Source: Dietzia sp. B32 (lineage in GTDB: Bacteria; Actinomycetota; Actinomycetes; Mycobacteriales; Mycobacteriaceae). From it: 64,000 nt of DNA. The stretch is from the NCBI RefSeq assembly GCF_024732245.1, contig NZ_CP093845.1, positions 1,426,001 to 1,490,000 on the forward strand, written 5' to 3'. Below, piece by piece: positions 1 to 64,000 of this stretch. The notes beneath the pieces were generated by a model, which was not told where the DNA came from, did no database searches, and saw only the letters and a program-made list of their open reading frames with translations. The translations under genes were made by a program, and so were the position numbers. Positions within the stretch are counted from its first letter, which is position 1. Every line of letters begins with the position of its first letter.

Positions 1-1127
1 CCGGGCAGGAACCCCACCACCACGATGAACAAGATCCCCTGCAGGTAGGTCCACTGCGACGGGTAGGCCTCGGAGAACGCGGTCTGCGCCCACGCCACCC
101 CGATCGCGCCGAGCACCGGGCCGAGCAGGGTGGCGCGGCCGCCGATCGCGACGCCGATGAGGAACGCGATCGAGGGCGCGATACCGATCGCCGACGGCGA
201 GATGATCCCGACGATCGGCACGAACAGCGCCCCGGCGAGCCCCGCGGCGAAGGCGGCCACGGCGTAGGCGAACGACTTGACCATCGCCGGGTCGTAGCCG
301 AGGAACCGCACGCGCTCCTCCTGGTCACGGACGGCCACGAGCAGCTCGCCGAACCGGGAGTTCATGAGCTGGCGCACCAGCAGCACCACCAGGAGCAGCG
401 CGCCGCCGGCGAGGAAGTACAGCATCCGCCGGTTGGCAGGGTCGGACAGCGCGAACCCGAAGAACCCGGTGAAGCGGTTGAGCCCGTTGGACCCGCCCAG
501 CTCCGGCCGGCTCACGAGGAAGATCGCGGCGGCCGCGGCCAGGGCCTGCGAGAGGATCGCGAAGTAGGCGCCCTTGACCTTGCGGTTGAACACCAGGTAG
601 CCGAACCCGAACGCCAGCAGCGGCGGCACCAGCAGGATCACCGCGAGCGTGAACCCGGGCGAGGCGAACGGCACCCAGTACCCGGGCAGCGCGCGCATCC
701 CGGCGATCTGCATGAAGTCGGGCAGTGCGTCGGCGCCGCCGCGGTCGCGGGCGTCGGAGATCTTGAGGAACATCGCCATCGCGTACGCGCCCACGCCGAA
801 GTACACGCCCTGGCCCAGGGTGAGCATGCCGCCGCGCCCCCACGCCAGACCGATGCCGCTGGCGACGATCGCGTAGCAGAAGAACTTGGCCAGCAGGCTC
901 AGGCGGAAATCGGACAGCAGCGCGGGCGCGAGGCCGAAGATGATCAGCGCGGCCACCGCGAGCGCGGCCCAGAACGTCCACCGTGGCCGCTCGGCGTCGC
1001 CGGTGAGCAGGCGCCGGGCGCGGGTGCGCCGGGGCGGCGCGGCGGCGGGATCGGCGGCGGTGGTGGCAGCGGAGTCGGCGGAGTCGGCGCCGCCAGCCGC
1101 TCGGGTGACGGAGATGGTCTTGGTCAT
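1..1127 (-). CDS. urtC: Urea ABC transporter permease UrtC (partial, runs off left edge)
   Basis: Inner-membrane permease of the urea importer, in the branched-chain amino acid (LIV-I) permease family. Only about 375 N-terminal residues are in the window and no stop codon is reached. A hydrophilic Ala/Arg/Pro-rich tail of about 45 residues precedes the first membrane helix. The family stretch GGMLTLGQG follows near residue 95, then further hydrophobic helices. The chosen ATG shares ATGA with the stop of urtB, so the two are translationally coupled. The ATPase genes urtD and urtE would be expected just outside the window. Assignment to UrtC rather than LivM rests on the adjacent UrtA-type binding protein and the urease genes. 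Confidence 0.93.
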   Translation of the reverse strand, partial: MTKTISVTRAAGGADSADSAATTAADPAAAPPRRTRARRLLTGDAERPRWTFWAALAVAALIIFGLAPALLSDFRLSLLAKFFCYAIVASGIGLAWGRGGMLTLGQGVYFGVGAYAMAMFLKISDARDRGGADALPDFMQIAGMRALPGYWVPFASPGFTLAVILLVPPLLAFGFGYLVFNRKVKGAYFAILSQALAAAAAIFLVSRPELGGSNGLNRFTGFFGFALSDPANRRMLYFLAGGALLLVVLLVRQLMNSRFGELLVAVRDQEERVRFLGYDPAMVKSFAYAVAAFAAGLAGALFVPIVGIISPSAIGIAPSIAFLIGVAIGGRATLLGPVLGAIGVAWAQTAFSEAYPSQWTYLQGILFIVVVGFLP

Positions 1128-2008
1128 GCCAGGCTCCTGGTCTTGACGGCGAACAGGCCCTGCGGGCGCACCTGCAGGAAGATGATGATGGCGACAAAGA
1201 CGAGCACCTTGGCCACCGACGCGGTGGTGGAGTACTCGAAGAACGAGTGCAGGACCCCGAGCGCGAACGCCGCGATCACGGCGCCCCGCAGCTGGCCGAG
1301 GCCTCCCACGACCACCACGAGGAACGCGTCGATGAGGTACGACTGGCCGATCGTGGGGCTGGTCGAGCCGATGAGCGTGAGCGCCACCCCGGCGACGCCG
1401 GCCAGGCCGGAGCCGATGAAGAAGGTGGTGATGTCGGTACGGCGGGAGCTGATGCCCGACGACTCGGCGAGGTCACGGTTGAGCGTGACCGCACGGATGC
1501 GGCGGCCCATGGGCGTAAACTTCATTGCGGCCATGACCGCGGCGACGCAGGTGATCGCCAGGACGAAGATGAACACGCGAGTCAGCGGCACCGACGCGCC
1601 GAGCAGTTCGACACTGCCGCGCAGGAACTCCGGCACCGCCACGTTGACGGCCGGGGCGCCCCAGATGTCGCGGGCGATCTGCTGCAGGACCAGGCCCACA
1701 CCGAACGTCACGAGCAGAGTGTCGAGTGGACGGGCGTAGAGACGCCTGATGAGCGTCACCTCGAGCAGCACGCCGAGCAGGCCGCCGACGACGAAACCCA
1801 GAACCAGGGACAGCAGCAGGCTCATCCCGGAGGCGGCGGTGATCTGCTGGACGACGTAGGCGGTGTAGCAGCCGGCCATGATGAACTCGCCGTGGGCCAT
1901 GTTGATGACGCCCATCTGGCCGAACGTCAGGCTCAGGCCGAGGGCGGCGAGCAGGAGGATGGAGCCGATGCTCAATCCGGTCGCGAGTTGTCCGATGAGG
2001 ATGTCCAC
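1124..2008 (-). CDS. urtB: Urea ABC transporter permease UrtB
   Basis: A 294-residue integral-membrane permease of the LivH/UrtB family, partner of UrtC in the urea import channel. It starts MDILIGQLATGLSIGSILLL and has multiple hydrophobic helices. The family signatures GQMGVINMAHGEF (near residue 30) and GLGQLRGAVIAA (near residue 235) are visible. It lies 117 bases downstream of urtA and overlaps urtC by 4 bases, giving the order urtA-urtB-urtC. Length is typical of the conserved family core. Confidence 0.94.
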   Translation of the reverse strand: MDILIGQLATGLSIGSILLLAALGLSLTFGQMGVINMAHGEFIMAGCYTAYVVQQITAASGMSLLLSLVLGFVVGGLLGVLLEVTLIRRLYARPLDTLLVTFGVGLVLQQIARDIWGAPAVNVAVPEFLRGSVELLGASVPLTRVFIFVLAITCVAAVMAAMKFTPMGRRIRAVTLNRDLAESSGISSRRTDITTFFIGSGLAGVAGVALTLIGSTSPTIGQSYLIDAFLVVVVGGLGQLRGAVIAAFALGVLHSFFEYSTTASVAKVLVFVAIIIFLQVRPQGLFAVKTRSLA

Positions 2009-2125
2009 ATCGGCTCCTTTCTCCGGGTCCCGCCCTCCCCTCCGCCGCTCCCGACTGACGGGCCGGGAGCGGGGTGGGTCGGGCGGGATGGGCGGGGCTG
2101 GGTGATCCGGGCTGACGGTCGGGCG

Positions 2126-3433
2126 TCAGTTCCCGGATAGATCGCCGGCCCAGTCGTAGGACTCGAGGAACGGGTCGGGCTCGATCGCCTCGCCGGAGCT
2201 CCACACCTCGTAGATCAGGCCGTCGGGGCGGATCTCGCCGACGATCGCGGTCTTAGAGATGTGGTTGTTCTCGCCGTTGATGGTGACGGTGCCCTCAGGG
2301 GCGTCGAAGCTGACGCCGTCAGCGGCGTCCTGGATGGCGTCGACGGCGAAGGAGTCCGCCTTCTCGACCGTGTTCTTCCACAGGTAGACCGAGGTGTACG
2401 CGGCTTCCATCGGATCGGAGGTGACGCGGTTCGCGCCGTACTTCGCCTTGAACGCCTCGACGAACGCGGTGTTCTCCGGCGAGTCGATCGTCTGGTAGTA
2501 GTTCCACGAGGTCAGCTGCCCCTCGATGTTCGCCGCGCCGATGCCCTGGACCTCCTCCTCGGCGATCGACACGCTCACCACCGGGGTGTCCTCGGCGGAC
2601 AGGCCGGCGTTGGAGTACTCGCGGAAGAACGCCACGTTGGAATCGCCGTTGAGCGTGTTGAACACGGCGTCCGGGTTTGCGGTGCGCACCTTGTTGACGA
2701 TGGTCGAGAAGTCGGTCGAGCCCAGCGGGGTGTAGTCCTCGCCGAGGATCTCGACCTCGTTCGCCTCGGCCCACGCCTTGATCACGCGGTTGGCGGTCTG
2801 CGGGAAGACGTAGTCCGAGCCCACCAGGTACATGGACTTCACACCCTGCTCTTTGAGGTACTCCAGGGCGGGGACGATCTGCTGGTTGGTGGTGGCACCG
2901 GTGTAGAAGATGTTCTCCGACGCCTCGAGGCCCTCGTACTGCACCGGGTAGTAGAGCAGCGCGTTGGCGTCCTCGACCACCGGCAGCATCGCCTTGCGGG
3001 ACGACGAGGTCCAGCCGCCGAAGATCGCCGCCACGCAGTCACTGGTGATGAGCTTCTGCGCCTTCTCCGCGAACACGGCCGGGTCGGACGCGCCGTCCTC
3101 CACCACGGGGACGATCTGCTTGCCCAGCACGCCACCCTCGGCGTTGATCTGCTCGATCGCCAGGGCGACCGAGTCACGCACTGTCTTCTCGGAGATGGCC
3201 ATCGTCCCGGACAGCGAGTGCAGCGAACCGACCTTGATGGTGTCGCCGGAGGTGTCCACACAGGACTCGGCGGCGGCCGCGGCGGTGTCACCGGTCCGGC
3301 TGCCGCAGGCGGTGAGCGCTCCCGCGCCCAGGAGCACGAGGCCGGCGGTGGCCAGCGCGCGCCGGGTGCGGGTCGTGCGCGGCGTCTGGCCCGGGCGCGC
3401 TGACTTCCCAGAGGAGAGAGAGGTGGAGTTCAC
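2126..3433 (-). CDS. urtA: Urea ABC transporter substrate-binding lipoprotein UrtA
   Basis: A 435-residue extracellular solute-binding lipoprotein of the urea/short-chain amide family. The start is GTG. A twin-Arg-containing basic N-region leads to the lipobox LTAC with lipidated Cys43. The mature protein opens with [19 protein letters not shown], typical of UrtA/FmdD proteins, and retains family blocks such as [12 protein letters not shown] and VSIAEEE. It is the first gene of the urt unit. The 193 bases upstream hold GlnR-like boxes, suggesting induction under nitrogen limitation. A role with short-chain amides instead of urea cannot be excluded, but neighbouring urease genes favour urea. 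Confidence 0.94.
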
Positions 3434-3524
3434 GTGGTTGACCTGACCTTCACTGACCGGCTGTCGAGGCCTCCCGCGGGCTGCGGGTCTCGAAGCGCGA
3501 TGCGGATAAAGGTATGGCCATGAT

Positions 3525-3593
3525 GTGAGTCAGCTGAGTCGCCGGTGTTTCGCCGCCGTTGCCTCTACCGACGTTGTGTGAACGCTGTGTGAC
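3525..3593 (-). promoter_or_regulatory. GlnR-like box array upstream of urtA
   Basis: On the plus strand, GTGAG (3525), GAGTC (3536), GTTTC (3547) and GTTGC (3558) each start 11 bases apart, so the spacer is always six bases. A second pair, GTGAA (3578) and GTGAC (3589), shows the same spacing. Read toward urtA the central pair is GCAAC-n6-GAAAC, which fits the published actinobacterial GlnR consensus GTnAC-n6-GAAAC. Binding is inferred. Confidence 0.6.
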
Positions 3594-3626
3594 GCAGAGT
3601 CTGGAGCCGCCGGGCGCGGAGCGCGG

Positions 3627-4610
3627 TCAGTTCTTGCGCAGGTCCGGCGCCGGGGCGCCCAGCAGGTGCACGCGCGCGGCGGACCAGACCGCGCGCACCG
3701 CTGCCTCCACGTTCTCCTGCCCCCGGCCCAGCACCCGCAGCCAGGCGCCGCAGCCGTCCGGCAGGGTGCTCACCCCGCACCGCACCGCCGCATCGGGGTC
3801 ATCTGAGCCCCGGGCCGCGGCCCCGGCTGCCGCGTCAGCCGCCGCGTCAGCCGCGGCCCGCATGACCGCCGCGAGCGCGTCGGCCGGGCCGGGAGCCACC
3901 ACGAACAGGGTCCCGATCGCGTCGGCGTCGCCGGTGACCAGCGGATGGCCGGCCTCGGCGCGGGTGATGTGGGTGGTGTCCACGGCGAGCAGGGTGCCGT
4001 CGGGGCGGGAGATCTCCACGGCCGAGACGTAGGCGTTCACGTCCCAGCTCTCCCCGCGGGCGACGCGTCCGGCGGTGAGGACGTCAGCCGCGATGAACAC
4101 GGCGTCGTCGGGGACTTCGGCCCGCAGCCGTTGCTGGAACCGGCTGCCGCCGTACGGGATGAGCGGATCCGGCAGCCACTCGCACACCGCGCCCGCGCCC
4201 AGCGTCAGGGAGACGTTCTGGGTGGCATAGCCGACGTCCATCCGGTGCACGCGGTTCGCGGCCTGGGTGGTGACCAGGGCGTGCGCGCCGGCGGCCACCC
4301 GGACGTCCATGTCGAGTCGGTCGCCGCCGACGATCCCGCCGCCGGTCGACATCACGTACACCGTCGGCATCTGGCGCAGCACCGGGTCGATGTACAGCGG
4401 CCGCATCACCTGCAGCGGGGACTTCTGGAACCGCTCGGCCAGAACCGTCCGCCCGGCGGGGTCGCAGCCGTCGAGACGGAACGCCAGGTCCAGCACGCCG
4501 ACCTTGCCGGGCGAGCCGACTGGGAGCGCCCCGGGCCCGGTCTGCGGTCCGGCCGCGACCGAGGGCCACACGAACCCCGGGTCGGCGGCGCGGGTCAGCC
4601 GGTCGCTCAC
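3627..4610 (-). CDS. ureD: Urease accessory protein UreD (UreH)
   Basis: A 327-residue urease maturation scaffold that binds apo-urease and, with UreF and UreG, forms the nickel-insertion complex. The conserved UreD segments are present: VLAERFQKSPLQVMRPLY, the glycine-rich STGGGIVGGDRLDMDV and the TTQAANRVHRM region. The GTG start is set by the GTGA overlap with the ureG stop; the longer open frame upstream merely shadows ureG. An Ala-rich insertion (AAADAAADAAAGAAA) sits near residue 250. It is the last gene of the ureG-ureD pair and is followed by the urtA promoter region. Confidence 0.93.
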   Translation of the reverse strand: MSDRLTRAADPGFVWPSVAAGPQTGPGALPVGSPGKVGVLDLAFRLDGCDPAGRTVLAERFQKSPLQVMRPLYIDPVLRQMPTVYVMSTGGGIVGGDRLDMDVRVAAGAHALVTTQAANRVHRMDVGYATQNVSLTLGAGAVCEWLPDPLIPYGGSRFQQRLRAEVPDDAVFIAADVLTAGRVARGESWDVNAYVSAVEISRPDGTLLAVDTTHITRAEAGHPLVTGDADAIGTLFVVAPGPADALAAVMRAAADAAADAAAGAAARGSDDPDAAVRCGVSTLPDGCGAWLRVLGRGQENVEAAVRAVWSAARVHLLGAPAPDLRKN

Positions 4611-5242
4611 CGTGCGGGCAGCAGTTCCACCCGGCGGGACTCGAAGTAGTCGAGCACCTCGTCGATGCCCGTCCCGGAGAGGCAGTCGGTGAGCGCGACG
4701 GGCTTGCCCGAGCGGACGCGGTCGGCGTCCGAGGACATCACGCCCAGGTCGCAGCGCACGTACTGGGCGATGTCGATCTTGTTGATCACCAGCAGGTCGC
4801 ACTCGGTGATACCCGGTCCGCGCTTGCGGGGCATCTTCTCCCCCTCGGCGGTGTCCAGAACAAATACGAACAGGTCGACCAGCGCCGGGGAGAAGGTCAG
4901 CGTCAGGTTGTCCCCGCCGGACTCGTAGATGAGGGTGTCGACGTCAGGGTGCTCCTCGAGCATCTCCGCTCCCACCGCGAGATTCATGGTGGGGTCATCG
5001 CGTACCGCGGTGTGCGGGCACGAGCCGGTCTCCACGCCCACGACCCGGGCGGGATCGAGGACACCGGCCAGGGTGCGGCGGACGTGCTCGGCGTCCTCCT
5101 GCGTGTAGATGTCGTTCGTGATCACGGCCGGGGTGCGGCCCCGCGCGATCAACCCCGGAACCAGTGCCTCGATGAGCGCGGTCTTGCCCGAGCCCACCGG
5201 CCCGCCGATCCCGATCCGCAACACCTGCTGTGCCTCTGCCAT
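4607..5242 (-). CDS. ureG: Urease accessory GTPase UreG
   Basis: A 211-residue SIMIBI-class GTPase that delivers nickel to urease. Visible motifs are the P-loop GPVGSGKT (residues 14-21), the metal-binding CPH (76-78) in GSCPHTAVRDD, ESGGDN, and the guanine-specificity NKID. There is no N-terminal His-rich stretch, so nickel must come from another protein. The start is ATG at 5242 with a GlnR-like box only 24 bases upstream. It is coupled to ureD by GTGA. It is separated from ureF by an MFS gene, unlike the usual ureFGD order. Confidence 0.96.
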   Translation of the reverse strand: MAEAQQVLRIGIGGPVGSGKTALIEALVPGLIARGRTPAVITNDIYTQEDAEHVRRTLAGVLDPARVVGVETGSCPHTAVRDDPTMNLAVGAEMLEEHPDVDTLIYESGGDNLTLTFSPALVDLFVFVLDTAEGEKMPRKRGPGITECDLLVINKIDIAQYVRCDLGVMSSDADRVRSGKPVALTDCLSGTGIDEVLDYFESRRVELLPAR

Positions 5243-5265
5243 GGACGAGACGCTAATGCAGTCGT

Positions 5266-5281
5266 GTTTCGATCCTGTTGC
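5266..5281 (-). promoter_or_regulatory. GlnR-like box upstream of ureG
   Basis: Plus-strand GTTTC-n6-GTTGC, read toward ureG as GCAAC-n6-GAAAC. It is the same pair as found upstream of urtA (3547-3562) and the 23.8-kb binding-protein gene (23916-23931). It lies in the 49-base gap between the MFS stop and the ureG start, so ureG-ureD probably has its own nitrogen-controlled promoter. Confidence 0.55.
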
Positions 5282-5291
5282 GCGCGCTGCT

Positions 5292-6506
5292 CTAGTTCCT
5301 CGGCAGGACCAGCGCGGCCAGCAGGGTCGCGGCGGCGGTCAGGCCCAGCACCATCGCGACGGTTCCCGGCCATCCCGCCACGTGCAGGAAGATCCCGCCC
5401 ACGAACCCGAACAGCGACGAGCCTCCGTAGTAGCCCAGGTTGTACAGCGACGAAGACTGGGAACGTCCCGCAACGGCCGAGGCCCCCGCCCAGCCGGACG
5501 CGACCGCGTGAGAGGCGAAGAACCCCACGGTGAGCACCACCGTCCCGGCGATGATGACCCACGCGTTGGGCACCAGGGTGAGCGCGGTGCCGGCCATCAT
5601 GGTCAGGTTGCCCGCGATGAGCACCGGCTTCCGGCCGAACCGTGAGGCCATCACACCGGCCCGGGGCGCCGAGAAGGTGCCGGCGAGATAGGCCAGGAAG
5701 ATGAAGGACACCAGCCAGATGGGCATCGAGAACGGCGGGTCCGCCAGGCGGAAGCCGAGAAAGTTGTACACGGCCACGAACCCGCCCATCGTGAGGCAGC
5801 CCTGCAAATAGATCACCAGCAATGCCGGTGATCGCAGGTTTCCCACGAGCGCCCCGACCGCTACCGACAGCCGGGTGACCCGAGGGGTGAAGTTCTGGGC
5901 GCGCGGGGCGGTGCGCAGGAAGATGAGCACGCAGAGCACCGCGAGTCCCGTGACCGAGAGCATCCCGAGTTCCCAGCCGATCGCCTGCCCGATGGGCGCG
6001 GCGATGATCCGCCCGGCGAGTCCGCCGATGGTCGTGCCGGACACGTACGTGCCCGCCGCGATCGCGGCGACCTTCGGGCTGACCTCCTCGCTCAGGTACG
6101 CGACGGCCAGGGCGGGCACCCCGCCCAGCATGAGGCCTTCGACGAACCGCAGGGCGAGCATCCACCAGAACCCGGGCATGATCGTGATCAGCGCCGCGCA
6201 GAGGCAGGCCAAGGCAATTGCGGTGAGCATCGCCTGCTTGCGGCCGACCGCGTCGCCGACATACGACCACGGGATCACGCCCAGTGCCACGCCGAGAGTG
6301 GCTGCGGAGATCATGAGCGCGGCCCGGTCCGGACTGACCTGCTGCTCGGTCGAGATCAGCGGCAGCAGACCCTGGGGTGAGTACAGCTGCGCGAACGTGG
6401 CCACCCCGATGAAGAAGAGCGCGGTCAACAACCGTCGATACGGCGGGGTCCCCGCCTGCAACCTCTGCGACTCCACGTCATCGCTACTCACCATGCGCAC
6501 ACGCAT
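5292..6506 (-). CDS. MFS transporter (YnfM-like family)
   Basis: A 404-residue major facilitator with about 12 hydrophobic segments. Motif A appears as GDAVGRKQ near residue 85 and again as SRFGRKP in the second half. The hydrophilic N-terminus is short. Substrate is not identifiable from sequence; the closest family I recognise is YnfM/CynX-like carriers. It sits between ureF and ureG on the same strand but has a hairpin upstream (6626-6672) and a GlnR-like box downstream, so it may be an independent unit inserted into a once contiguous urease operon. Two in-frame ATGs (6506 and 6494) are possible starts. Confidence 0.85.
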   Translation of the reverse strand: MRVRMVSSDDVESQRLQAGTPPYRRLLTALFFIGVATFAQLYSPQGLLPLISTEQQVSPDRAALMISAATLGVALGVIPWSYVGDAVGRKQAMLTAIALACLCAALITIMPGFWWMLALRFVEGLMLGGVPALAVAYLSEEVSPKVAAIAAGTYVSGTTIGGLAGRIIAAPIGQAIGWELGMLSVTGLAVLCVLIFLRTAPRAQNFTPRVTRLSVAVGALVGNLRSPALLVIYLQGCLTMGGFVAVYNFLGFRLADPPFSMPIWLVSFIFLAYLAGTFSAPRAGVMASRFGRKPVLIAGNLTMMAGTALTLVPNAWVIIAGTVVLTVGFFASHAVASGWAGASAVAGRSQSSSLYNLGYYGGSSLFGFVGGIFLHVAGWPGTVAMVLGLTAAATLLAALVLPRN

Positions 6507-6625
6507 TCCGACTGCACTCGGTCCTTGACGCCCACCTGTACAGGCCCTCCCGCTTCCTCGCGAACGCGGCCAGAGTAGGCCCTCCGCTCGGATGCCTCGA
6601 CGAGCGCTCCACCCAGTGGGACACC

Positions 6626-6672
6626 CTGACCCGGGCTGCCCTGGAGGGGGTGTTCAGGGCAGCCCAGGTCAG
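6626..6672. terminator. Intergenic hairpin (copy 1 of a five-copy family), probable ureF terminator
   Basis: Arms 6626-6643 and 6655-6672 are 18 bases each with one mismatch and an 11-base loop. The right arm ends CAGGGCAGCCCAGGTCAG. There is no U-tract. It lies between the ureF stop and the MFS start on the same strand, where a terminator would be useful. Confidence 0.6.
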
Positions 6673-6704
6673 AGCGGTGCGGGCGGGCCGGCGGACCAGC
6701 GGGG

Positions 6705-7487
6705 TCAGGACGCGAACAGCCGCGCGTCGGCCCGCTCGTGGTGGCAGGAAGCCAGGTCGAGCACCGGCGCGAAGCCGCCGAGCTCCTCGAGTGACCGACT
6801 CACGGCGGCGTCCGCGACCTCGGCGATCACCGGGGCCGCACCGCGGACGAGGGCCTGCGCACTGCGGTGATCGGCCAGGCGCAGCCGCAGCGCGGCGCCC
6901 GAGAGGCTGATGACCAACGCGGTGAGGTCCGCGGCCACGGCCTCCCGCTGGCTCAGCCCGCCGCGGGCGTAGACCACGCCCATGACCACCGACTGCGAGC
7001 CCGGCGATCGGCGGGCCCGGACGTGGCCGTTCCACGCGGACACCACCGGGTCGTCGAGGAGTTCGGCGGCGAGGTCGAGGACCTGCTTGCCGGTGCGGGT
7101 GGCGCCGTCGCGGAACTCGCGGGTCAGTCGGGTGGCGTGGAGCCGCCGATCGATGCGGGTCAGCGCGGCGAGCAGCGCGGCGGTGTCAGCGGAAGCAGAG
7201 TCAGTGCAAGCAGGATCGGCGGCCGCCGGGTCGCCGGCGTGCTCGCGGGTGGCCGCCCAGGCGAGGGCCAGCGCGGTCGCCTCGGCCGGGCCGGCCGAGT
7301 GGCGCAGGATCCCGTGCACGGCCTCGGCCACGGACCGCGCCCCAGTTCCGGCCCCGGCCCCTGCGTCGACGGCGCCCAACTGCCGCAGCCCCTCGAGCCC
7401 GTGCGAAAGCGTGTACATGCCCGACGGGAACGACGAGTCCGTGAACTGCAGCGCCAGGAGCAACTGCGAGAGGCCCGGGGTGCCCAT
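6705..7487 (-). CDS. ureF: Urease accessory protein UreF
   Basis: A 260-residue UreF-type accessory protein, which acts as the GTPase-regulating partner of UreG in the UreDFG complex. The family N-terminal block LALQFTDSSFPSGMYTLSHGLE is present (residues 9-30), and the central part is helical and Ala-rich. The start is ATG 7487, giving a TGATG one-base overlap with the ureC stop; a GTG directly before it (7490) is an alternative. It ends the ureA / CbiX-like / ureBC / ureF unit and is followed by a strong hairpin. Confidence 0.92.
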   Translation of the reverse strand: MGTPGLSQLLLALQFTDSSFPSGMYTLSHGLEGLRQLGAVDAGAGAGTGARSVAEAVHGILRHSAGPAEATALALAWAATREHAGDPAAADPACTDSASADTAALLAALTRIDRRLHATRLTREFRDGATRTGKQVLDLAAELLDDPVVSAWNGHVRARRSPGSQSVVMGVVYARGGLSQREAVAADLTALVISLSGAALRLRLADHRSAQALVRGAAPVIAEVADAAVSRSLEELGGFAPVLDLASCHHERADARLFAS

Positions 7488-9655
7488 CACGCCAGGTAGT
7501 GGAGCTGGGCCAGCGGCAACGTGGTGGCGGGGGCGATGGTGGCGGGCTCGCCGTCGACGGTGACGACGTATGTCTCGGGATCCACCTCGATCGTCGGGCA
7601 GCGGTCGTTGCGGACCATGTCCTTCTTGCCGATCCCGCGGCACCCGCGCACGGGCAGGCACGGCGAGGTGAGGCCCAATTCTTCGGGCACGCCCGCCTCG
7701 ATCGCCGCCGCGGACAGGAACGTCACCCGCGTGGACTGCAGCGCCCCGCCGTACGCGCCGAACATCGGGCGGTAGATCACCGGCTGCGGCGTGGGCAGCG
7801 ACGCGTTGGGATCACCCATCGGCGCCCACACGATCATCCCGCCCTTGATGATGAGCGACGGCTTGGCCGCGAACGAGTCCACGGGCCACACCACGAGGTC
7901 CGCGAGCTTGCCGGGTTCGACCGATCCGAGGTGGTCGGCGATGCCCGCGGCGATCGCGGGGTTGATGGTCATCTTGGCGACGTAGCGCAGGACGCGCTCG
8001 TTGTCATTGCGGTCGCTGTCCTCGGGCAGCGGACCCCGCTCGACGCGGCAATGGTGGGCGGTCTGGAACGCCCGTTGCCACGACTCCCCGATCCGGCCCA
8101 TGGCCTGGGAGTCCGAGGAGAAGATGGAGATGATCCCCTCGTCGTGCAGGACGGTCTCGGCGGCGATCGTCTCCGCGCGCACCCGGGAGTCGGCGAAGCT
8201 CACGTCCTCCGGGATGTCGTGCGACAGGTGGTGGCACACCATCACCATGTCCAGCAGTTCGTCGACCGAGTTCACGGTGTACGGCAGCGTGGGGTTGGTC
8301 GAGGCGGGCAGGACGTTGGGCTCGCCGCACACCCGCAGGATGTCCGGCGCGTGGCCGCCGCCGGCGCCCTCGGAGTGGAAGGTGTGGATGGTGGAGTCGC
8401 CGAACGCCGCGCGGGTGTCCTCGTAGAAGCCCGACTCGTTGAGGGTGTCGGTGTGAATCGCGACCTGCACGTCGTACTCGTCAGCCACCTCCTGCACGCA
8501 GCGGATCGCCGCGGGCGTGGTGCCCCAGTCCTCGTGGATCTTCAGTCCCGCCGCGCCGGCCACGATCTGCTCGACCGCCGACTCCGGCTGCGACGTGTTG
8601 CCCTTGCCCAGCACTCCGATGTTCACCGGCAGCCCGTCGGCGGCCTGCAGCATCCGCCCGATGTTCCAGGCACCCGGCGTGCAGGTGGTGCCCTTGGTGC
8701 CCTCGGCCGGCCCGGTGCCGCCGCCGAACAGGGTGGTCACGCCGTTGCTCAGCGCCTCCTCGACCTGCTGCGGCGCGATGTAGTGGATGTGGGTGTCCAC
8801 TCCGCCGGCGGTGACGATCTTGTGCTCACCCGCCACCACCTCCGTGCCGGGCCCTATCACCAGCTCCGGGTGCACGCCGTCCTGCAGGTGCGGGTTGCCG
8901 GCCTTGCCCACGGCCACGATCCGCCCGTCGCGCACCCCGATGTCGCCCTTGACCACACCCAGCACCGCGTCGACGATGATCGCGCCCGTGATCACCATGT
9001 CCAACGCCCCCGACGCCCGCGTGCCCGCCGGGTCCTGCGCCATCCCGTCGCGGATCGCCTTGCCGCCGCCGTAGACGGCCTCGTCGCCGTAGCCGCTGCT
9101 GCCGTCGGTGGTCACCGCGTTGTGGTCGGTGGCGATCTCGATCACCAGGTCGGTGTCGGCCAGCCGCAGCCGGTCACCGACCGTGGGTCCGTAGATGTCG
9201 GTATAGGTCGCCCGCGGGATGACCGTGGGCGAGCCCTCGGCTGCGGGCACACGGTCCGGGACGGGCGCCATCTCGTCGTCGTCGTACTCGGTGAGAAATC
9301 CCCGCTCGGCCATCCTCTCCAGCGCGCGCTCGCGCACGGCCGGGTCGTCGAGCGGGCCGTCGACCAGCCCGGAGAACCCGTGGCACACCCGCTTGCCCGC
9401 GAAGTCGACCAACCGGACCGTCCGCGTCTGCCCCGGCTCGAACCGCACCGCGAGCCCCGCGCCGATCGCCAGGTGCCGCCCGTAGGCCGCGATCCGGTCG
9501 AAGCGCAGCTCCCGGTTGGCCTCGAAGAAGTGGTAGTGCGAACCCACCTGGACGGCGCGGTCGCCGGTGTTGGTCACACGCACCTCGGTGGTCCCGCGGC
9601 CGGCGCCCAGCTCGATGTCCCCGTCGCCGTAGAGGTAGTGCACCGAACCGGACAT
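7487..9655 (-). CDS. ureC: Urease beta-alpha fusion (UreB-UreC in one polypeptide)
   Basis: A 722-residue fusion of urease beta and alpha subunits. Residues 1-110 are UreB, with [19 protein letters not shown] and [12 protein letters not shown] charged linker (about 111-145) follows, then complete UreC. All active-site residues occur at a constant offset of 155 from Klebsiella UreC: His289 and His291 (THIH), carbamylated Lys372 and His374 (GLKIHEDWG), His401, His427, Cys474-His475 (VCHHL) and Asp515 (SSDSQ). Subtracting 155 leaves 567 residues, the usual UreC length, so nothing was lost. The enzyme hydrolyses urea to ammonia and carbamate using a di-nickel centre. No internal stop or frameshift separates the parts. 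Confidence 0.96.
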
Positions 9656-9681
9656 GGGTCGCTCCTAAAGGGTCGTGGGGG

Positions 9682-10497
9682 CTAGTGGGAGTGGGTGTAG
9701 ACGGTGCCGTCGGCGGCGACGTGCGAGTGGGCGTAACCGTGGCCGTCCTCGGCGTCGAGGGCGGCATCGATGCCGTCGTCGCCGTGGTCGAGCCGGTGCA
9801 CGGCCGCGCGGACGCGGGTGTCGATCACGCTGCGCAGCGCGGCCGGGCCGAACAGGTACTCGCCCTCGCCGGGCAGCTCGAGGCCGGTGACCGGCGCGGG
9901 GGCGAGGGTCGCCGAGACCAGCACCGGCCGTCGGCCGCCGAGGGCGCGGACGCGCTCGAGCCCCTCGGGAAGGTCGGGGTCGGGTTCGTCGCCGCCGTGG
10001 AACGCCACCTCGACCAGGCCGGGCTGCCCGTACTGCCGCGCGAGCCGGGCGAGGCGGTACATCTCGGCGTCGGCGAACGGGTCGATCGCGCGGCTCACCA
10101 GAAGCGCCGAGCACACCGCGCCGTGCTTCCGGATCACCGCGCGCAGTCGGGTGACGAGCATGGTCGCGTCGCCGAGCGGCGCGGCCAACGCCACGCGTCC
10201 TGGGGCGAGCCGCGCGCGGTCGGTACTGCCCCGGACGTCGCGCAACGTCCGGGAGCAGTCGGCGACCATCGCGGGCGCGCGGCCCAACGTCATGGGGACG
10301 ACGACGACGACGACACCGGCACCCACTCCTGCCGTATCCGGTCCCCCGGGCCTTCGCGCCTGCTCTTCCACCAGGTCGGCCAGGTCGCGGCCCGGCCGTG
10401 CGGCGGGGATGCCCAGGTCCGGCATCTTCTCGGACTCCGGGCCCAGCGCGAGGACGATCCGGGCGGTCTCCGGGTCGGTGTGCTCGTGGCCACTCAC
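9682..10497 (-). CDS. CbiX/sirohydrochlorin-chelatase-like protein with His-rich tail, candidate urease nickel chaperone
   Basis: A 271-residue protein between ureA and ureBC. Its central part ([20 protein letters not shown], then [28 protein letters not shown]) matches the pattern of class II chelatases of the CbiX/SirB/CfbA type, which bind Co or Ni. The first repeat lacks the usual His ([11 protein letters not shown] instead of a GHG-like motif). The last 41 residues hold seven His, ending [16 protein letters not shown], reminiscent of UreE His tails. The GTG start overlaps the ureA stop as GTGA. No ureE is visible in the window. A nickel-delivery role is my inference from position and tail; the fold call is from pattern only. 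Confidence 0.7.
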
Positions 10498-10814
10498 GCG
10501 CTCTGCTCCACCGGCCCGATGGGGTCGTGCACGGTGACGAGCTTGGTCCCGTCGGGGAACGTGGCCTCGACTTGGATCATCGCCAGCCGCTCGACCACTC
10601 CGGCCATCACCCGGCCGGCGTCGAGAACCTGCCGGCCGAGGTCCATGCATTCGGCGACCGTGCGGCCGTCGCGCGCGTGCTCGACGATCTCCCACGAGAT
10701 GAGCGCGGTGGCCTCGGGGACGTTGAGCAGCACCCCACGCTCGAGCCTGCGACGCGCGACCTCGGCCGCGGTGAACAGGGTGAGCTTGTCCAACTCGCGG
10801 GGGGTGAGCTTCAT
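10494..10814 (-). CDS. ureA: Urease gamma subunit UreA
   Basis: A 106-residue urease gamma subunit starting [20 protein letters not shown]. The family block [24 protein letters not shown] and the C-terminal [18 protein letters not shown] are intact. Longer in-frame starts upstream run into intergenic hairpin sequence and are rejected. It is first in the unit and couples to the CbiX-like gene by GTGA. A GlnR-like box lies 63 bases upstream. Confidence 0.97.
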
Positions 10815-10876
10815 CCTGGGGTCCTCTCGTGCTCGGGCGGCGACGCGTCGACGTTTCTGAACGCTAGCGACGTTGT

Positions 10877-10892
10877 GTGTCGGCAGTGTTAC
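10877..10892 (-). promoter_or_regulatory. GlnR-like box upstream of ureA
   Basis: Plus-strand GTGTC-n6-GTTAC, read toward ureA as GTAAC-n6-GACAC. The same 5-mers and spacing recur at 39322-39337 in front of the nickel-type transporter, in that gene's own orientation. Confidence 0.55.
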
Positions 10893-10975
10893 TTGGTTCC
10901 GGCCCGGGCCTTCCTCCCGCCGCACCCCCGCCGCGCCCGCGCTGCGCCCTCGCTGCGCCCTCGCTGCGCGAGCCC

Positions 10976-11022
10976 CTGACCTGCGGTGCCCTGCGGGAGG
11001 CGTGCAGGGCACCGCAGGTCAG
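10976..11022. repeat. Intergenic hairpin (copy 2), perfect 19-bp arms, in a divergent promoter region
   Basis: Left arm 10976-10994 (CTGACCTGCGGTGCCCTGC) and right arm 11004-11022 are perfectly complementary, with a 9-base loop. It lies between the divergent ureA and uraD starts, so it cannot serve as a terminator for either gene. A short direct repeat of GCGCCCTCGCT lies just before it (about 10940-10968). Confidence 0.7.
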
Positions 11023-11104
11023 GGCGCCGGGGCCGATTGTTACGCCGTGTTACGACTGCCGCGTCGGCGGTGTTCCGGGCCCCTGCCGCTGCGATGATGA
11101 GCCC

Positions 11105-11683
11105 GTGCCCGAGACCACCACACCCCCCGTTTGCTCTCGTTCCGCCGAGACCGTCGATCCCGCCGTGGTCGGGTTCGACGCCGCGCCCACGAACGAGCTG
11201 ATGCCGGTCCTCACCGAACTCTCCGGGTCGAAGGCCTGGGCGCGAGCGGTGCTGGAGGGGCGGCCGTACTGCTCCCGCGACGCGCTGCACGCCGCGGCCC
11301 GGCAGGTGCTCGACAAGCAGGGCGACGCCGAGGTGCTGGCCGCGGTCGACGCGCACCCGCCGATCGGCGCGGGCTCAGGCGGCGGCGCGGGCACGGGCGC
11401 GCCCCGGGAGGTCGGGCAGGCCTCCGCTCGGGAGCAGAGCGCAGCCGCCACCGCGGATGCCGAACTCGCACGCCGGCTCGCCGAAGGGCAGAGTCGGCAC
11501 GCCGAGCACTTCGGCCACGCGTTCCTCGTGTGCGCGACCGGGCTGACCGCGCAGGACATCGTGGCCGAACTCGACCGGAGAATCGACCTCACCGCAGCGG
11601 AGGAGCTCGCCACCACCCGCGAGCACCTGGCCGCCATCAACGCCCTGCGGCTGGACCGATTGCTCGACACCGGAGCCCTCTGA
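11105..11683 (+). CDS. uraD: OHCU decarboxylase (2-oxo-4-hydroxy-4-carboxy-5-ureidoimidazoline decarboxylase)
   Basis: A 192-residue enzyme that decarboxylates OHCU to S-allantoin in urate breakdown. The motif HPPIG (canonical HPRIG region), the block HFGHAFLVCATG and the C-terminal RLDRLL helix fit the family. The first ~20 residues are variable. The GTG start at 11105 is the likeliest; longer frames upstream translate the hairpin. It overlaps uraH by one base (TGATG). It is one of the few plus-strand genes in this cluster and diverges from ureA. Two GTTAC sequences ten bases apart (11039, 11049) lie upstream but do not show the six-base spacer. Confidence 0.88.
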   Translation: MPETTTPPVCSRSAETVDPAVVGFDAAPTNELMPVLTELSGSKAWARAVLEGRPYCSRDALHAAARQVLDKQGDAEVLAAVDAHPPIGAGSGGGAGTGAPREVGQASAREQSAAATADAELARRLAEGQSRHAEHFGHAFLVCATGLTAQDIVAELDRRIDLTAAEELATTREHLAAINALRLDRLLDTGAL

Positions 11684-12006
11684 TGTCGCTCAGCACCCAC
11701 GCCCTGGACACCGCCACCGGCACCCCGGCGGTCGGCCTGGGCTACCGCCTCACCGACTCCGCCGGCACCGAACTCGCTTCCGGGATCACCGACGCCGACG
11801 GCCGGGGACCCGATCTGGCGCGAGTGGAGATCGGGGCCGGCGTGTACCGCTTGGCCTTCGACACCGGCGGCTACCACCGGGCCGCCGGAGTGGCCGGCTT
11901 CTACCCGGAGGCGGTGGTGTGCTTCGAGGTGACGGACCCGGCCGCCCACCACCACGTGCCGCTGATCCTGTCGCCGTTCGGGTACAGCACCTACCGCGGA
12001 TCCTGA
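11683..12006 (+). CDS. uraH: 5-hydroxyisourate hydrolase (transthyretin-like)
   Basis: A 107-residue transthyretin-related hydrolase that opens 5-hydroxyisourate to OHCU. It carries the N-terminal STHALDTATGTPA block and the diagnostic C-terminal tetrapeptide YRGS. Length is normal for the cytosolic family. The start codon overlaps the uraD stop, so the two consecutive steps of urate ring opening are made together. A separate urate oxidase is not visible next to it. Confidence 0.95.
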   Translation: MSLSTHALDTATGTPAVGLGYRLTDSAGTELASGITDADGRGPDLARVEIGAGVYRLAFDTGGYHRAAGVAGFYPEAVVCFEVTDPAAHHHVPLILSPFGYSTYRGS

Positions 12007-12027
12007 GGCGCAGGACTCCCCGACGCT

Positions 12028-12074
12028 CTGACCTGCGGCGCCCTGCTCCGGCCCAGCAGGGCACCCCAGGTCAG
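12028..12074. terminator. Intergenic hairpin (copy 3) between convergent genes
   Basis: Arms 12028-12046 and 12056-12074, 19 bases with two mismatches. The right arm is GCAGGGCACCCCAGGTCAG. It sits between the uraH stop (plus) and the amidohydrolase stop (minus), so it could end both transcripts. A 10-base direct repeat (GTCAGCGCCG) follows toward 12090. Confidence 0.6.
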
Positions 12075-12090
12075 CGCCGGTCAGCGCCGG

Positions 12091-13413
12091 TCAGCGTCCG
12101 ATACCCCGCCGGGCGCACTGCTCTCGTAGCTCCGCGGCCAGGGCCCGCTCGTCGGCGGTGACGAGCTCGAAGTCCCGCACCACCACGCGGCCGCCCACCA
12201 CCACGTGGCGGGGCCGGCGCCCGGGACAGGCCCACAGCAGCCCTCGGATCGGGTCCGCGACCCCGGCGTCGGCGACCCCGGAGACGTCCCACACCACCAG
12301 GTCCGCGGCAGACCCCGGCGCGAGCCGGCCCAACTCGGGGCGCCCCAGCCCGTCGGCGCCGCCGGCGGTGATCATCTCCAGCACCTCGAGCGCGTCCAGT
12401 GGTCGCCCGGCGAGCGGGGCGACCTGCATCGCCAGGCGCGCATCGGCCAGGAGGTGTCCGGCGTCGTTGCTGCCACCGCCCGAGGTTCCGAGCCCCATGG
12501 CCACTCCGGAGTCGCGCAGTCGGGCCACCGGCGCCACTCCCCACCCCATCGGAAGATCGCAGGCGGGGGCGTGGGTCGCGGAGACCCCGCTGCCGGCGAT
12601 CAGCGCGATCTCGGGGTCCGTGACGTCGCAGAGGTGGGCGAGGGTGACGTCCGGCTCGAGCCAGCCCCACTCCTCCAGCAGATCCAGGGGTCGACGTCCG
12701 TACAGCTCGGCGGCGCGGGCCACGTCGACCTGCTCGTTGGCCTGGGTACGCCGGCGGAGCCCGAGCCGGCGCGCGACCTCCCCCAGGGCGGCGAAGGTGG
12801 CGGGCCCGTCCGCGTGCACTCCCGACGGCCCCACGGCCAACTGCCGCATCCCGTCGACGGTGACGCCGCCGGTCGCGCCGGGCAGGTGCGCAGCGTGGAT
12901 CGCCTCGACCGACGCCGCCGCGGCATCCGGGTCGTCACCGGCGGTGCCGCGGACGAAGGCCAGTCGCGATCCGAGTATCTGCGCGCCGGCGTACGCAGCA
13001 CCGGCGATCTGCACGGGGTCCGCGCCCGTCGGCCACGTGAGGTGGTGGTCGGCCACGGTGGTGACGCCGCACAGCAACGACTCGGCCAGCGCCACGCGGG
13101 CGGACAGTTCGACCAGCTCAGGGTCGACCCGCGCGGCGACGTAGGCCTCACGCATCCGGGCCAGCCACCCGGCCATCTCCACGCTGCGGGTACCGGGCAG
13201 GGTGCGGAACGCGCTCTGCAGTAGGTGATGGTGGGCGTTGACCAGGCCCGGGGTGACGACGCCGCCGCCGGCGTCGAGGGTCTCGACCACAGCATCGTCC
13301 GGCGCCGCGGCGATCCGCCCGTCCACGCACTCCACCGTGGCGGAGCCCGCCGACTCGAGCCCCGGCGACCAGACCGCCGAGGCACCGGTCACCCGCAACA
13401 CCCGCGCGCTCAT
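12091..13413 (-). CDS. Amidohydrolase-family protein with substituted metal ligands
   Basis: A 440-residue member of the 8-oxoguanine / hydroxyatrazine deaminase branch of the amidohydrolase superfamily. The beta-1 metal motif VNAHHHLLQ and the AHLCDV histidine are present. The expected HxxE (HTHLAE) is instead TQANEQ, and the catalytic Asp of the G-T-D-G motif is Ser (GLGTSGGGSND). Both substitutions are clear in the DNA. The gene is otherwise intact and is last in the XDH unit, overlapping the XDH gene by ATGA. It may be a non-hydrolytic or altered-specificity paralogue of the deaminase at 16954-18360. Activity cannot be predicted. Confidence 0.85.
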   Translation of the reverse strand: MSARVLRVTGASAVWSPGLESAGSATVECVDGRIAAAPDDAVVETLDAGGGVVTPGLVNAHHHLLQSAFRTLPGTRSVEMAGWLARMREAYVAARVDPELVELSARVALAESLLCGVTTVADHHLTWPTGADPVQIAGAAYAGAQILGSRLAFVRGTAGDDPDAAAASVEAIHAAHLPGATGGVTVDGMRQLAVGPSGVHADGPATFAALGEVARRLGLRRRTQANEQVDVARAAELYGRRPLDLLEEWGWLEPDVTLAHLCDVTDPEIALIAGSGVSATHAPACDLPMGWGVAPVARLRDSGVAMGLGTSGGGSNDAGHLLADARLAMQVAPLAGRPLDALEVLEMITAGGADGLGRPELGRLAPGSAADLVVWDVSGVADAGVADPIRGLLWACPGRRPRHVVVGGRVVVRDFELVTADERALAAELREQCARRGIGR

Positions 13414-16085
13414 GCCCGGCCGCCGATCGACACGGCGGCGGACGGGGTCCGGCTCGTCGCCGCGGGAGCCCGGCCGTCGCGCGGTGCGAACGACCTGATC
13501 CACACCAGGTCCGGGGTCAGGGGGATGAGGTCCTGCCGCACCCCGGTGGCCCGCCGGACGGCGATCCCCACGGCCGCGGCGACCGGACAGTACGGGGCCT
13601 CGGACATGGACTTGGCGCCCAGGACGCCCTCGGGCTCGACGGTGTCGGCGAAGAACACCTCGGTGCGCGGGACGTCGCCCATGCGGGGTGGGTGGTAGTG
13701 CCGCAGTGTCGCGTTGGTGACCGCGCCGGTCTCGTCGAGCATCACTTGCTCGTACAGTGCCGCGCCGAGCGCCTGGGCGACCCCGCCCTCCACCTGCCCT
13801 CTCAGCTGCTGCGGGTTGAGGACCCGCCCGGCGTCCACGGCGTGGACACTGTGCAGTACCTTCACCGTCCCGGTGTCGGGACACACGGCCACGCGTACGC
13901 CCTGGACGGTGAACGCGGCCTGCCGCCCCAGCCCGTCGGCGCACCCCTCGGCGGACACGGGCAGGTGGGCCCCGGCGCGGAGCAGCTCGGCGACCCGGGT
14001 GGCCGCGCGGTACAGGGCGCGCCCACCCACCACGGTGCCGGCGGAGCCGAACGCGCCCGTGTCGTGGGTGAGCAGGGCGGTGTCGGAGGCGTGCAGCACC
14101 ACCGAGTCGGACGGCACGCCCAGCGCCTCGGCGACGATCTGGGTGTGCACGGTCGCGGTCCCGTTGCCGAACTCGGCCGTGCCCACGTAGGCGTGCACGG
14201 TGCCGTCGGCGGTGATCTCGACGCGGGCCGAACCGTGGTGACCCCCGGGCGGATTGGTGGCGATCATGCACAGCGCGACCCCGGTCCCCTCCGCCCACCC
14301 GGGCGGCGCGGTCTCCCCGCGACCGGAGGCCAGGGCCCCTGCCACCAGGTCCAGGCAGTGGTCGAGTCCGTAGGAGGACAGGCTCAGCTCGTCGTCGTCG
14401 CCAGCGGAGCTCACCAACGCGTCACCCGGGCGCACCACGTTGCGCCGCCGCAGCTCCACGGGGTCCAGCCCGGCGGCGTCGGCGAGTTCGTCCAGCGCGC
14501 TCTCCAGGGCGAACCCCACCTCCCCCAGCCCGTACCCGCGGAACGCCCCCGACGGCACGGTGGTCGTGTAGACGGCCTCGGCGGTCACCCGCTTGGCCGG
14601 GCATCGGTACAGCTCCACCGACTCGGTGACGGAGTGGAACATCACACCCGCCGAGTGGCCCCCGTACGCGCCGGCGTCGGACAGCACGTCCAGTTCGAGA
14701 GCGGTGAGCCGGCCGTCGTCGTCGCAGGCCACGGTGACGGTGGTGCGGTACGGGTGACGCACGGTGGCGGAGGTGAACTGCTCGGCGCGCGAGTACTCCC
14801 ACACCACGTCACGGCCGGTGCTCAGAGCGGCGAGCACGGCCAGGTCCTCCACGATCATCTCCTGCTTGGCGCCGAACCCGCCGCCCACGCGCGCGGCGTG
14901 GACGCGCAGGTCATCGCGGTCCAGGCCGAAGATCCACGCCAACTCGTCACGCACGAGGAACGGCACCTGGGTGGAGGACCGGATGTCGAGTGACCCGCCG
15001 ACCCGGGGCCCGCCGTCGACGTGCCGCACGATCACCGCGTGGGTCTCCAGGTGCGTGTGCTGGACCCGCGAGGTGCTCCAGGTGCCAGTCACCGTGTGCG
15101 CTGCACGGGCGATCCCGGCGTCGACGTCGCCCACCTCACCGGACCAGTCGGCCACCACGTTGCGGGCGGGGTCGGCGATCCGGGAGTCCGGTCCCTTGTC
15201 GCCGTGGATCGCGGGCGCTCCGGGGGCGCGCGCGGCCTCGGGACCGAGGACCGACGGCAACACCTCGTAGCGCACCTCGATCAGCTGGCAGGCCCACCGG
15301 GCGAGTGCCTCCGACTCGGCCACCACCGCCGCCACGCGCTGACCGTGGTAGCGCACGACCGGGTCGAGCACGCGGGTGTCGTCGGGGTCGTCGGTCCGCC
15401 GCTGGTGGCGGGCGGTGGAGAACAGGACGTCGGGGTCGTCGTGGTGGGTGAGCACCGCGACCACACCGTCCATCGCGAGCGCGCGGGAGGCGTCGATCGA
15501 CACGATGCGGGCGTGCGCGTGCGGGGAGCGCAGCACCGCGAGATGCGCGCAGCCCGTCACGTCGGTGTCCAGGGTGAAGGGCTCCGCGCCGCGCACCACG
15601 CGCTCGGTGGCCGGCGCGGCGACCGGGCTCCCGATCCCCCCGGCGGCGCACGCGTTGTGGGCGCCGTCGAGGGCGTCGGAGATCGCCCGGTAGCCCGTGC
15701 AGCGGCACAGGTTGCCCTTCATGGCGGCGATCCTCGGCGCGGGGCCGCCGTCCCGGGCGCACGGCGCGTGCCCCAGCCCGGTGACCGTGGTGACCATCCC
15801 CGCCGTGCAGAACCCGCACTGGAAGCCGGCGGCGCGGGCGAACGCGGCCGGCACCTCGTCGGGGACCCCGGCGGCCGTGCGGACGTCGGCGCCCTCTGCG
15901 CGGTGCGCGGGCAGCACGCAGGAATGGGTGGGCACGCCGTCGACCAGCACGGAACACGCGCCGCAGTCGCCGGTGTCGCAGCCCTTCTTCACCGCGTGCA
16001 CCCCCGACTCGCGCAGCAGCGTCCGCAGGCACTGCCCGGGGCGCGGGTCGGTCTCCAGCGCCCGTCCGTCGACGGTGATCAGCAT
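13410..16085 (-). CDS. Xanthine dehydrogenase-type Fe-S plus molybdopterin subunit (fused)
   Basis: An 891-residue molybdenum hydroxylase. Residues 1-155 carry two [2Fe-2S] sites (KKGCDTGDCGACSV; QCGFCTAG ... GNLCRCTGYR). The rest is the molybdopterin domain with VGGGFGAKQE, AFRGYG, GTAEFGNG, AFGSAG and KSMSEAP, whose Glu is the likely catalytic base. FAD is on a separate gene upstream, which overlaps by 7 bases. Purine hydroxylation (hypoxanthine/xanthine to urate) is the likely role given uraD, uraH and two deaminases nearby. Other N-heterocycles are possible. Maturation would use the XdhC-like protein at 37850. Confidence 0.9.
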   Translation of the reverse strand: MLITVDGRALETDPRPGQCLRTLLRESGVHAVKKGCDTGDCGACSVLVDGVPTHSCVLPAHRAEGADVRTAAGVPDEVPAAFARAAGFQCGFCTAGMVTTVTGLGHAPCARDGGPAPRIAAMKGNLCRCTGYRAISDALDGAHNACAAGGIGSPVAAPATERVVRGAEPFTLDTDVTGCAHLAVLRSPHAHARIVSIDASRALAMDGVVAVLTHHDDPDVLFSTARHQRRTDDPDDTRVLDPVVRYHGQRVAAVVAESEALARWACQLIEVRYEVLPSVLGPEAARAPGAPAIHGDKGPDSRIADPARNVVADWSGEVGDVDAGIARAAHTVTGTWSTSRVQHTHLETHAVIVRHVDGGPRVGGSLDIRSSTQVPFLVRDELAWIFGLDRDDLRVHAARVGGGFGAKQEMIVEDLAVLAALSTGRDVVWEYSRAEQFTSATVRHPYRTTVTVACDDDGRLTALELDVLSDAGAYGGHSAGVMFHSVTESVELYRCPAKRVTAEAVYTTTVPSGAFRGYGLGEVGFALESALDELADAAGLDPVELRRRNVVRPGDALVSSAGDDDELSLSSYGLDHCLDLVAGALASGRGETAPPGWAEGTGVALCMIATNPPGGHHGSARVEITADGTVHAYVGTAEFGNGTATVHTQIVAEALGVPSDSVVLHASDTALLTHDTGAFGSAGTVVGGRALYRAATRVAELLRAGAHLPVSAEGCADGLGRQAAFTVQGVRVAVCPDTGTVKVLHSVHAVDAGRVLNPQQLRGQVEGGVAQALGAALYEQVMLDETGAVTNATLRHYHPPRMGDVPRTEVFFADTVEPEGVLGAKSMSEAPYCPVAAAVGIAVRRATGVRQDLIPLTPDLVWIRSFAPRDGRAPAATSRTPSAAVSIGGRA

Positions 16086-16957
16086 GGTGCCTCCCGGTAC
16101 GTGGGGTGGGTGAGTTCGGCGACGACGGCGGGGGCCGCGATCCCCGCCACGTGACGCCGCCAGCTCGGATCGCCCTGGGGGTCGTCGTGCCAGTGGGGCA
16201 GGTCGCGCACGGCGGCCGCGGCCTCGTCGGCGGTGGGGGGCCGGTCCCAGACGAGCACCTGCGGGGCCGGGACGGCGGCGGTCACGACGAGCGTGCAGCG
16301 GCCGCCGGGGTCCAGTCGCCCGGTGACCAGGGAGCCGGAGCGGCCGCTGGGCACCAGCGAGTGCCGCCGGACCGCGTAACGCGCCCGGCTCGCCGACGCG
16401 GGGATGACGAGCGCGCGCAGGATCTCGCCCGGGGCCAGACAGGTGAGGCCCGGGCCCACCACCACCTCGGCGGCGGGGACGGTGCGGGTGCCGCCGCCCG
16501 GGGTCCAGATCTCGGCGGTCGCGTCGAGCGTGCAGGCCGCGGCGGTCCCGGCGCCGGCGGGCAGGGCTGCGCAGAGGTTGCCTCCCCAGGTGCCGCGGCC
16601 CCAGATCTTCCACGAGGCGAGCAGGCAGGAGAACGCGTCGTGGAGGAACGGTCGCAGGGGCGCGGTGAGCTGGTGGTCCAACACGGTCCGCAGCGTGGCC
16701 GTGGCGGCCACGCGCAGTCCTCCGTCGGGCAATGGTTCGACGTCGGGCCAGCGCAGGTCGAGCAGATCCACCAGCGCGGTGACCGGGGTGGTCTCCCCCG
16801 GCGGGGCCGCGGCGCCGGCCGGGTGCAGGTGCGCCTCCCCGTGCAGGGCGGTCCCACCGGCCAGGGCCGTGGCGCCGGCGAGCAGGGCCGCGTGCGCCTC
16901 GTCCCGGCTGCGCGGCCGGTGAAGTGCGGTGACGCTGACCAGGTCCACCGCCCTCAC
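16079..16957 (-). CDS. Xanthine dehydrogenase-type FAD-binding subunit
   Basis: A 292-residue FAD subunit of the molybdenum hydroxylase (CoxM/XdhB family). The FAD-binding region GRGTWGGNLCAALPAGAGTAAACTL aligns with the usual T-x-GGN motif, and a first motif LAGATALAGGTAL is near residue 25. The GTG start is set by GTGA with the preceding deaminase gene. It feeds electrons from the Fe-S/Mo subunit to NAD or another acceptor. Its domain order (FAD alone, Fe-S and Mo fused) differs from the common bacterial XdhA/XdhB split. Confidence 0.88.
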   Translation of the reverse strand: MRAVDLVSVTALHRPRSRDEAHAALLAGATALAGGTALHGEAHLHPAGAAAPPGETTPVTALVDLLDLRWPDVEPLPDGGLRVAATATLRTVLDHQLTAPLRPFLHDAFSCLLASWKIWGRGTWGGNLCAALPAGAGTAAACTLDATAEIWTPGGGTRTVPAAEVVVGPGLTCLAPGEILRALVIPASASRARYAVRRHSLVPSGRSGSLVTGRLDPGGRCTLVVTAAVPAPQVLVWDRPPTADEAAAAVRDLPHWHDDPQGDPSWRRHVAGIAAPAVVAELTHPTYREAPC

Positions 16958-18360
16958 CCCGCCCGGGCGAGCAGCCGGCGGCGGGCGGCCACCACGTCGC
17001 GGGCCACGGCGTCGGTGTCCACGGTGAGCACGCGCCCGTCGGCCACCACCCGACGGCCCTGCACCCACACCCCGGCCATCGGCGGGCGGGACCCCAGGAC
17101 GAGCGCGGCCACCGGGTCATCGATCCCCGCGTGGGCCGGGGTGTCCAGGCGCCACAGTGCGACATCCGCCTGGTATCCGACGGCCAGCCGCCCGATCTCA
17201 CCCTCCCGCCCGAGCGCGCGGGCGCCGTCCACGGTGGCCATCCGCAGCGCCGTGCGCACGTCCATCGCCCGGGGGCCGCGGGTGGCGCGGGCCAGCAGGA
17301 GCGCGGTGTGCATCTCCTCCCACAGCACGCCCGACTCGTTGCTCGCCGAGCCGTCCACGCCCAGCCCGACCGGGATCCCCGCGGCGAGCATGTCCGGGAC
17401 GCGGGCGATTCCGGCGCCCAGGCGGCCGTTGGAGACGGGACAGTGCGCGGCCGCCATCCCGCCGGCGGCCATCGCGGCGATCGCCGGGTCGTCGAGGTGC
17501 ACGGTGTGGGCGAACCACACGTCCGGGCCCACCCAGCCCACCGTCTCCATGTACTCCATCGGTGTGCTGCCGAAGCGTTCGCGACAAAACTCCTCTTCGT
17601 CGTCGGTCTCGGCCAGATGGGTGTGCAGGCGTACGCCCCGCTCGCGGGCGAGATCGGCGCTGGTGCGCAGCAGGTCGCCGGTCACGGAGAACGGTGAGCA
17701 CGGCGCCACGGCTATGCGGCACATCGAGTCGGGGCCCGCGTCGTGGAACCGGTCGATCACGTCGGCGGTGCCGGCGAGGATCGCGTCGGTGCCCTCCACC
17801 ACCGAGTCCGGAGGCAGCCCGCCCGAGCTGCGGCCCAGATCCATTGACCCGCGACCGGGGTGGAAGCGCAGGCCCACGGCGGCGGCCGCTTCGATCTCGG
17901 CGGCGAACACGTCCCCGGCATCGGCAGGCACCACGTAGTGGTGGTCCGTGGTGGTGGTGCAGCCGCCCAGCGCCAGGTGCGCGAGCCCGCCCAGCGCGGC
18001 GGTGCGGACGTCGTCGGCGTCGATGCCCGCCCACACCGGGTACGAGGCCGTGAGCCACTCGAAGAGCGTCGCGTCGGCCGCGAGCCCCCGGGTGAGCCAC
18101 TGGTACAGGTGGTGATGGGTGTTGACCAGGCCCGGGGTGGCCAGACAACCCGTGCCGTCGACGCGCTCCGCGCCGGCCGGGATCCGCGCCGGATCGCACG
18201 GCCCCGCCCCCACCGCGGTGATCCGGCCGCCCTCGAGCAGCACGTGGCCGGTGGTGTACTCGGCACCGGCCCCGGCCCCGATCCCGACCCCGGCCCCGGC
18301 CCCGTCCATGGTCGCGACCGCGCAGTTCTCGATGAGCACCGCCGCCCCACCGGAGCTCAC
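16954..18360 (-). CDS. 8-oxoguanine deaminase-like amidohydrolase
   Basis: A 468-residue deaminase. The signature VNTHHHLYQWLTRGLAADA is characteristic of the Pa0142-type 8-oxoguanine/isoguanine deaminases. Other metal ligands are intact: HTHLAETDDE, FAHTVHLD and GLGVDGSASNE. The likely product from 8-oxoguanine is urate, which feeds uraH and uraD once oxidised. A Gly/Ala repeat (GAGAGVGIGAGAGA) sits near residue 22. The GTG start shares GTGA with the next gene. Guanine or other aminopurines remain possible substrates. Confidence 0.86.
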   Translation of the reverse strand: MSSGGAAVLIENCAVATMDGAGAGVGIGAGAGAEYTTGHVLLEGGRITAVGAGPCDPARIPAGAERVDGTGCLATPGLVNTHHHLYQWLTRGLAADATLFEWLTASYPVWAGIDADDVRTAALGGLAHLALGGCTTTTDHHYVVPADAGDVFAAEIEAAAAVGLRFHPGRGSMDLGRSSGGLPPDSVVEGTDAILAGTADVIDRFHDAGPDSMCRIAVAPCSPFSVTGDLLRTSADLARERGVRLHTHLAETDDEEEFCRERFGSTPMEYMETVGWVGPDVWFAHTVHLDDPAIAAMAAGGMAAAHCPVSNGRLGAGIARVPDMLAAGIPVGLGVDGSASNESGVLWEEMHTALLLARATRGPRAMDVRTALRMATVDGARALGREGEIGRLAVGYQADVALWRLDTPAHAGIDDPVAALVLGSRPPMAGVWVQGRRVVADGRVLTVDTDAVARDVVAARRRLLARAG

Positions 18361-19754
18361 GACCGCACCAGGCCGGGCGCGAACGCCGGGGTGAACCCCC
18401 GCGACCGGGCCGAGCGGATCATGCGCTCGGTGAGCTGGGCGTCGGCCTCGTCGGCGAGCGGGTGCAGGCTGCGCGCGCCCTCCGCCACCAGGCGTCCGCC
18501 CACGTAGACGTGGGTGAGATTGCGCAGCGAGCACGCCAGGACGTACGTGGCGACGGGGTCCCAGATCGGCCCGGTCGCCGGCCTGGTGGGGTCGACGACG
18601 ACGAGGTCCGCGTGCTTCCCCACCTCCACGCTGCCCACCCGGCCGGACAGGCCGAGGGCGTCCGCGGCCCCGAGGGTGTGCATCCGCAGGACGTCGCGGG
18701 CGGCCAGCACCGCGGCGTCGGAGTGGACGGCGCGCTGGGTGTACAGGCCGATCCGCATGTTCTGGAAAGGGTCGGACACGTCGGTGCAGGACTGGTCGTC
18801 CAGGCCCATCCCCACGCGGATGCCCGCGTCCCGGTACCGGGTGATGTCGGCGATGCCGGAGCCCAGCCGGCCGTTGGAGGTGGCCTGCCAGATCACGGCG
18901 GAGTCGGTCTCCGCGACCCGGCGGACCATGTGGTCGGTGGGGTGGACGAAGTGGCCGAAGGAGAAGTCGGGGCCCAGGACCCCGGCGCGGTCGTACCAGT
19001 CGAACTTGGCCCGCTGTACCTCGAGGTGTTCGGCGGTCTCGACGAAGTGCGCCTGGTTGCCCACGCCGTGGGTGGCCATGGCGTGGCGTTCACGCTCGGC
19101 GGTGACCGGCGACGACGACCACTGCACCGACCCGAACACCGACCCGCCCAGGTCCAGCTCCCGGGGGACGGTGCGCAGCCGGTGCTCGGTGACGTGGGCG
19201 AACGCGTCGAAGCACTCGGCCTCGGGCAGCTGCTCGTCGTCGAGGCGGGTGGAGGTGAGGCACCGGAGACCGGAGTCGGCCTGGGCGTCGACTTGCCGGG
19301 TGAGGAAGTCGATGTCGTGGACCCGCTCGGCGACCAGGGTCGAGGTGGAATGGTCGAACACCGCCACCACCCGGCTCTGGGTGAAGTTGTAGGCGCTGGT
19401 CACGCCGTTGCGCAGGAAGTCCAGGCAGCCGGCGAGGGTGAACCAGTACAGGTCCTCGGCCTCCGCACCGACCATCATCTCGCCCATCGTCGAGACCCAG
19501 CCGTAGAGCGTGTCGTCGGGGGCGGTGCCCCGCATCCCGGCGGTGAACAGGTGGCTGTGGGCGGACACGAATCCGGGGGCGAGGATCGCACCGCCCAGGT
19601 CGTGCACCGTGCCCGGCAGGCCGGGCGGCGGGTCGCCGGGGCCGAGTCCGACGATGATGCCGGCGTCGTCCACGTGGACCCAGCCGTGGAACCAGGCGGG
19701 GGCGGCCGGGTCCGCGGACACGGGCAGGACCAGCGCGTCGGTGAAGGTGATCAT
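18357..19754 (-). CDS. Amidohydrolase-family deaminase/hydrolase, substrate unknown
   Basis: A 465-residue TIM-barrel amidohydrolase with intact ligands: SAHSHLF, NQAHFVET, FGHFVHPTDH and GMGLDDQSC. It belongs broadly with chlorohydrolase/guanine-deaminase-like enzymes but differs from its two neighbours, including HSH instead of HHH and GLDD at the catalytic Asp. The start is ATG 19754. It is first of four coupled genes (this gene, 8-oxoguanine deaminase, FAD subunit, Fe-S/Mo subunit). A triplet of 11-bp-spaced boxes lies just upstream. Confidence 0.85.
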   Translation of the reverse strand: MITFTDALVLPVSADPAAPAWFHGWVHVDDAGIIVGLGPGDPPPGLPGTVHDLGGAILAPGFVSAHSHLFTAGMRGTAPDDTLYGWVSTMGEMMVGAEAEDLYWFTLAGCLDFLRNGVTSAYNFTQSRVVAVFDHSTSTLVAERVHDIDFLTRQVDAQADSGLRCLTSTRLDDEQLPEAECFDAFAHVTEHRLRTVPRELDLGGSVFGSVQWSSSPVTAERERHAMATHGVGNQAHFVETAEHLEVQRAKFDWYDRAGVLGPDFSFGHFVHPTDHMVRRVAETDSAVIWQATSNGRLGSGIADITRYRDAGIRVGMGLDDQSCTDVSDPFQNMRIGLYTQRAVHSDAAVLAARDVLRMHTLGAADALGLSGRVGSVEVGKHADLVVVDPTRPATGPIWDPVATYVLACSLRNLTHVYVGGRLVAEGARSLHPLADEADAQLTERMIRSARSRGFTPAFAPGLVRS

Positions 19755-19793
19755 GGGCTCTCTCGTTCTCTCGTCTATCTCACCGCGGGAGGG

Positions 19794-19820
19794 GTACCGC
19801 AGGGGTTCCGCAGGGGTTCA
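19794..19820 (-). promoter_or_regulatory. Weak GlnR-like 11-bp triplet upstream of the amidohydrolase
   Basis: Plus-strand GTACC (19794), GTTCC (19805) and GTTCA (19816), each followed by GCAGGG, give a perfect 11-bp period. The last overlaps the PPOX stop codon. It matches the spacing but not the preferred GTnAC/GAAAC bases well, so it may be only a tandem repeat. Confidence 0.3.
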
Positions 19821-20423
19821 GCCGGGCAACTCCTCGGCCCGCCACCGCTGCCCGTCCGTCACGAACCGGCGGCGATGGGACGGCTCGTCGCGTCCGGCGG
19901 CCCAGAAGGTCACGGACCCGGGCCGCAGCCGCATGCCCAGCCACGTCTCGGGCGGCAGCGTCGGCGACGGACCCAGACGGTCGATGGTGGCGGCCCACAT
20001 CCGGCGCCTGCCCGGCGGCGCGAGCTCGGCCGTCGCCACGTCGTTGGTCCAGGCCAGGAGCTTGAGGTAGTCACTGCGCAGGTGGTAGCTCGCGAGGTGC
20101 TCGTCCGGATCGGTGGGCTCCGCGACCCCGGTGACCGTGAGCTGCCGCGTTCGGTCCGCGGAGACCACGACCAGCGTCGCGCGGGGGTCGGCGGCCAGGT
20201 CCAGTGCCTTCTGGGACCGCGAGTCGGTGTGGAACGTGGGGCCCTCGGTGGTGGCCCCGGAGACCAGCAGGTGCCGACAGTGCGGGGTGCCGTCCGGGCC
20301 GACCGTGGCCAGGACCCCCAGTGGCGGATCCGCCGGGTCGATCGCCAGCCACGCGACCATCGCCTGCAGCGGGTCATCGGCGGGGCCGGGCATGGTGACG
20401 ACGGGCAGCTCGGTGGAGGTCAC
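19818..20423 (-). CDS. PPOX-fold (pyridoxamine-phosphate oxidase-like) flavoprotein
   Basis: A 201-residue split-beta-barrel protein. PLGVLATVGPDGTPHCRHLLV, FHTDSRSQKALDLAADPRATLVV and the C-terminal FVTDGQRWRAEELPG follow the PNPOx/PPOX pattern. It could bind FMN or F420. Its substrate is unknown. It is coupled by GTGA to a creatininase homologue, which is coupled to a FAD oxidase. This suggests a redox step in the same pathway rather than vitamin B6 synthesis. Confidence 0.82.
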   Translation of the reverse strand: MTSTELPVVTMPGPADDPLQAMVAWLAIDPADPPLGVLATVGPDGTPHCRHLLVSGATTEGPTFHTDSRSQKALDLAADPRATLVVVSADRTRQLTVTGVAEPTDPDEHLASYHLRSDYLKLLAWTNDVATAELAPPGRRRMWAATIDRLGPSPTLPPETWLGMRLRPGSVTFWAAGRDEPSHRRRFVTDGQRWRAEELPG

Positions 20424-21250
20424 GGCGCACCCCCTGCCGCGGCGGCCGGGGCGGCCGGGGCGGTCACGGTGGCGGCGGCGGTCACCCTGCGCGCCGGGTC
20501 GAACTCCTCGATCTCCGCGAGCGCGGCGGCCACGGTCTCCACGTGATCGGCCACCAACCGGCGGCCGATCACGGCGTCGGCCCCGGTGGGGTCGCCGATC
20601 ACCCCGGTGTCGGACAGGTCGTCGGCCAGCCAGCCGAACCTCACGGGGCCGGTGAACCCGATGTGCTGACACTCCGCGATCCCGGCCGGGACCCTCGCCT
20701 CGGCCGCCGTCATGTCGACGAGCTCGGGGTGCAGGTGGAGCATCATCGACGTCTCCGCCCACCCGGCGTGGATGCCCATCCCCAGTTCGGTGGGGCCCGG
20801 GACCGCGCGCCCGGCGTAGAGGAAGGTGCGCAGTCCGAAGCGGCGGCGCAGTTCGCGCAGCGCCACCTCGAGCAGCGCCGAGTTGCCGCCGTGGCAGTTG
20901 ACGAACAGCACCCGGGTGAACCCGCTGGCCCGCAGCGCCGAGCCGAGCTCGACCACCTCGCGCATCAGCGTTTCCCCGGAGATCCACAACGCCCCGGTGA
21001 GGTTGGCGTGCTCATCACTCTTCGTGTACCCCAGCGCCGGCATGAGCCAGGCGTCGACGCCCGCCTCCGCCGCGGCGGCCACCGCGTGGGCAGCCACGTG
21101 CTCGGCGACCAGAAGGTCGGTGGCCAGTGGCAGGTGCGGACCGTGGGGTTCGATCGCGCCGGCCGGGATGACGGCGACGGGGTCACCGGATCCGACCCGG
21201 CCCGCCTCGACGGTCGTGAGTTCGGAGTACCGCCGCTGCGGCCCGATCAC
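20420..21250 (-). CDS. Creatininase-family amidohydrolase
   Basis: A 276-residue zinc/manganese enzyme. The metal motifs AIEPHGPHLPLATD (Glu34, His36, Asp45), VNCHGGNS and HAGWAETSMM are intact. Members hydrolyse cyclic or linear amides (creatinine, or intermediates of riboflavin and mycofactocin synthesis). No mycofactocin genes are nearby, so a catabolic ring opening is more likely. The C-terminus is Ala/Pro-rich. GTG start and GTGA overlap with the FAD oxidase. Confidence 0.87.
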   Translation of the reverse strand: MIGPQRRYSELTTVEAGRVGSGDPVAVIPAGAIEPHGPHLPLATDLLVAEHVAAHAVAAAAEAGVDAWLMPALGYTKSDEHANLTGALWISGETLMREVVELGSALRASGFTRVLFVNCHGGNSALLEVALRELRRRFGLRTFLYAGRAVPGPTELGMGIHAGWAETSMMLHLHPELVDMTAAEARVPAGIAECQHIGFTGPVRFGWLADDLSDTGVIGDPTGADAVIGRRLVADHVETVAAALAEIEEFDPARRVTAAATVTAPAAPAAAAGGAP

Positions 21251-22590
21251 GCCTCCCACCGCCCGGGGTTGAGCAGGCCATACGGGTCGGTGCGGGCCGC
21301 GAGCGCTCGGACTGCCTCGGTGTCGTGGTCCACGCGGTACTGGTGCGGCGAGTGCACGCGCACCCCCAGCTCCTCCAGCACCGGCACACCCGCGTACGCG
21401 GCCTCCGGCGAGGTGTAGTGACCGTTGAGCATCCCGAACATCCGCCCGTGTCCCGCCTCCAGGTGCAGGGTCCCGCCGGGGTACACGGCCTCCACCTCGT
21501 CGAGGCGTTCCACCAGGGCGTCGCCCTGGCACTCCATGTGGAACCAGGTGTCGGGTTCGGCCTTCTGCAGCCAGTGCGTGGGGTGGTTGTAGGACAGCGT
21601 CGAGACCTTGATCGTCTCGTTGACGCCGCTCCGGACCGCCTCGACCACTCCTCCTGCACCGTCGATGATCGCCCAGACCTCGTCCACCGCGGCGGCGTCG
21701 ACGATCGCCCGCAGGCTCGCCCGGCCGGCGGGGATGGCCTCGTCGGCGGGCAGACACGAGGCCACGTGGGCGCCGTCCGCCGAGCACAGGCGCGGCGCGG
21801 GTTCGACGAGGTGGACCCGACGCACCGCCGCGAACGCGTCGTGGTGGTCGTCGAAACTCGCGTACACGCAGCGCCAGTCCTGCAGCGGCTCGATCCGCAC
21901 CGTGGCGCGCACGATGATCCCGGCGACCCCGTAGGTGTGGACGAACGGCTGGGCGTCGGCGCCCTCCAGGTGCACGATCTCGGCGTTCTCGTCGGCGAAG
22001 ACCACGTCGAGCGCCTCGACGAACCCCTGGTGGTTGCGACCGTGCACGATCGTCCCGGTGCCCGCCGACCCCCCGGCGAGGAACCCGCCGAGCGTCGACT
22101 GCACGGTGGACGGGTACATCCACAGCTGGCTGTCGTAATGGGAGGCGAGCCGCTTCTCCAGGGTCAGCATGCGGACCCCGGCCTCCGCGGTGACCACACC
22201 CGCCTCCGTGTCCACGTGGTCGACCCCGCGCAGGGCGGTCAGGTCCAGGACCAGTCCGCCGTGCAGTGGGACCACCTGGCCGTAGTTGCCGGTGCCCTTG
22301 CCCCGGGAGGTGATGGGCACCCGGCGCCGCACGGCCGCCCGGACCACGGCGGGGACCTGCTCCACGTCCGTCGGCCGACACACCACCTCGGGCCGGCCGA
22401 TCGGCCACTGCGCCCGCAGGATCGGGCTGAGGTAGGACCCGTCCACCGATGCCTTGTCCAGGGCGCGGTCGTCGGTGTGCACGGCTTCGGGGCCGAGCAG
22501 CTCGAGCAGGTCGTCGACCAGGCCGGGGACGTCTGCGGCCGAGTCTGTCGAGCCGGTGGGAGTGGCGGGTGCGGTGGAGGTCGCGGTCAC
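21247..22590 (-). CDS. FAD-binding oxidase (GlcD / vanillyl-alcohol oxidase family)
   Basis: A 447-residue flavoprotein. The PCMH-type FAD-binding domain (residues about 60-240) has PITSRGKGTGNYGQVVPLHGG and STLGGFLAGGSAGTGT. The C-terminus ends DPYGLLNPGRWE, the usual FAD-oxidase close. The GTG start has GGAGA six bases upstream; a TTG 13 codons earlier is less likely. It is first of three coupled genes (oxidase, creatininase, PPOX) and lies 58 bases after the binding-protein gene. Substrate is unknown, probably a 2-hydroxy acid or cyclic N-compound. Confidence 0.85.
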   Translation of the reverse strand: MTATSTAPATPTGSTDSAADVPGLVDDLLELLGPEAVHTDDRALDKASVDGSYLSPILRAQWPIGRPEVVCRPTDVEQVPAVVRAAVRRRVPITSRGKGTGNYGQVVPLHGGLVLDLTALRGVDHVDTEAGVVTAEAGVRMLTLEKRLASHYDSQLWMYPSTVQSTLGGFLAGGSAGTGTIVHGRNHQGFVEALDVVFADENAEIVHLEGADAQPFVHTYGVAGIIVRATVRIEPLQDWRCVYASFDDHHDAFAAVRRVHLVEPAPRLCSADGAHVASCLPADEAIPAGRASLRAIVDAAAVDEVWAIIDGAGGVVEAVRSGVNETIKVSTLSYNHPTHWLQKAEPDTWFHMECQGDALVERLDEVEAVYPGGTLHLEAGHGRMFGMLNGHYTSPEAAYAGVPVLEELGVRVHSPHQYRVDHDTEAVRALAARTDPYGLLNPGRWEA

Positions 22591-22648
22591 GAGGGTCTCC
22601 GATCGGGTGCGGGGCGGCGGGGTGCGCAAGAGCAGTGGCGGTGTGTGG

Positions 22649-23824
22649 TCACTTCAGCCCGATGGCCGGGTCGATGAACTGGTTGGTGGCGACGGTCTCG
22701 GGCGAGACGTCCTCCGCGGTCGGGACGCCGGCCGCCTCGTAGACGCCCTTGACCTTGGCGACCATGTCGGCGAGCCGCTCGGTGTCGAAGTCACCGATAG
22801 TGGCGTTGGGTCCGTTGCCCACCAGTTCGCGCTCGAGCATGGCCTCGACGGCGAAGTCGGCCAGCTCCGCGCTGTAGACCCAGCCGGTGTTGAACTGCTC
22901 GACGGCGTCCACGATCACGGCGTTGGTGCGGGCCGGGTCCTCGAAGTACTCGACCTCGGCCTGCTGCAGCACCGGCACCAGCTTCTCCAGGCAGGCCGAG
23001 CTGTCCCCGAGCTCGCCGCTGCGCACGGCCATCATCGACTTGTAGATCGGGTAGCCCAGGTCGTGGAGCAGCTGGTACTTCACCGGCTTGCCCCATTCCG
23101 CGACCTCGTTCTCGTAGATGAACGGTTCGGCGCTGGCGAAGCCCTGCTGGGCGACCGCACCGCCGGAGGCGACGAAGTTCGAGGGCGAGCCGTCGTAGCT
23201 GCCGTCGACCTGGGCGGGGTCGAGGATCCCCTCGCCGAGGAGGTAGTCCATGTAGGCGTTGCCCTCGAAGTACAGGACCCGCGTGTTCTCGTCCTTGAGG
23301 TCGCGGACGGTCTCGACCCCCGGGTAGGTCTCGGGGTCCCACATGATCATCTGCGGGTTGATGTCCAGCGGTGCGAAGACGCCGATGGTGGGGTTGTTCA
23401 GCGAGTTCTGGACCGCCTGGTCGGCGTCCACGTAGCCGAGCATGATGTCGGTGTCCTGGTACATCTGCGCGGTGACCTGCTGGAACCCGATGGCCGGGCC
23501 GCCGGCCCGGATCTCCACGTCCACGCCGGTGTACTCCCCGGAGGCGAAGAGCGGCCCGGAGACCGACTTGGAACCGGCGTCGATGGTCGGCTCGGGTCCG
23601 AGCAGTTCGTAGACGTGGCCGTGCTCGGCTTCCGGGTTCCAGTCCGTCTGAACGACGACCTTCTCGGGGCAGACCTCGCTGAGGTCGACCGCGCCGATCT
23701 CGCCGGTGTACCCGGAGGAGGCCTCCGCGGACTCGGAGCCGCCGCAGGCGGTGAGGGTGACGGCGCCGAGCGCGCAGAGCGCGGCCACGGAGACGGCGGT
23801 ACGGGGGGCGGTGGTACGTCGCAT
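22649..23824 (-). CDS. NitT/TauT-type ABC transporter substrate-binding lipoprotein
   Basis: A 391-residue binding lipoprotein with a clear signal and lipobox LTAC (Cys27). The mature part resembles SsuA/ThiY-type proteins (VVVQTDWNPEAEHGHVYELL, GGPAIGFQQVTAQMYQDTDI, FYEGNAYMDYLL-like region). Ligand is unknown; ThiY/RutG-like pyrimidine precursors, nucleobases or aromatic N-compounds would fit. The permease and ATPase are just upstream (23976-25732) but separated by a 151-base gap holding the binding protein's own composite promoter, so it can be expressed in excess. Confidence 0.88.
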   Translation of the reverse strand: MRRTTAPRTAVSVAALCALGAVTLTACGGSESAEASSGYTGEIGAVDLSEVCPEKVVVQTDWNPEAEHGHVYELLGPEPTIDAGSKSVSGPLFASGEYTGVDVEIRAGGPAIGFQQVTAQMYQDTDIMLGYVDADQAVQNSLNNPTIGVFAPLDINPQMIMWDPETYPGVETVRDLKDENTRVLYFEGNAYMDYLLGEGILDPAQVDGSYDGSPSNFVASGGAVAQQGFASAEPFIYENEVAEWGKPVKYQLLHDLGYPIYKSMMAVRSGELGDSSACLEKLVPVLQQAEVEYFEDPARTNAVIVDAVEQFNTGWVYSAELADFAVEAMLERELVGNGPNATIGDFDTERLADMVAKVKGVYEAAGVPTAEDVSPETVATNQFIDPAIGLK

Positions 23825-23876
23825 GGGTGCTCCTGGGGAGTCGGTGACGAAAAGGGTGGGATGGAAGCGGGTGCTG

Positions 23877-23931
23877 TATTGATGTGATCAATAAAGAAGA
23901 GTGAACCGCTGCCGTGTTTCGGCGGTGTTGC
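23877..23931 (-). promoter_or_regulatory. Composite regulatory region A: 17-bp palindrome plus GlnR-like box
   Basis: Palindrome TATTGATGTGATCAATA (23877-23893, one mismatch) is followed 39 bases from its start by GTTTC-n6-GTTGC (23916-23931). A GTTAC 22 bases further (23949) is in phase. Region B at 27202 has the same two elements with the same 39-base offset and shares most bases between them. Confidence 0.65.
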
Positions 23932-23975
23932 AGGTTCGGTCGTGCGTCGTTACGGCTGGTCGTCGGCGGTTACGA

Positions 23976-24956
23976 CTAGCGGCCGGCCTCGGGGTTGTAC
24001 CACCGCCCCACGACCTTGCGGGACAGCAGACCGAAGAACAGGAACACGGCCACGCCGAGCACGGAGGCCAGCAGGATCGAGGCGAACAGCTCCGGCGACT
24101 GCAGCCGGGCGCGGAAGGTGTCGATGAGGATGCCGATGCCCGGCTCGCCCTGCTTGAAGAAGAAGTCGCCGACGATCGCGCCGACCACCGACAGGCCGGC
24201 GGCCACGCGCAACCCCTCGAACAGGGCGGGCAGCGCCGCCGGGGCCTCGAGCTTGCGCAGCACCGTCAGGCGCCCGGCGTGGTGGAGTTTGAACAGCCGG
24301 CGCAGGCCCGGGTCCACGGACTTGAGACCGAACAGCGTGTTGGACACGATCGGGAACAGGGCGATCAGCACGCACACGAACACGCGGGCGGTGAACCCGA
24401 ACCCGAACCAGAAGCCGATCAGCGGCACCAGCGCGAGGATCGGTATGCACTGCAGCACCACCGCGTACGGGAACAGCGAGCGCTCGGCCCACTTCTCCTG
24501 GCTCATGACGATCGCCCACACGACGCCGATCACGAACGCGATCGCCAACCCCGTCAGCGCGACGGTCGCGGTGCGCCCGAGTGCCTCCAGCATCCCGGAG
24601 ATGTTCGGCCCGAGCAGGCCGTCGGTGACCACGACGTGCGGCGCCGGCAGCAGGAACCGCCTCGACGGCTCGAGCACCCCGTAGCTGACGAGGTACCACA
24701 GGCCCAATACCGCGGCCAGGACCGCCAACGGGCCGCCGTAGCGGACCACGGGCCCGTCGGCCGAGAGGCGGAACCGGGGGCGGGCGGACTTCGCGGGCGG
24801 CGCCCCCCGGGCCGGTTCGGCTCCGCGGCCGGGGCCCACCTCGGCGGCGGTGACCTTGTCGTCGTCGTGGTCGTCGTGGTCGTCGTGGTTCCCGCGGACG
24901 GCGTCGGCCTTCGCGGTCGCGCGGGCGGTGGTTGCGTTCATCAGTGTGCCTCTCAT
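23976..24956 (-). CDS. NitT/TauT-type ABC transporter permease
   Basis: A 326-residue permease of the SsuC/TauC family with about six hydrophobic helices. The EAA-type loop appears around LRKLEAPAALPALFEGLRVAAG near residue 235. An unusual N-terminal tail of 45 residues contains an Asp/His repeat (HDDHDDHDDDK) encoded by GTC/GTG-rich complementary repeats at about 24855-24895. The ATG overlaps the ATPase stop by one base; an internal Met at position 6 is also possible. It pairs with the ATPase upstream and the binding protein downstream. Confidence 0.9.
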   Translation of the reverse strand: MRGTLMNATTARATAKADAVRGNHDDHDDHDDDKVTAAEVGPGRGAEPARGAPPAKSARPRFRLSADGPVVRYGGPLAVLAAVLGLWYLVSYGVLEPSRRFLLPAPHVVVTDGLLGPNISGMLEALGRTATVALTGLAIAFVIGVVWAIVMSQEKWAERSLFPYAVVLQCIPILALVPLIGFWFGFGFTARVFVCVLIALFPIVSNTLFGLKSVDPGLRRLFKLHHAGRLTVLRKLEAPAALPALFEGLRVAAGLSVVGAIVGDFFFKQGEPGIGILIDTFRARLQSPELFASILLASVLGVAVFLFFGLLSRKVVGRWYNPEAGR

Positions 24957-25732
24957 CAGTGCGCCTCCTCAAGTGCCTGGGAAACCTCGCCGACGAGGTT
25001 GATGTAGTCCGCCGTGTAGCGGATCTCGGGGTCGCGCTCCGGGCCGAACGGCACGTCAACCGAATGTGTGATGCGCCCCGGCCGACCGGACATCACCACC
25101 ACGCGCGTGGACAGGTACACCGCCTCCGCGACCGAGTGCGTGATGAACAGCCCCGCGAACCGCTTGGCCGCGAACAGCCCCAGCAGCTCGTCGCCGAGTC
25201 GCTGCCGGGTGATCTCGTCGAGTGCGCCGAACGGCTCGTCGAACAGGAACAACTCCGGGTCGAGGGTCAGCGACCGGGCCAGCGAGACACGCATCTTCAT
25301 GCCGCCCGACAGCTCCTGCGGCAGCGACTTCTCGAACCCGGCCAGGCCCACCAGTTCGATCGCCGCCGCCGCGCGGTCACGGCGTTCGGTGCGGCCGATG
25401 CCGTCGAGCTCGGCGAGCATCTCCACGTTCTGCTCGACCGTCCGCCACGGCAGCAGGGTCGCGTCCTGGAAGACGTAGCCGATGCGGTCGGTGCCGGTCT
25501 GCATGTAGCCGTCGGTGTGGGTGGCGAGCCCGGAGGCGAGGCTAAGCAGCGTGGACTTGCCGCAGCCGGACGGGCCCACGACGCTGACGAACTCGCCCGC
25601 GCGGATCCGCAGGTCCACGCCGTCGAGCGCGCGGGTGCCGTTGGGGTAGGTCACGCCGACGCCGTCGAATCCGAGGATCTCGCTGCCGGGCCGGGCGGCC
25701 TGCGCCGCCCGCATGTCGGTGGGTGTGGTCAT
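24956..25732 (-). CDS. NitT/TauT-type ABC transporter ATP-binding protein
   Basis: A 258-residue ATPase. Walker A GPSGCGKST, Q-loop VFQDATLLPW, signature LSGGMKMRV, Walker B LFLFDEPFGALD and the switch His in ITHSV are all present. SsuB/TauB/ThiZ-like. The start shares ATGA with the cytosine-deaminase-like gene, and the end overlaps the permease start. The transporter is thus co-transcribed with a nucleobase deaminase, hinting at its cargo. Confidence 0.94.
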   Translation of the reverse strand: MTTPTDMRAAQAARPGSEILGFDGVGVTYPNGTRALDGVDLRIRAGEFVSVVGPSGCGKSTLLSLASGLATHTDGYMQTGTDRIGYVFQDATLLPWRTVEQNVEMLAELDGIGRTERRDRAAAAIELVGLAGFEKSLPQELSGGMKMRVSLARSLTLDPELFLFDEPFGALDEITRQRLGDELLGLFAAKRFAGLFITHSVAEAVYLSTRVVVMSGRPGRITHSVDVPFGPERDPEIRYTADYINLVGEVSQALEEAH

Positions 25733-27072
25733 CGGGTCTCCTCGTAGGTGGGTGCCGGTTGGTGGGTGGTGGGGGTTCGGTCGTCGGGCGGTAGGGCACG
25801 GGGCGAGGTGCCGCCGCACGGCGCGACACCGGGGTCGACGACGACGAGGACCTCCCTCGCCGCCACCACGCAGCCCGCCCGCAGCACGATCCGGTCGGGT
25901 GGCGCGTCGGCGATCACGTCGTCGAGCCCGCCCGCCCGGACCAGCAGCAGGTCGGCCCGGAGGCCCGGCGAGGGGCCGGCGGGCGGCAGACCCATGACCT
26001 CGCGGGCGCCGCCCGTGACGAGCTGCCAGGCGGTGTCCATGTCGAGGTGGGCGGCCACGATCAGCAACATCGCCGTCTCGGTGGCGTCGGAGCGGCCGAC
26101 CGGGTTGAACGGGTCGCGCACGTTGTCGGCGCCGGCGGCCACGGTCACCTCGGTCTCGAGCAGGGCGCGCACCGGGGGCAGGCCGCGCGGGACGGAGGTG
26201 CAGCCGGCACGGCCCTGCAGGTACAGGTTGGTGATGGGCAGGGTCACGACGCCCACGTTCGCCCTGCTCAGCGCGCCGGCCGCACGGGACTGGCCCGCCC
26301 CGTCGAGCGACCCGATGCGGCAGCAGTGCCCGGCCGTCCGGATCTGCCCCGCCGGCCAGGACGCGACGCGGTCGGTGAACACCTCGAGCATGGCGTGGTC
26401 GCCGTCGAGGAACTCGTCCACGTGCAGGTCGATGCCGGTGTCCAGTTCCTCGGCGAGGTCCACCAGCCGGTGCGTCTCGGCGACCGGGTCGGTCGAGATG
26501 TGCGGGGCACCGCCGATGAGGTCGGCGCCGGCCGCGATCGCGGCGCGGGCCCGGTCCGCCGGGTCGACCTCGTTGACCATCACCGCGATCTGCAGGTCCA
26601 TCACCGCGGCGAGCTCGTCGCGGACCCGCACCAGGGCGCGGACGCCGCGCAGCGGGTCGTGGTCGTCGTGCAGGTCGACGTGGCTGCGGACCGCGGTCGT
26701 CCCGTTGGCCACCAGCTTGCGGGCCGCGGCGAGGGCGCGGGCGTGGATCTCGTCCTCGTCCACCGTCGCCGCGTAGGCCCTCCACGTACCGATCGCCGCG
26801 CCCAGGTCACAGCCCGGCGGCCGCGTCGCTCCCCAGCTCAGCGCCTTGTCGAGGTGGGCGTGCGGCTCGGCGGGCGCGGTGAGCACCAGGTACCCGCGGG
26901 CATCGATCACCGAGGCGCCACCCGCGGGACCGCCACGCAACGGGGTGGTCCCCGCATCGGTCACGGCCACGACCACCCCGTCGACGATGTCCACGTCGAC
27001 CACCCGGCCGCCCTGCAGGCGCGCCCCCTCGATCCGGTCCACGTGCCGCGGCGCGACTCGTCGTGGTTCCAT
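25729..27072 (-). CDS. Cytosine deaminase-like amidohydrolase
   Basis: A 447-residue CodA-type amidohydrolase. Motifs in order: EPHAHLDK (metal), TTAVRSHVDLHD, DLHVDEFLDGDH, RTAGHCCRIGS and VAAGADNVRDPFNPVGRSD. These follow the cytosine/isoguanine deaminase layout, so catalysis is expected. Exact substrate (cytosine, isocytosine, creatinine-like ring, triazine) is open. The ATG at 27072 is preferred to a longer frame that crosses the regulatory region. It heads the deaminase-ATPase-permease unit, divergent from the XRE-cupin regulator. Confidence 0.85.
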   Translation of the reverse strand: MEPRRVAPRHVDRIEGARLQGGRVVDVDIVDGVVVAVTDAGTTPLRGGPAGGASVIDARGYLVLTAPAEPHAHLDKALSWGATRPPGCDLGAAIGTWRAYAATVDEDEIHARALAAARKLVANGTTAVRSHVDLHDDHDPLRGVRALVRVRDELAAVMDLQIAVMVNEVDPADRARAAIAAGADLIGGAPHISTDPVAETHRLVDLAEELDTGIDLHVDEFLDGDHAMLEVFTDRVASWPAGQIRTAGHCCRIGSLDGAGQSRAAGALSRANVGVVTLPITNLYLQGRAGCTSVPRGLPPVRALLETEVTVAAGADNVRDPFNPVGRSDATETAMLLIVAAHLDMDTAWQLVTGGAREVMGLPPAGPSPGLRADLLLVRAGGLDDVIADAPPDRIVLRAGCVVAAREVLVVVDPGVAPCGGTSPRALPPDDRTPTTHQPAPTYEETR

Positions 27073-27201
27073 CGTTCCCCTCCTCTGCCGACTAGTGCGT
27101 TCCCCGCCGACCCTCCGACCCGGCTCCTCTCGGCAGCCCGGGCTCTCTGATCGGGTGCGGCACTTGTGCATCCGACCCCGGAGCGGGATAGTGACCCCGG
27201 G

Positions 27202-27278
27202 TATTGATCGGATCAATAAGGACGAGTGTGGTGGCCCCGTGTTTCGGAGGCATTACCCCGCTGTTCCGGCGCGGTTCC
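27202..27278. promoter_or_regulatory. Composite regulatory region B: perfect 17-bp palindrome plus four GlnR-like boxes
   Basis: The palindrome TATTGATCGGATCAATA (27202-27218) is perfect, with 8-base arms. It is followed by GTTTC (27241), ATTAC (27252), GTTCC (27263) and GTTCC (27274), all with six-base spacers. It occupies the 310-base divergent gap between the deaminase and the XRE regulator, so it may serve both. A tandem GACCCCGACCCGCCCA-like repeat lies before the regulator's ribosome site (27336-27366). Confidence 0.65.
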
Positions 27279-27382
27279 GGTGCAAGCCGATCCCGCAGCG
27301 ACCCGCCTACCGACAGGGATATAGCCCCACCAGACCCCGACCCGCCCAGACCCCGACCCGCCCAGACCGCACGGGAGGCCCC

Positions 27383-27991
27383 ATGACCACCGCACGAGGC
27401 GACTCGCTGGACCGTCTCGGCGCGCGCATCAGGCACCACCGCCGCCAACTCGGACTGACGCTGGTCGAGGTGGCCGACCAGGCCGGGATCTCGCAACCCT
27501 TCCTCAGCCAGATCGAGCGCGGCAAGGCGGCGCCCAGCATGTCCACGCTCGAAGGCCTCGCCCACGCCCTGGGCACGACCCAGGCCCACCTCCTCGACGC
27601 GGTCACCGCCGGCGGGGACCCCACCGCCACCGGCCCCGCCGGCCAGGATTCGGGCCCCGGCGACCCGATCCACGTCCAACGCTCCACCGAGGGCGCCACC
27701 CTGACCCGGGCGGAGGGCACGGTCGGCGGCCACACCCGACTCCTGCCCGGAGGCCCGGGGGGCACGCAGTTCCTCGAGTTCGTGGAGACCAATCACGTCC
27801 CGGGCCGGTTCTTCGAACACCCCGGCCAGGAATGGCTCTACGTCACCCGGGGCACCGTCCTGCTCGAAGTCGGCGACTCGCACAGCCGACTCGAGGCCGG
27901 CGACGTCGCGAGATACGACGGCACCCTCCCCCACCGCTGGTACGTGCCCGACGGCGGCGAGGCGTGCCTCATCGTCGCCCGGCCGGGTTGA
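27383..27991 (+). CDS. XRE-family transcription regulator with C-terminal cupin
   Basis: A 202-residue regulator. The N-terminal helix-turn-helix (LGARIRHHRRQLGLTLVEVADQAGISQPFLSQIERG, residues about 11-46) is of the SinR/PuuR type. The cupin domain (about 125-200) has the FFEHPGQEWLYVTRGT and LEAGDVARYDGTLPHRW motifs, with possible metal ligands. Such proteins sense small amines or nucleobase-like ligands. It diverges from the deaminase/transporter unit and is the best candidate to bind the two 17-bp palindromes. GGGAGG lies six bases before the ATG. Confidence 0.9.
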   Translation: MTTARGDSLDRLGARIRHHRRQLGLTLVEVADQAGISQPFLSQIERGKAAPSMSTLEGLAHALGTTQAHLLDAVTAGGDPTATGPAGQDSGPGDPIHVQRSTEGATLTRAEGTVGGHTRLLPGGPGGTQFLEFVETNHVPGRFFEHPGQEWLYVTRGTVLLEVGDSHSRLEAGDVARYDGTLPHRWYVPDGGEACLIVARPG

Positions 27992-28113
27992 CCGCGACCG
28001 GGCCGCCCGACCTGCGCCCGACCTGCGCCCGACCACCGCAACCAGCACGGCCAGCACGACCACCCACCTCCGCCGCCCCGGGACATCCCCGCCCCGGCGC
28101 CCTCCCTCGCGCG

Positions 28114-28160
28114 CCGACCTGGGGCGCCCTGCGGGGGCCGAGCAGGGCACCCCAGGTCAG
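28114..28160. terminator. Intergenic hairpin (copy 4)
   Basis: Left arm from 28114 (CCGACCTGGGGCGCCCTGC) pairs with GCAGGGCACCCCAGGTCAG (28142-28160), with two non-pairing positions. It is 123 bases after the XRE-cupin stop and could end that transcript. It belongs to the same family as the copies at 6626, 10976, 12028 and 28260. Confidence 0.55.
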
Positions 28161-28259
28161 AGCACCCAAGACCGTGCGCCGCCCACGGCGCCACACCCTT
28201 CACCGAACCAGAACCCGGACCCACCACTCCCCCGAGACCGCCCGCACCACGCATGCCCT

Positions 28260-28305
28260 CTACCTGCGGTGCCCTACGGAGGGTGCGCAGGGCACCGCAG
28301 GTCAG
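28260..28305. repeat. Intergenic hairpin (copy 5)
   Basis: Left arm 28260-28277 (CTACCTGCGGTGCCCTAC, one base deleted relative to copy 2) pairs with GCAGGGCACCGCAGGTCAG (28287-28305). It lies only 100 bases from copy 4, so two family members are tandem in one gap. The right arm matches copy 2 exactly. Confidence 0.55.
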
Positions 28306-28412
28306 CGGGCGCCGCGGTGATTAGCGACGACGACGAGGCCGGGGATCTCCCCGCAATGGGATCACACTCACTCGCGTGTTCGATCCGATCTCCCTGCCCG
28401 CGGTGTCAGACC

Positions 28413-28428
28413 TAGAACATATGGTCGA
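28413..28428 (+). promoter_or_regulatory. SOS/LexA-like box upstream of the HNH gene
   Basis: TAGAACATATGGTCGA matches 10 of the 12 fixed bases of the actinobacterial SOS box TCGAAC-n4-GTTCGA. It ends three bases before the ATG. 13E12-family genes of M. tuberculosis are known LexA targets, which supports this reading. Confidence 0.45.
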
Positions 28429-28431
28429 ACC

Positions 28432-30105
28432 ATGACGAGCACCTCCAAGTCCGACGCCCATGATTCCTCCTCCCATGCCGCGGCCGTCCCAGATGCGACC
28501 GCCCCCGATGCGACCGCCCCCGATGCGACCGGTGCCCCCGGCCCGTTCGTGCCGCCTAAGGGGTTCACCACGGCGACGGGTCCCGCCGTCGACGTGATCG
28601 TTCCGGAGGCCTACTCGCGGTGGGATCCGCATCAACAGCGCGGATATCTCGCACAACGCCTGATCAACGCGGCGGAGGGGCGCACTGTCGCCTTCGCCTA
28701 TGACTGCGTCCGGGTCGCAGGACAGCGCGACCGCCACCGGGACCCGTGGGAAACCGCCGCCTCGATGGTCAGCGCCTCGATGGCGTTGTCCCGGCACGGC
28801 GCCTCGCGTCTGGTCACCACCGCGGTCGAGTTGACCGAGCGCCTCCCCCGTACCGCGGCCCTGCTCACGACCGGGTGGATCGGCATCCTCGCCGCCCACA
28901 CGATCGCGGAGGAGACCGCGATGGTCGCGGACGAGCTCATGCCCGAGCTCGACAGGCGGATCAGTGAAGCGCTGGCCCCCACCAGACGCCGCACCCACCC
29001 ACCGAGACTCGGCCCGCTACGGAAAATGCTCACCAAGACCGTCTCGGCGTGCGACCCGGTCGGGGCCGACGCCAGGGCGAGGGAGGCGCGGCGGGACCAG
29101 GATGTCGAGATGGTGCCGCTGGCCGACGACAGGGCGCTGATCACCGCGCACCTCACCGCCGAGACGGCTGTCGAGATCGCAGATCGCATCGACGCCCTGG
29201 CGCGCACCGCCTCCGAGGACGATCCGCGTTCTCTCGGTGAGCTGCGAGCAGCGGGCCTCCTGGCGCTGAGTCGTGGGTGGGCCTGCCTGCCCGACGTCGA
29301 CGGCGGACACCCCGGTGATCCGGACGGGCAGGCTGCCGCCCGGCGGGTGACCATCTACGCCTACGACGACGGCAGTCCGGGCAATCGTGGCCTCACGCTG
29401 GCCGGGTACGGGCCGATCACCGGCCACACCGCCGAGCAACTGGAGCGCAACGCTCGTCGCCGGATCGACTCACTGGCCGACCTCGCGGACCCCGAATCGG
29501 ACGCGGCCCGGCGGTACGCGCCCTCCGAGGCGTTGTCGCGCTTCTGCAAGGGCCGGGACGGCACCTGCGTCTTCCCCGGTTGCCAGACGCCCGCGGAGAA
29601 GACCGATCTGGACCACATCATCCCGTTCGACCACGACAACCCGGAGTGCGGCGGGCACACCACGTCCGATGATCTCGGCTCCCTCTGCCGCTTCCACCAC
29701 CGACTCAAGACCGACGGCATCTGGGCCTATTACCGGGACACCGACGGGACCTACGTCTGGCTCCACGGCCCCAACCACCCGGAAGCCGACCCCGGAACGC
29801 GCATCACGACGGTCCCCGGCGGACCGCTGGCCGCACTCGCCGCACCGCGCCATCCGGAATCCAGCCGGCGTCAGCAGGAGGCGGCCGAGGCCGGCAGGAC
29901 CGGCGGCGGTTCACCGATCTCGCGCAGGCGCCCCCACCTGCGTCACCGCCGCGCCGCGGAGCGCAGCAGGCTGCGAGCCCAGGCCCACCACCGTCGACAG
30001 GAGGACCGGGCCGGGCGCCCACCGCGTTCCGCCCACCTGCAGGACGACCGGCCGCAGCAGGACCAGCCGCAGTCCTCGGCACTCGACGATGAACCGCCGT
30101 TCTGA
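28432..30105 (+). CDS. 13E12/DUF222-family HNH endonuclease-like protein
   Basis: A 557-residue protein. The N-terminal DUF222 region (about 60-330) is helical and precedes an HNH nuclease module near residues 375-430: CVFPGCQ, DLDHIIPFDHDNPECGGH, NLGSLCRFHH-like block and LKTDG. The N-terminus has a DATAP repeat and the C-terminus (about 460-557) is Arg/Gln-rich and low complexity. These genes are multi-copy in Mycobacteriales and behave as mobile or repetitive elements. A second, diverged copy lies at 51091. It interrupts the catabolic cluster between the XRE regulator and the FMO gene. Biological role is unknown. Confidence 0.88.
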   Translation: MTSTSKSDAHDSSSHAAAVPDATAPDATAPDATGAPGPFVPPKGFTTATGPAVDVIVPEAYSRWDPHQQRGYLAQRLINAAEGRTVAFAYDCVRVAGQRDRHRDPWETAASMVSASMALSRHGASRLVTTAVELTERLPRTAALLTTGWIGILAAHTIAEETAMVADELMPELDRRISEALAPTRRRTHPPRLGPLRKMLTKTVSACDPVGADARAREARRDQDVEMVPLADDRALITAHLTAETAVEIADRIDALARTASEDDPRSLGELRAAGLLALSRGWACLPDVDGGHPGDPDGQAAARRVTIYAYDDGSPGNRGLTLAGYGPITGHTAEQLERNARRRIDSLADLADPESDAARRYAPSEALSRFCKGRDGTCVFPGCQTPAEKTDLDHIIPFDHDNPECGGHTTSDDLGSLCRFHHRLKTDGIWAYYRDTDGTYVWLHGPNHPEADPGTRITTVPGGPLAALAAPRHPESSRRQQEAAEAGRTGGGSPISRRRPHLRHRRAAERSRLRAQAHHRRQEDRAGRPPRSAHLQDDRPQQDQPQSSALDDEPPF

Positions 30106-30116
30106 TGCGGTACCTC

Positions 30117-31694
30117 TCAGAAGCGGGGGCTCGTCGGGTACCAGCCGTCGTCGGGGCGGTGCGGGCCGATCGACCGGACCTCGCGGAACTCGAAGTCCGC
30201 GAAGTCGTCCGCGAGGTGGTCCCAGTTCTCGCGGGTGATCGCGGTGGTGACCGCCCCCGCGATTCGACCCACACCACCGTAGATGCCGGACAACTGGTTG
30301 CCGGTGACGCCCATGGACGTGCGCGCGCCGGTCGAGAAGTGGTGTAACCGGGCCACCCAGGGCGCGGAGCCCGGTCGGCGTTCGGTGAACTCGAAACCCG
30401 GGCCGAGGTAGGGGTTGCGGCCTGCCGGGTGGTCGGAGGCGTAGTCGTGCACGTCGGCCCACAGGGCGATGTCGTCGACGAACTCAGCGAGTTCCGGCCG
30501 CAGTCGCAGATCGACCTCGTACCCGGTCGCGGCGATCACCACATCGGCGTGGAAACGGCCGCCGGGGGTGTCGATCGCGAGTTCGGTACCGCCGGCCCCG
30601 TCGTCGGCCACCTCGACCGAGTCCCAGCCGCAGCCGGTGTGCAGTGCGAAGCCGGGGTGGGCGAAGCACCGCCACACCGTGTGCTGGGTCGGTGGCTGCG
30701 GCAGGCCCCCACTGAGGAGGGTGAAGTCCCACTTCGCCCGATCGTCGAGGTCGTAGAAGCGTTCCTGCATGCCGGGGAACTCCATCCACCGCAGTGGGTT
30801 GGAGTCCGGGACGGTGTCCCGCCGCATGAACACCTCAGCTCGAGCGGCGCCGTGGTCGAGGGCGGTGGCGGCGTTGTCGAACCCGGAGGCTCCCCCGCCC
30901 AGGACTGCGACCCGCCGGCCGCGAAGTGCCTCGAAGTCGATCGGGTCCTCGGTGTGGAACCAGCGCTCGCGCGGCAGCGCGCGAATCATCTCCGGGACCC
31001 GCTGCCCGCCGCCCCCGTTCAGGCCGAGCGCGAACACGATCCGCCTGGCGGTCACGGTCTGTGTGTGCCCGTCCGCGGCGGTCACCTCCACGACGAAGGG
31101 GCCATCCGCCGTGGCGGGTCGGTGGACGGCCGCCACCCGCGTCTCATGACGGACCTCGATCCCCGCCGCAGTGCGGTACCAGCGCAGGTAGTCGTTCCAG
31201 TCCAGACGCGGCACGAGGTCGATCTCCTGCCACGCCCGCTCGCCGTAGACCGCCTCGAACCAGCGGCGGACATGCAACGACGGGACATCGAACTCGATGC
31301 CTCGCATGTGTTTGGGGCTGCGCAGGGTGTGCATCCGTGCGTAGCGGTCCCAGCAGCCCACCCGATCGGCGGGCCCGTCGTCCACCACCAGGACCCGGTC
31401 GATCCGTTGACGGCCGAGCGCGAAGGCGGTGCCGAGCCCGGCCTGGCCGCCCCCGATGACGAGCACGTCGAGCTGCGCGGACCCGGGCTCACGCGGGATC
31501 CAATCCCGTGCGTGGCTGGTGGTGGCGATGTCCTCGCGGACGCGGGCGGTCAGCGCCGCGAGCCTCGCGTCGGCGTCGGCCAGGCGGCGGGGACCCCGGC
31601 CGGCACCGGCGGCGGGGCTTGCGGCGGGGTCGGCTGCGGGGTCGATTGCGCCCGGTGTGGGGAACGTGGGCGCGTCGGGCATCACGGAGGTCAT
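30117..31694 (-). CDS. Flavin-dependent NADPH monooxygenase (FMO/CzcO-like)
   Basis: A 525-residue class B flavoprotein. A Pro/Ala-rich N-terminus precedes the FAD motif VIGGGQAGLG (near residue 80) and the NADPH motif VLGGGASGFD (near 255). An ATG-type loop ends with IAATGYE. The start ATG 31694 has AGGAG seven bases upstream; ATG 31712 is the alternative. It has the strongest GlnR-like array in the window upstream. It converges on the HNH gene with an 11-base gap. Oxidation of a purine-derived ring is plausible because no classical urate oxidase is visible, but that is inference. Confidence 0.88.
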   Translation of the reverse strand: MTSVMPDAPTFPTPGAIDPAADPAASPAAGAGRGPRRLADADARLAALTARVREDIATTSHARDWIPREPGSAQLDVLVIGGGQAGLGTAFALGRQRIDRVLVVDDGPADRVGCWDRYARMHTLRSPKHMRGIEFDVPSLHVRRWFEAVYGERAWQEIDLVPRLDWNDYLRWYRTAAGIEVRHETRVAAVHRPATADGPFVVEVTAADGHTQTVTARRIVFALGLNGGGGQRVPEMIRALPRERWFHTEDPIDFEALRGRRVAVLGGGASGFDNAATALDHGAARAEVFMRRDTVPDSNPLRWMEFPGMQERFYDLDDRAKWDFTLLSGGLPQPPTQHTVWRCFAHPGFALHTGCGWDSVEVADDGAGGTELAIDTPGGRFHADVVIAATGYEVDLRLRPELAEFVDDIALWADVHDYASDHPAGRNPYLGPGFEFTERRPGSAPWVARLHHFSTGARTSMGVTGNQLSGIYGGVGRIAGAVTTAITRENWDHLADDFADFEFREVRSIGPHRPDDGWYPTSPRF

Positions 31695-31855
31695 GGACGT
31701 CTCCTGCGGCATCGGGGCCCGGGTCCTGTGCCCGGGCGGACACCGCGCCGCTGCCTGACTGATGACTCGGCCGCCGGGGCGTCGGTCGCCCGGCGGCCGG
31801 GTCGGCTGCGCCGACCGCACCGTCGCGGTGTCGCCTCCGAGTCTGGCACCAGCGC

Positions 31856-31915
31856 TTTTCCGCCGTGTTACGCCGAGGTGAGGGCGGTGTGAGGGCGGTG
31901 TGAGGGCGGTGTGAG
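31856..31915 (-). promoter_or_regulatory. Six-box GlnR-like tandem array upstream of the FMO gene
   Basis: Plus-strand 5-mers start at 31856 (TTTTC), 31867 (GTTAC), 31878, 31889, 31900 and 31911 (GTGAG four times). Every interval is 11 bases. The last four units are near-identical 11-bp repeats with the spacer GGCGGT three times. It lies between the allantoicase stop and the FMO start. Confidence 0.55.
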
Positions 31916-31928
31916 CCGAGCGCGGAGG

Positions 31929-32999
31929 TCAGTGGTCCGCGGGGACCGCGGAGGCCATCGCGTTCAGGGCAGCCTCTGTCAGCCGGCCGTGGACTCGCAG
32001 TCGCGCGATGCCGCCATCGGGGAAGACGTCGAGGCGGACGTACCGGACCTGCTCGGTCGGCGGGACCACGAACCTGTGTCGGCAGTCCGGGAGCAGCGGG
32101 GTGCGCGACACCAGGTCGATCCACCGGTCCGGCGAGCCCAGATCGTCGACGCATCGGACGCCCCGCAACGACGCGGCGCCGGGTGCGTTGCCGATGTAGT
32201 AGGAGGTGTCGATCTCGACTCGGTCCACCGTTCCCTCCCCCGCCAGTGCCAGGGTGACGTGGTCGTTCCCGTCCCCGCGACGGCGTGCGTTCTCCCATCC
32301 CTCGCCCATGTGCCGGGAGCGACCGGGCGCGATGATGTTCTCCGGTGACGAGTAGAACAGGTCGGAGCAGTCCACCACCCTGCCGCCGTTCTCCGCTGCG
32401 GCGAGGTCGATGGTGCCGGTGAGGAAGCGTGGGTCCGGGGTCGGTTCGCCGTGAACCCGCAGCCGCGCGACCCCGCCGTCGGGCAGCATCCGCAGGCGGA
32501 CGTGCGTCACGGGCCGTCGGGCCGGATCCGGCACCTCGAAACTATTGCGGGCGTCCCCGGCTACCGGGCTGGGAGGGACGAGGAGTTGCCACGGCGCGTC
32601 GAGCAGGTCGTCCATGGTGGGGTGACCATCGATCCACACACCGTCGACCGCGACCCGGGGCGGGTAGTTGCCGCGGAAGTAGGCGGTGTCGACCACCACG
32701 CCGTGGACCCGTCCGGGCACACCGAGTCTGATGATCGCGGTGTCCTCACCAGGGTCGCGTCGGCGCCGTGTCTCCCAGCCGTCGTAGACCTTGCCCTTGA
32801 GGCCGAAGAGCGCCGGATCGAATACCGGGTCGCCGGGCAGGATCAGGTTCTCCTTCTCGGCGAAGAACTCGTCGTTCGCCCAGACCACCGCCCCCGCTAG
32901 CTCGCGGGAGGCCAGGTCGGGCAGCGAGAAGACGTCCGGCGCGAGGGCGGTGGCAGTCGCGGTGGCAGTCGCGGTGGCAGAAGCAGGGGCGTTGGTCAT
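31929..32999 (-). CDS. alc: Allantoicase
   Basis: A 356-residue allantoicase that converts allantoate to ureidoglycolate and urea. Two homologous beta-sandwich halves are visible, each with a KVYDGWETRRRR or MGEGWENARRRG block and a matching LRMLPDGGVARLRVHG or LDVFPDGGIARLRVHG block. The N-terminus has an Ala-Thr repeat (about residues 7-18) encoded by a 12-bp tandem repeat near 32947-32985. The ATG overlaps the allantoinase stop by ATGA, so the two consecutive steps are coupled. Urea released here would feed urease. Confidence 0.95.
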   Translation of the reverse strand: MTNAPASATATATATATALAPDVFSLPDLASRELAGAVVWANDEFFAEKENLILPGDPVFDPALFGLKGKVYDGWETRRRRDPGEDTAIIRLGVPGRVHGVVVDTAYFRGNYPPRVAVDGVWIDGHPTMDDLLDAPWQLLVPPSPVAGDARNSFEVPDPARRPVTHVRLRMLPDGGVARLRVHGEPTPDPRFLTGTIDLAAAENGGRVVDCSDLFYSSPENIIAPGRSRHMGEGWENARRRGDGNDHVTLALAGEGTVDRVEIDTSYYIGNAPGAASLRGVRCVDDLGSPDRWIDLVSRTPLLPDCRHRFVVPPTEQVRYVRLDVFPDGGIARLRVHGRLTEAALNAMASAVPADH

Positions 33000-34390
33000 G
33001 ATCGGTCTCCGGTCTCGGCGGCGGGGGCGGGCGTGGTGGCGGCGTGGTCCCGGAACACCGTCCGGCCGCGGGCGGGCAGGTCGGGACCGGTCCGCCGACC
33101 ACCGAGGTAGACCTGCGTCACGACGCCGGCCAGGGCGCGTTCGGCGTAGGCGGTCACGGGGTTCCTGTGCTGGAGACGCTCGGGCAACACCACGAACGCC
33201 TCGTCGGGTGCGAGGACCACCAGGTCCGCGCGGGCGCCGGGCCGGATCGCGCCGCGGTCGGACAACCCGGCGAACTCGGCGGGCCCGGAGGCCATCCACC
33301 GCACCACGTCGGGCAACCCCATCCCCCGGCGGCGGGCCTCGGACCACATGATCGGCAGCCCCAGCTGGACGGAGGCGATCCCGCCCCACGCCTCGCCGAA
33401 GTCGCCGGTGTCGAAGCGCTTGAGCTCCGGCACGCACGGTGAGTGGTCCGAGACGACGAGGTCGATCGTCCCGTCGCGCAGTCCCTCCCACAGCCGCTCC
33501 CGGTTGCCGGCCCCGCGGATCGGCGGGCAGCACTTGAAGTGGGTCGCACCGGGCTGGATCTCCTCGGCGAACAGGGACAGGTAGTGAGGGCACGTCTCCA
33601 CGGTGATGGGCAGCCCCTCTGCCTTGGCGTCGCGGATCAGTGGCAGTGCGTCGGCGGCGGACAGGTGCAGGATGTGCGCCCGGCAGCCCGTGCGGCGGAC
33701 GCCGTCGATGACCTGCGCGACCGCCCGCACCTCGGCGGCCACCGGCCGGGAGTCCAGGAAACCCTCGTAGTCCGGCCCGGCGGGCGGGGTCTGGGCGTCG
33801 ATGGTCTCGGCGTTCTCGGCGTGCACGATGAGCAGTCCACCGAACCCCGCGATCTCGGCCATGGCCGACAGCATCTGCGCGCGGTCCAGGGGCGGGAACT
33901 CGTCGATACCGGAGTGCAGCAGGAAGCACTTGAACCCGAACACCCCGCGGTCCCAGAGTTCGCGCAGCCGGCCGAGGTTCTCCGGCACCGCGCCGCCCCA
34001 GAACCCGGTGTCGACGTGCAGCTTGCCCACCGTGCTGGTGAGCTTGGCGTCGAGCGCGGCCGGGCTGGTGGTCACGGGGCTGGAGTTGAGTGGCATGTCC
34101 AGCAGCATGGTGACCCCGCCGCAGGCCGCGGCGCGGGTGGCGCTGGCGAAACCCTCCCAGTCGGTGCGTCCGGGCTCGTTGACGTGCACGTGCGTGTCGA
34201 CGAGTCCGGGGAGCAGGACGACCTCGCGGGGCAGGGTCACGGTGGGGACGTCGGCGGGTGCCCGGCCGAGTGCACCCGGGTCGACGTCGACGGTCTTGAT
34301 GGTGCCGTCGGCGACGACGACGAGGGCTTCCCGCTCGACGCCGTCGACGATCGCTCGGTGGGCCTGGAACACCAGGTCGGGGTGGGTCAT
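32996..34390 (-). CDS. allB: Allantoinase
   Basis: A 464-residue cyclic amidohydrolase that opens allantoin to allantoate. Metal motifs DTHVHVNEPGRTDWEGF, the carbamylated Lys in FGFKCFLLHSG, IVHAENAE, HILHLS and VSDHSPC (catalytic Asp) are all intact. Length is standard. Coupled by ATGA to both allantoicase downstream and the DUF6986 gene upstream. Confidence 0.96.
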   Translation of the reverse strand: MTHPDLVFQAHRAIVDGVEREALVVVADGTIKTVDVDPGALGRAPADVPTVTLPREVVLLPGLVDTHVHVNEPGRTDWEGFASATRAAACGGVTMLLDMPLNSSPVTTSPAALDAKLTSTVGKLHVDTGFWGGAVPENLGRLRELWDRGVFGFKCFLLHSGIDEFPPLDRAQMLSAMAEIAGFGGLLIVHAENAETIDAQTPPAGPDYEGFLDSRPVAAEVRAVAQVIDGVRRTGCRAHILHLSAADALPLIRDAKAEGLPITVETCPHYLSLFAEEIQPGATHFKCCPPIRGAGNRERLWEGLRDGTIDLVVSDHSPCVPELKRFDTGDFGEAWGGIASVQLGLPIMWSEARRRGMGLPDVVRWMASGPAEFAGLSDRGAIRPGARADLVVLAPDEAFVVLPERLQHRNPVTAYAERALAGVVTQVYLGGRRTGPDLPARGRTVFRDHAATTPAPAAETGDRS

Positions 34391-35808
34391 CTGCTCTCCT
34401 CGTGGTCGGCGCCCGGGCGGGTCAGCTCGGCCAGGTCGGCGCGGCCGACGCCGGCGAGGGTGGTGATCTCCTCGCCGGTGACGGCGCCGCAGTCCAAGGC
34501 GCGGAGGCAGAACGCGGCAAGCGCGCGGGCGGTGGCGGGTTCATCTAGGTACCCGCCCGCGCCGGGCCCGGCGGTGGTCGTGAGCGTGGTCGTGCCGAGG
34601 TAGTTCGCGAGCCGGGCGCAGGCGGTCGGCAGGGACCGCCGGTAAAACGCGTAGGTCGCGGCGTAGCGGGAGACCAGTTGGGCGGGATGCAGGTCCCAGC
34701 CCTGGTAGAAGCCGCGGCGCAGTGACCGGTCGATGAGCCGCGCGTGGAGACGCCACCCCGCGCGCACCGCCTCCGCGTCGCCGACGGGCAGCCGGTTGGT
34801 GGAGCCGTCGGACAGTGCCACTCCGGTACCGGCGGCGGCAACCTGCATGACGGCCTTGGCGTGGTCGGCGACCGGGTGGTCCATGGCCTGGTATTCGGCG
34901 GCGATTCCGCACGCCGCCGAGTAGTCGTAGGTGCCGTAGTGCAGACCGATGCACCGTCTGGCGGATGCATGGATGAGACGGGCGACCATCGCCGACCCGT
35001 CGGGGCCGCAGATCGATTGCGGGGTCTCGATCTGGATCTCGAATCGCAGCGTGCGCTCGGGCAGTGCGCAGGCCTGTTCGAGCCGGACGCACAGGTCGAC
35101 CATCGCCAGGACCTGGTCGACGGAGGTGACCTTGGGCAGGGTGGGCCGGAGTTGCGTGAAGTGTGCCGGCAGCTCGTCGCGGTCCGGTGCCCCGGCCCCT
35201 GCCCCGGCGCGGCCGAGAGCGAGCACGAACCGGGTGAACGTCCGGATGCCCCGGTGCCGCGTGGCGGGGTCGAAGGATCCGAACCGCAGACCCCAGAACG
35301 GCGGGAGCGCGGCGCGGGCGGTGGACCCGGTCAGTTCGGCGACGATCCGTTCGACGTGGGCGTCCTCGTCGCGGTCGCGGTCGCGGGGTGCGACGCCCCG
35401 CTGGGTGAACCCGTCCTCGAAGTCGATCCGTAGGTCCTCGACCGGTTCGCGGAGCAGTTTGGCGCGTACCAGGGCGTGGATTGTCTCCGCGTCGTCGGCC
35501 GACAGCAGGGCCGGGTGACCGTCACCGGCCGCCAACACGCCCGCGAGCGCGGCCGGGTCCGGCAGGTGTTCGTCGAACGCCTCGAGCGCGACCCCGCCCA
35601 CCTCGCTGATGATCCCTGCGTGGACGCGCTCGGCCGGCAGGTAGAGGGTGTGCACCGGCTGGCGGATGACGGGCGTGCCGGGGAACCGGGCGACGAGCTC
35701 CGCATCGGGGGCGGCCAGGCGGGCGTCGGCCTCGGCGAGCACGCTCGCGAGGAGGTCACCGCTGGGGTCTACGGTGCCGGGGCTAGTGGAGTTGGCGGGG
35801 ATGGTCAC
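34387..35808 (-). CDS. DUF6986 (HpcH/citrate-lyase-like TIM-barrel) protein
   Basis: A 473-residue protein of the aldolase/citrate lyase-beta/malate synthase-like barrel class. DLRIDFEDGF (metal-binding Asp/Glu), ALPPFWGLRFGSF, LRFEIQIETPQSI and GWDLHPAQL are recognisable. Such barrels condense or cleave CoA esters and glyoxylate. Its place between allantoinase and a hydrolase suggests handling of glyoxylate or ureidoglycolate from the allantoin pathway; that is inference. GTG start with GTGA overlap to the hydrolase. No separate ureidoglycolate lyase (allA) is visible nearby. Confidence 0.75.
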   Translation of the reverse strand: MTIPANSTSPGTVDPSGDLLASVLAEADARLAAPDAELVARFPGTPVIRQPVHTLYLPAERVHAGIISEVGGVALEAFDEHLPDPAALAGVLAAGDGHPALLSADDAETIHALVRAKLLREPVEDLRIDFEDGFTQRGVAPRDRDRDEDAHVERIVAELTGSTARAALPPFWGLRFGSFDPATRHRGIRTFTRFVLALGRAGAGAGAPDRDELPAHFTQLRPTLPKVTSVDQVLAMVDLCVRLEQACALPERTLRFEIQIETPQSICGPDGSAMVARLIHASARRCIGLHYGTYDYSAACGIAAEYQAMDHPVADHAKAVMQVAAAGTGVALSDGSTNRLPVGDAEAVRAGWRLHARLIDRSLRRGFYQGWDLHPAQLVSRYAATYAFYRRSLPTACARLANYLGTTTLTTTAGPGAGGYLDEPATARALAAFCLRALDCGAVTGEEITTLAGVGRADLAELTRPGADHEESR

Positions 35809-36635
35809 GAGGCGCCCCCGGCCTGTGTGAGCGCGAGATCCGGGTCGACTGTCGGAGTGGCGGCGAGCGGCGCGTCGGGTCCGGCGGGCGATGCGGCCAC
35901 CGCGATCGCGAAGTCCGCGATCGCCGCGCTGAGCAGGCCCTGCGCGGACAACTGCGGGGCGTGACCGGTGTGGAGGGTGACGACCCGCGCACCCGGGGTG
36001 AGCTGCTGCATGCGGCGCTGTGCGACGATCGGCACGGTGCGGTCCCAGGTCGCCTCGATGTACAGCCTCGGCACCCTGCCGAACCGATCTACGGTCCACC
36101 GTGGGGCGATGAGTCGCGCGCTCTCCTGCTGCGGCCGCAGCCGCCTCGAGGCGGCGATCGCCTCCCCCGCCGGGGCATCGTGGAAGAACACCGCCGCGGC
36201 CGCCTCGGGAGGGACCGCGGTCACCCGGCCGCCTGCCCCCGGCTCGAGCCACCGGGAGATCCCGACGTCCGCTCGGAGCCCCAGGCCGGCGCACAGTGCG
36301 GCGAAGTCCATTCCGGAGGGCAGCATCATGCCCGCGACGAACGCCACCCCGGCGACCCGGTCGGGCATCCGCTCCGCGACCTGGGTGACCACGACACCGC
36401 CGCCCGAGTGCCCCACGAGCACGGCGGGCCGCTCCAGCCGCCGCACCAACGCGCACACGTGATCGGTGAGGATGCCGAGGTCGACCACCTCGCCGTCGTC
36501 CACCACGCCCTCGACCCCCACGCCCGGTAGCTCGACCACGTGCGGGCGCAGGCCCGCCGCGCGCAACGGACCGGTGACGGTGTCCCACACCCAGCCTCCG
36601 GCCCACGCGCCGTGGACCAGGACGACGTCCGTCAC
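35805..36635 (-). CDS. Alpha/beta-hydrolase
   Basis: A 276-residue alpha/beta-hydrolase of the esterase/hydroxynitrile-lyase-like group. VLVHGAWAGGWVWD forms the oxyanion region, GHSGGG holds the nucleophile Ser (near residue 76), and TLHTGHAPQLS carries the catalytic His. Substrate unknown. Embedded by GTGA overlaps between the 2OG oxygenase and DUF6986 genes, so it belongs to the allantoin transcription unit. It might act on a ureido or amide intermediate. Confidence 0.87.
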   Translation of the reverse strand: MTDVVLVHGAWAGGWVWDTVTGPLRAAGLRPHVVELPGVGVEGVVDDGEVVDLGILTDHVCALVRRLERPAVLVGHSGGGVVVTQVAERMPDRVAGVAFVAGMMLPSGMDFAALCAGLGLRADVGISRWLEPGAGGRVTAVPPEAAAAVFFHDAPAGEAIAASRRLRPQQESARLIAPRWTVDRFGRVPRLYIEATWDRTVPIVAQRRMQQLTPGARVVTLHTGHAPQLSAQGLLSAAIADFAIAVAASPAGPDAPLAATPTVDPDLALTQAGGAS

Positions 36636-37729
36636 GGCGCGATCACCGAGCCGGACGCCGCGAGCACCCGGGCGGCCTCGCGGACCGCGGCGGTGTTGGC
36701 CCTGCCGTGGCGGGAGCCGGCGAGCTTCGCGGCGATGTGGTCGCGGACCGAGATGGGCTCGTAGGCGTCCCCGTCGGCGCCGACGAACTCCGGCAGGGTG
36801 CCCACCACGGCATCGACGTTGCCGTCGTGGAAGAACGCTGCCGAGCGGCGCCGCACGATGCCGCCGTCCACGACGGGCGGCGCGACGCGGTGCAGGGTCG
36901 ACATCCAGCGGTCATTGGTCAGCCGCGCGGTGAGGTCACCGAGGTTGACCAGCAGCCCGCCCTCGACGGGCTGGACGTCGTGCCACACGCCGTCGGTGCC
37001 GAGGACCTGGAGTCCGGCGACCCGGTCGGCCCACAGGACGGTGACCAGCCCGAAGTCGGTGTGCTCACCCATCCCGCGGAGCTCGCCGTCGAGGGTCACA
37101 GGCCCCTCCGGCAGCGCATAGTTCACCATGCGCAGCACGTCGATCGAGTGGTCGGTGAGCTGCTCGAAGATCCCGGGCGGCTGGCCGAGGGCGTCGGCAA
37201 AGACGCGGGTCAAGGTCCGGGCGACGCGGGAGGCCTCGGCGAAGTAGGCGTCGATCCGGGCGCGGAAGCCGTCGACCTCCGGCCAGACGTTGATGCCGTA
37301 GTCGGCCTCGTCGAGGTCGAGATCCTGCTCGAGCGCGGTGAACGATCGCGCCTCGACGCCCACGTTGAACGCCTCGAAGAAGTCGTTCATCCGCCCGGCT
37401 GACTCCACGCCCAGGCTCAGGCTCAGCGCCTCGCTCTTCGGCGGGCTGTACCCGCGGTTCGCGTCGGGCACCCGGTAGGCGTTCTTGGCCTCGAGAGGCA
37501 GTGCGAAGAAGGCGTCGATCGCGGTAGCGAGCCCGTCGATGACCGTGGGCGCGATCCCATGGCCGACGATCTGGATGAACCCGACGCTCGAACAGGCCTC
37601 GTCGATCTCGCGGGCGACCCGGGCCCGTGCGGTGGCGATCGCCGGGTCGGCGGCCGGGTCTGCAGGTCCGGGTTCGGTGACGTACGGGGAGATGTCGACG
37701 ATGGGGACGTGGAACGCGGGAGGGGTCAT
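36632..37729 (-). CDS. 2-oxoglutarate/Fe(II)-dependent oxygenase (isopenicillin N synthase-like)
   Basis: A 365-residue oxygenase with the DIOX N-domain (VPIVDISPY) and the jelly-roll core. Iron ligands are His223 and Asp225 (GEHTDFG) and His280 (STLHRV); the 2OG-binding Arg-x-Ser is at 294-296. IPNS-type oxygenases include thymine-7-hydroxylase, so a nucleobase or ureide substrate is possible. It heads the 2OG-hydrolase-DUF6986-allantoinase-allantoicase unit and carries a four-box GlnR-like array 53 bases upstream. Confidence 0.9.
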   Translation of the reverse strand: MTPPAFHVPIVDISPYVTEPGPADPAADPAIATARARVAREIDEACSSVGFIQIVGHGIAPTVIDGLATAIDAFFALPLEAKNAYRVPDANRGYSPPKSEALSLSLGVESAGRMNDFFEAFNVGVEARSFTALEQDLDLDEADYGINVWPEVDGFRARIDAYFAEASRVARTLTRVFADALGQPPGIFEQLTDHSIDVLRMVNYALPEGPVTLDGELRGMGEHTDFGLVTVLWADRVAGLQVLGTDGVWHDVQPVEGGLLVNLGDLTARLTNDRWMSTLHRVAPPVVDGGIVRRRSAAFFHDGNVDAVVGTLPEFVGADGDAYEPISVRDHIAAKLAGSRHGRANTAAVREAARVLAASGSVIAP

Positions 37730-37781
37730 CTGTGTCTCCTGGGGCTGCGCTGACGTTGCGCTACATGTGTATCGACGCGCG

Positions 37782-37819
37782 GTTCCGGCACGGTCACTGA
37801 AGCGTGTCCCCCGTGTTAC
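37782..37819 (-). promoter_or_regulatory. Four-box GlnR-like array upstream of the allantoin operon
   Basis: Plus-strand GTTCC (37782), GTCAC (37793), GTGTC (37804) and GTTAC (37815) are spaced 11 bases apart without exception. It is one of the cleanest arrays in the window and lies 53-90 bases before the 2OG oxygenase start. Confidence 0.6.
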
Positions 37820-37849
37820 GTCGCGGGTGGGGTGGCTCGGCGGCCGCGT

Positions 37850-38962
37850 TCACCGGTGGATCGCGGCGTCCATCCCCACGAGAGGCGACCCGGTTCCGCC
37901 CCGGTGGTGGGCGACGAGCTCGGCCGCGATCGACAGTGCCGTCTCCGCCGCCGTGCGGGCGCCGAGGTCCAGCCCGATCGGCGAGTGCACGCGCTGCAGC
38001 GCCGCCTCGGGGACCCCCTCCGCGCGCAGGTCCGTCATCCGCTGGGTGTGGGTGCGGCGGCTACCCATCGCCCCGATGTACCCGGCGCGGGTCCGCAGCG
38101 CCTCGACCAGCAGCGGGAGGTCGAACCTCGGATCGTGGGTGAGGACGCAGATCGCGGTGGAGGCGTCGACGCGGGTCCCGGCGAGGTACTCGTGTGGCCA
38201 GCACCGCACCACCTCGGCGGCCGCCGGGAAGCGCTCGGCAGCCGCGAACACCGGACGGGCATCGCACACCGTCACCCGGTAGCCCAGCTGGGCGCCGAGC
38301 GGCACGAGGGCCTCGGCGAACGCCGTCGCCCCGAACACCAGCAGCCGTGGTGGGTCGAGCCGGTGCAGGAATACGCGCGCGGGCAGGCCGGCGGTGGTGA
38401 GGCCAGCGGTGGTGACGCCGGTTCCGCGTCCCTCGGCGATCGCCGCGGCCACCGGCCCGCGGGCCCAGGGCGGGGCCTCGTCGTCGTCGACCCCTGTCCC
38501 CCCGTCTCCTCCCACCACCATCCACTGCCCGGCGCAGGGGCCGTCCAGGACGGTGGCCGCGACCACGGCGCGGCGCTCGCGCGCGGCGGCGATGAGGCGA
38601 TCGGCAGGGTGAACGGCGCCCGGGGGTGAGTCCTCGGCGGCGAGGGATTCGACGAAAACCTCGAGCGATCCGCCGCAGGTGGGGCCGACATCGAGTAGTG
38701 GGTCGGGGAGCTCGTCGCCGTCCGGACCGAACCGCGCGAGGGCCGGGCGACCGTCGGCGAGGGCCTGCTCGCAGAGGGTGTACACCGCCGCGTCCACGCA
38801 GCCACCGGAGACGCCGCCGACCACGTCCCCGGTCGCGGAGACGGCCATCGCGGTGCCCGGGGCCAGCGGCGCCGACCCTCCCGTCGCGACGACCCGGGCC
38901 AGCGCGCACGCGATGCCGGCGCTGCGCCAGCGGGCCAGCGTCTCGGCCACGAAGATGTCCAT
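37850..38962 (-). CDS. xdhC: XdhC/CoxI-family molybdenum-enzyme maturation protein
   Basis: A 370-residue XdhC-type protein that binds molybdenum cofactor and assists insertion into xanthine-dehydrogenase-type enzymes. The N-terminal domain has RVVATGGSAPLAPGTAMAV and GGVSGGCVDAAV; the C-terminal Rossmann domain includes LLVFGATAFAEAL, CVLTHDPRFDLPLL and YIGAMGSRRTHTQR. It lies 22 kb from the XDH genes yet in the same regulatory set, judging from a GlnR-like pair upstream. Likely serves the 13410-16957 hydroxylase. Confidence 0.92.
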   Translation of the reverse strand: MDIFVAETLARWRSAGIACALARVVATGGSAPLAPGTAMAVSATGDVVGGVSGGCVDAAVYTLCEQALADGRPALARFGPDGDELPDPLLDVGPTCGGSLEVFVESLAAEDSPPGAVHPADRLIAAARERRAVVAATVLDGPCAGQWMVVGGDGGTGVDDDEAPPWARGPVAAAIAEGRGTGVTTAGLTTAGLPARVFLHRLDPPRLLVFGATAFAEALVPLGAQLGYRVTVCDARPVFAAAERFPAAAEVVRCWPHEYLAGTRVDASTAICVLTHDPRFDLPLLVEALRTRAGYIGAMGSRRTHTQRMTDLRAEGVPEAALQRVHSPIGLDLGARTAAETALSIAAELVAHHRGGTGSPLVGMDAAIHR

Positions 38963-38984
38963 GCGCTCAGGATGGCGAGGTCAC

Positions 38985-39000
38985 GTTGCCGAGGTGTTAC
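38985..39000 (-). promoter_or_regulatory. GlnR-like pair upstream of xdhC
   Basis: Plus-strand GTTGC-n6-GTTAC, read toward xdhC as GTAAC-n6-GCAAC, starting 23 bases before its ATG. Confidence 0.4.
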
Positions 39001-39009
39001 CGCCGGGAT

Positions 39010-39339
39010 TCAGTCGTGGCGCGCGCCCATGAGGTGCAGGATCCGGTGCACGGTGTCGTCGACGAGGGTGTAGCGCACGATGCGACCGTCGGCCGCGTCG
39101 CGGGTCGCGCTGACCCAGCCCTGCTCGCGCAGGATCCGCAGGGCCTGGGAGGCCGCATTGCGCGTGATGCCGACGGCCCCCGCCAGGTCGGACACCGTCG
39201 CGACGCCCGGCCCGGCGTGGTGCATGTGCGCGAGGAGACCGAGGCGGGTGGGGTCGGCGAGCAGGTCGAATCGCGCGGCCCAGTCGTTCACGTCCATCGG
39301 CTCACGTCCATCGGTTCCTCCGTAACAGCCGCGACACAT
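39010..39339 (-). CDS. ArsR-family (SmtB/NmtR-like) HTH regulator
   Basis: A 109-residue winged-helix regulator. FDLLADPTRLGLLAHM and the recognition helix TRNAASQALRILREQGWV follow the ArsR pattern. The C-terminal helix DDTVHRILHLMGARHD resembles the metal-binding alpha-5 helix of SmtB/NmtR proteins, and the N-terminus carries Cys2 and Cys5. The start ATG 39339 has GAGG five bases upstream; ATG 39297 is an alternative. It diverges from the nickel-type ABC transporter, with a perfect 16-bp palindrome between them. Sensing of nickel or cobalt is a reasonable inference. Confidence 0.85.
   Translation of the reverse strand: MCRGCYGGTDGREPMDVNDWAARFDLLADPTRLGLLAHMHHAGPGVATVSDLAGAVGITRNAASQALRILREQGWVSATRDAADGRIVRYTLVDDTVHRILHLMGARHD
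39322..39337 (+). promoter_or_regulatory. GlnR-like box upstream of the nickel-type transporter
   Basis: GTAAC-n6-GACAC reading toward the transporter, identical in both 5-mers and spacing to the box upstream of ureA. It overlaps the extreme 5' end of the ArsR gene if the longer start is used. Confidence 0.45.
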
Positions 39340-39364
39340 TCTGCCTCTACGCTCAGCGCGCTAG

Positions 39365-39380
39365 GTGTCCGGCCGGACAC
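39365..39380. promoter_or_regulatory. Perfect 16-bp palindrome, candidate ArsR operator
   Basis: GTGTCCGGCCGGACAC lies in the divergent gap, 27 bases before the transporter start and 25 after the ArsR start. It could be the metal-responsive operator. Its outer 5-mers also have six-base spacing, so overlap with GlnR-type recognition is possible. Confidence 0.5.
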
Positions 39381-39406
39381 GTATCTCCCGTGGGCAGGAG
39401 ACGCAC

Positions 39407-41053
39407 TTGAGACCGTTCTACGCCGTCGTCGGTGTGGGCCTCGCACTGGCCCTGGTCGCATCGGGATGCGCGATGCCGTCCGCCGGCGGTGGCGGCGGTG
39501 GCGGCGGTGGCGGCGGCGGCGGCCGGATCGTGCTGGCCGACTCGGGGCCGCTGGGCGAGTTCAACCCGGTCGCCGGGTACGGCTCCACCGGCGTCTCGCC
39601 GCTGTACGAGGGGCTGCTGCGCCCGGCTGCCACGGACGACGAGACGCTGCCCGACCTCGTGCCGTCCCTAGCCGCAGCCGACCCGGAGGTCAGCGACGAC
39701 GGGCTCACCTGGACCGTCCGGTTGCGCGCGGGAGTGCGGTTCCACGACGGCAGCGCGCTGGATTCCGGGGACGTCGCCGCCACCTACCGGGCGGTGGCCG
39801 ATCCGGTGTCGGGCTCGCCGATCGCGTCGGATTACACCTCGATCGCCCGGATCGCCACGCCGGACCCGCTCACGGTGGAGTTCGGACTCGAGGCACCGGA
39901 CCCGGGGATGCCCGCGCGACTACTGCTCGGGATCACCCCGTCCGAACTGCTCGCGCCGGGGCCGGCGGCGGAGTCCCCGCTCAACACCGCGCCCGTCGGC
40001 ACGGGGCCGTACCGGTTGGAGCGACTCTCCCCCGGCGAAGCCGTGCTCGTGGGCGATCCCGACCACCGCGACGGCGCCCCCGACGTCGACACCCTCGTCC
40101 TGCGATCGGTGCCCGACGAGAACGCCCGCGCCCAGATGGTCCTCACCGGCGAGGTCGACGGCACCGTCCTGCCGCCCGCACTGGCTGCCGGGCTCGCCGG
40201 CCGCGACGGGCTGGAGCTGGTGTCGGTGGGCAGCGCCGACTGGCGGGCCGTGGCCCTGCCCACCGCGCACCCCTTCACCGGCGACCCGGCGGTCCGGCGC
40301 GCGTTGTCGCTGGCCGTGGACCGCGAGTCGCTGGTCGAGTACGTCCTGGCCGGACACGGCCGGCCCGCCACCTCGCCGATCACCGACGCCTACCCGGAGC
40401 ACGAGCCGGAGGGCGAGGCCGGTGAGCAAGCCCACGCGGACCCGGCCGCGCGCCGGGCCGAAGCGCGGGGCCAGCTCGCGGAGGCCGGGTGGCGGCCCGG
40501 GCCGGACGGGGTGCTGGTCCGCGGGGGCTCCGCCGACAGGGCAGAGTTCGTGCTGGCCTATCCCGCCGCCGACTCGCTGCGCCGCGAACTCGCCTCGGCG
40601 GTGGCCGACCAGCTGCGCGAGGTGGGCGTGGCCGTGGAACTGTGGGGCGGGACGTGGGACGAGATCGAGGCCCGCGCCGGGGAGGTGGCGGTCCTGCTCG
40701 GCGGCGGCGACAACCCGTACACCGTCGACACCCAGGCCTACCGGACCCTGCACTCGCCGACCCCGCTGTCCGGACCGCTGGACAACCCCGGCGGCTACGG
40801 CGACGCGGACGTCGACCGCGCCCTCGACGCCGCCCGCCGCGCCGCCGACCCGGCCGAACGGACCCGCCTCTACCGGCAGGCCCAGCGGGCGTACCTCCAG
40901 AACCCCGGGCACCTGTTCCTCGTGACGCTCGACCACACCTATCTCGTCCGCGACACCGGCCACACCGGCCCCGCCCCGATCCTCGAACCGCACTCCCACG
41001 GCTCGACCTGGGGTCCGTGGTGGGCGATCGCGCACTGGACGGCCCGCCCGTGA
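39407..41053 (+). CDS. Nickel/peptide-type ABC transporter substrate-binding lipoprotein
   Basis: A 548-residue family 5 (NikA/OppA-like) binding lipoprotein. TTG start with AGGAG six bases before it; a GTG at 39365 would begin inside the palindrome and is rejected. Lipobox VASGC is followed by a 13-Gly tract encoded by a GGCGGT repeat. Family blocks include LVPSLAAADPEVSDDGLTWT, RLRAGVRFHDGS and the PVGTGPYRLE motif. The C-terminus has HSHGSTWGPWW, which could contribute metal contacts. Nickel is inferred from the ArsR partner and urease cluster; peptide transport is the alternative. Confidence 0.83.
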   Translation: MRPFYAVVGVGLALALVASGCAMPSAGGGGGGGGGGGGGRIVLADSGPLGEFNPVAGYGSTGVSPLYEGLLRPAATDDETLPDLVPSLAAADPEVSDDGLTWTVRLRAGVRFHDGSALDSGDVAATYRAVADPVSGSPIASDYTSIARIATPDPLTVEFGLEAPDPGMPARLLLGITPSELLAPGPAAESPLNTAPVGTGPYRLERLSPGEAVLVGDPDHRDGAPDVDTLVLRSVPDENARAQMVLTGEVDGTVLPPALAAGLAGRDGLELVSVGSADWRAVALPTAHPFTGDPAVRRALSLAVDRESLVEYVLAGHGRPATSPITDAYPEHEPEGEAGEQAHADPAARRAEARGQLAEAGWRPGPDGVLVRGGSADRAEFVLAYPAADSLRRELASAVADQLREVGVAVELWGGTWDEIEARAGEVAVLLGGGDNPYTVDTQAYRTLHSPTPLSGPLDNPGGYGDADVDRALDAARRAADPAERTRLYRQAQRAYLQNPGHLFLVTLDHTYLVRDTGHTGPAPILEPHSHGSTWGPWWAIAHWTARP

Positions 41054-42045
41054 TCCGGCGACTTCGTGAACGGCGGGCCGACCTCGCACGCGTCACGGCC
41101 CGCCGGGCGCTCGCCGCGCCGATCGTCGTGCTCGCCGTGACGCTGGCGGCGTTCGTCATGGCCGACGCGTCACCGCTCGACCCGCTGGCCGCCCACCTCG
41201 GCGACGGGTACGAACGCCTGACCGACGCCGAGCGCTCGGCCGCCGCCGTCGCCCTCGGCGTCGATCGGCCCTGGTGGCAGGCCTGGACACTGTGGATCGC
41301 GGGACTGGCGACCGGCGATGCCGGCTACTCCCCCACGTACCGCCAACCGGTGCTGGACGTGCTCACCGAGCGGCTTCCGTGGACCGTGGGACTGTCGGCG
41401 GTGGGGTTGGGGATCGCCCTCGTCGTCGTCGTCCTCTCCGGCCTCATCGCGGCGGCGCGCCCCCACGGCGCGGTCGACCGGGCACTCGCCGGGGCGGCGG
41501 TCGCGCTGAGTTCGATTCCGACGTTCGCGCTGGCCCTGGGCTCGGTCGCGGTGTTCTCGGTGGCGCTGGGGTGGCTGCCCGTCTCCGGTGCGGCCCCGCC
41601 CGGGCAGTCGGCCACGGTGGGCGGCGTCCTGCGCTACGGCGTGCTGCCCGCGGTCGTGCTGGCCGCCGGGCAGGTGCCGTGGATGCTGCTCGCGTACCGA
41701 CGGGCGGTGCTCGACGCGGAGGCGTCGCCGGCGGTCGCCGAGGCCCGGGCGCGCGGCCTGAGCGAATGGACCGTCCTGACCGGGCACGTCGCTCCCGTGG
41801 CCTGGGCGCCGCTGGTCGCGCTGCTCGGCTCGCGGGTGCCCGAGGTGATGATCGGATCGCTGGTGGTGGAGACGGTGTTCGCCTGGCCCGGGTTGTCGTC
41901 CGCGACCGTCGACGCCGCGCTGGGGGCCGACTTCGCCCTGCTCGCGGCGGTGACGGTCGCCGCCGCGCTCACCGTTCTGGTCGGCACGTGGCTCGCCGAC
42001 TGCCTGCTGCTCATCGCCGACCCGAGGGTGCGGATCGATGCGTGA
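41050..42045 (+). CDS. Nickel/peptide-type ABC transporter permease (NikB-like)
   Basis: A 331-residue DppB/NikB-family permease. The N-terminal helix (PIVVLAVTLAAFVMADASPLDP) and the conserved inner-membrane loop AEARARGLSEWTVLTGHV are visible, with about six hydrophobic segments. GTG start by GTGA overlap with the binding protein. It overlaps the next gene by 8 bases. Confidence 0.88.
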   Translation: MIRRLRERRADLARVTARRALAAPIVVLAVTLAAFVMADASPLDPLAAHLGDGYERLTDAERSAAAVALGVDRPWWQAWTLWIAGLATGDAGYSPTYRQPVLDVLTERLPWTVGLSAVGLGIALVVVVLSGLIAAARPHGAVDRALAGAAVALSSIPTFALALGSVAVFSVALGWLPVSGAAPPGQSATVGGVLRYGVLPAVVLAAGQVPWMLLAYRRAVLDAEASPAVAEARARGLSEWTVLTGHVAPVAWAPLVALLGSRVPEVMIGSLVVETVFAWPGLSSATVDAALGADFALLAAVTVAAALTVLVGTWLADCLLLIADPRVRIDA

Positions 42046-43807
42046 TCGGTCGGTGGCGCGGGGGTCGGTGGCGCGGGGGTCGGTGGCGCGGGGGTTGTCC
42101 GGCCGCCGGGCCGCGGGGACCGTGCTGCTGACGGTGCTCGTCGCGTTCGCGCTGGCCTGGCCCGTGATCGCGCCCGCCGGGATGGCGGCGTCGGGCTACC
42201 TGTCGGCCGATCTGCCACCGACGTGGGCGCACCCGATGGGCACCGACGGGCTCGGCCAGGACCTGTCCGTGCGGGTGGCTCAGGCGCTGCGGGTGTCATT
42301 GGCGGTCGCCGCGGGTGCGGCCGTGCTCGCCGGGGCGCTCGGCGTGGCCGTGGGGGCCGCAGCCGCGGCGGTCGGAGGTCGGATCGATGCCGCACTCATG
42401 CGGTGCACCGATGCGGTCGCCGCCGTTCCGCACCTGCTCGCCACCGTCGTGGTGGTGGCGCTGTTCCGGGGCTCGCTCGCCGCCATCGTGACGGCACTGG
42501 CGCTGACGCACTGGCCCGCCGTCGCGCGGGTGGTGCGGGCCGAGGCGCAGAAGGTCATGGCCTCGCGATACGTGGCCGCCTCCCGCGTTGCCGGTGCGTC
42601 CCCGCTCCAGCTCGCGCGGTGGCACGTGGTTCCGGCCGTGGTGGGGCAGGCCGGCCTGGCGATGGTGCTCATGGTCCCGCACGCGGTGTGGCACGAGTCG
42701 ACGCTGTCGTTCCTGGGCATCGGGATGCCGCCCGAACGACCGAGCCTGGGCACGCTGATCGCGCTCTCCCAGTCCGGCCTGCTGCTCGGCCGGTGGTGGC
42801 CGCTGATCTTCCCCACCGCCGCGCTCATCGCGGTGACCGTGGCGGTGGCGCTGCTGGGGCCCGGGTCTGGGCGCCGGGGGCGCGGGGCGGTGGGGCGAGG
42901 AGCGGTGCGGGGCGGGGCGGGGCGGCGAGGAGCGGTGCGGGGCGGGGTGCTGCGGGGCGGGGCCTCCGACCGCGACGACCACAACCCCGACGACGACGAG
43001 GTGGGCGCCTGCCGCGCGGGCCTGACGGTGGTCGATCTCGTGGTGGCGCACCCCGGCCGCAGCTCGAACGCGAGGGCGGGCATCGGACCGGACCCGGGCG
43101 CGGGGGCCGACCGGGGCCCGGGCACGGTGACGGCCGTCGACGGGGTGTCCCTGAGGATCACGCCGGGCCGGCTCGTAGCGCTCGTCGGTCCCTCGGGCGC
43201 CGGCAAGTCCAGCCTGCTCGACGCGTGCGCCGGGCTGACGCCCCCGGGAGCGATCACCACGGGCCGGATGGAGGTGGGCCCCGGTGGGTCGACCGGGCAC
43301 GTCCCCCAGTCCGCCGCGTACGCGTTCACCCCGACCCGGCACGTGCGGGGCCAACTCGAAGAGGGGCTCGCGGTGACCCGCGGGGGCAGTGGCTCCCGCT
43401 GCGCCCGTGACGTCGACGCACTGTGTCGCCTGGTGGGGGTCGATCCCGCCCTGGCCGACCGGTACCCGCATCAGCTCTCCGGCGGCCAACTCCGCCGGAT
43501 GGCGATCGCGGCCGCCCTGAGCGCCGGGCCCACGGTGCTGCTCGCCGACGAGCCCACCACCGGGCTCGACCCCGACCTGGCCGTGCGCGTCCTGGCCCGG
43601 CTTCGCCGCCTCGCCGACGAGACCGGGATCGCCGTGCTCCTCGCGACCCACGATCTGGACGCGCTCGACGCGAGCGGCGTCGCGGACGAGGTCCTCGGAA
43701 TGCGCGGGGGGCGATTGCAGGGGGCGGCGCCTGACTCCGTGTCAGCAGCGTCGGCGGCGGCGGCGGCGGCGCCTTCCACACCGCCCGCGGAGTTGGTGTC
43801 GTCATGA
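42038..43807 (+). CDS. Permease-ATPase fusion of nickel/peptide ABC transporter (NikC-NikD-like)
   Basis: A 589-residue fusion. Residues 1-270 are a DppC/NikC-type permease (HPMGTDGLGQDLSVRV near 65; SRYVAASRVAGASPLQLARWHV near 170). A Gly/Arg-rich linker of about 45 residues follows, from the G-rich DNA at 42870-42965. The ATPase part (about 335-560) has Walker A GPSGAGKSS, signature LSGGQLRRM and Walker B VLLADEPTTGLD. The N-terminus begins with three RGSVA units encoded by a 15-bp triplicate (42049-42093). The frame is continuous, so the protein probably assembles as a half-size ABC subunit with a tethered nucleotide domain. Confidence 0.87.
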   Translation: MRDRSVARGSVARGSVARGLSGRRAAGTVLLTVLVAFALAWPVIAPAGMAASGYLSADLPPTWAHPMGTDGLGQDLSVRVAQALRVSLAVAAGAAVLAGALGVAVGAAAAAVGGRIDAALMRCTDAVAAVPHLLATVVVVALFRGSLAAIVTALALTHWPAVARVVRAEAQKVMASRYVAASRVAGASPLQLARWHVVPAVVGQAGLAMVLMVPHAVWHESTLSFLGIGMPPERPSLGTLIALSQSGLLLGRWWPLIFPTAALIAVTVAVALLGPGSGRRGRGAVGRGAVRGGAGRRGAVRGGVLRGGASDRDDHNPDDDEVGACRAGLTVVDLVVAHPGRSSNARAGIGPDPGAGADRGPGTVTAVDGVSLRITPGRLVALVGPSGAGKSSLLDACAGLTPPGAITTGRMEVGPGGSTGHVPQSAAYAFTPTRHVRGQLEEGLAVTRGGSGSRCARDVDALCRLVGVDPALADRYPHQLSGGQLRRMAIAAALSAGPTVLLADEPTTGLDPDLAVRVLARLRRLADETGIAVLLATHDLDALDASGVADEVLGMRGGRLQGAAPDSVSAASAAAAAAPSTPPAELVSS

Positions 43808-44493
43808 CCCTGTCCGCACGCGGGGTCGCCTTCCGGCACGCTGGGCCCGACGGATTCGCGTTGCCACCGACCGACCTGACCGTGCACGGGGGCCGGATCA
43901 CCGCGCTCGTGGGCCCCTCGGGAACCGGCAAGACCACCCTGGCACACCTGATCACCGGGCTGCTGACACCCGCAGCCGGGTCTGTGACGGTGACCGACGA
44001 GCCCGGGACGCTGACCGGCGGCTCGCGTTCCCGGTCGGTGCGGCCCCGGCCGGTGCGACCCCGGCGCGGCCGGCTGCCCGGGCACACGGCACTGCTGGAT
44101 CAGGACCCCGTGGCGGGAGCGGACCCCCGGATGACGCTCCGGCGGATGATCTCGCTGCCGGGGCGGCTGCGCGGGACCACGGTGGACGTGGACGAACTCG
44201 CCCGCGAGGTCGGACTAGACCCCGGCCTACTCGACCGCCGGCCCGGACAGGTCTCCGGCGGACAGCTCCACCGCGCCTGCCTCGCCCGGGCCCTGGCCCA
44301 GCGGCCGCGCTACCTGATCGCCGACGAGCCCACCGCGCATCTGGACCCCGAAAGCTCCGAGGCGATCGCGGCGGTCCTGCGGGCTCGCGCCGACCGGGGG
44401 CTCGGCGTCCTCGCGATCACCCACGATGAGCGGCTCGCGGCCGGGTGGGCGGACGTCGTCCACACGATGGCGGCCCCGCCGGGTCCGTCGTGA
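43804..44493 (+). CDS. Nickel/peptide-type ABC transporter ATPase (NikE-like)
   Basis: A 229-residue ATPase, short for the oligopeptide/nickel class (usually over 250). Walker A GPSGTGKTT, Q-loop region LLDQDPVAG, signature VSGGQLHRA, Walker B YLIADEPTAHLD and ITHDE are present. An Arg-rich insert (SRSRSVRPRPVRPRRGR) sits near residue 75. ATG overlaps the previous stop. It pairs with the ATPase half of the fusion protein and closes the transporter operon, which ends at a long hairpin. Confidence 0.88.
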   Translation: MTLSARGVAFRHAGPDGFALPPTDLTVHGGRITALVGPSGTGKTTLAHLITGLLTPAAGSVTVTDEPGTLTGGSRSRSVRPRPVRPRRGRLPGHTALLDQDPVAGADPRMTLRRMISLPGRLRGTTVDVDELAREVGLDPGLLDRRPGQVSGGQLHRACLARALAQRPRYLIADEPTAHLDPESSEAIAAVLRARADRGLGVLAITHDERLAAGWADVVHTMAAPPGPS

Positions 44494-44551
44494 CCGCGGC
44501 CGTCGCGACGGGTCTAACACAAGTGCCGACACGAAAGCTGGGCCGAAACCA

Positions 44552-44625
44552 CCACAGCCGCGCGCTCCAGAGTCATCCGGACGGGATATATAGCAGCAGG
44601 ATGACTCTGAGGCGCGCGGCTGTGG
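44552..44625. terminator. Long hairpin between convergent genes
   Basis: Two 27-base arms (44552-44578 and 44599-44625) pair with only two mismatches around a 20-base AT-richer loop containing GGGATATATAGC. It separates the ABC ATPase stop (plus) from the ccsB stop (minus), so it probably terminates both. It is unrelated in sequence to the five-copy hairpin family. Confidence 0.7.
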
Positions 44626-44654
44626 GAGACGCGGCTGCGGCCGGCCCGCGGCGA

Positions 44655-45653
44655 CTAGTTCAGACCGGCGTAGGAGTGCAGGCCCGAGACCACGATGTTG
44701 ATGAAGAACAGGTTGAACACCAGCACCACGAAGCCGGCGATGTTGATCCACGCCGCCTTCTTGGGCCCCCAGCCGGAGGTCGCGCGGGCGTGCAGGTAGC
44801 CGGCGTAGAGCACCCACGAGATGAACGACACCGTCTCCTTGGGGTCCCAACCCCAGAAGCGGCCCCACGCACTCTCGGCCCACACGGCGCCGAGCAGGAT
44901 GCCCACGCCGAAGACCGGGAAGCCGATGACCGTGGTGCGGTAGGCCAGACGGTCGAGGGTCTCGGCGGCCGGCAGCGGGCGAGCCAGGCGGGCACCCCAC
45001 CCGGACTCCTGGCCCTGCGGCTGCCACACGCGGATGAGGTACATGATCGACACGACACCCGGGATGAGCAGGATGCCGGAGCCCAGCGCGATGATCGACA
45101 CGTGGATCGGCAGCCAGTACGAGCGCAGCGCCGGCACCACGGGAGCGGCGTCGGAGTACAGGTGCGTCCCGCCGAAGAACAGCAGGACCAGGATCGGCAC
45201 CAGCAGATACGGCCACACCACCTGCAGCGCGGGCTTGCGCAGCCAGATCAGCCCCGCCGCCACCGCCAACAGCGTGCTACCCAGGATGAACTCGTACATG
45301 TTGCCCCACGGGAACCGCTCCGTGGACAGCCCGCGCAGCACGAGCGACCCGGCGTGGAACACGAACCCGAGCACCACGAACAGCTGCGCGATCCGCGCCC
45401 AGCGCACGTTGCCGGCCGAGGCCCGCTCCTCGTCGCCGGTGTCGGTGAGGGACCGCGACTCGGTCAGCCCGGTCCCACCGGCCGTGACCAGCTCCTTCTC
45501 CGAGACCTTGGCCACGCGGAAACCCGCGTAGTAGATCAGCGACGCGATCAGCGCCAGTGCATAGATCCCGAAGGCCGTCCGGAACGCCAGGTCCGAGTAG
45601 GTGGCCAGCGTCTCGTCGATGGGCAGGCCCTGTGCGAGGGTCAGAGTGATCAC
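44655..45653 (-). CDS. ccsB: Cytochrome c biogenesis protein CcsB (ResC/CcsA family)
   Basis: A 332-residue membrane protein of system II cytochrome c maturation, which presents haem to apocytochrome on the outer face with ResB. The tryptophan-rich WWD-type motif WGRFWGWDPKE lies near residue 270, followed by conserved helices to the end GLHSYAGLN. An early His (FVFHAGS, near residue 100) is a likely haem ligand. The GTG start shares GTGA with the resB stop. Confidence 0.95.
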   Translation of the reverse strand: MITLTLAQGLPIDETLATYSDLAFRTAFGIYALALIASLIYYAGFRVAKVSEKELVTAGGTGLTESRSLTDTGDEERASAGNVRWARIAQLFVVLGFVFHAGSLVLRGLSTERFPWGNMYEFILGSTLLAVAAGLIWLRKPALQVVWPYLLVPILVLLFFGGTHLYSDAAPVVPALRSYWLPIHVSIIALGSGILLIPGVVSIMYLIRVWQPQGQESGWGARLARPLPAAETLDRLAYRTTVIGFPVFGVGILLGAVWAESAWGRFWGWDPKETVSFISWVLYAGYLHARATSGWGPKKAAWINIAGFVVLVFNLFFINIVVSGLHSYAGLN

Positions 45654-47320
45654 CGGGTGTCGTCCTTCCGCGCGGCGTCGGCGGCGGTGCCGCGACTAGT
45701 TGAAGTGTGGCCCGCGTCGGCATCACCCGGCAACACGGGTGTGACGGACGACGCCGAGACCAGCCGGTCGCGGAGCTCGTCGAACTCGCTCCCCCAGCCC
45801 GATCGGTCCGTCTTGGCGAGGCCACCCAGCTCGACGCGGGTGACCTCGTCGTCGTCGACACTCACCCGCGCCCAGATCCTCCGGCGCCGCACCATCAGGC
45901 TGAGCACCAGTCCCGCCATCATCACGGCGGCGGACACGCCCACCCAGATCTGCGTGGGGTCGGAGGAGACCTGGATGTTGACGAACTCCTCGGCGCCGTC
46001 GAAGCGGACCGTGGTGCCGTCGGCGAGAGTGGTGGTCTCGCCGGGCTTGAGGTTGACGCGGGCCTCGCGGTTGAGCGCGCCGGACTCGATGAGGTCCGGC
46101 TCGAGCGAGAAGATCGACTGCGGGCGGCCGGTGTCGAGGCCGGCGTCACCGCGGTAGACGTCGATCGCCACCGCCGGGTCGTCCATGCGGGGGAACCGCG
46201 AGCTCAGGAGGGTGCCGTCGAACTGGGCGGTCGGGGCGAACAAGCCCTGGATGGCGATCTGCTGCGTGCGCCGCTCGGCCAGATCCGGGTACAACCCCGC
46301 CGGCGGGTCGAAGCGCATGATGCCCGAGGAGAGGAACGTCTGGAGCTCGGTCGGCGACCAGTGCTGGGTGTCCGTGCGGGTCTCGCCGTTCGGGAACGTC
46401 ACCGTGAACGTCGGCGCGAAACCGTGACCCTGCAGGTAGACGCGGGTGGACCCGATGCGCAGCGGGTGGTTGACCCGCATCTCGAACGGCTCCCACGTGT
46501 CGGGGTCGGTGGTGGTGACCTCCTCGGTGTAGCGCACGTTGGAGGTGAACATCTCGGCCTGGCCGTTGGGCAGGTAGTCGGCACGGAAGTCCTCGATCTT
46601 GATGCAGAACTGTTCGAGGTCCGTCCCGTCGACCAGTAGGCCGGCGCGGAACGAGTCGTAGGCGCTGGGGGTGGTGTTGCAGAACGCCGGGGAGTCCGGG
46701 GTGGCGACGACGACGCGCATGCCCTCGGCGTAGACGAACTTGCCGGCCGCGAACATGATGAGCAGCGCGAGCAGGCCGAAGTGGAACACGATGTTGCCGA
46801 CCTCGCGTGAGTAGCCGCGCTCGGTGGACAGTTCGATGGTGCCGGGGACACGGCCGTCGCCGTCGTTGCGCCGGACCCGGCCCTTGAGCTCGCGGCGGAT
46901 CTGATCGGCGGCCTGTTCGGGCGTGGCGGTGGTGCGGTACGCGGCGTGGTGGGGCAGGCGGGACAGGTTGCGCGGGGTCAGCGGCGGCGGCGTGCGCAGC
47001 TGGCGGACCAGTTCGAAACAGCGCGGGGTGAGGCAGCCGACCAGCGAGACGAACAGCAGGACGTAGATGGCGGTGAACCACCAGCTGCTGAACACGTCGA
47101 ACAGTTGGAGCTTGTCGTAGGTCTCGCCCAGCCAGCCGTTCTCGGCGATGTACTCGTTGACGTTGCCCTCGTTGAGACTGCGCTGCGGCAGGAGGGCGCC
47201 CGGGATGGCGGCGACGGCCAGCAGGAACAACAGGATCAGCGCCGTGCGCATGGCGGTGAGAGTGCGCCACGCGTTGCGGAGGAACGCGGTGACGGCAGCG
47301 GTTCTGGGCATGTGATCCAT
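45650..47320 (-). CDS. resB: Cytochrome c biogenesis protein ResB
   Basis: A 556-residue ResB-family protein. Three N-terminal membrane helices (LRNAWRTLTAMRTALILLFLLAV onward), a large extracytoplasmic domain (about 215-455) and one C-terminal helix. The typical phrase YIAENGWLGETYDKLQLFDVFSSWWF is near residue 60. It forms a complex with CcsB. In M. tuberculosis resB directly follows ccdA; here a 5-kb island separates them. The gene starts with ATG at 47320, 134 bases after the island. Confidence 0.94.
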   Translation of the reverse strand: MDHMPRTAAVTAFLRNAWRTLTAMRTALILLFLLAVAAIPGALLPQRSLNEGNVNEYIAENGWLGETYDKLQLFDVFSSWWFTAIYVLLFVSLVGCLTPRCFELVRQLRTPPPLTPRNLSRLPHHAAYRTTATPEQAADQIRRELKGRVRRNDGDGRVPGTIELSTERGYSREVGNIVFHFGLLALLIMFAAGKFVYAEGMRVVVATPDSPAFCNTTPSAYDSFRAGLLVDGTDLEQFCIKIEDFRADYLPNGQAEMFTSNVRYTEEVTTTDPDTWEPFEMRVNHPLRIGSTRVYLQGHGFAPTFTVTFPNGETRTDTQHWSPTELQTFLSSGIMRFDPPAGLYPDLAERRTQQIAIQGLFAPTAQFDGTLLSSRFPRMDDPAVAIDVYRGDAGLDTGRPQSIFSLEPDLIESGALNREARVNLKPGETTTLADGTTVRFDGAEEFVNIQVSSDPTQIWVGVSAAVMMAGLVLSLMVRRRRIWARVSVDDDEVTRVELGGLAKTDRSGWGSEFDELRDRLVSASSVTPVLPGDADAGHTSTSRGTAADAARKDDTR

Positions 47321-47454
47321 CTGCGGGTCGCGGCGCGCCGAGGCGGCTCGGCGCCGGTCGCACCCAGGCTAGTAGGGCGACCCTGAGCGGATCCTGGCAG
47401 GGTGTGGCCGTTCGGGGTGGGTGTGGCGGCCGTCTCCGTGGGGGGCGGACGGGG

Positions 47455-49335
47455 TCACTGACGGTTGGCGCCTCCGCCGGTGTAATCGCGGCCGATCACG
47501 CGGCCGCGGGCAGGTTCGGGCTGGTCGGGAGTCAGGGAGGCGGGGTCTTCGGCGGGTTTACGGCCGAGCACCGCGGGCGCGACCTTGACCGGGTCGCCGA
47601 TGATCGCCGTCGTGTTGGTCGCGTTGGTCAGATAGCTCGCGGGGGTGTGCCCGCGACGGTCGTTGTTCTGCCCGGCTCCCGCGGCGCCCATCATTCCGCC
47701 CATCGGCATCGCACCGGCTCGCCCAGCCTGGGCCGCACCGGTCGACGACGACGAGAACGCCCCCGCACCCGGTCCCGCAGCACCCGCACCTGCCGAACCG
47801 GCCCCGGGGACCCCGGCGGCCGGACCGCCGGAACCGAATCCAGCCAGCGTTCCGGCTCCGCCCATCCGTGACGCGCCGGCACCTGCGCCCGCTGCCGCAG
47901 CGCCGCCACCACCGACCAGCCCGGCCGACGACCCGAACCCGCGATCATGGCTCCGATTGTTGCCAGCGGTTGCTCCCCGGATCCCGCGGATGCCGCCCGC
48001 ACCGGTGGCCCCGGCGCCGGACTGCTGACCGTGCGCACTAGGCACCGGTGCGAACGGTGCCCCGGCAGCGGTGGTGGCCGCGTTGACGCCACCGCCCGCA
48101 CCCGGATGGCCCGCAGCCGGTGCTGCCGCTCCTCCCCCGTCTCCCGCGCCCGCCCGCGCAGCCAGGAGCGCCTGCTGCGTGGCTGCGTCCGTGGCCGCGG
48201 CTGGCGAGTTCGCCGTCGTGACCCCTGCGCCCGCAGCGCCGGGAGCCCAGGCCACACCCTGTCCTCCGACCTCCGCGCCGTCGACACCGCCCGTGATGGC
48301 GGCGATCGCAGCCGGGTTCGGCGCTGCGGGTTGGGCTGGCCGCGGGATGCCCTCCGTGTTCCAGATCCGGGCCATGTCGATGCCATTCGGCCCACCCAGG
48401 GCCGAGGTCGACACCACCCGGTACGCCGCGGTGAAGTCGAGGTCGTCGAGGTTGGCGTCCATCACCGCCGGGCTGTACTCGGTGTTCACGATCGCCCTGG
48501 CCTGCTGTTCTGCCGCCTCGAGCCGTGCCCGCGACGCCGCGGCAGCAGACGGCGCCACCGGACCGTGCTCGTCACCGGAGATCTGCGCGATCCTGGCCTG
48601 TGCGGCCTGCTCGGCCACGTTCCTGCGGGTCGTCACGAATCCCTCATGCGCGCGCCCGGCCTTGGCCGCGACCTGCTCCAACTCCCCCGAAAGCGCGATC
48701 GCAGAATTCACCAGCCCCGACACCGAATCCTGCGCGCTCGCGGCGAACTCACCCTGCCAGCCGCTGCCAAGCACATTGCCCAATTCGCTCTGAAGCTGAA
48801 TCGCAGCGGTACTCAAGGCCTCGGCTACGGCGGTGGCCCGCTCCCGGATGTCACTGAATTGGCTCGGTTCCAACGCCTCAGCACACTGCGCGATCCGCTC
48901 GAGCGGTGAATTCGACACGTCCTCGGGCCCGACCCGGCCGTACGCGCCCATCACGCACATCTCGTCCAGGGAGAACACATCCGTGTCACTCGCATGGATC
49001 AGCCCGAGGCTCTGCAACCCGGCAGGCTCCTCAGCCGCCTTGGACAACGCCCCCGCCAACGCCTCATCCTGCGCCTCGATAAGCCCGCCGGCGGCGGCGA
49101 AGAGTAGCGACATTGCCCGTGCTTGATCTACGAACCCATTGAGTAACGTCCTGAGGTCATCATCCGCGAATAGGGAATACACCGTCCCTAGTTGTTTTGC
49201 AGTCGAGAAGGCGCCAGTTGAACTTCGGGATGCCTCGACAAACTCGAAGTTGGATGCCGATCTCACTACTGCGGCGAAGTCGTTGCACTTTTGGACGCAG
49301 ACCCGAGCCACACCATCCTCTAAGTGAAGAGTCAC
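47455..49335 (-). CDS. Putative type VII (ESX-like) secretion substrate with WXG motif
   Basis: A 626-residue protein of two parts. Residues 1-100 are helical and end FAAAGGLIEAQDEALAGAL, similar to the EspC-like pattern. A second helical module has a GWQG (WXG, residues 192-195) turn followed by AASAQDSVSGLVNSA. Residues about 330-560 are Ala/Gly/Pro-rich and disordered. The tail TNTTAIIGDPVKVAPAVLG (near residue 585) is a recurring ending in mycolata proteins of this class. It overlaps the upstream lipoprotein gene by 4 bases. No ESX membrane components are in the window. Function is unknown. Confidence 0.7.
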   Translation of the reverse strand: MTLHLEDGVARVCVQKCNDFAAVVRSASNFEFVEASRSSTGAFSTAKQLGTVYSLFADDDLRTLLNGFVDQARAMSLLFAAAGGLIEAQDEALAGALSKAAEEPAGLQSLGLIHASDTDVFSLDEMCVMGAYGRVGPEDVSNSPLERIAQCAEALEPSQFSDIRERATAVAEALSTAAIQLQSELGNVLGSGWQGEFAASAQDSVSGLVNSAIALSGELEQVAAKAGRAHEGFVTTRRNVAEQAAQARIAQISGDEHGPVAPSAAAASRARLEAAEQQARAIVNTEYSPAVMDANLDDLDFTAAYRVVSTSALGGPNGIDMARIWNTEGIPRPAQPAAPNPAAIAAITGGVDGAEVGGQGVAWAPGAAGAGVTTANSPAAATDAATQQALLAARAGAGDGGGAAAPAAGHPGAGGGVNAATTAAGAPFAPVPSAHGQQSGAGATGAGGIRGIRGATAGNNRSHDRGFGSSAGLVGGGGAAAAGAGAGASRMGGAGTLAGFGSGGPAAGVPGAGSAGAGAAGPGAGAFSSSSTGAAQAGRAGAMPMGGMMGAAGAGQNNDRRGHTPASYLTNATNTTAIIGDPVKVAPAVLGRKPAEDPASLTPDQPEPARGRVIGRDYTGGGANRQ

Positions 49336-50027
49336 TTGAAGTCCCCCTCTGGCACAAATTTTAGGAGCGGAGCAATTGCCTGGTCGAGGGCGTCACAGGC
49401 CTCCACAAAGCGGTTTCCACGAAACTCGCCTAGGCCATTCACCACGTCCACCTTGATCCACGTTGCCCCTCGACTGGTAAAGAACAACTGGAGACATGTA
49501 CTGCCCGTTTGGTCGCCTACCTCCACCATTCGCATTCTCCGGCCGCCCTGCTCAACCTGCCTAAGGCTCTTATCGTTCAGGAACTGGGCTCTCGATTTCC
49601 ATGAAGCTGCGGCTGTGACGTGCACTTGTTCGTTCGTCCACCCACATGCCATCAAGCTTCCTGGTTCGTGCCTAGTGAGGCTGCTATTGGGATCGACCTT
49701 TGCGCCAACCCCCTCCTCGATAGCCTCGATCGGGATCTCGGCACACGGGTCGAACAGGGCAGGCCTCTGCTCGATCGGCAGGTCCCAGGGATTGCCCGGG
49801 TTTTCGGTGACGGTTGGGCTCGTCGTCGTCTCATCCCCCCCGTCAGCCGACGCGCACCCGGACAGCACCACCCCGGCGGTCACCAACGCGGCTACGAAAG
49901 CTTTACTTCTTCCCACAACCTGTACGACGGGCCGAGCCGCCGAACGGTTCCCCCGACTTGACGAATCGTCCGCCAGACCGAATCGGCGCAGTTCAGAGGG
50001 GATGCGCTCAAGGTGGTAGAGGCTCAC
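49332..50027 (-). CDS. DUF3558-like lipoprotein
   Basis: A lipoprotein of 194-231 residues. A hydrophobic signal with lipobox VVLSGC precedes an acidic linker (SADGGDETTTSPTVTENPGN) and a domain with FDPCAEIPIEAIEEGVGA and a second Cys in LMACGW, the DUF3558 layout. The GTG at 50027 is used here, but a GTG at 49916 just before the signal helix is at least as likely. This stretch is noticeably less GC-rich than its surroundings. Coupled to the type VII-like gene, so the two may act together at the cell surface. Confidence 0.7.
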   Translation of the reverse strand: MSLYHLERIPSELRRFGLADDSSSRGNRSAARPVVQVVGRSKAFVAALVTAGVVLSGCASADGGDETTTSPTVTENPGNPWDLPIEQRPALFDPCAEIPIEAIEEGVGAKVDPNSSLTRHEPGSLMACGWTNEQVHVTAAASWKSRAQFLNDKSLRQVEQGGRRMRMVEVGDQTGSTCLQLFFTSRGATWIKVDVVNGLGEFRGNRFVEACDALDQAIAPLLKFVPEGDFK

Positions 50028-50029
50028 GC

Positions 50030-50215
50030 TCAGAGATCATCGCAGTCGTCACCGGCCGACGGGTGGGTCATCACAGCCGCGGGCCCGGAGAATCCTTCGC
50101 CCGCCATGGAACCAGACGGCTGCTTCGCTGCGTCGTACATGCGATTCCGCCCGAAGTGGGCGGGGAGATCATCTGGGGAGAATTCTTCGCCTAGTCCGAT
50201 ACCAGCGGCGGACAA
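50030..50215 (-). CDS. Possible small protein, unknown
   Basis: A 61-residue frame starting with TTG, ending immediately before the DUF3558-like gene. Residues such as EEFSPDDLPAHFGRNRMYD look protein-like, and composition is balanced. I do not recognise it. No convincing ribosome site is seen, so it may be non-coding or a remnant in the island. Confidence 0.3.
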   Translation of the reverse strand: MSAAGIGLGEEFSPDDLPAHFGRNRMYDAAKQPSGSMAGEGFSGPAAVMTHPSAGDDCDDL

Positions 50216-50257
50216 CTGCGCTGGACTCGTGATCCGGTCGCGACATACGTGTCAGTC

Positions 50258-50884
50258 TCAGTTGTTGAGCAGATTCCTGCATTCCTCTTCAGTCGATTGC
50301 TCGAGGCACTCCATCCATCGGACCTGCTCATCAACCCAGGGGTGCCGGGCTTCCTGCCCCACATCCTGTCGCCACAGATAGTTGTCACAGAGGATCGCAA
50401 CCCCACTGGCGTCAACCGCCCTGCGGCCGATATCCGCTCCGATACAACTATCGCCGAGCTGTGGCCCTGCCTGCCGCATCGCCTCGTTGGCTGCCGGGTT
50501 CGGTGCCAACTGCGGGTCGCGCGACCACGCGGCACCGTCGGTGTACTGCAGACGGGCGCAATAAGCGGTCACACCGTCGGCGAAGACGGCCTGCGCTCCG
50601 CGGGGCCCGCACTCAGCACCCTCGGTCACGATCGCCTGAGCCGGCGCAGCCGGACTGCGGGGCGGCTCGTAAAGCGGTGTCATGGAGGTCGGTGTTGCGA
50701 CCTCCTTCGAAAGGGGCGATGCGGCCGCGGTCGCAACCGGTGACGACGACGCGGCGGATGTGGGAGCCGGCTCCGGTGCCCCATCAGCGTCTCCTCCGGG
50801 ACCACCGCACCCGGACGCAACGATGAGCACCGTCGTCATTGCACCGACGCCGATCACTCTGACTCGATCCGTGGCCACGTTCAT
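50258..50884 (-). CDS. Hypothetical lipoprotein
   Basis: A 208-residue lipoprotein. The signal MNVATDRVRVIGVGAMTT leads to lipobox VASGC. A Pro/Ser/Thr/Ala linker (about 30-80) is followed by a domain with several Cys: ECGPRGAQAVFADGVTAYCA, DSCIGADIGRRAV, ILCDNYLW and a C-terminal ECLEQSTEEECRNLL. The pattern recurs in mycolata surface proteins, but no function is known to me. The longer in-frame extension upstream lacks protein character. It is first of three or four minus-strand genes in the island. Confidence 0.7.
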   Translation of the reverse strand: MNVATDRVRVIGVGAMTTVLIVASGCGGPGGDADGAPEPAPTSAASSSPVATAAASPLSKEVATPTSMTPLYEPPRSPAAPAQAIVTEGAECGPRGAQAVFADGVTAYCARLQYTDGAAWSRDPQLAPNPAANEAMRQAGPQLGDSCIGADIGRRAVDASGVAILCDNYLWRQDVGQEARHPWVDEQVRWMECLEQSTEEECRNLLNN

Positions 50885-51082
50885 GTGATCAGTATTGACA
50901 CCGCCCCCTTGGCCGGGGGCCCTGTTGTACAAATTAGTTGACGCCGCGCTCCTCAAAGACCAGAGGAGTCCGCGTGCAATTGGGCGAGTAGCCCTCGAAC
51001 ACTCGGCGATGACGGCACCGGCGTTCCTCTTTCGCCTACGTGAACTGGGACGACGTGTTTGTGTCGTACCCCGATGATCTAA

Positions 51083-51098
51083 TCGAACACATGAGCGA
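51083..51098 (+). promoter_or_regulatory. SOS/LexA-like box at the start of the second HNH gene
   Basis: TCGAACACATGAGCGA matches 10 of 12 fixed bases of TCGAAC-n4-GTTCGA, with the left half perfect. It overlaps the ATG at 51091. A similar degenerate box precedes the other HNH gene at 28413. The 198 bases between the lipoprotein start and this box hold nothing else I recognise. Confidence 0.4.
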
Positions 51099-52413
51099 CA
51101 CCGAGGCGGGAGCGACTGCCAGTAGCGAGCTGACTGCCGTGCTGTCCGCGCTCGATGCACATCTACTGAACGACTGGACCGAGGCGTCCGCCGCTGAGCT
51201 ACACGCCGAACTGGTCGCGCTCGAACAGGCCCAACGCCGCATCCGCACCGCCCGGCAGATGGGGTTCATCAATGAGCGCCAAATGCTCACCGGCGGCCTC
51301 GGACTCGCACCGGGCGATGCCCGCGGCCGGCTCGACGACTCCGCCATCGCCGACACCGCCCGCATGCGCGCCACCGCCGAGGGCACCCTGTCCGCCGGAC
51401 ATCTCAAGGTCATCAACACCGCCCTGGCCGCTCTGCCCGACGACTACGACGACGAGGAGCGCGCCCGCCTGGAAGCGCAGCTGATCGCCCTGGCCGCCGA
51501 CCAGTGCACGACCCGCCGCCTCCAAGAACACGCGCACCGACTCCTGGACGCTGTCGATCCGGGGCGCACCGAGCGCGGCGCAGAAGATCGAGCTCGCCGC
51601 CGCTCGGTCACGTGCGGGGGCCAAGGACTGGACCTGATGGCCCGCGCCTCGATCACCATGGACCCCCAACTGGCCGCGTTGATGCGCGAGGTCCATGCCC
51701 GCTGGGGCCAACCCGGCCGCCTGTGGCCAGATCCGGAAGAGAAGGACACCCGCACCGACGGTCAACGAATGCACGATGCGATGGTCCACGCCCTGCAACT
51801 CGCCCTCTCGGCGGACGCCACCAAGACCGGCGCTCCGGCAGCGATCGTGGTGCGTGTCGACCTCGACCAGCTCGCCACTCTCGCCGGCTGCGGCGAGACC
51901 GACGGAGGGATCCGCGTACCCGTGCCCCAGGCACTGGCCATGGCCCGCGGCAACCACTGGTTCCTGGCGCTGTGCGACAAGGAGATCGACCTGCGGCTGT
52001 TCCGGAGTCGCCGCACCGCCTCCCGCTACCAACGCCTGGCTCTGTTCGCCGCCTACGGAGGCTGCACACACCCCGACTGCGACCAGGACGCCAGACATTG
52101 CGAAGCCCACCACGCGGGCAGACCCTGGGCCGCCGGCGGCCACACCAACATCGACGAACTCGCACTGGCCAGCGGCGACTGCCACGCGATGATTCACGAG
52201 ACCGGCTGGTCGACCGAGCCCGACCCGCACGCACCTCAGGGCGTCAGATGGATCCCACCCGCCGGCACACCACGCGCGGCCAACCCACCACCACCGAAAC
52301 CCGGACCCCCACCACCGACACCACTCGACGCACCGATACTGCCGTACGCCCTCCTCCGCGATCTGGATGCGGCGGTCGCTGACCGGCTCGATTCAGGCCA
52401 GGAGGCGGCGTGA
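51091..52413 (+). CDS. 13E12/DUF222-family HNH endonuclease-like protein (second copy)
   Basis: A 440-residue DUF222 protein with a C-terminal HNH module: GGCTHPDCDQ, HCEAHHAGRPWAAGGHTNIDELALASGDCHAMIHE. The tail is Pro-rich. It differs strongly from the copy at 28432 in the N-domain. The ATG at 51091 (MSDTEAG) sits in the SOS-like box; an in-frame GTG at 51040 would add 17 residues. It is the only plus-strand gene between resB and hemL. Such genes are commonly multi-copy in this order and are probably the mobile component of the island. Confidence 0.85.
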   Translation: MSDTEAGATASSELTAVLSALDAHLLNDWTEASAAELHAELVALEQAQRRIRTARQMGFINERQMLTGGLGLAPGDARGRLDDSAIADTARMRATAEGTLSAGHLKVINTALAALPDDYDDEERARLEAQLIALAADQCTTRRLQEHAHRLLDAVDPGRTERGAEDRARRRSVTCGGQGLDLMARASITMDPQLAALMREVHARWGQPGRLWPDPEEKDTRTDGQRMHDAMVHALQLALSADATKTGAPAAIVVRVDLDQLATLAGCGETDGGIRVPVPQALAMARGNHWFLALCDKEIDLRLFRSRRTASRYQRLALFAAYGGCTHPDCDQDARHCEAHHAGRPWAAGGHTNIDELALASGDCHAMIHETGWSTEPDPHAPQGVRWIPPAGTPRAANPPPPKPGPPPPTPLDAPILPYALLRDLDAAVADRLDSGQEAA

Positions 52414-52433
52414 CGCCGCGCGGTCCGCTCGGG

Positions 52434-53294
52434 TCAGATGGGCAGCGTGGTGTCGGAGATCGCGAAGTCGCGCAGCCAGTCGATGAACAGCGCCCACCCG
52501 CCGGACAGCAGCAGCAGGCCCACGATGATCAGCATGACGCCGCCGAACACCTGGATGGTCCGGGTGTGCCTCTGCAGCCAACCGACGGTTCGCATCGCCC
52601 AGGTGGAACCGAACGCCACGATGACGAACGGCAGACCGAGTCCCAGGCAATAGGCCACGATGAGCAGCACCCCGCGTGCGGCGTCGACCCCGGTGCCCGC
52701 GGCGACCGACAGGGCTGCGGCCAGCGTCGGTCCCAGACACGGGGTCCAGCCCAGGGCGAACACTGCCCCGAGCATGGGGGCGCCGATCCAGGTGGACAGG
52801 GTCTTGGGCTGCATCCGGGTGTCGCGCTGCAGGGTGGGAACGAGGCCGATGAAGACGAGCCCCATGAGGATCGTGACCACGCCACCGAGCCGCTGCAGCA
52901 GTTCCTGCTGGGGGGCCAGGTACTGCACGGTCCCCAGAACCATGGCGCTCAGCATCACGAAGACCACGGTGAAACCACCGACGAACAGCAACGACGCGCC
53001 CACCACCCGGGCCCGCGAGGATCGTCGGGTGCGCCGCTCCTCCATCGTCAGGGTGGCGGTGGCGGCACGCTGGCGCTCGGCGGCGGCAGCGGTAGCCGGA
53101 GGACGCTCGGCGCCCACGACACTCGCGAGGTACGCCAGGTAGCCGGGAACCAGCGGGATCACACACGGCGAGGCGAACGACACGAGTCCCGCCAGCACGC
53201 ATGCCCCCAACGCCAGCAGGATCGGGCCACTGGCCACGGTCTGCTGGAACGTCTCCCCCACGCTCTGCGCGAGCAGGATCACCTCCGGGTTCAC
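52434..53294 (-). CDS. ccdA: Cytochrome c biogenesis protein CcdA
   Basis: A 286-residue DsbD-family membrane thiol transporter with about six helices. The two redox Cys are in VSFASPCVIPLVPGYLAY (Cys43 region) and LGWTPCLGPTLAA. It carries electrons from cytoplasmic thioredoxin to the extracytoplasmic TlpA-like protein. An Arg/Ala-rich loop (about 70-95) is inserted between helices. GTG start with GTGA overlap to tlpA. Downstream, resB is displaced by the island. Confidence 0.95.
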   Translation of the reverse strand: MNPEVILLAQSVGETFQQTVASGPILLALGACVLAGLVSFASPCVIPLVPGYLAYLASVVGAERPPATAAAAERQRAATATLTMEERRTRRSSRARVVGASLLFVGGFTVVFVMLSAMVLGTVQYLAPQQELLQRLGGVVTILMGLVFIGLVPTLQRDTRMQPKTLSTWIGAPMLGAVFALGWTPCLGPTLAAALSVAAGTGVDAARGVLLIVAYCLGLGLPFVIVAFGSTWAMRTVGWLQRHTRTIQVFGGVMLIIVGLLLLSGGWALFIDWLRDFAISDTTLPI

Positions 53295-53899
53295 ACCGGC
53301 TCGACCTCCTCGGCGAGGATCGCGTTGACGGTCTCGCGCAGCTTCTCGTCGGTGATCTCGGCGAGGTACACGGCGGCCACGCGGTGCTGCTTGTCCAGGA
53401 TGATCGTCGCCGGAACCACGGAGGTCGGGAACCCTCGCAGCGCGGCGACAGCGGCGTTACTGGGATCCCAGATCGAGGGGAACGTGATGCCGTTGTCCTC
53501 GACGAAGTCGACCGGCTTCTGCCGGTTGGGGTCGCGCAGGTTGATGCCGAACACCGTGGCGCCCTTCGGCTCGAACTCCTCCTGCAGACGCTGCAGGTCG
53601 TCGGACTCGGCGCGGCACGGCCCGCACCACTGGCCCCACAGGTTGAGGATCACGACCCGGCCCTCGAAGTCCTCCTGCACGGTGAGTGTGCGATCGGGGT
53701 CGAGCAGGTCGGGCCCGGTGAGCGTGGCGACGGGCTTGCGCTCGGCAGGGGGGTCGTAGTGGATCTCGATCTGCCCGTCGGGGCTGACGAACTCGAACGT
53801 CTCCGGGCCCACCACCACGGCGTTATCGCCGGTCGCGCAGCCGGCGGCGAGGGCACCGGTCAGCAACAGGGCCCCGAGGACGGCCTTGGTCTTGCGCAT
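53291..53899 (-). CDS. TlpA/ResA-like thioredoxin lipoprotein
   Basis: A 202-residue membrane-anchored thioredoxin. Lipobox LAAGC (Cys21) is followed by the redox motif WGQWCGPCRAE (Cys92 and Cys95) and the cis-Pro region FPTSVVPATIIL. It reduces the apocytochrome c haem-binding cysteines, using CcdA as electron donor. GTGA overlap with ccdA. Confidence 0.94.
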   Translation of the reverse strand: MRKTKAVLGALLLTGALAAGCATGDNAVVVGPETFEFVSPDGQIEIHYDPPAERKPVATLTGPDLLDPDRTLTVQEDFEGRVVILNLWGQWCGPCRAESDDLQRLQEEFEPKGATVFGINLRDPNRQKPVDFVEDNGITFPSIWDPSNAAVAALRGFPTSVVPATIILDKQHRVAAVYLAEITDEKLRETVNAILAEEVEPV

Positions 53900-53902
53900 T
53901 GT

Positions 53903-54811
53903 TCAGGCTCCAGTCTGCGACGGGTCGGACGCCCCCGCCGGTTCCGAGTACACGATGTCCCGCAGCGTGGTTCCCTCGAACACCAGCGACGTGATCGAAG
54001 CCAGCGAGCACTGCCGCTTGCGCGGGTCGTGCCACAGGCGCCGCCCCTCGAGGAAGCGGCGCGTCGTGTACACCGGCAGCTGGTGGCTCACCAGGACGGC
54101 CTCGTGCCCGCGGGCGGTGTCGAGCGTGGAGTAGACGGCGCCGATCATCCGATGCGCGATCTGGAGGTACGGCTCGCCCCACGACGGGCGAAGCGGGTTG
54201 AGCAGGATCGGCCAGTACTGCGGGTCGCGCAGGGCGCCGCCGGGGCCGCCCACTTTGCGTCCCTCGAAGCGGTTGTCCGCCTCGATGATGTCGGCGTCGA
54301 TCCCCACCGGCAGACCGAGAGCCTCGGCCAGCGGGGCGGCGGTCTCCTGGGCGCGCTGCAGCGGCGAGGCCACGATCGACACGATGTCGTGCCCCTGCCC
54401 CAGCACCCTGCCGACGGTCTCGGCCTGACTCCGCCCCAGCTCGGAGAGCCGGTAGTTGGGCAGCCGACCGTAGAGGACGCCCTCGGGATTGTGTACCTCG
54501 CCGTGGCGCACCAGGTGCACGATCGTCTGCGTCTCACCTGCGCGTGCCGAGGTGTCGCGGGGGGTCGACGACGACGAGACGGGCTGTCCCGGAGCGGCGA
54601 TCGTCCCCGGCTCGGCCCCGTAGGACGCGGACCCCTCCGGCTGGGTCTCGACGGGAGGTTCCTCCGGGGCCGCGGTGGCCGCGGACCCGCCCAGCGACGG
54701 CGGCGCGACGGCGGGCGCCGGATGATCACCGCGGAGGGGGATCGGCAATGAGGTGGGACCCGTCGACGGGACGGCGAGCCGACCGCGCATACCCCGGCCG
54801 TCGCGGCTCAT
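53903..54811 (-). CDS. Histidine phosphatase (phosphoglycerate mutase-like)
   Basis: A 302-residue protein. A low-complexity Pro/Ser/Ala-rich N-terminus of about 95 residues precedes the histidine phosphatase core starting [11 protein letters not shown] (RHG at 102-104). [11 protein letters not shown] and VLVSHQLPV provide the other catalytic Arg and His. The ATG at 54811 shares ATGA with the hemL stop, supporting the long form. The homologous position in M. tuberculosis (between hemL and the tlpA-like gene) holds the same family. Substrate unknown. Confidence 0.9.
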
Positions 54812-56157
54812 CGGCCCGCCTCCGGGGCGGACGCGGCGGCGGCGGCCTGCGCGGCCACCGGCAGGGCGTCGGCGATGTGCTGGAAGTCGTCGTCGGTCAG
54901 GGCGGTGGAGACGAACCAGGTCTCGAACGCGCTCGGCGGCGCGTAGATCCCCCGGTCGAGCAGCGTGTTGAAGAACGGCGCGTACCGGAACGTCTCGGCG
55001 GCCTTGGCCCCGGCATAGTCGGTGACCTGGTCCTCGGTGAAGAAGACGCTGAGCATGGTGCCCGCCCGCTGGATGGTGTGCGCGACACCCGCGGCCTGCA
55101 GGGCGTTGCTGATGAGCGCCTCGAGCCGGTCGGCGTTGGTCTGCAGCGTGTAGTAGCAGGCGTGGTCGGCCAGCCGCAGCGAGGTCAGGCCCGCCGCCAC
55201 CGCCACCGGGTTACCGGACAGGGTGCCGGCCTGGTAGACGGGCCCGGCCGGCGCGAGGGAGGCCATGACGTCGGCGCGGCCACCGAACGCGGCGGCGGGC
55301 AGCCCGCCGGACATGACCTTGCCGAACGTGGTCAGGTCGCCGGCCACGCCGTCGATCCCCCACCAGCCGCGGTCACCGGCACGGAATCCGGTCATGACCT
55401 CGTCCATCACGAGCAGGGCGCCGTTTTCGGAGCACAGGGTGCGCAGTTCCTCGTTGAAGCCGGGCAGTGGCGGGACGGTGCCCATGTTGCCGGCGGCTGC
55501 CTCGGTGATCACGCAGGCGATCTCGTCGCCGTGGTTGGCGAAGACCAACCGGACGGCGTCGACGTCGTTGTACGGCAGGACGATCGTGTCGTGGGCGGTC
55601 GCGCCTGTGACTCCCGGCGAATCCGGGAGGGCGAACGTGGCCAGTCCCGATCCCGCGTCCGCGAGCAGGGCGTCGACGTGCCCGTGATAGCAGCCGGAGA
55701 ACTTGACGATCTTCGAGCGGCCGGTGAATCCCCGGGCCAGGCGCACGGCGCTCATGGTGGCCTCGGTGCCGGAGTTGACCAGCCGCACTTCCTCGACGGA
55801 GGTGCGGGCGACGATCTCGCGGGCGAGGTCGACCTCACCCTCGGTCGGGGTGCCGAAGCTCAGTCCCCGGGTCGCGGCGTCGCGGACGGCGTCGACGATC
55901 TCGGGGTGGGCGTGCCCGTGAATCATGGGGCCCCAGGAGCAGACGAGGTCGATGTAGGTGTTGCCGTCGACGTCCGTCATGCGAGAACCCCGCGCTTCAC
56001 GCATGAAACGCGGGGTTCCGCCGACGGAGTTGAACGCGCGGACCGGGGAGTTGACTCCGCCGGGGATCAGCTCGCGGGCCTCGGCGAAGAGCTCGGCCGA
56101 TCGGGTGGTGCCGGACATGCCGGACGGGGTCGTGAAGGCATCACTCGAAGAGGTCAC
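54808..56157 (-). CDS. hemL: Glutamate-1-semialdehyde 2,1-aminomutase HemL
   Basis: A 449-residue PLP enzyme that makes 5-aminolevulinate in the C5 haem pathway. Conserved blocks: [39 protein letters not shown], and the PLP-Lys in [15 protein letters not shown]. Length is normal. The N-terminus ([13 protein letters not shown]) is variable. It heads the hemL-phosphatase-tlpA-ccdA unit. Confidence 0.96.
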
Positions 56158-56202
56158 CGGACCAGTGTCTCAAAGTCCGGCCGCGAGTACCCCCTCGCGG
56201 TG

Positions 56203-58137
56203 TCAGGCCCGCGGCGGAGCCGGCGGGGCAACCGGTGCGAACAGCGACTTGGCGGCCGCGTCGACCTGGCCCGCGAAGTCGTGGAACGCCTTCTCTGCCT
56301 GCTGGTGCAGTTCCTGCGGCGTGGGCAGGGGTGCAGGGGCGGGCACGACCGGAGCAGGTGCGGCTGCCGGCGCGGGCGCGGGGGCGACGCCGGCGTCGCG
56401 GTGGGTGCCGTACCAGTCATCGGCCCCGGCGACGGGCGCGGACATGCCCTTCTGTGCGGCGGCGATGCGCTCGGCCTCGCCCCACTTCGGCAACGGCTCC
56501 GGGGACGGCTTGCCGTCGACGTGGCCCGGCGTGGCGATCCCGTTCTCGAGGAAGTCCATCACCAGCTTGTCGACGGCCTCGTTGCCCATGCGGAAGGTGC
56601 CGTGGTCGCCGCCGCCGACGGTGACCAGCGCGCCGCCCATGGCCTCGGCAACGCGATGCGCACCGGCGATGGGGGTGACCGCGTCGTCCTCGGAGTGCAG
56701 CACCAGCGGCTTCTCGTCGAGAGCCTCCCCGTTGGGGTCGATCGTCCGGGCGATCGGCTGCCAGCCCACACAGTCGTCACCGGCGGCCTCGACCGCGGCG
56801 CGGGTGGTGAGACGGTTCCCGCCGGTCGCCTTGTCGGCCTTGGCCGCCATGACCCCCAGCTGGTCGGCCGGGGCGGCGGTCTCGTTGCAGGTGATGATCG
56901 CGTTCATCTCGATGTCGGTGCGGTACACCGGCGAGCGGCTCTCCTGCGCGGCCAGGATCAGTCCCACGGTCTCGTAGTCGGCGCGCGCGATGGTGCCGCC
57001 GTCGTTGTAGTACTTGAGGATGTGGGCGAGCATCGGCCAGGCCTGCTCGGAGTAGGTGGCGCCGACGGTTGCGTCGAAGAGTCCGGTGGTGGCGTTGTTG
57101 GTCAGCCCCTGCAGCGCGGCGGCGCGGGCGAAGCCCTCGGCACGGGCGCGGGCGGGCGCGGTCCCGTTGATCACGTCGAGCGCTGGCCGCTCGATCGCGC
57201 TGCCGCGGAGCTCGACGGGCAGGTCACCGGTCTGGGCCGGCGGCGGGGTGAGGTTGGCGGGGCCGCCCACCTCCTGGTCGGTGACCCACTTCCAGGAGTG
57301 GAAGACCTTCAGCGGGGTGTCCCCGAGGCCGTAGTAGTCGTCGCGCTCGGCGATCCAGGCGAAGATGTCGTTGACCCGCTTCTCCTGGGCCAGCGCCCCC
57401 TGCTCGGCCTGCTTGTTCCACCGCCAGTCGGGGTGGGTGTTGGAGTCCAGCACCATGCGGCCGGTGTGCTCGGGGTACAGGGTGGCGAAGTCCGTGCCGA
57501 TCGCGGTGCCGTAGGACACGCCCACGTAGTCGATCTCGGCCAACTCGAGGGCCTCGCGGACCGCGTTCATGTCGCGGGCGGCGTTCTCGGTGGTCATGGA
57601 CTTCATGTACTCGGGGTCGGTCCCGTAACACGCGTCGTGGAGGGGATTGACCGCGCCCGGGCCCACGAAGTCCACGTTGCAGACCATGGGATTGGAGCCG
57701 TAGAGCCCGCGCGGCTGGACGGCCACGAGGTCGTGGTTCTCGTACAGGCCGGCCGGGCCGGCGCCGTCGAGGGCCGGGCTCCAGAAGTTCAGGGCGTAGT
57801 TGCCGGGCCCGCCGGGGTTGCCGAAGACGGTCGATCGCGCCTGCCCGGACGAGGCTTTGATGCGGGTGAGCGCGACCTGGGTCTTGGCGGCGTCGGGGGC
57901 GGTGTAGTCGACGGGAACCTCGACGGTCCCGCACTCGAGTCCTGCGGGGACGTACTCGGCCTCGATGCCGAGCATCTCGGTACAGTCCTGCCATTCGATC
58001 TGGGCGGCCGAGGCCACTCCCGATCCCAGAAGTGCGATCGCTCCCACGACCGCGGTGGTGCCAACGAAAGTGCTAGACGGCTGCACCGATCCCCGTTTCC
58101 ATGTGCTGTAGGTGTGACTCCGGCGAATCGGACGCAT
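56203..58137 (-). CDS. Secreted alpha/beta-hydrolase (tripeptidyl-aminopeptidase / SlpD-like)
   Basis: A 644-residue secreted hydrolase. A signal peptide (STFVGTTAVVGAIALLGSGVASA) is clear. The nucleophile is in GVSYGTAIG (near residue 208), with catalytic Asp in LHSEDDAVTP and His in GGGDHGTF. The C-terminal 90 residues are Pro/Ala-rich, followed by a short helical end, possibly a cell-wall spacer. The ATG at 58137 puts the signal peptide in position; an upstream in-frame start adds 23 residues with no obvious role. Similar enzymes release N-terminal tripeptides; the true substrate is unknown. Confidence 0.88.
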   Translation of the reverse strand: MRPIRRSHTYSTWKRGSVQPSSTFVGTTAVVGAIALLGSGVASAAQIEWQDCTEMLGIEAEYVPAGLECGTVEVPVDYTAPDAAKTQVALTRIKASSGQARSTVFGNPGGPGNYALNFWSPALDGAGPAGLYENHDLVAVQPRGLYGSNPMVCNVDFVGPGAVNPLHDACYGTDPEYMKSMTTENAARDMNAVREALELAEIDYVGVSYGTAIGTDFATLYPEHTGRMVLDSNTHPDWRWNKQAEQGALAQEKRVNDIFAWIAERDDYYGLGDTPLKVFHSWKWVTDQEVGGPANLTPPPAQTGDLPVELRGSAIERPALDVINGTAPARARAEGFARAAALQGLTNNATTGLFDATVGATYSEQAWPMLAHILKYYNDGGTIARADYETVGLILAAQESRSPVYRTDIEMNAIITCNETAAPADQLGVMAAKADKATGGNRLTTRAAVEAAGDDCVGWQPIARTIDPNGEALDEKPLVLHSEDDAVTPIAGAHRVAEAMGGALVTVGGGDHGTFRMGNEAVDKLVMDFLENGIATPGHVDGKPSPEPLPKWGEAERIAAAQKGMSAPVAGADDWYGTHRDAGVAPAPAPAAAPAPVVPAPAPLPTPQELHQQAEKAFHDFAGQVDAAAKSLFAPVAPPAPPRA

Positions 58138-58299
58138 CGACTGCCCATTTTCACGAGCGTCACATGCGTCCGAACCGACCCAAATGTAGCCTGTGGCCCG
58201 CGCCACGAGTCAGCGGCCCGGGCACACTCAGAAAACCGTCATACGATCGTTACCGCCGCACACGGACCGCCCGGAAAAGCCCAGGCAGAAGTAGATCTG

Positions 58300-58551
58300 T
58301 CAGGCTCCGTCCTTCTCCACCCCGGGGGTGCGGCGGAGGATCGCGAGGGTCGTGAGGACCATCGCCATCCCGGCCGCGACGGCGGCGGCCAGGAGCAGCC
58401 GGGTGTCGGTGCGGAGACGGTCGAGACTGCCCTCGACGGGCGGGTCGACGATGGGCGGCGCGACGGCCACCACATCCCGGGACAACCACCACAGTGCGAC
58501 CGCGAGGACGGCGGTGGCGACGGCGGCCACGGCGAGGCGGCGAGAGCTCAC
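58300..58551 (-). CDS. Small two-helix membrane protein, unknown
   Basis: An 83-residue protein with two hydrophobic helices (LAVAAVATAVLAVALWWLS and LLLAAAVAAGMAMVLTTLAIL) separated by an acidic loop. GTG start with GTGA overlap to the next gene upstream. The three consecutive small membrane genes here occupy the place of the small membrane genes that follow hemB in mycobacteria. Confidence 0.7.
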   Translation of the reverse strand: MSSRRLAVAAVATAVLAVALWWLSRDVVAVAPPIVDPPVEGSLDRLRTDTRLLLAAAVAAGMAMVLTTLAILRRTPGVEKDGA

Positions 58552-59069
58552 TCGGGTCCCGGCTCGCCGCGGGTCGCGGCGACGGCTCCGTCGAGGGCGG
58601 CGTGCAGGGCCGCCCGGTTGCGGGCCCAGGCGCGGACCTCGCCGCCGGTGTCCAGGCGCAATCCCACCGCGGCCCGACGTCGGGGCATGTCACGCAACTC
58701 GCCGAGGGTTCGGGCGGTCTCCCACGAGGCCTCGGGATCGCCGGCGGCCGGGAGCGGCAGCACCTGTTCAACCCGGTCCAACTCGAGCTGCTCGGTGCCC
58801 TGGATGTACACGTCAGGCGTCACGCGGACGCGGCCGTGGACGCGGGTGGCGGCGATCATCACGCCGTGGCAGAGGGCGGACGCGATCGCGCAGACGGTGA
58901 GCATCATCCAGTGCACGGGGGCGCCGGTCACCATCTCGAACCCCGCGGCGGCGGCGCAGAAGACGGGGGCGGCGAGGATCCACGCCCAGCTCCACCCGTC
59001 CTCGGAGTACAGGATCGGCCCCTCGGGCTCAGTGCCGGGCCGGGTGGCGGCGGGTTCACTTGCCGGCAC
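58548..59069 (-). CDS. Membrane protein with PH-like C-domain, unknown
   Basis: A 173-residue protein with two membrane helices (about residues 28-48 and 52-72), then a soluble region (VTPDVYIQGTEQLELDRVEQVLP ... LGLRLDTGGEVRAWARNR-like) suggestive of a PH-like or bPH domain. GTG start; it overlaps the next upstream gene by 14 bases. Function unknown. Confidence 0.7.
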   Translation of the reverse strand: MPASEPAATRPGTEPEGPILYSEDGWSWAWILAAPVFCAAAAGFEMVTGAPVHWMMLTVCAIASALCHGVMIAATRVHGRVRVTPDVYIQGTEQLELDRVEQVLPLPAAGDPEASWETARTLGELRDMPRRRAAVGLRLDTGGEVRAWARNRAALHAALDGAVAATRGEPGPE

Positions 59070-59694
59070 GCGCGCCGCCTCCCGGGGTCGTGTACTGCAT
59101 GGCCTCGGGCTTGTGCTGGCGCCACACGGCGGTGGCTGCGCACAGACCGGCGAGGATCTGGAGGGCGATGACGACGAAGCTGACGACGTCTCCCCGCTCC
59201 CCCGCCGTCGCGACTCCGCCGAACACGCCGATCACGACGGACACTGCGTCCACGATGAGGAAGATGGCGACGATGTCGAGCATGGTGCGGGCCCAGCCTC
59301 TGCCGGCGCGCAGGCGGAAGGCCAGCCACACGGTGACCGCGGCGACGATCAGCGCCAACACGGCGCCCGCGGCCAGGGCGATGGAGAACATGCCCTCGAC
59401 GGAGATGTCCGCGGATCCGGTGTTGGCGACCGCGTCGCGGAAGGCGTCCCGGGTGGCGGCGGGCAGATCCCCGAAGCTGGCGGTCGCGGAGTTGATCAGC
59501 ATTCCGATCAGTCCGAACGCGGCGGCGGCCAGCCACAGCACCCACGCGGTGTGGATCTCCTCCGGCGGCGGGCCGACCGGATCGGCGGGCGGCTCGCCGC
59601 CGGCGGCACCTTCCGGCCCGGCGGGCCCGGCGGACCCGTCCGGCCCCGGGCCCGTCTGCGCGGGCGGGCGCCACGGCCCGCTGCCGCGGGTCAC
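59056..59694 (-). CDS. Four-helix membrane protein, unknown
   Basis: A 212-residue protein with a Pro/Gly-rich cytoplasmic N-tail (about 45 residues) and four hydrophobic helices ([80 protein letters not shown]). The GTG start at 59694 shares GTGA with the hemB stop. Related small membrane proteins follow hemB in other mycolata. Confidence 0.75.
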
Positions 59695-60740
59695 CGGGCG
59701 CCCCACCCCTGTGCGAGGAGGCGTGCGGCATGCAGGGCCCAGTAGGTCAGGACGATGTCCGCGCCGGCGCGGCGGATGGAGATCAGGGATTCCATGACGG
59801 CCGGGTCGTGGTCGATCCAGCCGCGTTCTGCGGCGGCGGAGATCATCGCGTACTCGCCGGAGACCTGGTAGGCGGCCACGGGCACGTCGGACAGCTCGGC
59901 GGTCTGACGCAGGACGTCGAGGTAGGACATGGCGGGCTTGACCATCACCATGTCGGCGCCCTCCTCGAGGTCGAGCTGCACCTCGCGCAGCGACTCGCGC
60001 TGATTGGCCGGGTCCTGCTGGTAGGCGCGCCGGTCACCGCGCAGGGACGAGCCGACGGCCTCGCGGAACGGGCCGTAGAAGGCGCTGGCGTACTTGGCAC
60101 TGTAGGCCAGCACCGCGACGTCCTGGTACCCCTCCCGGTCCAGGGCCCCCCGGATGGCGGCGATCTGGCCGTCCATCATCCCGCTGGGTGCCACGACGTG
60201 CGCGCCGGCGGCGGCCTGGCTGACGGCGAGGTCGTTGTAGGCGACCAGCGTGGCGTCGTTGTCGACGATCTGCTCGCCGCGCGGGTCGGTGCCGAGCACG
60301 CCGCAGTGGCCGTGGTCGGTGAACTCGTCGAGGCAGGTGTCGGCCATGATCACGAGGTCGTCACCCACCTCGTCGCGGACGGCGGCCAGGGCGCGGTTGA
60401 GGATGCCCTCGGGGTCGGCTCCGCAGCTGCCGGTGGCGTCCTTGTCGGCGTCGAGGGGAACGCCGAACAGCATGATGCCGCCCAGTCCCGCCTCGGCGGC
60501 GGCGACGGCCTCGCGTCGCAGCGAATCGACGGTGTGCTGGACGACGCCGGGCAGCGACGAGATGTCACGCGGTGCGTCGATCCCGTCGGCCACGAACGCG
60601 GGCAGTACCAGCTGTCGCGGGGCGAGCGTGGACTCGGCGACGAGCCTGCGCATGGCCGGCGTGGAACGCAGGCGACGCGGGCGCACCAGCGGCGCGGGAA
60701 CGGACGGGGTCTCGTCAGGCGGTGTCGTCACGACCTCCAC
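59691..60740 (-). CDS. hemB: Porphobilinogen synthase HemB
   Basis: A 349-residue delta-aminolevulinate dehydratase. Catalytic Lys residues are in [16 protein letters not shown] and [12 protein letters not shown]. The metal-binding stretch is [17 protein letters not shown] roughly 25-residue N-terminal extension is variable. It condenses two 5-aminolevulinate molecules for haem and sirohaem. Followed by three coupled membrane genes. Confidence 0.97.
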
Positions 60741-60782
60741 TGTACGAAAGTCGCCGGTAGTCGGGCGCGGCGCGGACCTGCG

Positions 60783-61430
60783 TCAGGCCGCGACGCGCCC
60801 GCGCACGAGCTCGGCGCCCGATCCGCCGAGGCGGTCGAGATGCGCCGTGCGCCCGGTGAGAACCAGGAACAGGTCCCGCATCGACCCGGTCACCCCGGGT
60901 CCGTCGCCGGTGGCCCAGTCGAGGTCGTCGGCGACCAGGCGCACCCCCGCGGTCGACAGCGGGTGGAACACCTTGGCGTTGCCCCGGCCGCCATAGGAGA
61001 CGACCCGGTCGGCGGCCTCGGCGATCTCCTCGGCGGGGATCGGGATCTCCCGCCCCAGGGGCACGGTGATGTCCTGGGTGTGCCCCACCACGTCGATCAA
61101 CGCCTCACGGCAGGTCAAGCCGGGGAACGGCCGGTGGTGTCCGATCATGCGACGGAGGGCGTCGACGATCTGTTCGTCGGTCATCCGCCGGGCCAGCGCG
61201 GTGGACCCGTCCCGGATCGTTCGGTTGGTGCTCCCCGGGTAGCGCAGGAAGATCGGCACGAGGCGCCACCGCGGGAGCCCGGCGAGCGTCAGGTGCGCGG
61301 CGACCTCGCGGACCGTCCACGCATCACACAGGGAGGGCCGGTCCCAGTCGTCGGGCGGGAGTTCGTCGAGGTAGTCGGCGATCGCGCGGCGGCGTCGGTC
61401 GACGGCCGCCCAGACCTCGGTGTCGTCCAT
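60783..61430 (-). CDS. Maleylpyruvate isomerase-type (DinB-like, mycothiol-dependent) family protein
   Basis: A 215-residue TIGR03083-like protein. LPPDDWDRPSLCDAWTVREVAAHLTLA (residues 24-50) carries the conserved W-x-V-x-x-x-x-x-H signature, and GHTQDITVPLG continues the metal-binding bundle (His at the T-H-x-x-D-like position). These enzymes use mycothiol as cofactor, consistent with an actinobacterium. Diverges from a MarR regulator that may control it. Confidence 0.85.
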   Translation of the reverse strand: MDDTEVWAAVDRRRRAIADYLDELPPDDWDRPSLCDAWTVREVAAHLTLAGLPRWRLVPIFLRYPGSTNRTIRDGSTALARRMTDEQIVDALRRMIGHHRPFPGLTCREALIDVVGHTQDITVPLGREIPIPAEEIAEAADRVVSYGGRGNAKVFHPLSTAGVRLVADDLDWATGDGPGVTGSMRDLFLVLTGRTAHLDRLGGSGAELVRGRVAA

Positions 61431-61483
61431 GACGACCCCTTTCTCCGGTGCGGCCCGACCCCCCGGGCCGCGACTAGTACCAT

Positions 61484-61495
61484 GATAGGACTATC
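61484..61495. promoter_or_regulatory. Candidate MarR operator
   Basis: GATAGGACTATC, an inverted repeat (GATAG / CTATC) in an AT-richer patch within the 92-base divergent gap between the DinB-like and MarR genes. Reading toward the DinB-like gene it includes TATCAT, a possible minus-10. Confidence 0.4.
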
Positions 61496-61522
61496 TTCGG
61501 ACGCCGAACCTGAGGAGTCGCC

Positions 61523-61990
61523 GTGGACCCCGAGACCCCGGCCGCCGACCCCGCCCCGACGAGCCTGCTCATGTGGCTCGGTTACCGCGCGGCGGAGGAC
61601 CGGATCGCGGCGGCGCTGGCCGCGGCCGGATTCGGTGACATCACGCGCGCGCAGATCCGCCTGCTCGCGGGGATCGACGACGGCCGTGACAACGACGACG
61701 ACAACGGCACCCGCCTCGTCGTGTTGGCCGAGCGTGCCCGGATCGCCAAACAGACCGCGACCGCCCTGGTCGACAGGTTGGCGGCGGCGGGGTATGTCCG
61801 GCGCGTGGCGGATCCGGACGACGGCCGGGCCCGGTTGGTGCGGCTCACGGCGCGGGGCCGGGAGGTCATCCCGGCCGCCCGGGCCGAGGAGCGACGGATC
61901 GACGCCGAGTGGCGGGCGCACCTCGGCGAGGAGCGGATGGCCCAGTTGCGGTCGGCGCTGGCCGAGCTCCGCGGTCTCGTGGACCCCTGA
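61523..61990 (+). CDS. MarR-family transcription regulator
   Basis: A 155-residue winged-helix regulator. The recognition region AERARIAKQTATALVDRLAAAGYVRRVADPDDGRARLVRLT (about 72-112) is typical, with the wing DPDDGRAR. An acidic loop (DDGRDNDDDN) precedes it. GTG start. It is probably autoregulated and controls the divergent DinB-like gene. Confidence 0.9.
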   Translation: MDPETPAADPAPTSLLMWLGYRAAEDRIAAALAAAGFGDITRAQIRLLAGIDDGRDNDDDNGTRLVVLAERARIAKQTATALVDRLAAAGYVRRVADPDDGRARLVRLTARGREVIPAARAEERRIDAEWRAHLGEERMAQLRSALAELRGLVDP

Positions 61991-62060
61991 ACACGCGCCC
62001 GCCCCGCGCGGCTGGTCGGCCGGGCGGGGCGGGCGGGGCGGGCGGTGCGGTCGGGGCGGC

Positions 62061-63704
62061 TCAGCGGCGCCGGGCGCGGCGGCGCGGCGGCGGCAGTTCG
62101 CCGGCGGCACGCAGGTGATCGGCGTGCGCGGCGAGGGCGTCGACCAGCTCGAGCACCGAGGCGTTCTCGGGCTGCACGTCCACGCGCAGGCCGAACTCGG
62201 CCGCGGTCTCGGCGGTGCGCGGCCCGATGCAGGCGATGAGCGTGCGGGCATGCGGCTTGCCGGCGATGCCGACCAGGTTGCGGACGGTCGAGGAGCTGGT
62301 GAAGCACACGGCGTCGAACCCGCCGGTCTTGATCATCTCGCGGATCTCGGCGGCCGGCGGGGCGGCGCGGACGGTGCGGTAGGCGGTGACGTCCTCGATC
62401 TCCCAGCCGCGGCCCGTCAGGCCCTCGGCGAGGGTCTCGGTGGCGATGTCGGCGCGCGGCAGGAGCACCCGGTTGACGGGGTCGAGCACGTCGTCGTAGG
62501 GCGGGAACACCTCGAGCAGGCCGAGGCTGGACTGCTCGCCGGTCGGCAGCAGCTCGGGCTGGATACCCAGTTCGCGGACGCGGGCAGCGGTGCCCTCGCC
62601 GACGCAGGCGATCTTCACGCCGGAGAAGGCGCGGGCGTCCAGGCCGAACTCGACGAACTTCTCCCACACGGCGCGCACGGCGTTGGAGGACGTGAACACG
62701 ACCCACTGGTAGCGGCCGTCGACGAGTCCCTTGACGGCGCGCTCCATCTGGGCGGGGCTGCGGGGCGGCTCGACGGCGATGGTGGGCACCTCGACCGGCA
62801 CGGCGCCGTGCTCGGCGATGCGGTCGCTCATCTCGGCGGACTGCGCCTTGGTGCGGGGCACGAGCACGTTCCAGCCGAACATGGCACGCGACTCCCACCA
62901 CTGGTGGCGGTGACGCTCACCGGCGGACTTGCCGATGGTGACCACCAGGTCACCATCCATGTCGCGACCGACCTCGGCCATGGTGGCCAGGGTACCGTCG
63001 GCGGACTTCTGGGCACAGAGCGATCCGGAGCAGGTGACGGTCACCGGGGTTCCGGCGGCGAGGCCCTGCTCGGCGAGGTTGGAGGCTGCCTCGGCGAGGT
63101 GGCGGCCGGTGGTGCGCAGGACGATCGGGCCGGGCGAGCCGACGAGGGCCGCCCAGTCGACCTTGCCGCGGCCGTCGGCGAACACGTAGCCGGAGCCGAG
63201 CGCGATGCCGGCGAAGGCGGGCACGGCGGTGGCCTCGGCGACGCCGGGGACGACCTCGAACGGCACGACGGTGCGGCCGACGGAGGCGATCTCGGTGACG
63301 GTGGCGTCGGTGGTCATGGGGTCGCCGGTGACGAGGCGGACCACGTCGCGGCCCTTCTTGGCCTCGGCGACGAGCTGCTTGGCCACGGCGGCGGGCTCAC
63401 CGAGCACGGGGCGGACGTCGGCGGCGGTGGGGGCGGGCAGGGCCTTGAGCCGCTTGACCTCGGCCTTGTCCTCGGCGGCCACGGCGGCGTCCATCTCGGC
63501 CCGGCGCGCGTCGAGCAGTTCCTGCGGGACCGGGACCTCCGTGGCGACCAGCGCCAGCACGTCGTCGGAGACGTCGGCGTCGGCGAACACCAGCGGGTTG
63601 CCGGCGAGGACCTCGCGGGCCCGGCAGGTGAGCATCCCCGCGTTGCCTGGACCGCCGCCGACGAAGCGGACGGTTCCGGGGCGGGTGGTGCGTGCTCGAG
63701 TCAT
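62061..63704 (-). CDS. hemD: Uroporphyrinogen-III C-methyltransferase / uroporphyrinogen-III synthase (fused)
   Basis: A 547-residue bifunctional protein. Residues 1-255 are a SAM-dependent uroporphyrinogen methyltransferase (VRFVGGGPGNAGMLTCRA, LVTGDPMTT, VPGVAEATAVPAFAG). Residues about 270-530 are uroporphyrinogen-III synthase (VVFTSSNAVRAVWEKF, FTSSSTVRNLVG, ACIGPRTAETAAEFG). The same fusion occurs in mycobacteria. It supplies both haem and sirohaem/cobalamin branches. It follows hemC after 62 bases without another gene. Confidence 0.95.
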   Translation of the reverse strand: MTRARTTRPGTVRFVGGGPGNAGMLTCRAREVLAGNPLVFADADVSDDVLALVATEVPVPQELLDARRAEMDAAVAAEDKAEVKRLKALPAPTAADVRPVLGEPAAVAKQLVAEAKKGRDVVRLVTGDPMTTDATVTEIASVGRTVVPFEVVPGVAEATAVPAFAGIALGSGYVFADGRGKVDWAALVGSPGPIVLRTTGRHLAEAASNLAEQGLAAGTPVTVTCSGSLCAQKSADGTLATMAEVGRDMDGDLVVTIGKSAGERHRHQWWESRAMFGWNVLVPRTKAQSAEMSDRIAEHGAVPVEVPTIAVEPPRSPAQMERAVKGLVDGRYQWVVFTSSNAVRAVWEKFVEFGLDARAFSGVKIACVGEGTAARVRELGIQPELLPTGEQSSLGLLEVFPPYDDVLDPVNRVLLPRADIATETLAEGLTGRGWEIEDVTAYRTVRAAPPAAEIREMIKTGGFDAVCFTSSSTVRNLVGIAGKPHARTLIACIGPRTAETAAEFGLRVDVQPENASVLELVDALAAHADHLRAAGELPPPRRRARRR

Positions 63705-63766
63705 TGTTCGTCTCTCCGTGGGGTGGGTGCCGCGCGCTGGCTGCGCGCGAGATGGGAGTTCGGGGG

Positions 63767-64000
63767 TCAGGATTCGGTGACGGTCGGTGGCGCCGTCGTG
63801 GATTCCCTGGGTACGAGTGGGGCGCGTTGCTCGGGCGATTCCTCGGACATGAGGTCCCGGGCGCCGCGGTCGAGCAGTTCGGCCGCGAGTCGGCGGCCGA
63901 GCTCGTCGGCGGCGGCGACCGGCCCGTCCGGGTGGTCGGCGGTTCCGGTGGTGCCCGTCGTGCGCAGGACCGTGGAGCCGTCGTGGGCGGCGACCACCGC
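63767..64000 (-). CDS. hemC: Porphobilinogen deaminase HemC (C-terminal part, runs off right edge)
   Basis: The last 77 residues of a protein entering from the right edge. AADELGRRLAAELLDRGARDLM is the usual C-terminal helix of hydroxymethylbilane synthase. A polar tail of about 25 residues (SEESPEQRAPLV onward) extends beyond it. Its place upstream of hemD agrees with the mycobacterial hemC-hemD order. The catalytic and cofactor-binding domains are outside the window. Confidence 0.8.
   Translation of the reverse strand, partial: AVVAAHDGSTVLRTTGTTGTADHPDGPVAAADELGRRLAAELLDRGARDLMSEESPEQRAPLVPRESTTAPPTVTES

What the first reader, a model, noticed from the sequence alone, without database searches (positions are those of the whole stretch)
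9682..10497. CbiX-like chelatase with a His-rich tail in the urease operon, a possible UreE substitute
Seen: a 271-residue gene coupled by GTGA to ureA and lying directly before ureBC. Its middle matches the CbiX/SirB/CfbA chelatase pattern and its last 41 residues hold seven His, ending in HSH. Known: CfbA inserts nickel into a tetrapyrrole, UreE is the usual nickel chaperone and often has a His tail, and no ureE is present here. Inferred: this protein binds nickel and delivers it to UreG, a chaperone type I do not know from described urease systems.
Basis: partly seen in the sequence, partly recalled or inferred. Interest (0 to 1): 0.82.

Follow-up and report, generated by a model that had tools for sequence, protein, structure and literature searches.

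The report
Dead chelatase as urease nickel chaperone
Many actinobacteria carry, inside their urease operon, a protein built like a cobalt/nickel-inserting enzyme that has lost its catalytic histidine pair and has a histidine-rich tail; it probably supplies nickel to urease where the usual nickel chaperone UreE is missing.

Summary
In detail: a 271-residue gene (X) on the minus strand, GTGA-coupled to ureA, just before a fused ureB-ureC. X is a conserved family: in 80 of 80 named loci kept (19 genera) it follows ureA, and ureB follows in the 77 where the contig continues; no ureE was found in their held DNA. Eight genomes have two urease operons, one with X, one with UreE. X has the two-lobed class II chelatase fold, but 0 of 108 X rows show both catalytic histidines, against 18 of 18 chosen CbiX/SirB controls. 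X ends in a conserved His motif and a His-rich tail. A His tail on UreG is present in 92 of 105 readable operons with neither X nor UreE, but in 0 of 19 UreE operons and 3 of 78 X operons, the 3 probably start-codon artefacts. The window genome has no UreE and no HypB above cut-off. Best reading: a dead chelatase turned urease nickel metallochaperone, replacing UreE. Nickel binding and transfer to UreG are inferred, not shown. Against: one X-clade operon lacks X (frameshifted neighbours), and X-type UreG forms one clade, so independent events are few.

The parts
9682..10497 (-). gene X: CbiX/SirB-fold protein with His-rich tail, 271 aa, GTG start
9685..9786 (-). X residues 238-271: conserved HG.DGI....[11 protein letters not shown] block and His tail ([16 protein letters not shown])
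10438..10440 (-). X residue Pro20, at the place of catalytic His 1 (GHGS/T) of CbiX/SirB; next to family-invariant Glu21
10270..10272 (-). X residue Ala76, at the place of catalytic His 2 (GHxKGD) of CbiX; three residues after family-invariant Arg73
10494..10814 (-). ureA (urease gamma), stop overlaps X start (GTGA)
7487..9655 (-). ureB-ureC fused in one ORF (722 aa)
6705..7490 (-). ureF (start approximate)
5292..6506 (-). MFS transporter between ureF and ureG; substrate unknown
4607..5242 (-). ureG, short N-terminus without His tail
3627..4610 (-). ureD (start approximate)

Best explanation
X is a urease-dedicated nickel metallochaperone made from a two-lobed class II (CbiX/SirB-type) chelatase that lost its tetrapyrrole metal-insertion site and carries a C-terminal His tail. 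It is translated together with the urease subunits. The tail and the AHSH motif gather Ni(II), and the rebuilt cleft side (invariant Glu21, Arg73, Arg119 in window numbering) docks a partner, most simply UreG or the UreD-UreF-UreG-apo-urease complex, which receives the nickel. It thereby takes the place of UreE, which is found in the sister type of operon. Shown: fold and homology, loss of the catalytic pair, conserved His tail, operon linkage, mutual exclusion with UreE, lack of a His tail on UreG. Inferred: nickel as the metal, the binding sites, UreG as partner, the docking surface.
Against: No metal binding, partner or phenotype was tested. X-type UreG is a single clade (quick tree without bootstrap), so the X/UreE/His-tail pattern rests on few evolutionary events however many genomes show it. 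G193 has an X-clade operon with ureA next to ureB, no X and no His tail on UreG, though ureC, ureF and ureD are frameshifted there. X sits between ureA and ureB, not where ureE sits in the operons read, so an action on the apo-subunits is possible. The window member has a short tail (two His after the AHSH motif). 109 of 116 UreG loci sampled in the class have neither X nor UreE nearby, so lack of ureE alone is no evidence. 13 of 105 readable neither-type UreG also lack a His tail, so a urease can apparently do without all three.
Confidence: 0.7

Rival explanations
1. X is a nickel store or buffer for urease-making cells (a His-rich sink); it holds nickel but does not hand it to UreG in a specific complex.
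For: Tails vary greatly (2 to 38 His after the AHSH motif in the 85 rows where the pattern matched), as expected for a sink; no partner is shown.
Against: The folded two-lobed part is strongly conserved with new invariant residues (E21, G72, R73, R119), which a mere sink would not need.
Confidence: 0.14
2. X is an assembly or scaffolding factor for the urease apoenzyme (UreA/UreB/UreC), translated with the subunits; its His tail feeds nickel directly or is secondary.
For: Its fixed place between ureA and ureB and its closeness to ureA (gap -8 to +18 nt in 28 loci, with the start codon chosen by script).
Against: No UreE was found in X operons and UreG has no His tail there, so a nickel donor is wanted.
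Confidence: 0.1
3. X is still an active chelatase that makes a metal-tetrapyrrole, linked to urease by an unknown cofactor or by chance.
For: Fold and profile homology to CbiX/SirB; His 1 kept in 77 of 108 rows.
Against: Both catalytic His together in 0 of 108 rows; the genome has a separate SirB-like gene with both His; the fixed linkage is to urease genes.
Confidence: 0.04
4. X is a passenger of the operon without a role in urease maturation.
For: G193 has an X-clade operon without X.
Against: Kept in 27 of 29 genomes with an X-clade UreG in the family sample, one of the other two being cut by a contig end; X and UreG distances correlate.
Confidence: 0.02

Closest known systems
CbiX-L / SirB / CbiK class II chelatases
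   Same: Two-lobed fold; profile homology over 185 columns (hhalign 98.1%). Bacillus megaterium CbiX-L also has a His-rich region proposed for metal storage and delivery (PMC7689651, passages seen).
   Different: The catalytic His pair is not seen complete in any X row. Invariant E21, G72 and R119 are in 0 of 18 controls, R73 in 1 of 18. X lies in urease operons.
UreE urease nickel chaperone
   Same: Partner gene of urease; His-rich tail in some UreE (for example L040); presence goes with a UreG that has no His tail.
   Different: X has no UreE_N or UreE_C match and its model has the chelatase fold. X lies between ureA and ureB; UreE in the operons read lies next to ureF.
His-tailed UreG (as suggested for Mycobacterium tuberculosis and other organisms without ureE)
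   Same: Same proposed job: a His-rich module that supplies nickel where UreE is missing (PMC2770081, passages seen).
   Different: There the tail sits on the GTPase itself; in X operons UreG has no tail and a separate folded protein carries it.
HypB nickel chaperone
   Same: The tail of the window protein weakly matches the HypB N-terminal prefix (NF053668, 16.3 bits, cut-off 35).
   Different: No GTPase domain match in X; no HypB above cut-off in the window genome.
CfbA sirohydrochlorin nickelochelatase
   Different: CfbA is small, with a symmetric active site of four His from two subunits (PMC7689651, passages seen); X is two-lobed without the His pair.

Membership tests
class II chelatase (CbiX/SirB) | two-lobed class II chelatase fold | tested here: met
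class II chelatase (CbiX/SirB) | profile homology across both lobes | tested here: met
   hhalign probability 98.1, E 1.2e-13 for a single comparison, 185 columns; the X profile finds CbiX-like genes at E down to 4e-11
class II chelatase (CbiX/SirB) | Pfam CbiX above gathering score | tested here: not met
   window protein 17.5 bits against 22; 16 of 28 members match at E<=0.01
class II chelatase (CbiX/SirB) | pair of catalytic His (GHGS/T and GxH sites) | tested here: not met
   0 of 108 X rows show both (8 rows have a gap at site 1, 2 at site 2); 18 of 18 chosen controls do
class II chelatase (CbiX/SirB) | insertion of metal into sirohydrochlorin | not testable with these tools
   needs an enzyme assay
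UreE | UreE_N and UreE_C domains | tested here: not met
   no UreE domain in X; none in the genome
urease nickel metallochaperone (functional class) | gene in the urease operon, conserved | tested here: met
urease nickel metallochaperone (functional class) | His-rich tail fit for metal binding | tested here: met
   the X rows not cut by a contig end (L074, L080, L116 are cut) have a His-rich C-terminus; metal binding itself untested
urease nickel metallochaperone (functional class) | stands in for UreE or a UreG His tail | tested here: met
   by gene pattern only; exception G193
urease nickel metallochaperone (functional class) | binds Ni(II) and passes it to UreG | not testable with these tools
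   needs biochemistry

The most novel reading that the evidence does not exclude
A family of chelatases has been converted from inserting metal into a tetrapyrrole to supplying nickel to a protein: the two-lobed, pseudo-twofold scaffold was kept, its active-site His pair was given up for an invariant Glu/Arg set and a His tail, and it displaced UreE once in an actinobacterial urease operon that is now found in at least 19 genera.
Probability: 0.6. Interest if true: 0.85.

Novelty: new variant of a known kind. Interest (0 to 1): 0.75.

Why it matters
Urease maturation is a textbook case of metal delivery, with UreE, His-tailed UreG or HypB as known or proposed nickel donors (PMC2770081, passages seen). 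A 2026 Microbacterium genome paper (PMC13152184, passages seen) still suggests UreG/CobW-like proteins for a strain without ureE; whether that strain has X was not checked. X would be another, unrelated solution, and would show how a chelatase can become a protein-metallating chaperone. It is directly testable because the operon is compact and some genomes carry an X-type and a UreE-type urease in one cell, a natural comparison.

Tried and rejected
Simple absence of ureE as evidence: rejected, because 109 of 116 UreG loci in the class sample have neither X nor UreE nearby. The UreG His tail was the discriminating test instead. A first count of N-terminal His only missed C-terminal UreG tails; corrected.

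HypB as fallback donor: none above cut-off in the genome (two weaker hits, one of them UreG itself, the other an unidentified gene at C1:71138-71665). NicO nickel permease: none. PDB sequence searches with X or its profile gave nothing useful. PHROGs and Rfam: nothing relevant. The two plasmid records with an X match list no gene there, so I could not learn how X is usually labelled. L029 and L030 (E about 4e-4) show no urease genes and were dropped. The partial hits (mostly model positions about 30-175) include CbiX-like genes, not X; 28 of them and the genome's own SirB were read for a control set.

Control set: of 29 reads I kept 18. Seven had no [AG]HG[STA] motif in the frame I read, and four (L163, L165, L172, L174) were left out by hand. 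Three of those four have Arg where the second His stands (by eye), so degenerate CbiX-like genes exist outside the X family too, and 18 of 18 is a count on a chosen set.

Rows dropped or limited: UreG unreadable in 4 of 109 neither loci and 4 of 80 named X loci. Neither means that no X or UreE was found within about 9 kb of UreG; several of these loci are shorter because the contig ends, and in some no ureA or ureB was detected near UreG. One search scored only 9 candidates a genome, so X elsewhere in those genomes is not excluded. The 108 X rows include overlaps between the two harvests (95 distinct by their last 150 residues). UreG tails of L321-L326 were not scored. The match list is cut off at E about 8e-57.

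Papers: ten searches showed me no paper linking a CbiX-like protein to urease; some returned far more papers than were listed (2,339, 248), and only open-licence PMC papers are held, so this is no proof of absence in print. In Arthrobacter sp. Helios (PMC9608346, passages seen) the listed genes of one urease operon skip locus tag ArtHe_04135 between gamma and beta, the place where X would be; not checked.

Full report
WHAT IS THERE. The finding is correct as a description. On the minus strand at 9682-10497 lies a 271-aa ORF (GTG start) whose start overlaps the stop of ureA in GTGA. The operon runs ureA, X, a fused ureB-ureC ORF, ureF, an MFS transporter, ureG, ureD. The window lies in a 3.73-Mb genome held as one contig, 99.99% complete. 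The nearest UreG in the tree is 98% identical, from Dietzia cinnamea, so the window is probably a Dietzia. Pfam CbiX matches the window protein only below its cut-off (17.5 against 22 bits), but 16 of 28 relatives match at E<=0.01.

A CONSERVED UREASE-OPERON FAMILY. In 301 genomes of the same family 30 have a match (31 places, 30 fetched as loci). Of the 30 loci 28 lie between ureA and ureB; two (L029, L030; E about 4e-4) show no urease genes. The 31st place (G055:C5) is a partial X after a ureA at a contig end (L313). A profile of 26 members found 88 relatives in the named genome collection, 80 kept, from 19 genera by their titles: Dietzia, Rhodococcus, Prescottella, Corynebacterium, Streptomyces, Kitasatospora, Cellulomonas, Arthrobacter, Microbacterium and others. 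In 80 of 80 X follows ureA; ureB follows in 77, the other three (L074, L080, L116) ending in or just after X. Where the contig continues the order is ureA-X-ureB-ureC-ureF-ureG-ureD; ureC was not picked up in L088. The ureA-X gap is -8 to +18 nt in 28 loci, with X starts chosen by script. One exception to context: a 3.1-Mb Embleya plasmid has X and ureB without detectable ureA, ureC, ureF or ureG within 6 kb, probably a remnant.

WHO SUPPLIES NICKEL WITHOUT UREE? Haas et al. 2009 noted that genomes without ureE mostly carry a His stretch on UreG, with Bradyrhizobium and Frankia as exceptions (PMC2770081, passages seen). I tested this at operon level. In a class-wide sample of 296 genomes, TIGR00101 found 116 UreG places in 107 genomes. 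All were examined: 115 fetched loci and the window. Five operons have UreE, two have X, 109 neither within the DNA read. The five UreE operons are also the five UreE_N matches above Pfam's cut-off in that sample. A His tail on UreG (at least 3 His in 20 residues, N or C end) is present in 92 of 105 readable neither operons, 0 of 5 UreE operons and 0 of 2 X operons. The named X loci give 3 of 76 readable, and all three have an in-frame Met directly before the usual short N-terminus. Fourteen further UreE operons give 0 of 14. So X operons behave like UreE operons: their UreG has no tail, and some other protein should bring the nickel. The other side: 13 of 105 neither operons lack a UreG tail as well. 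The window genome has no UreE and no HypB above cut-off.

MUTUAL EXCLUSION. Eight genomes carry both X and UreE: G055, G009, G017, G058, G091 and G102, G139, G142. In each the genes lie in two different urease operons. The UreE operons show no X. In G055 the two operons stand on one 20-kb stretch (L308).

EVOLUTION AND LIMITS. In a quick UreG tree of 203 rows (SH-aLRT only) the 79 X rows form one side of a branch (99), the 105 neither rows another (99), and X plus UreE rows together one side (99). X thus most likely appeared once, next to the UreE type; the many genomes are not independent events. X and UreG distances agree (Mantel r 0.84, 0 of 2000 permutations, 76 loci). In the family sample 29 genomes have a full-length X-clade UreG (68-100% identity; the next full-length group is at 61%). 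Of these 27 have X, one (G226) is cut by a contig end, and one (G193) lacks X: ureA is followed by ureB within about 25 nt, UreG has no tail, and ureC, ureF and ureD are broken by frameshifts, either errors of a 79%-complete assembly or decay. A further genome (G159) has X and a UreG split in two frames.

HOW IT MOST LIKELY WORKS. The simplest reading is that a CbiX-type chelatase, a kind of which at least one member (CbiX-L) carries a His-rich region (PMC7689651), was recruited as a nickel donor for urease. The tetrapyrrole site was lost, the scaffold was kept as a docking body, and the tail collects nickel. Homology, lost site, tail, linkage and exclusion are shown. Nickel, affinity, the receiving partner (UreG most likely, by analogy with UreE) and the docking face are inferred.

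NOVELTY. Ten paper searches (listings, some capped) showed no paper connecting a CbiX-like protein with urease. The role (urease nickel chaperone) is known; the protein family in that role appears new.

Noticed in passing
window 7487-9655 (-): ureB and ureC are fused in one 722-aa ORF.
   Followed up: no
window 5292-6506 (-): An MFS transporter gene stands between ureF and ureG; present at 90% identity in the near relative G226 (L318), not detected in the operons of Dietzia L099, L102, L106. Substrate unknown.
   Followed up: partly
window 10877-18534: Purine-degradation genes next to the urease operon: OHCU decarboxylase, HIUase, xanthine-dehydrogenase-type domains and two amidohydrolases, so urea used here may come from purines.
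   Followed up: partly
L204-L224, e.g. L205, L209, L219: A group of actinobacterial UreG proteins carries a C-terminal DPGPMAPHxH-type His tail instead of the N-terminal one; 30 of 105 readable neither-type UreG have at least 3 His in a C-terminal 20-aa window.
   Followed up: partly
L308: Two urease operons of different types (UreE and X) side by side in a Dietzia.
   Followed up: yes
L319 (G193): X-clade urease operon without X; ureC, ureF and ureD frameshifted.
   Followed up: partly
L316 (NZ_CP108777.1, Embleya plasmid): X and ureB without the rest of the urease operon within 6 kb, with a reverse-transcriptase-like ORF upstream (judged by eye).
   Followed up: partly
L165, L172, L174: CbiX-like proteins with the first catalytic His but Arg at the second site (by eye); perhaps another degenerate chelatase group; their surroundings were not examined.
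   Followed up: no
L313 (G055:C5): A second ureA with a partial X at a contig end in the same Dietzia genome.
   Followed up: no
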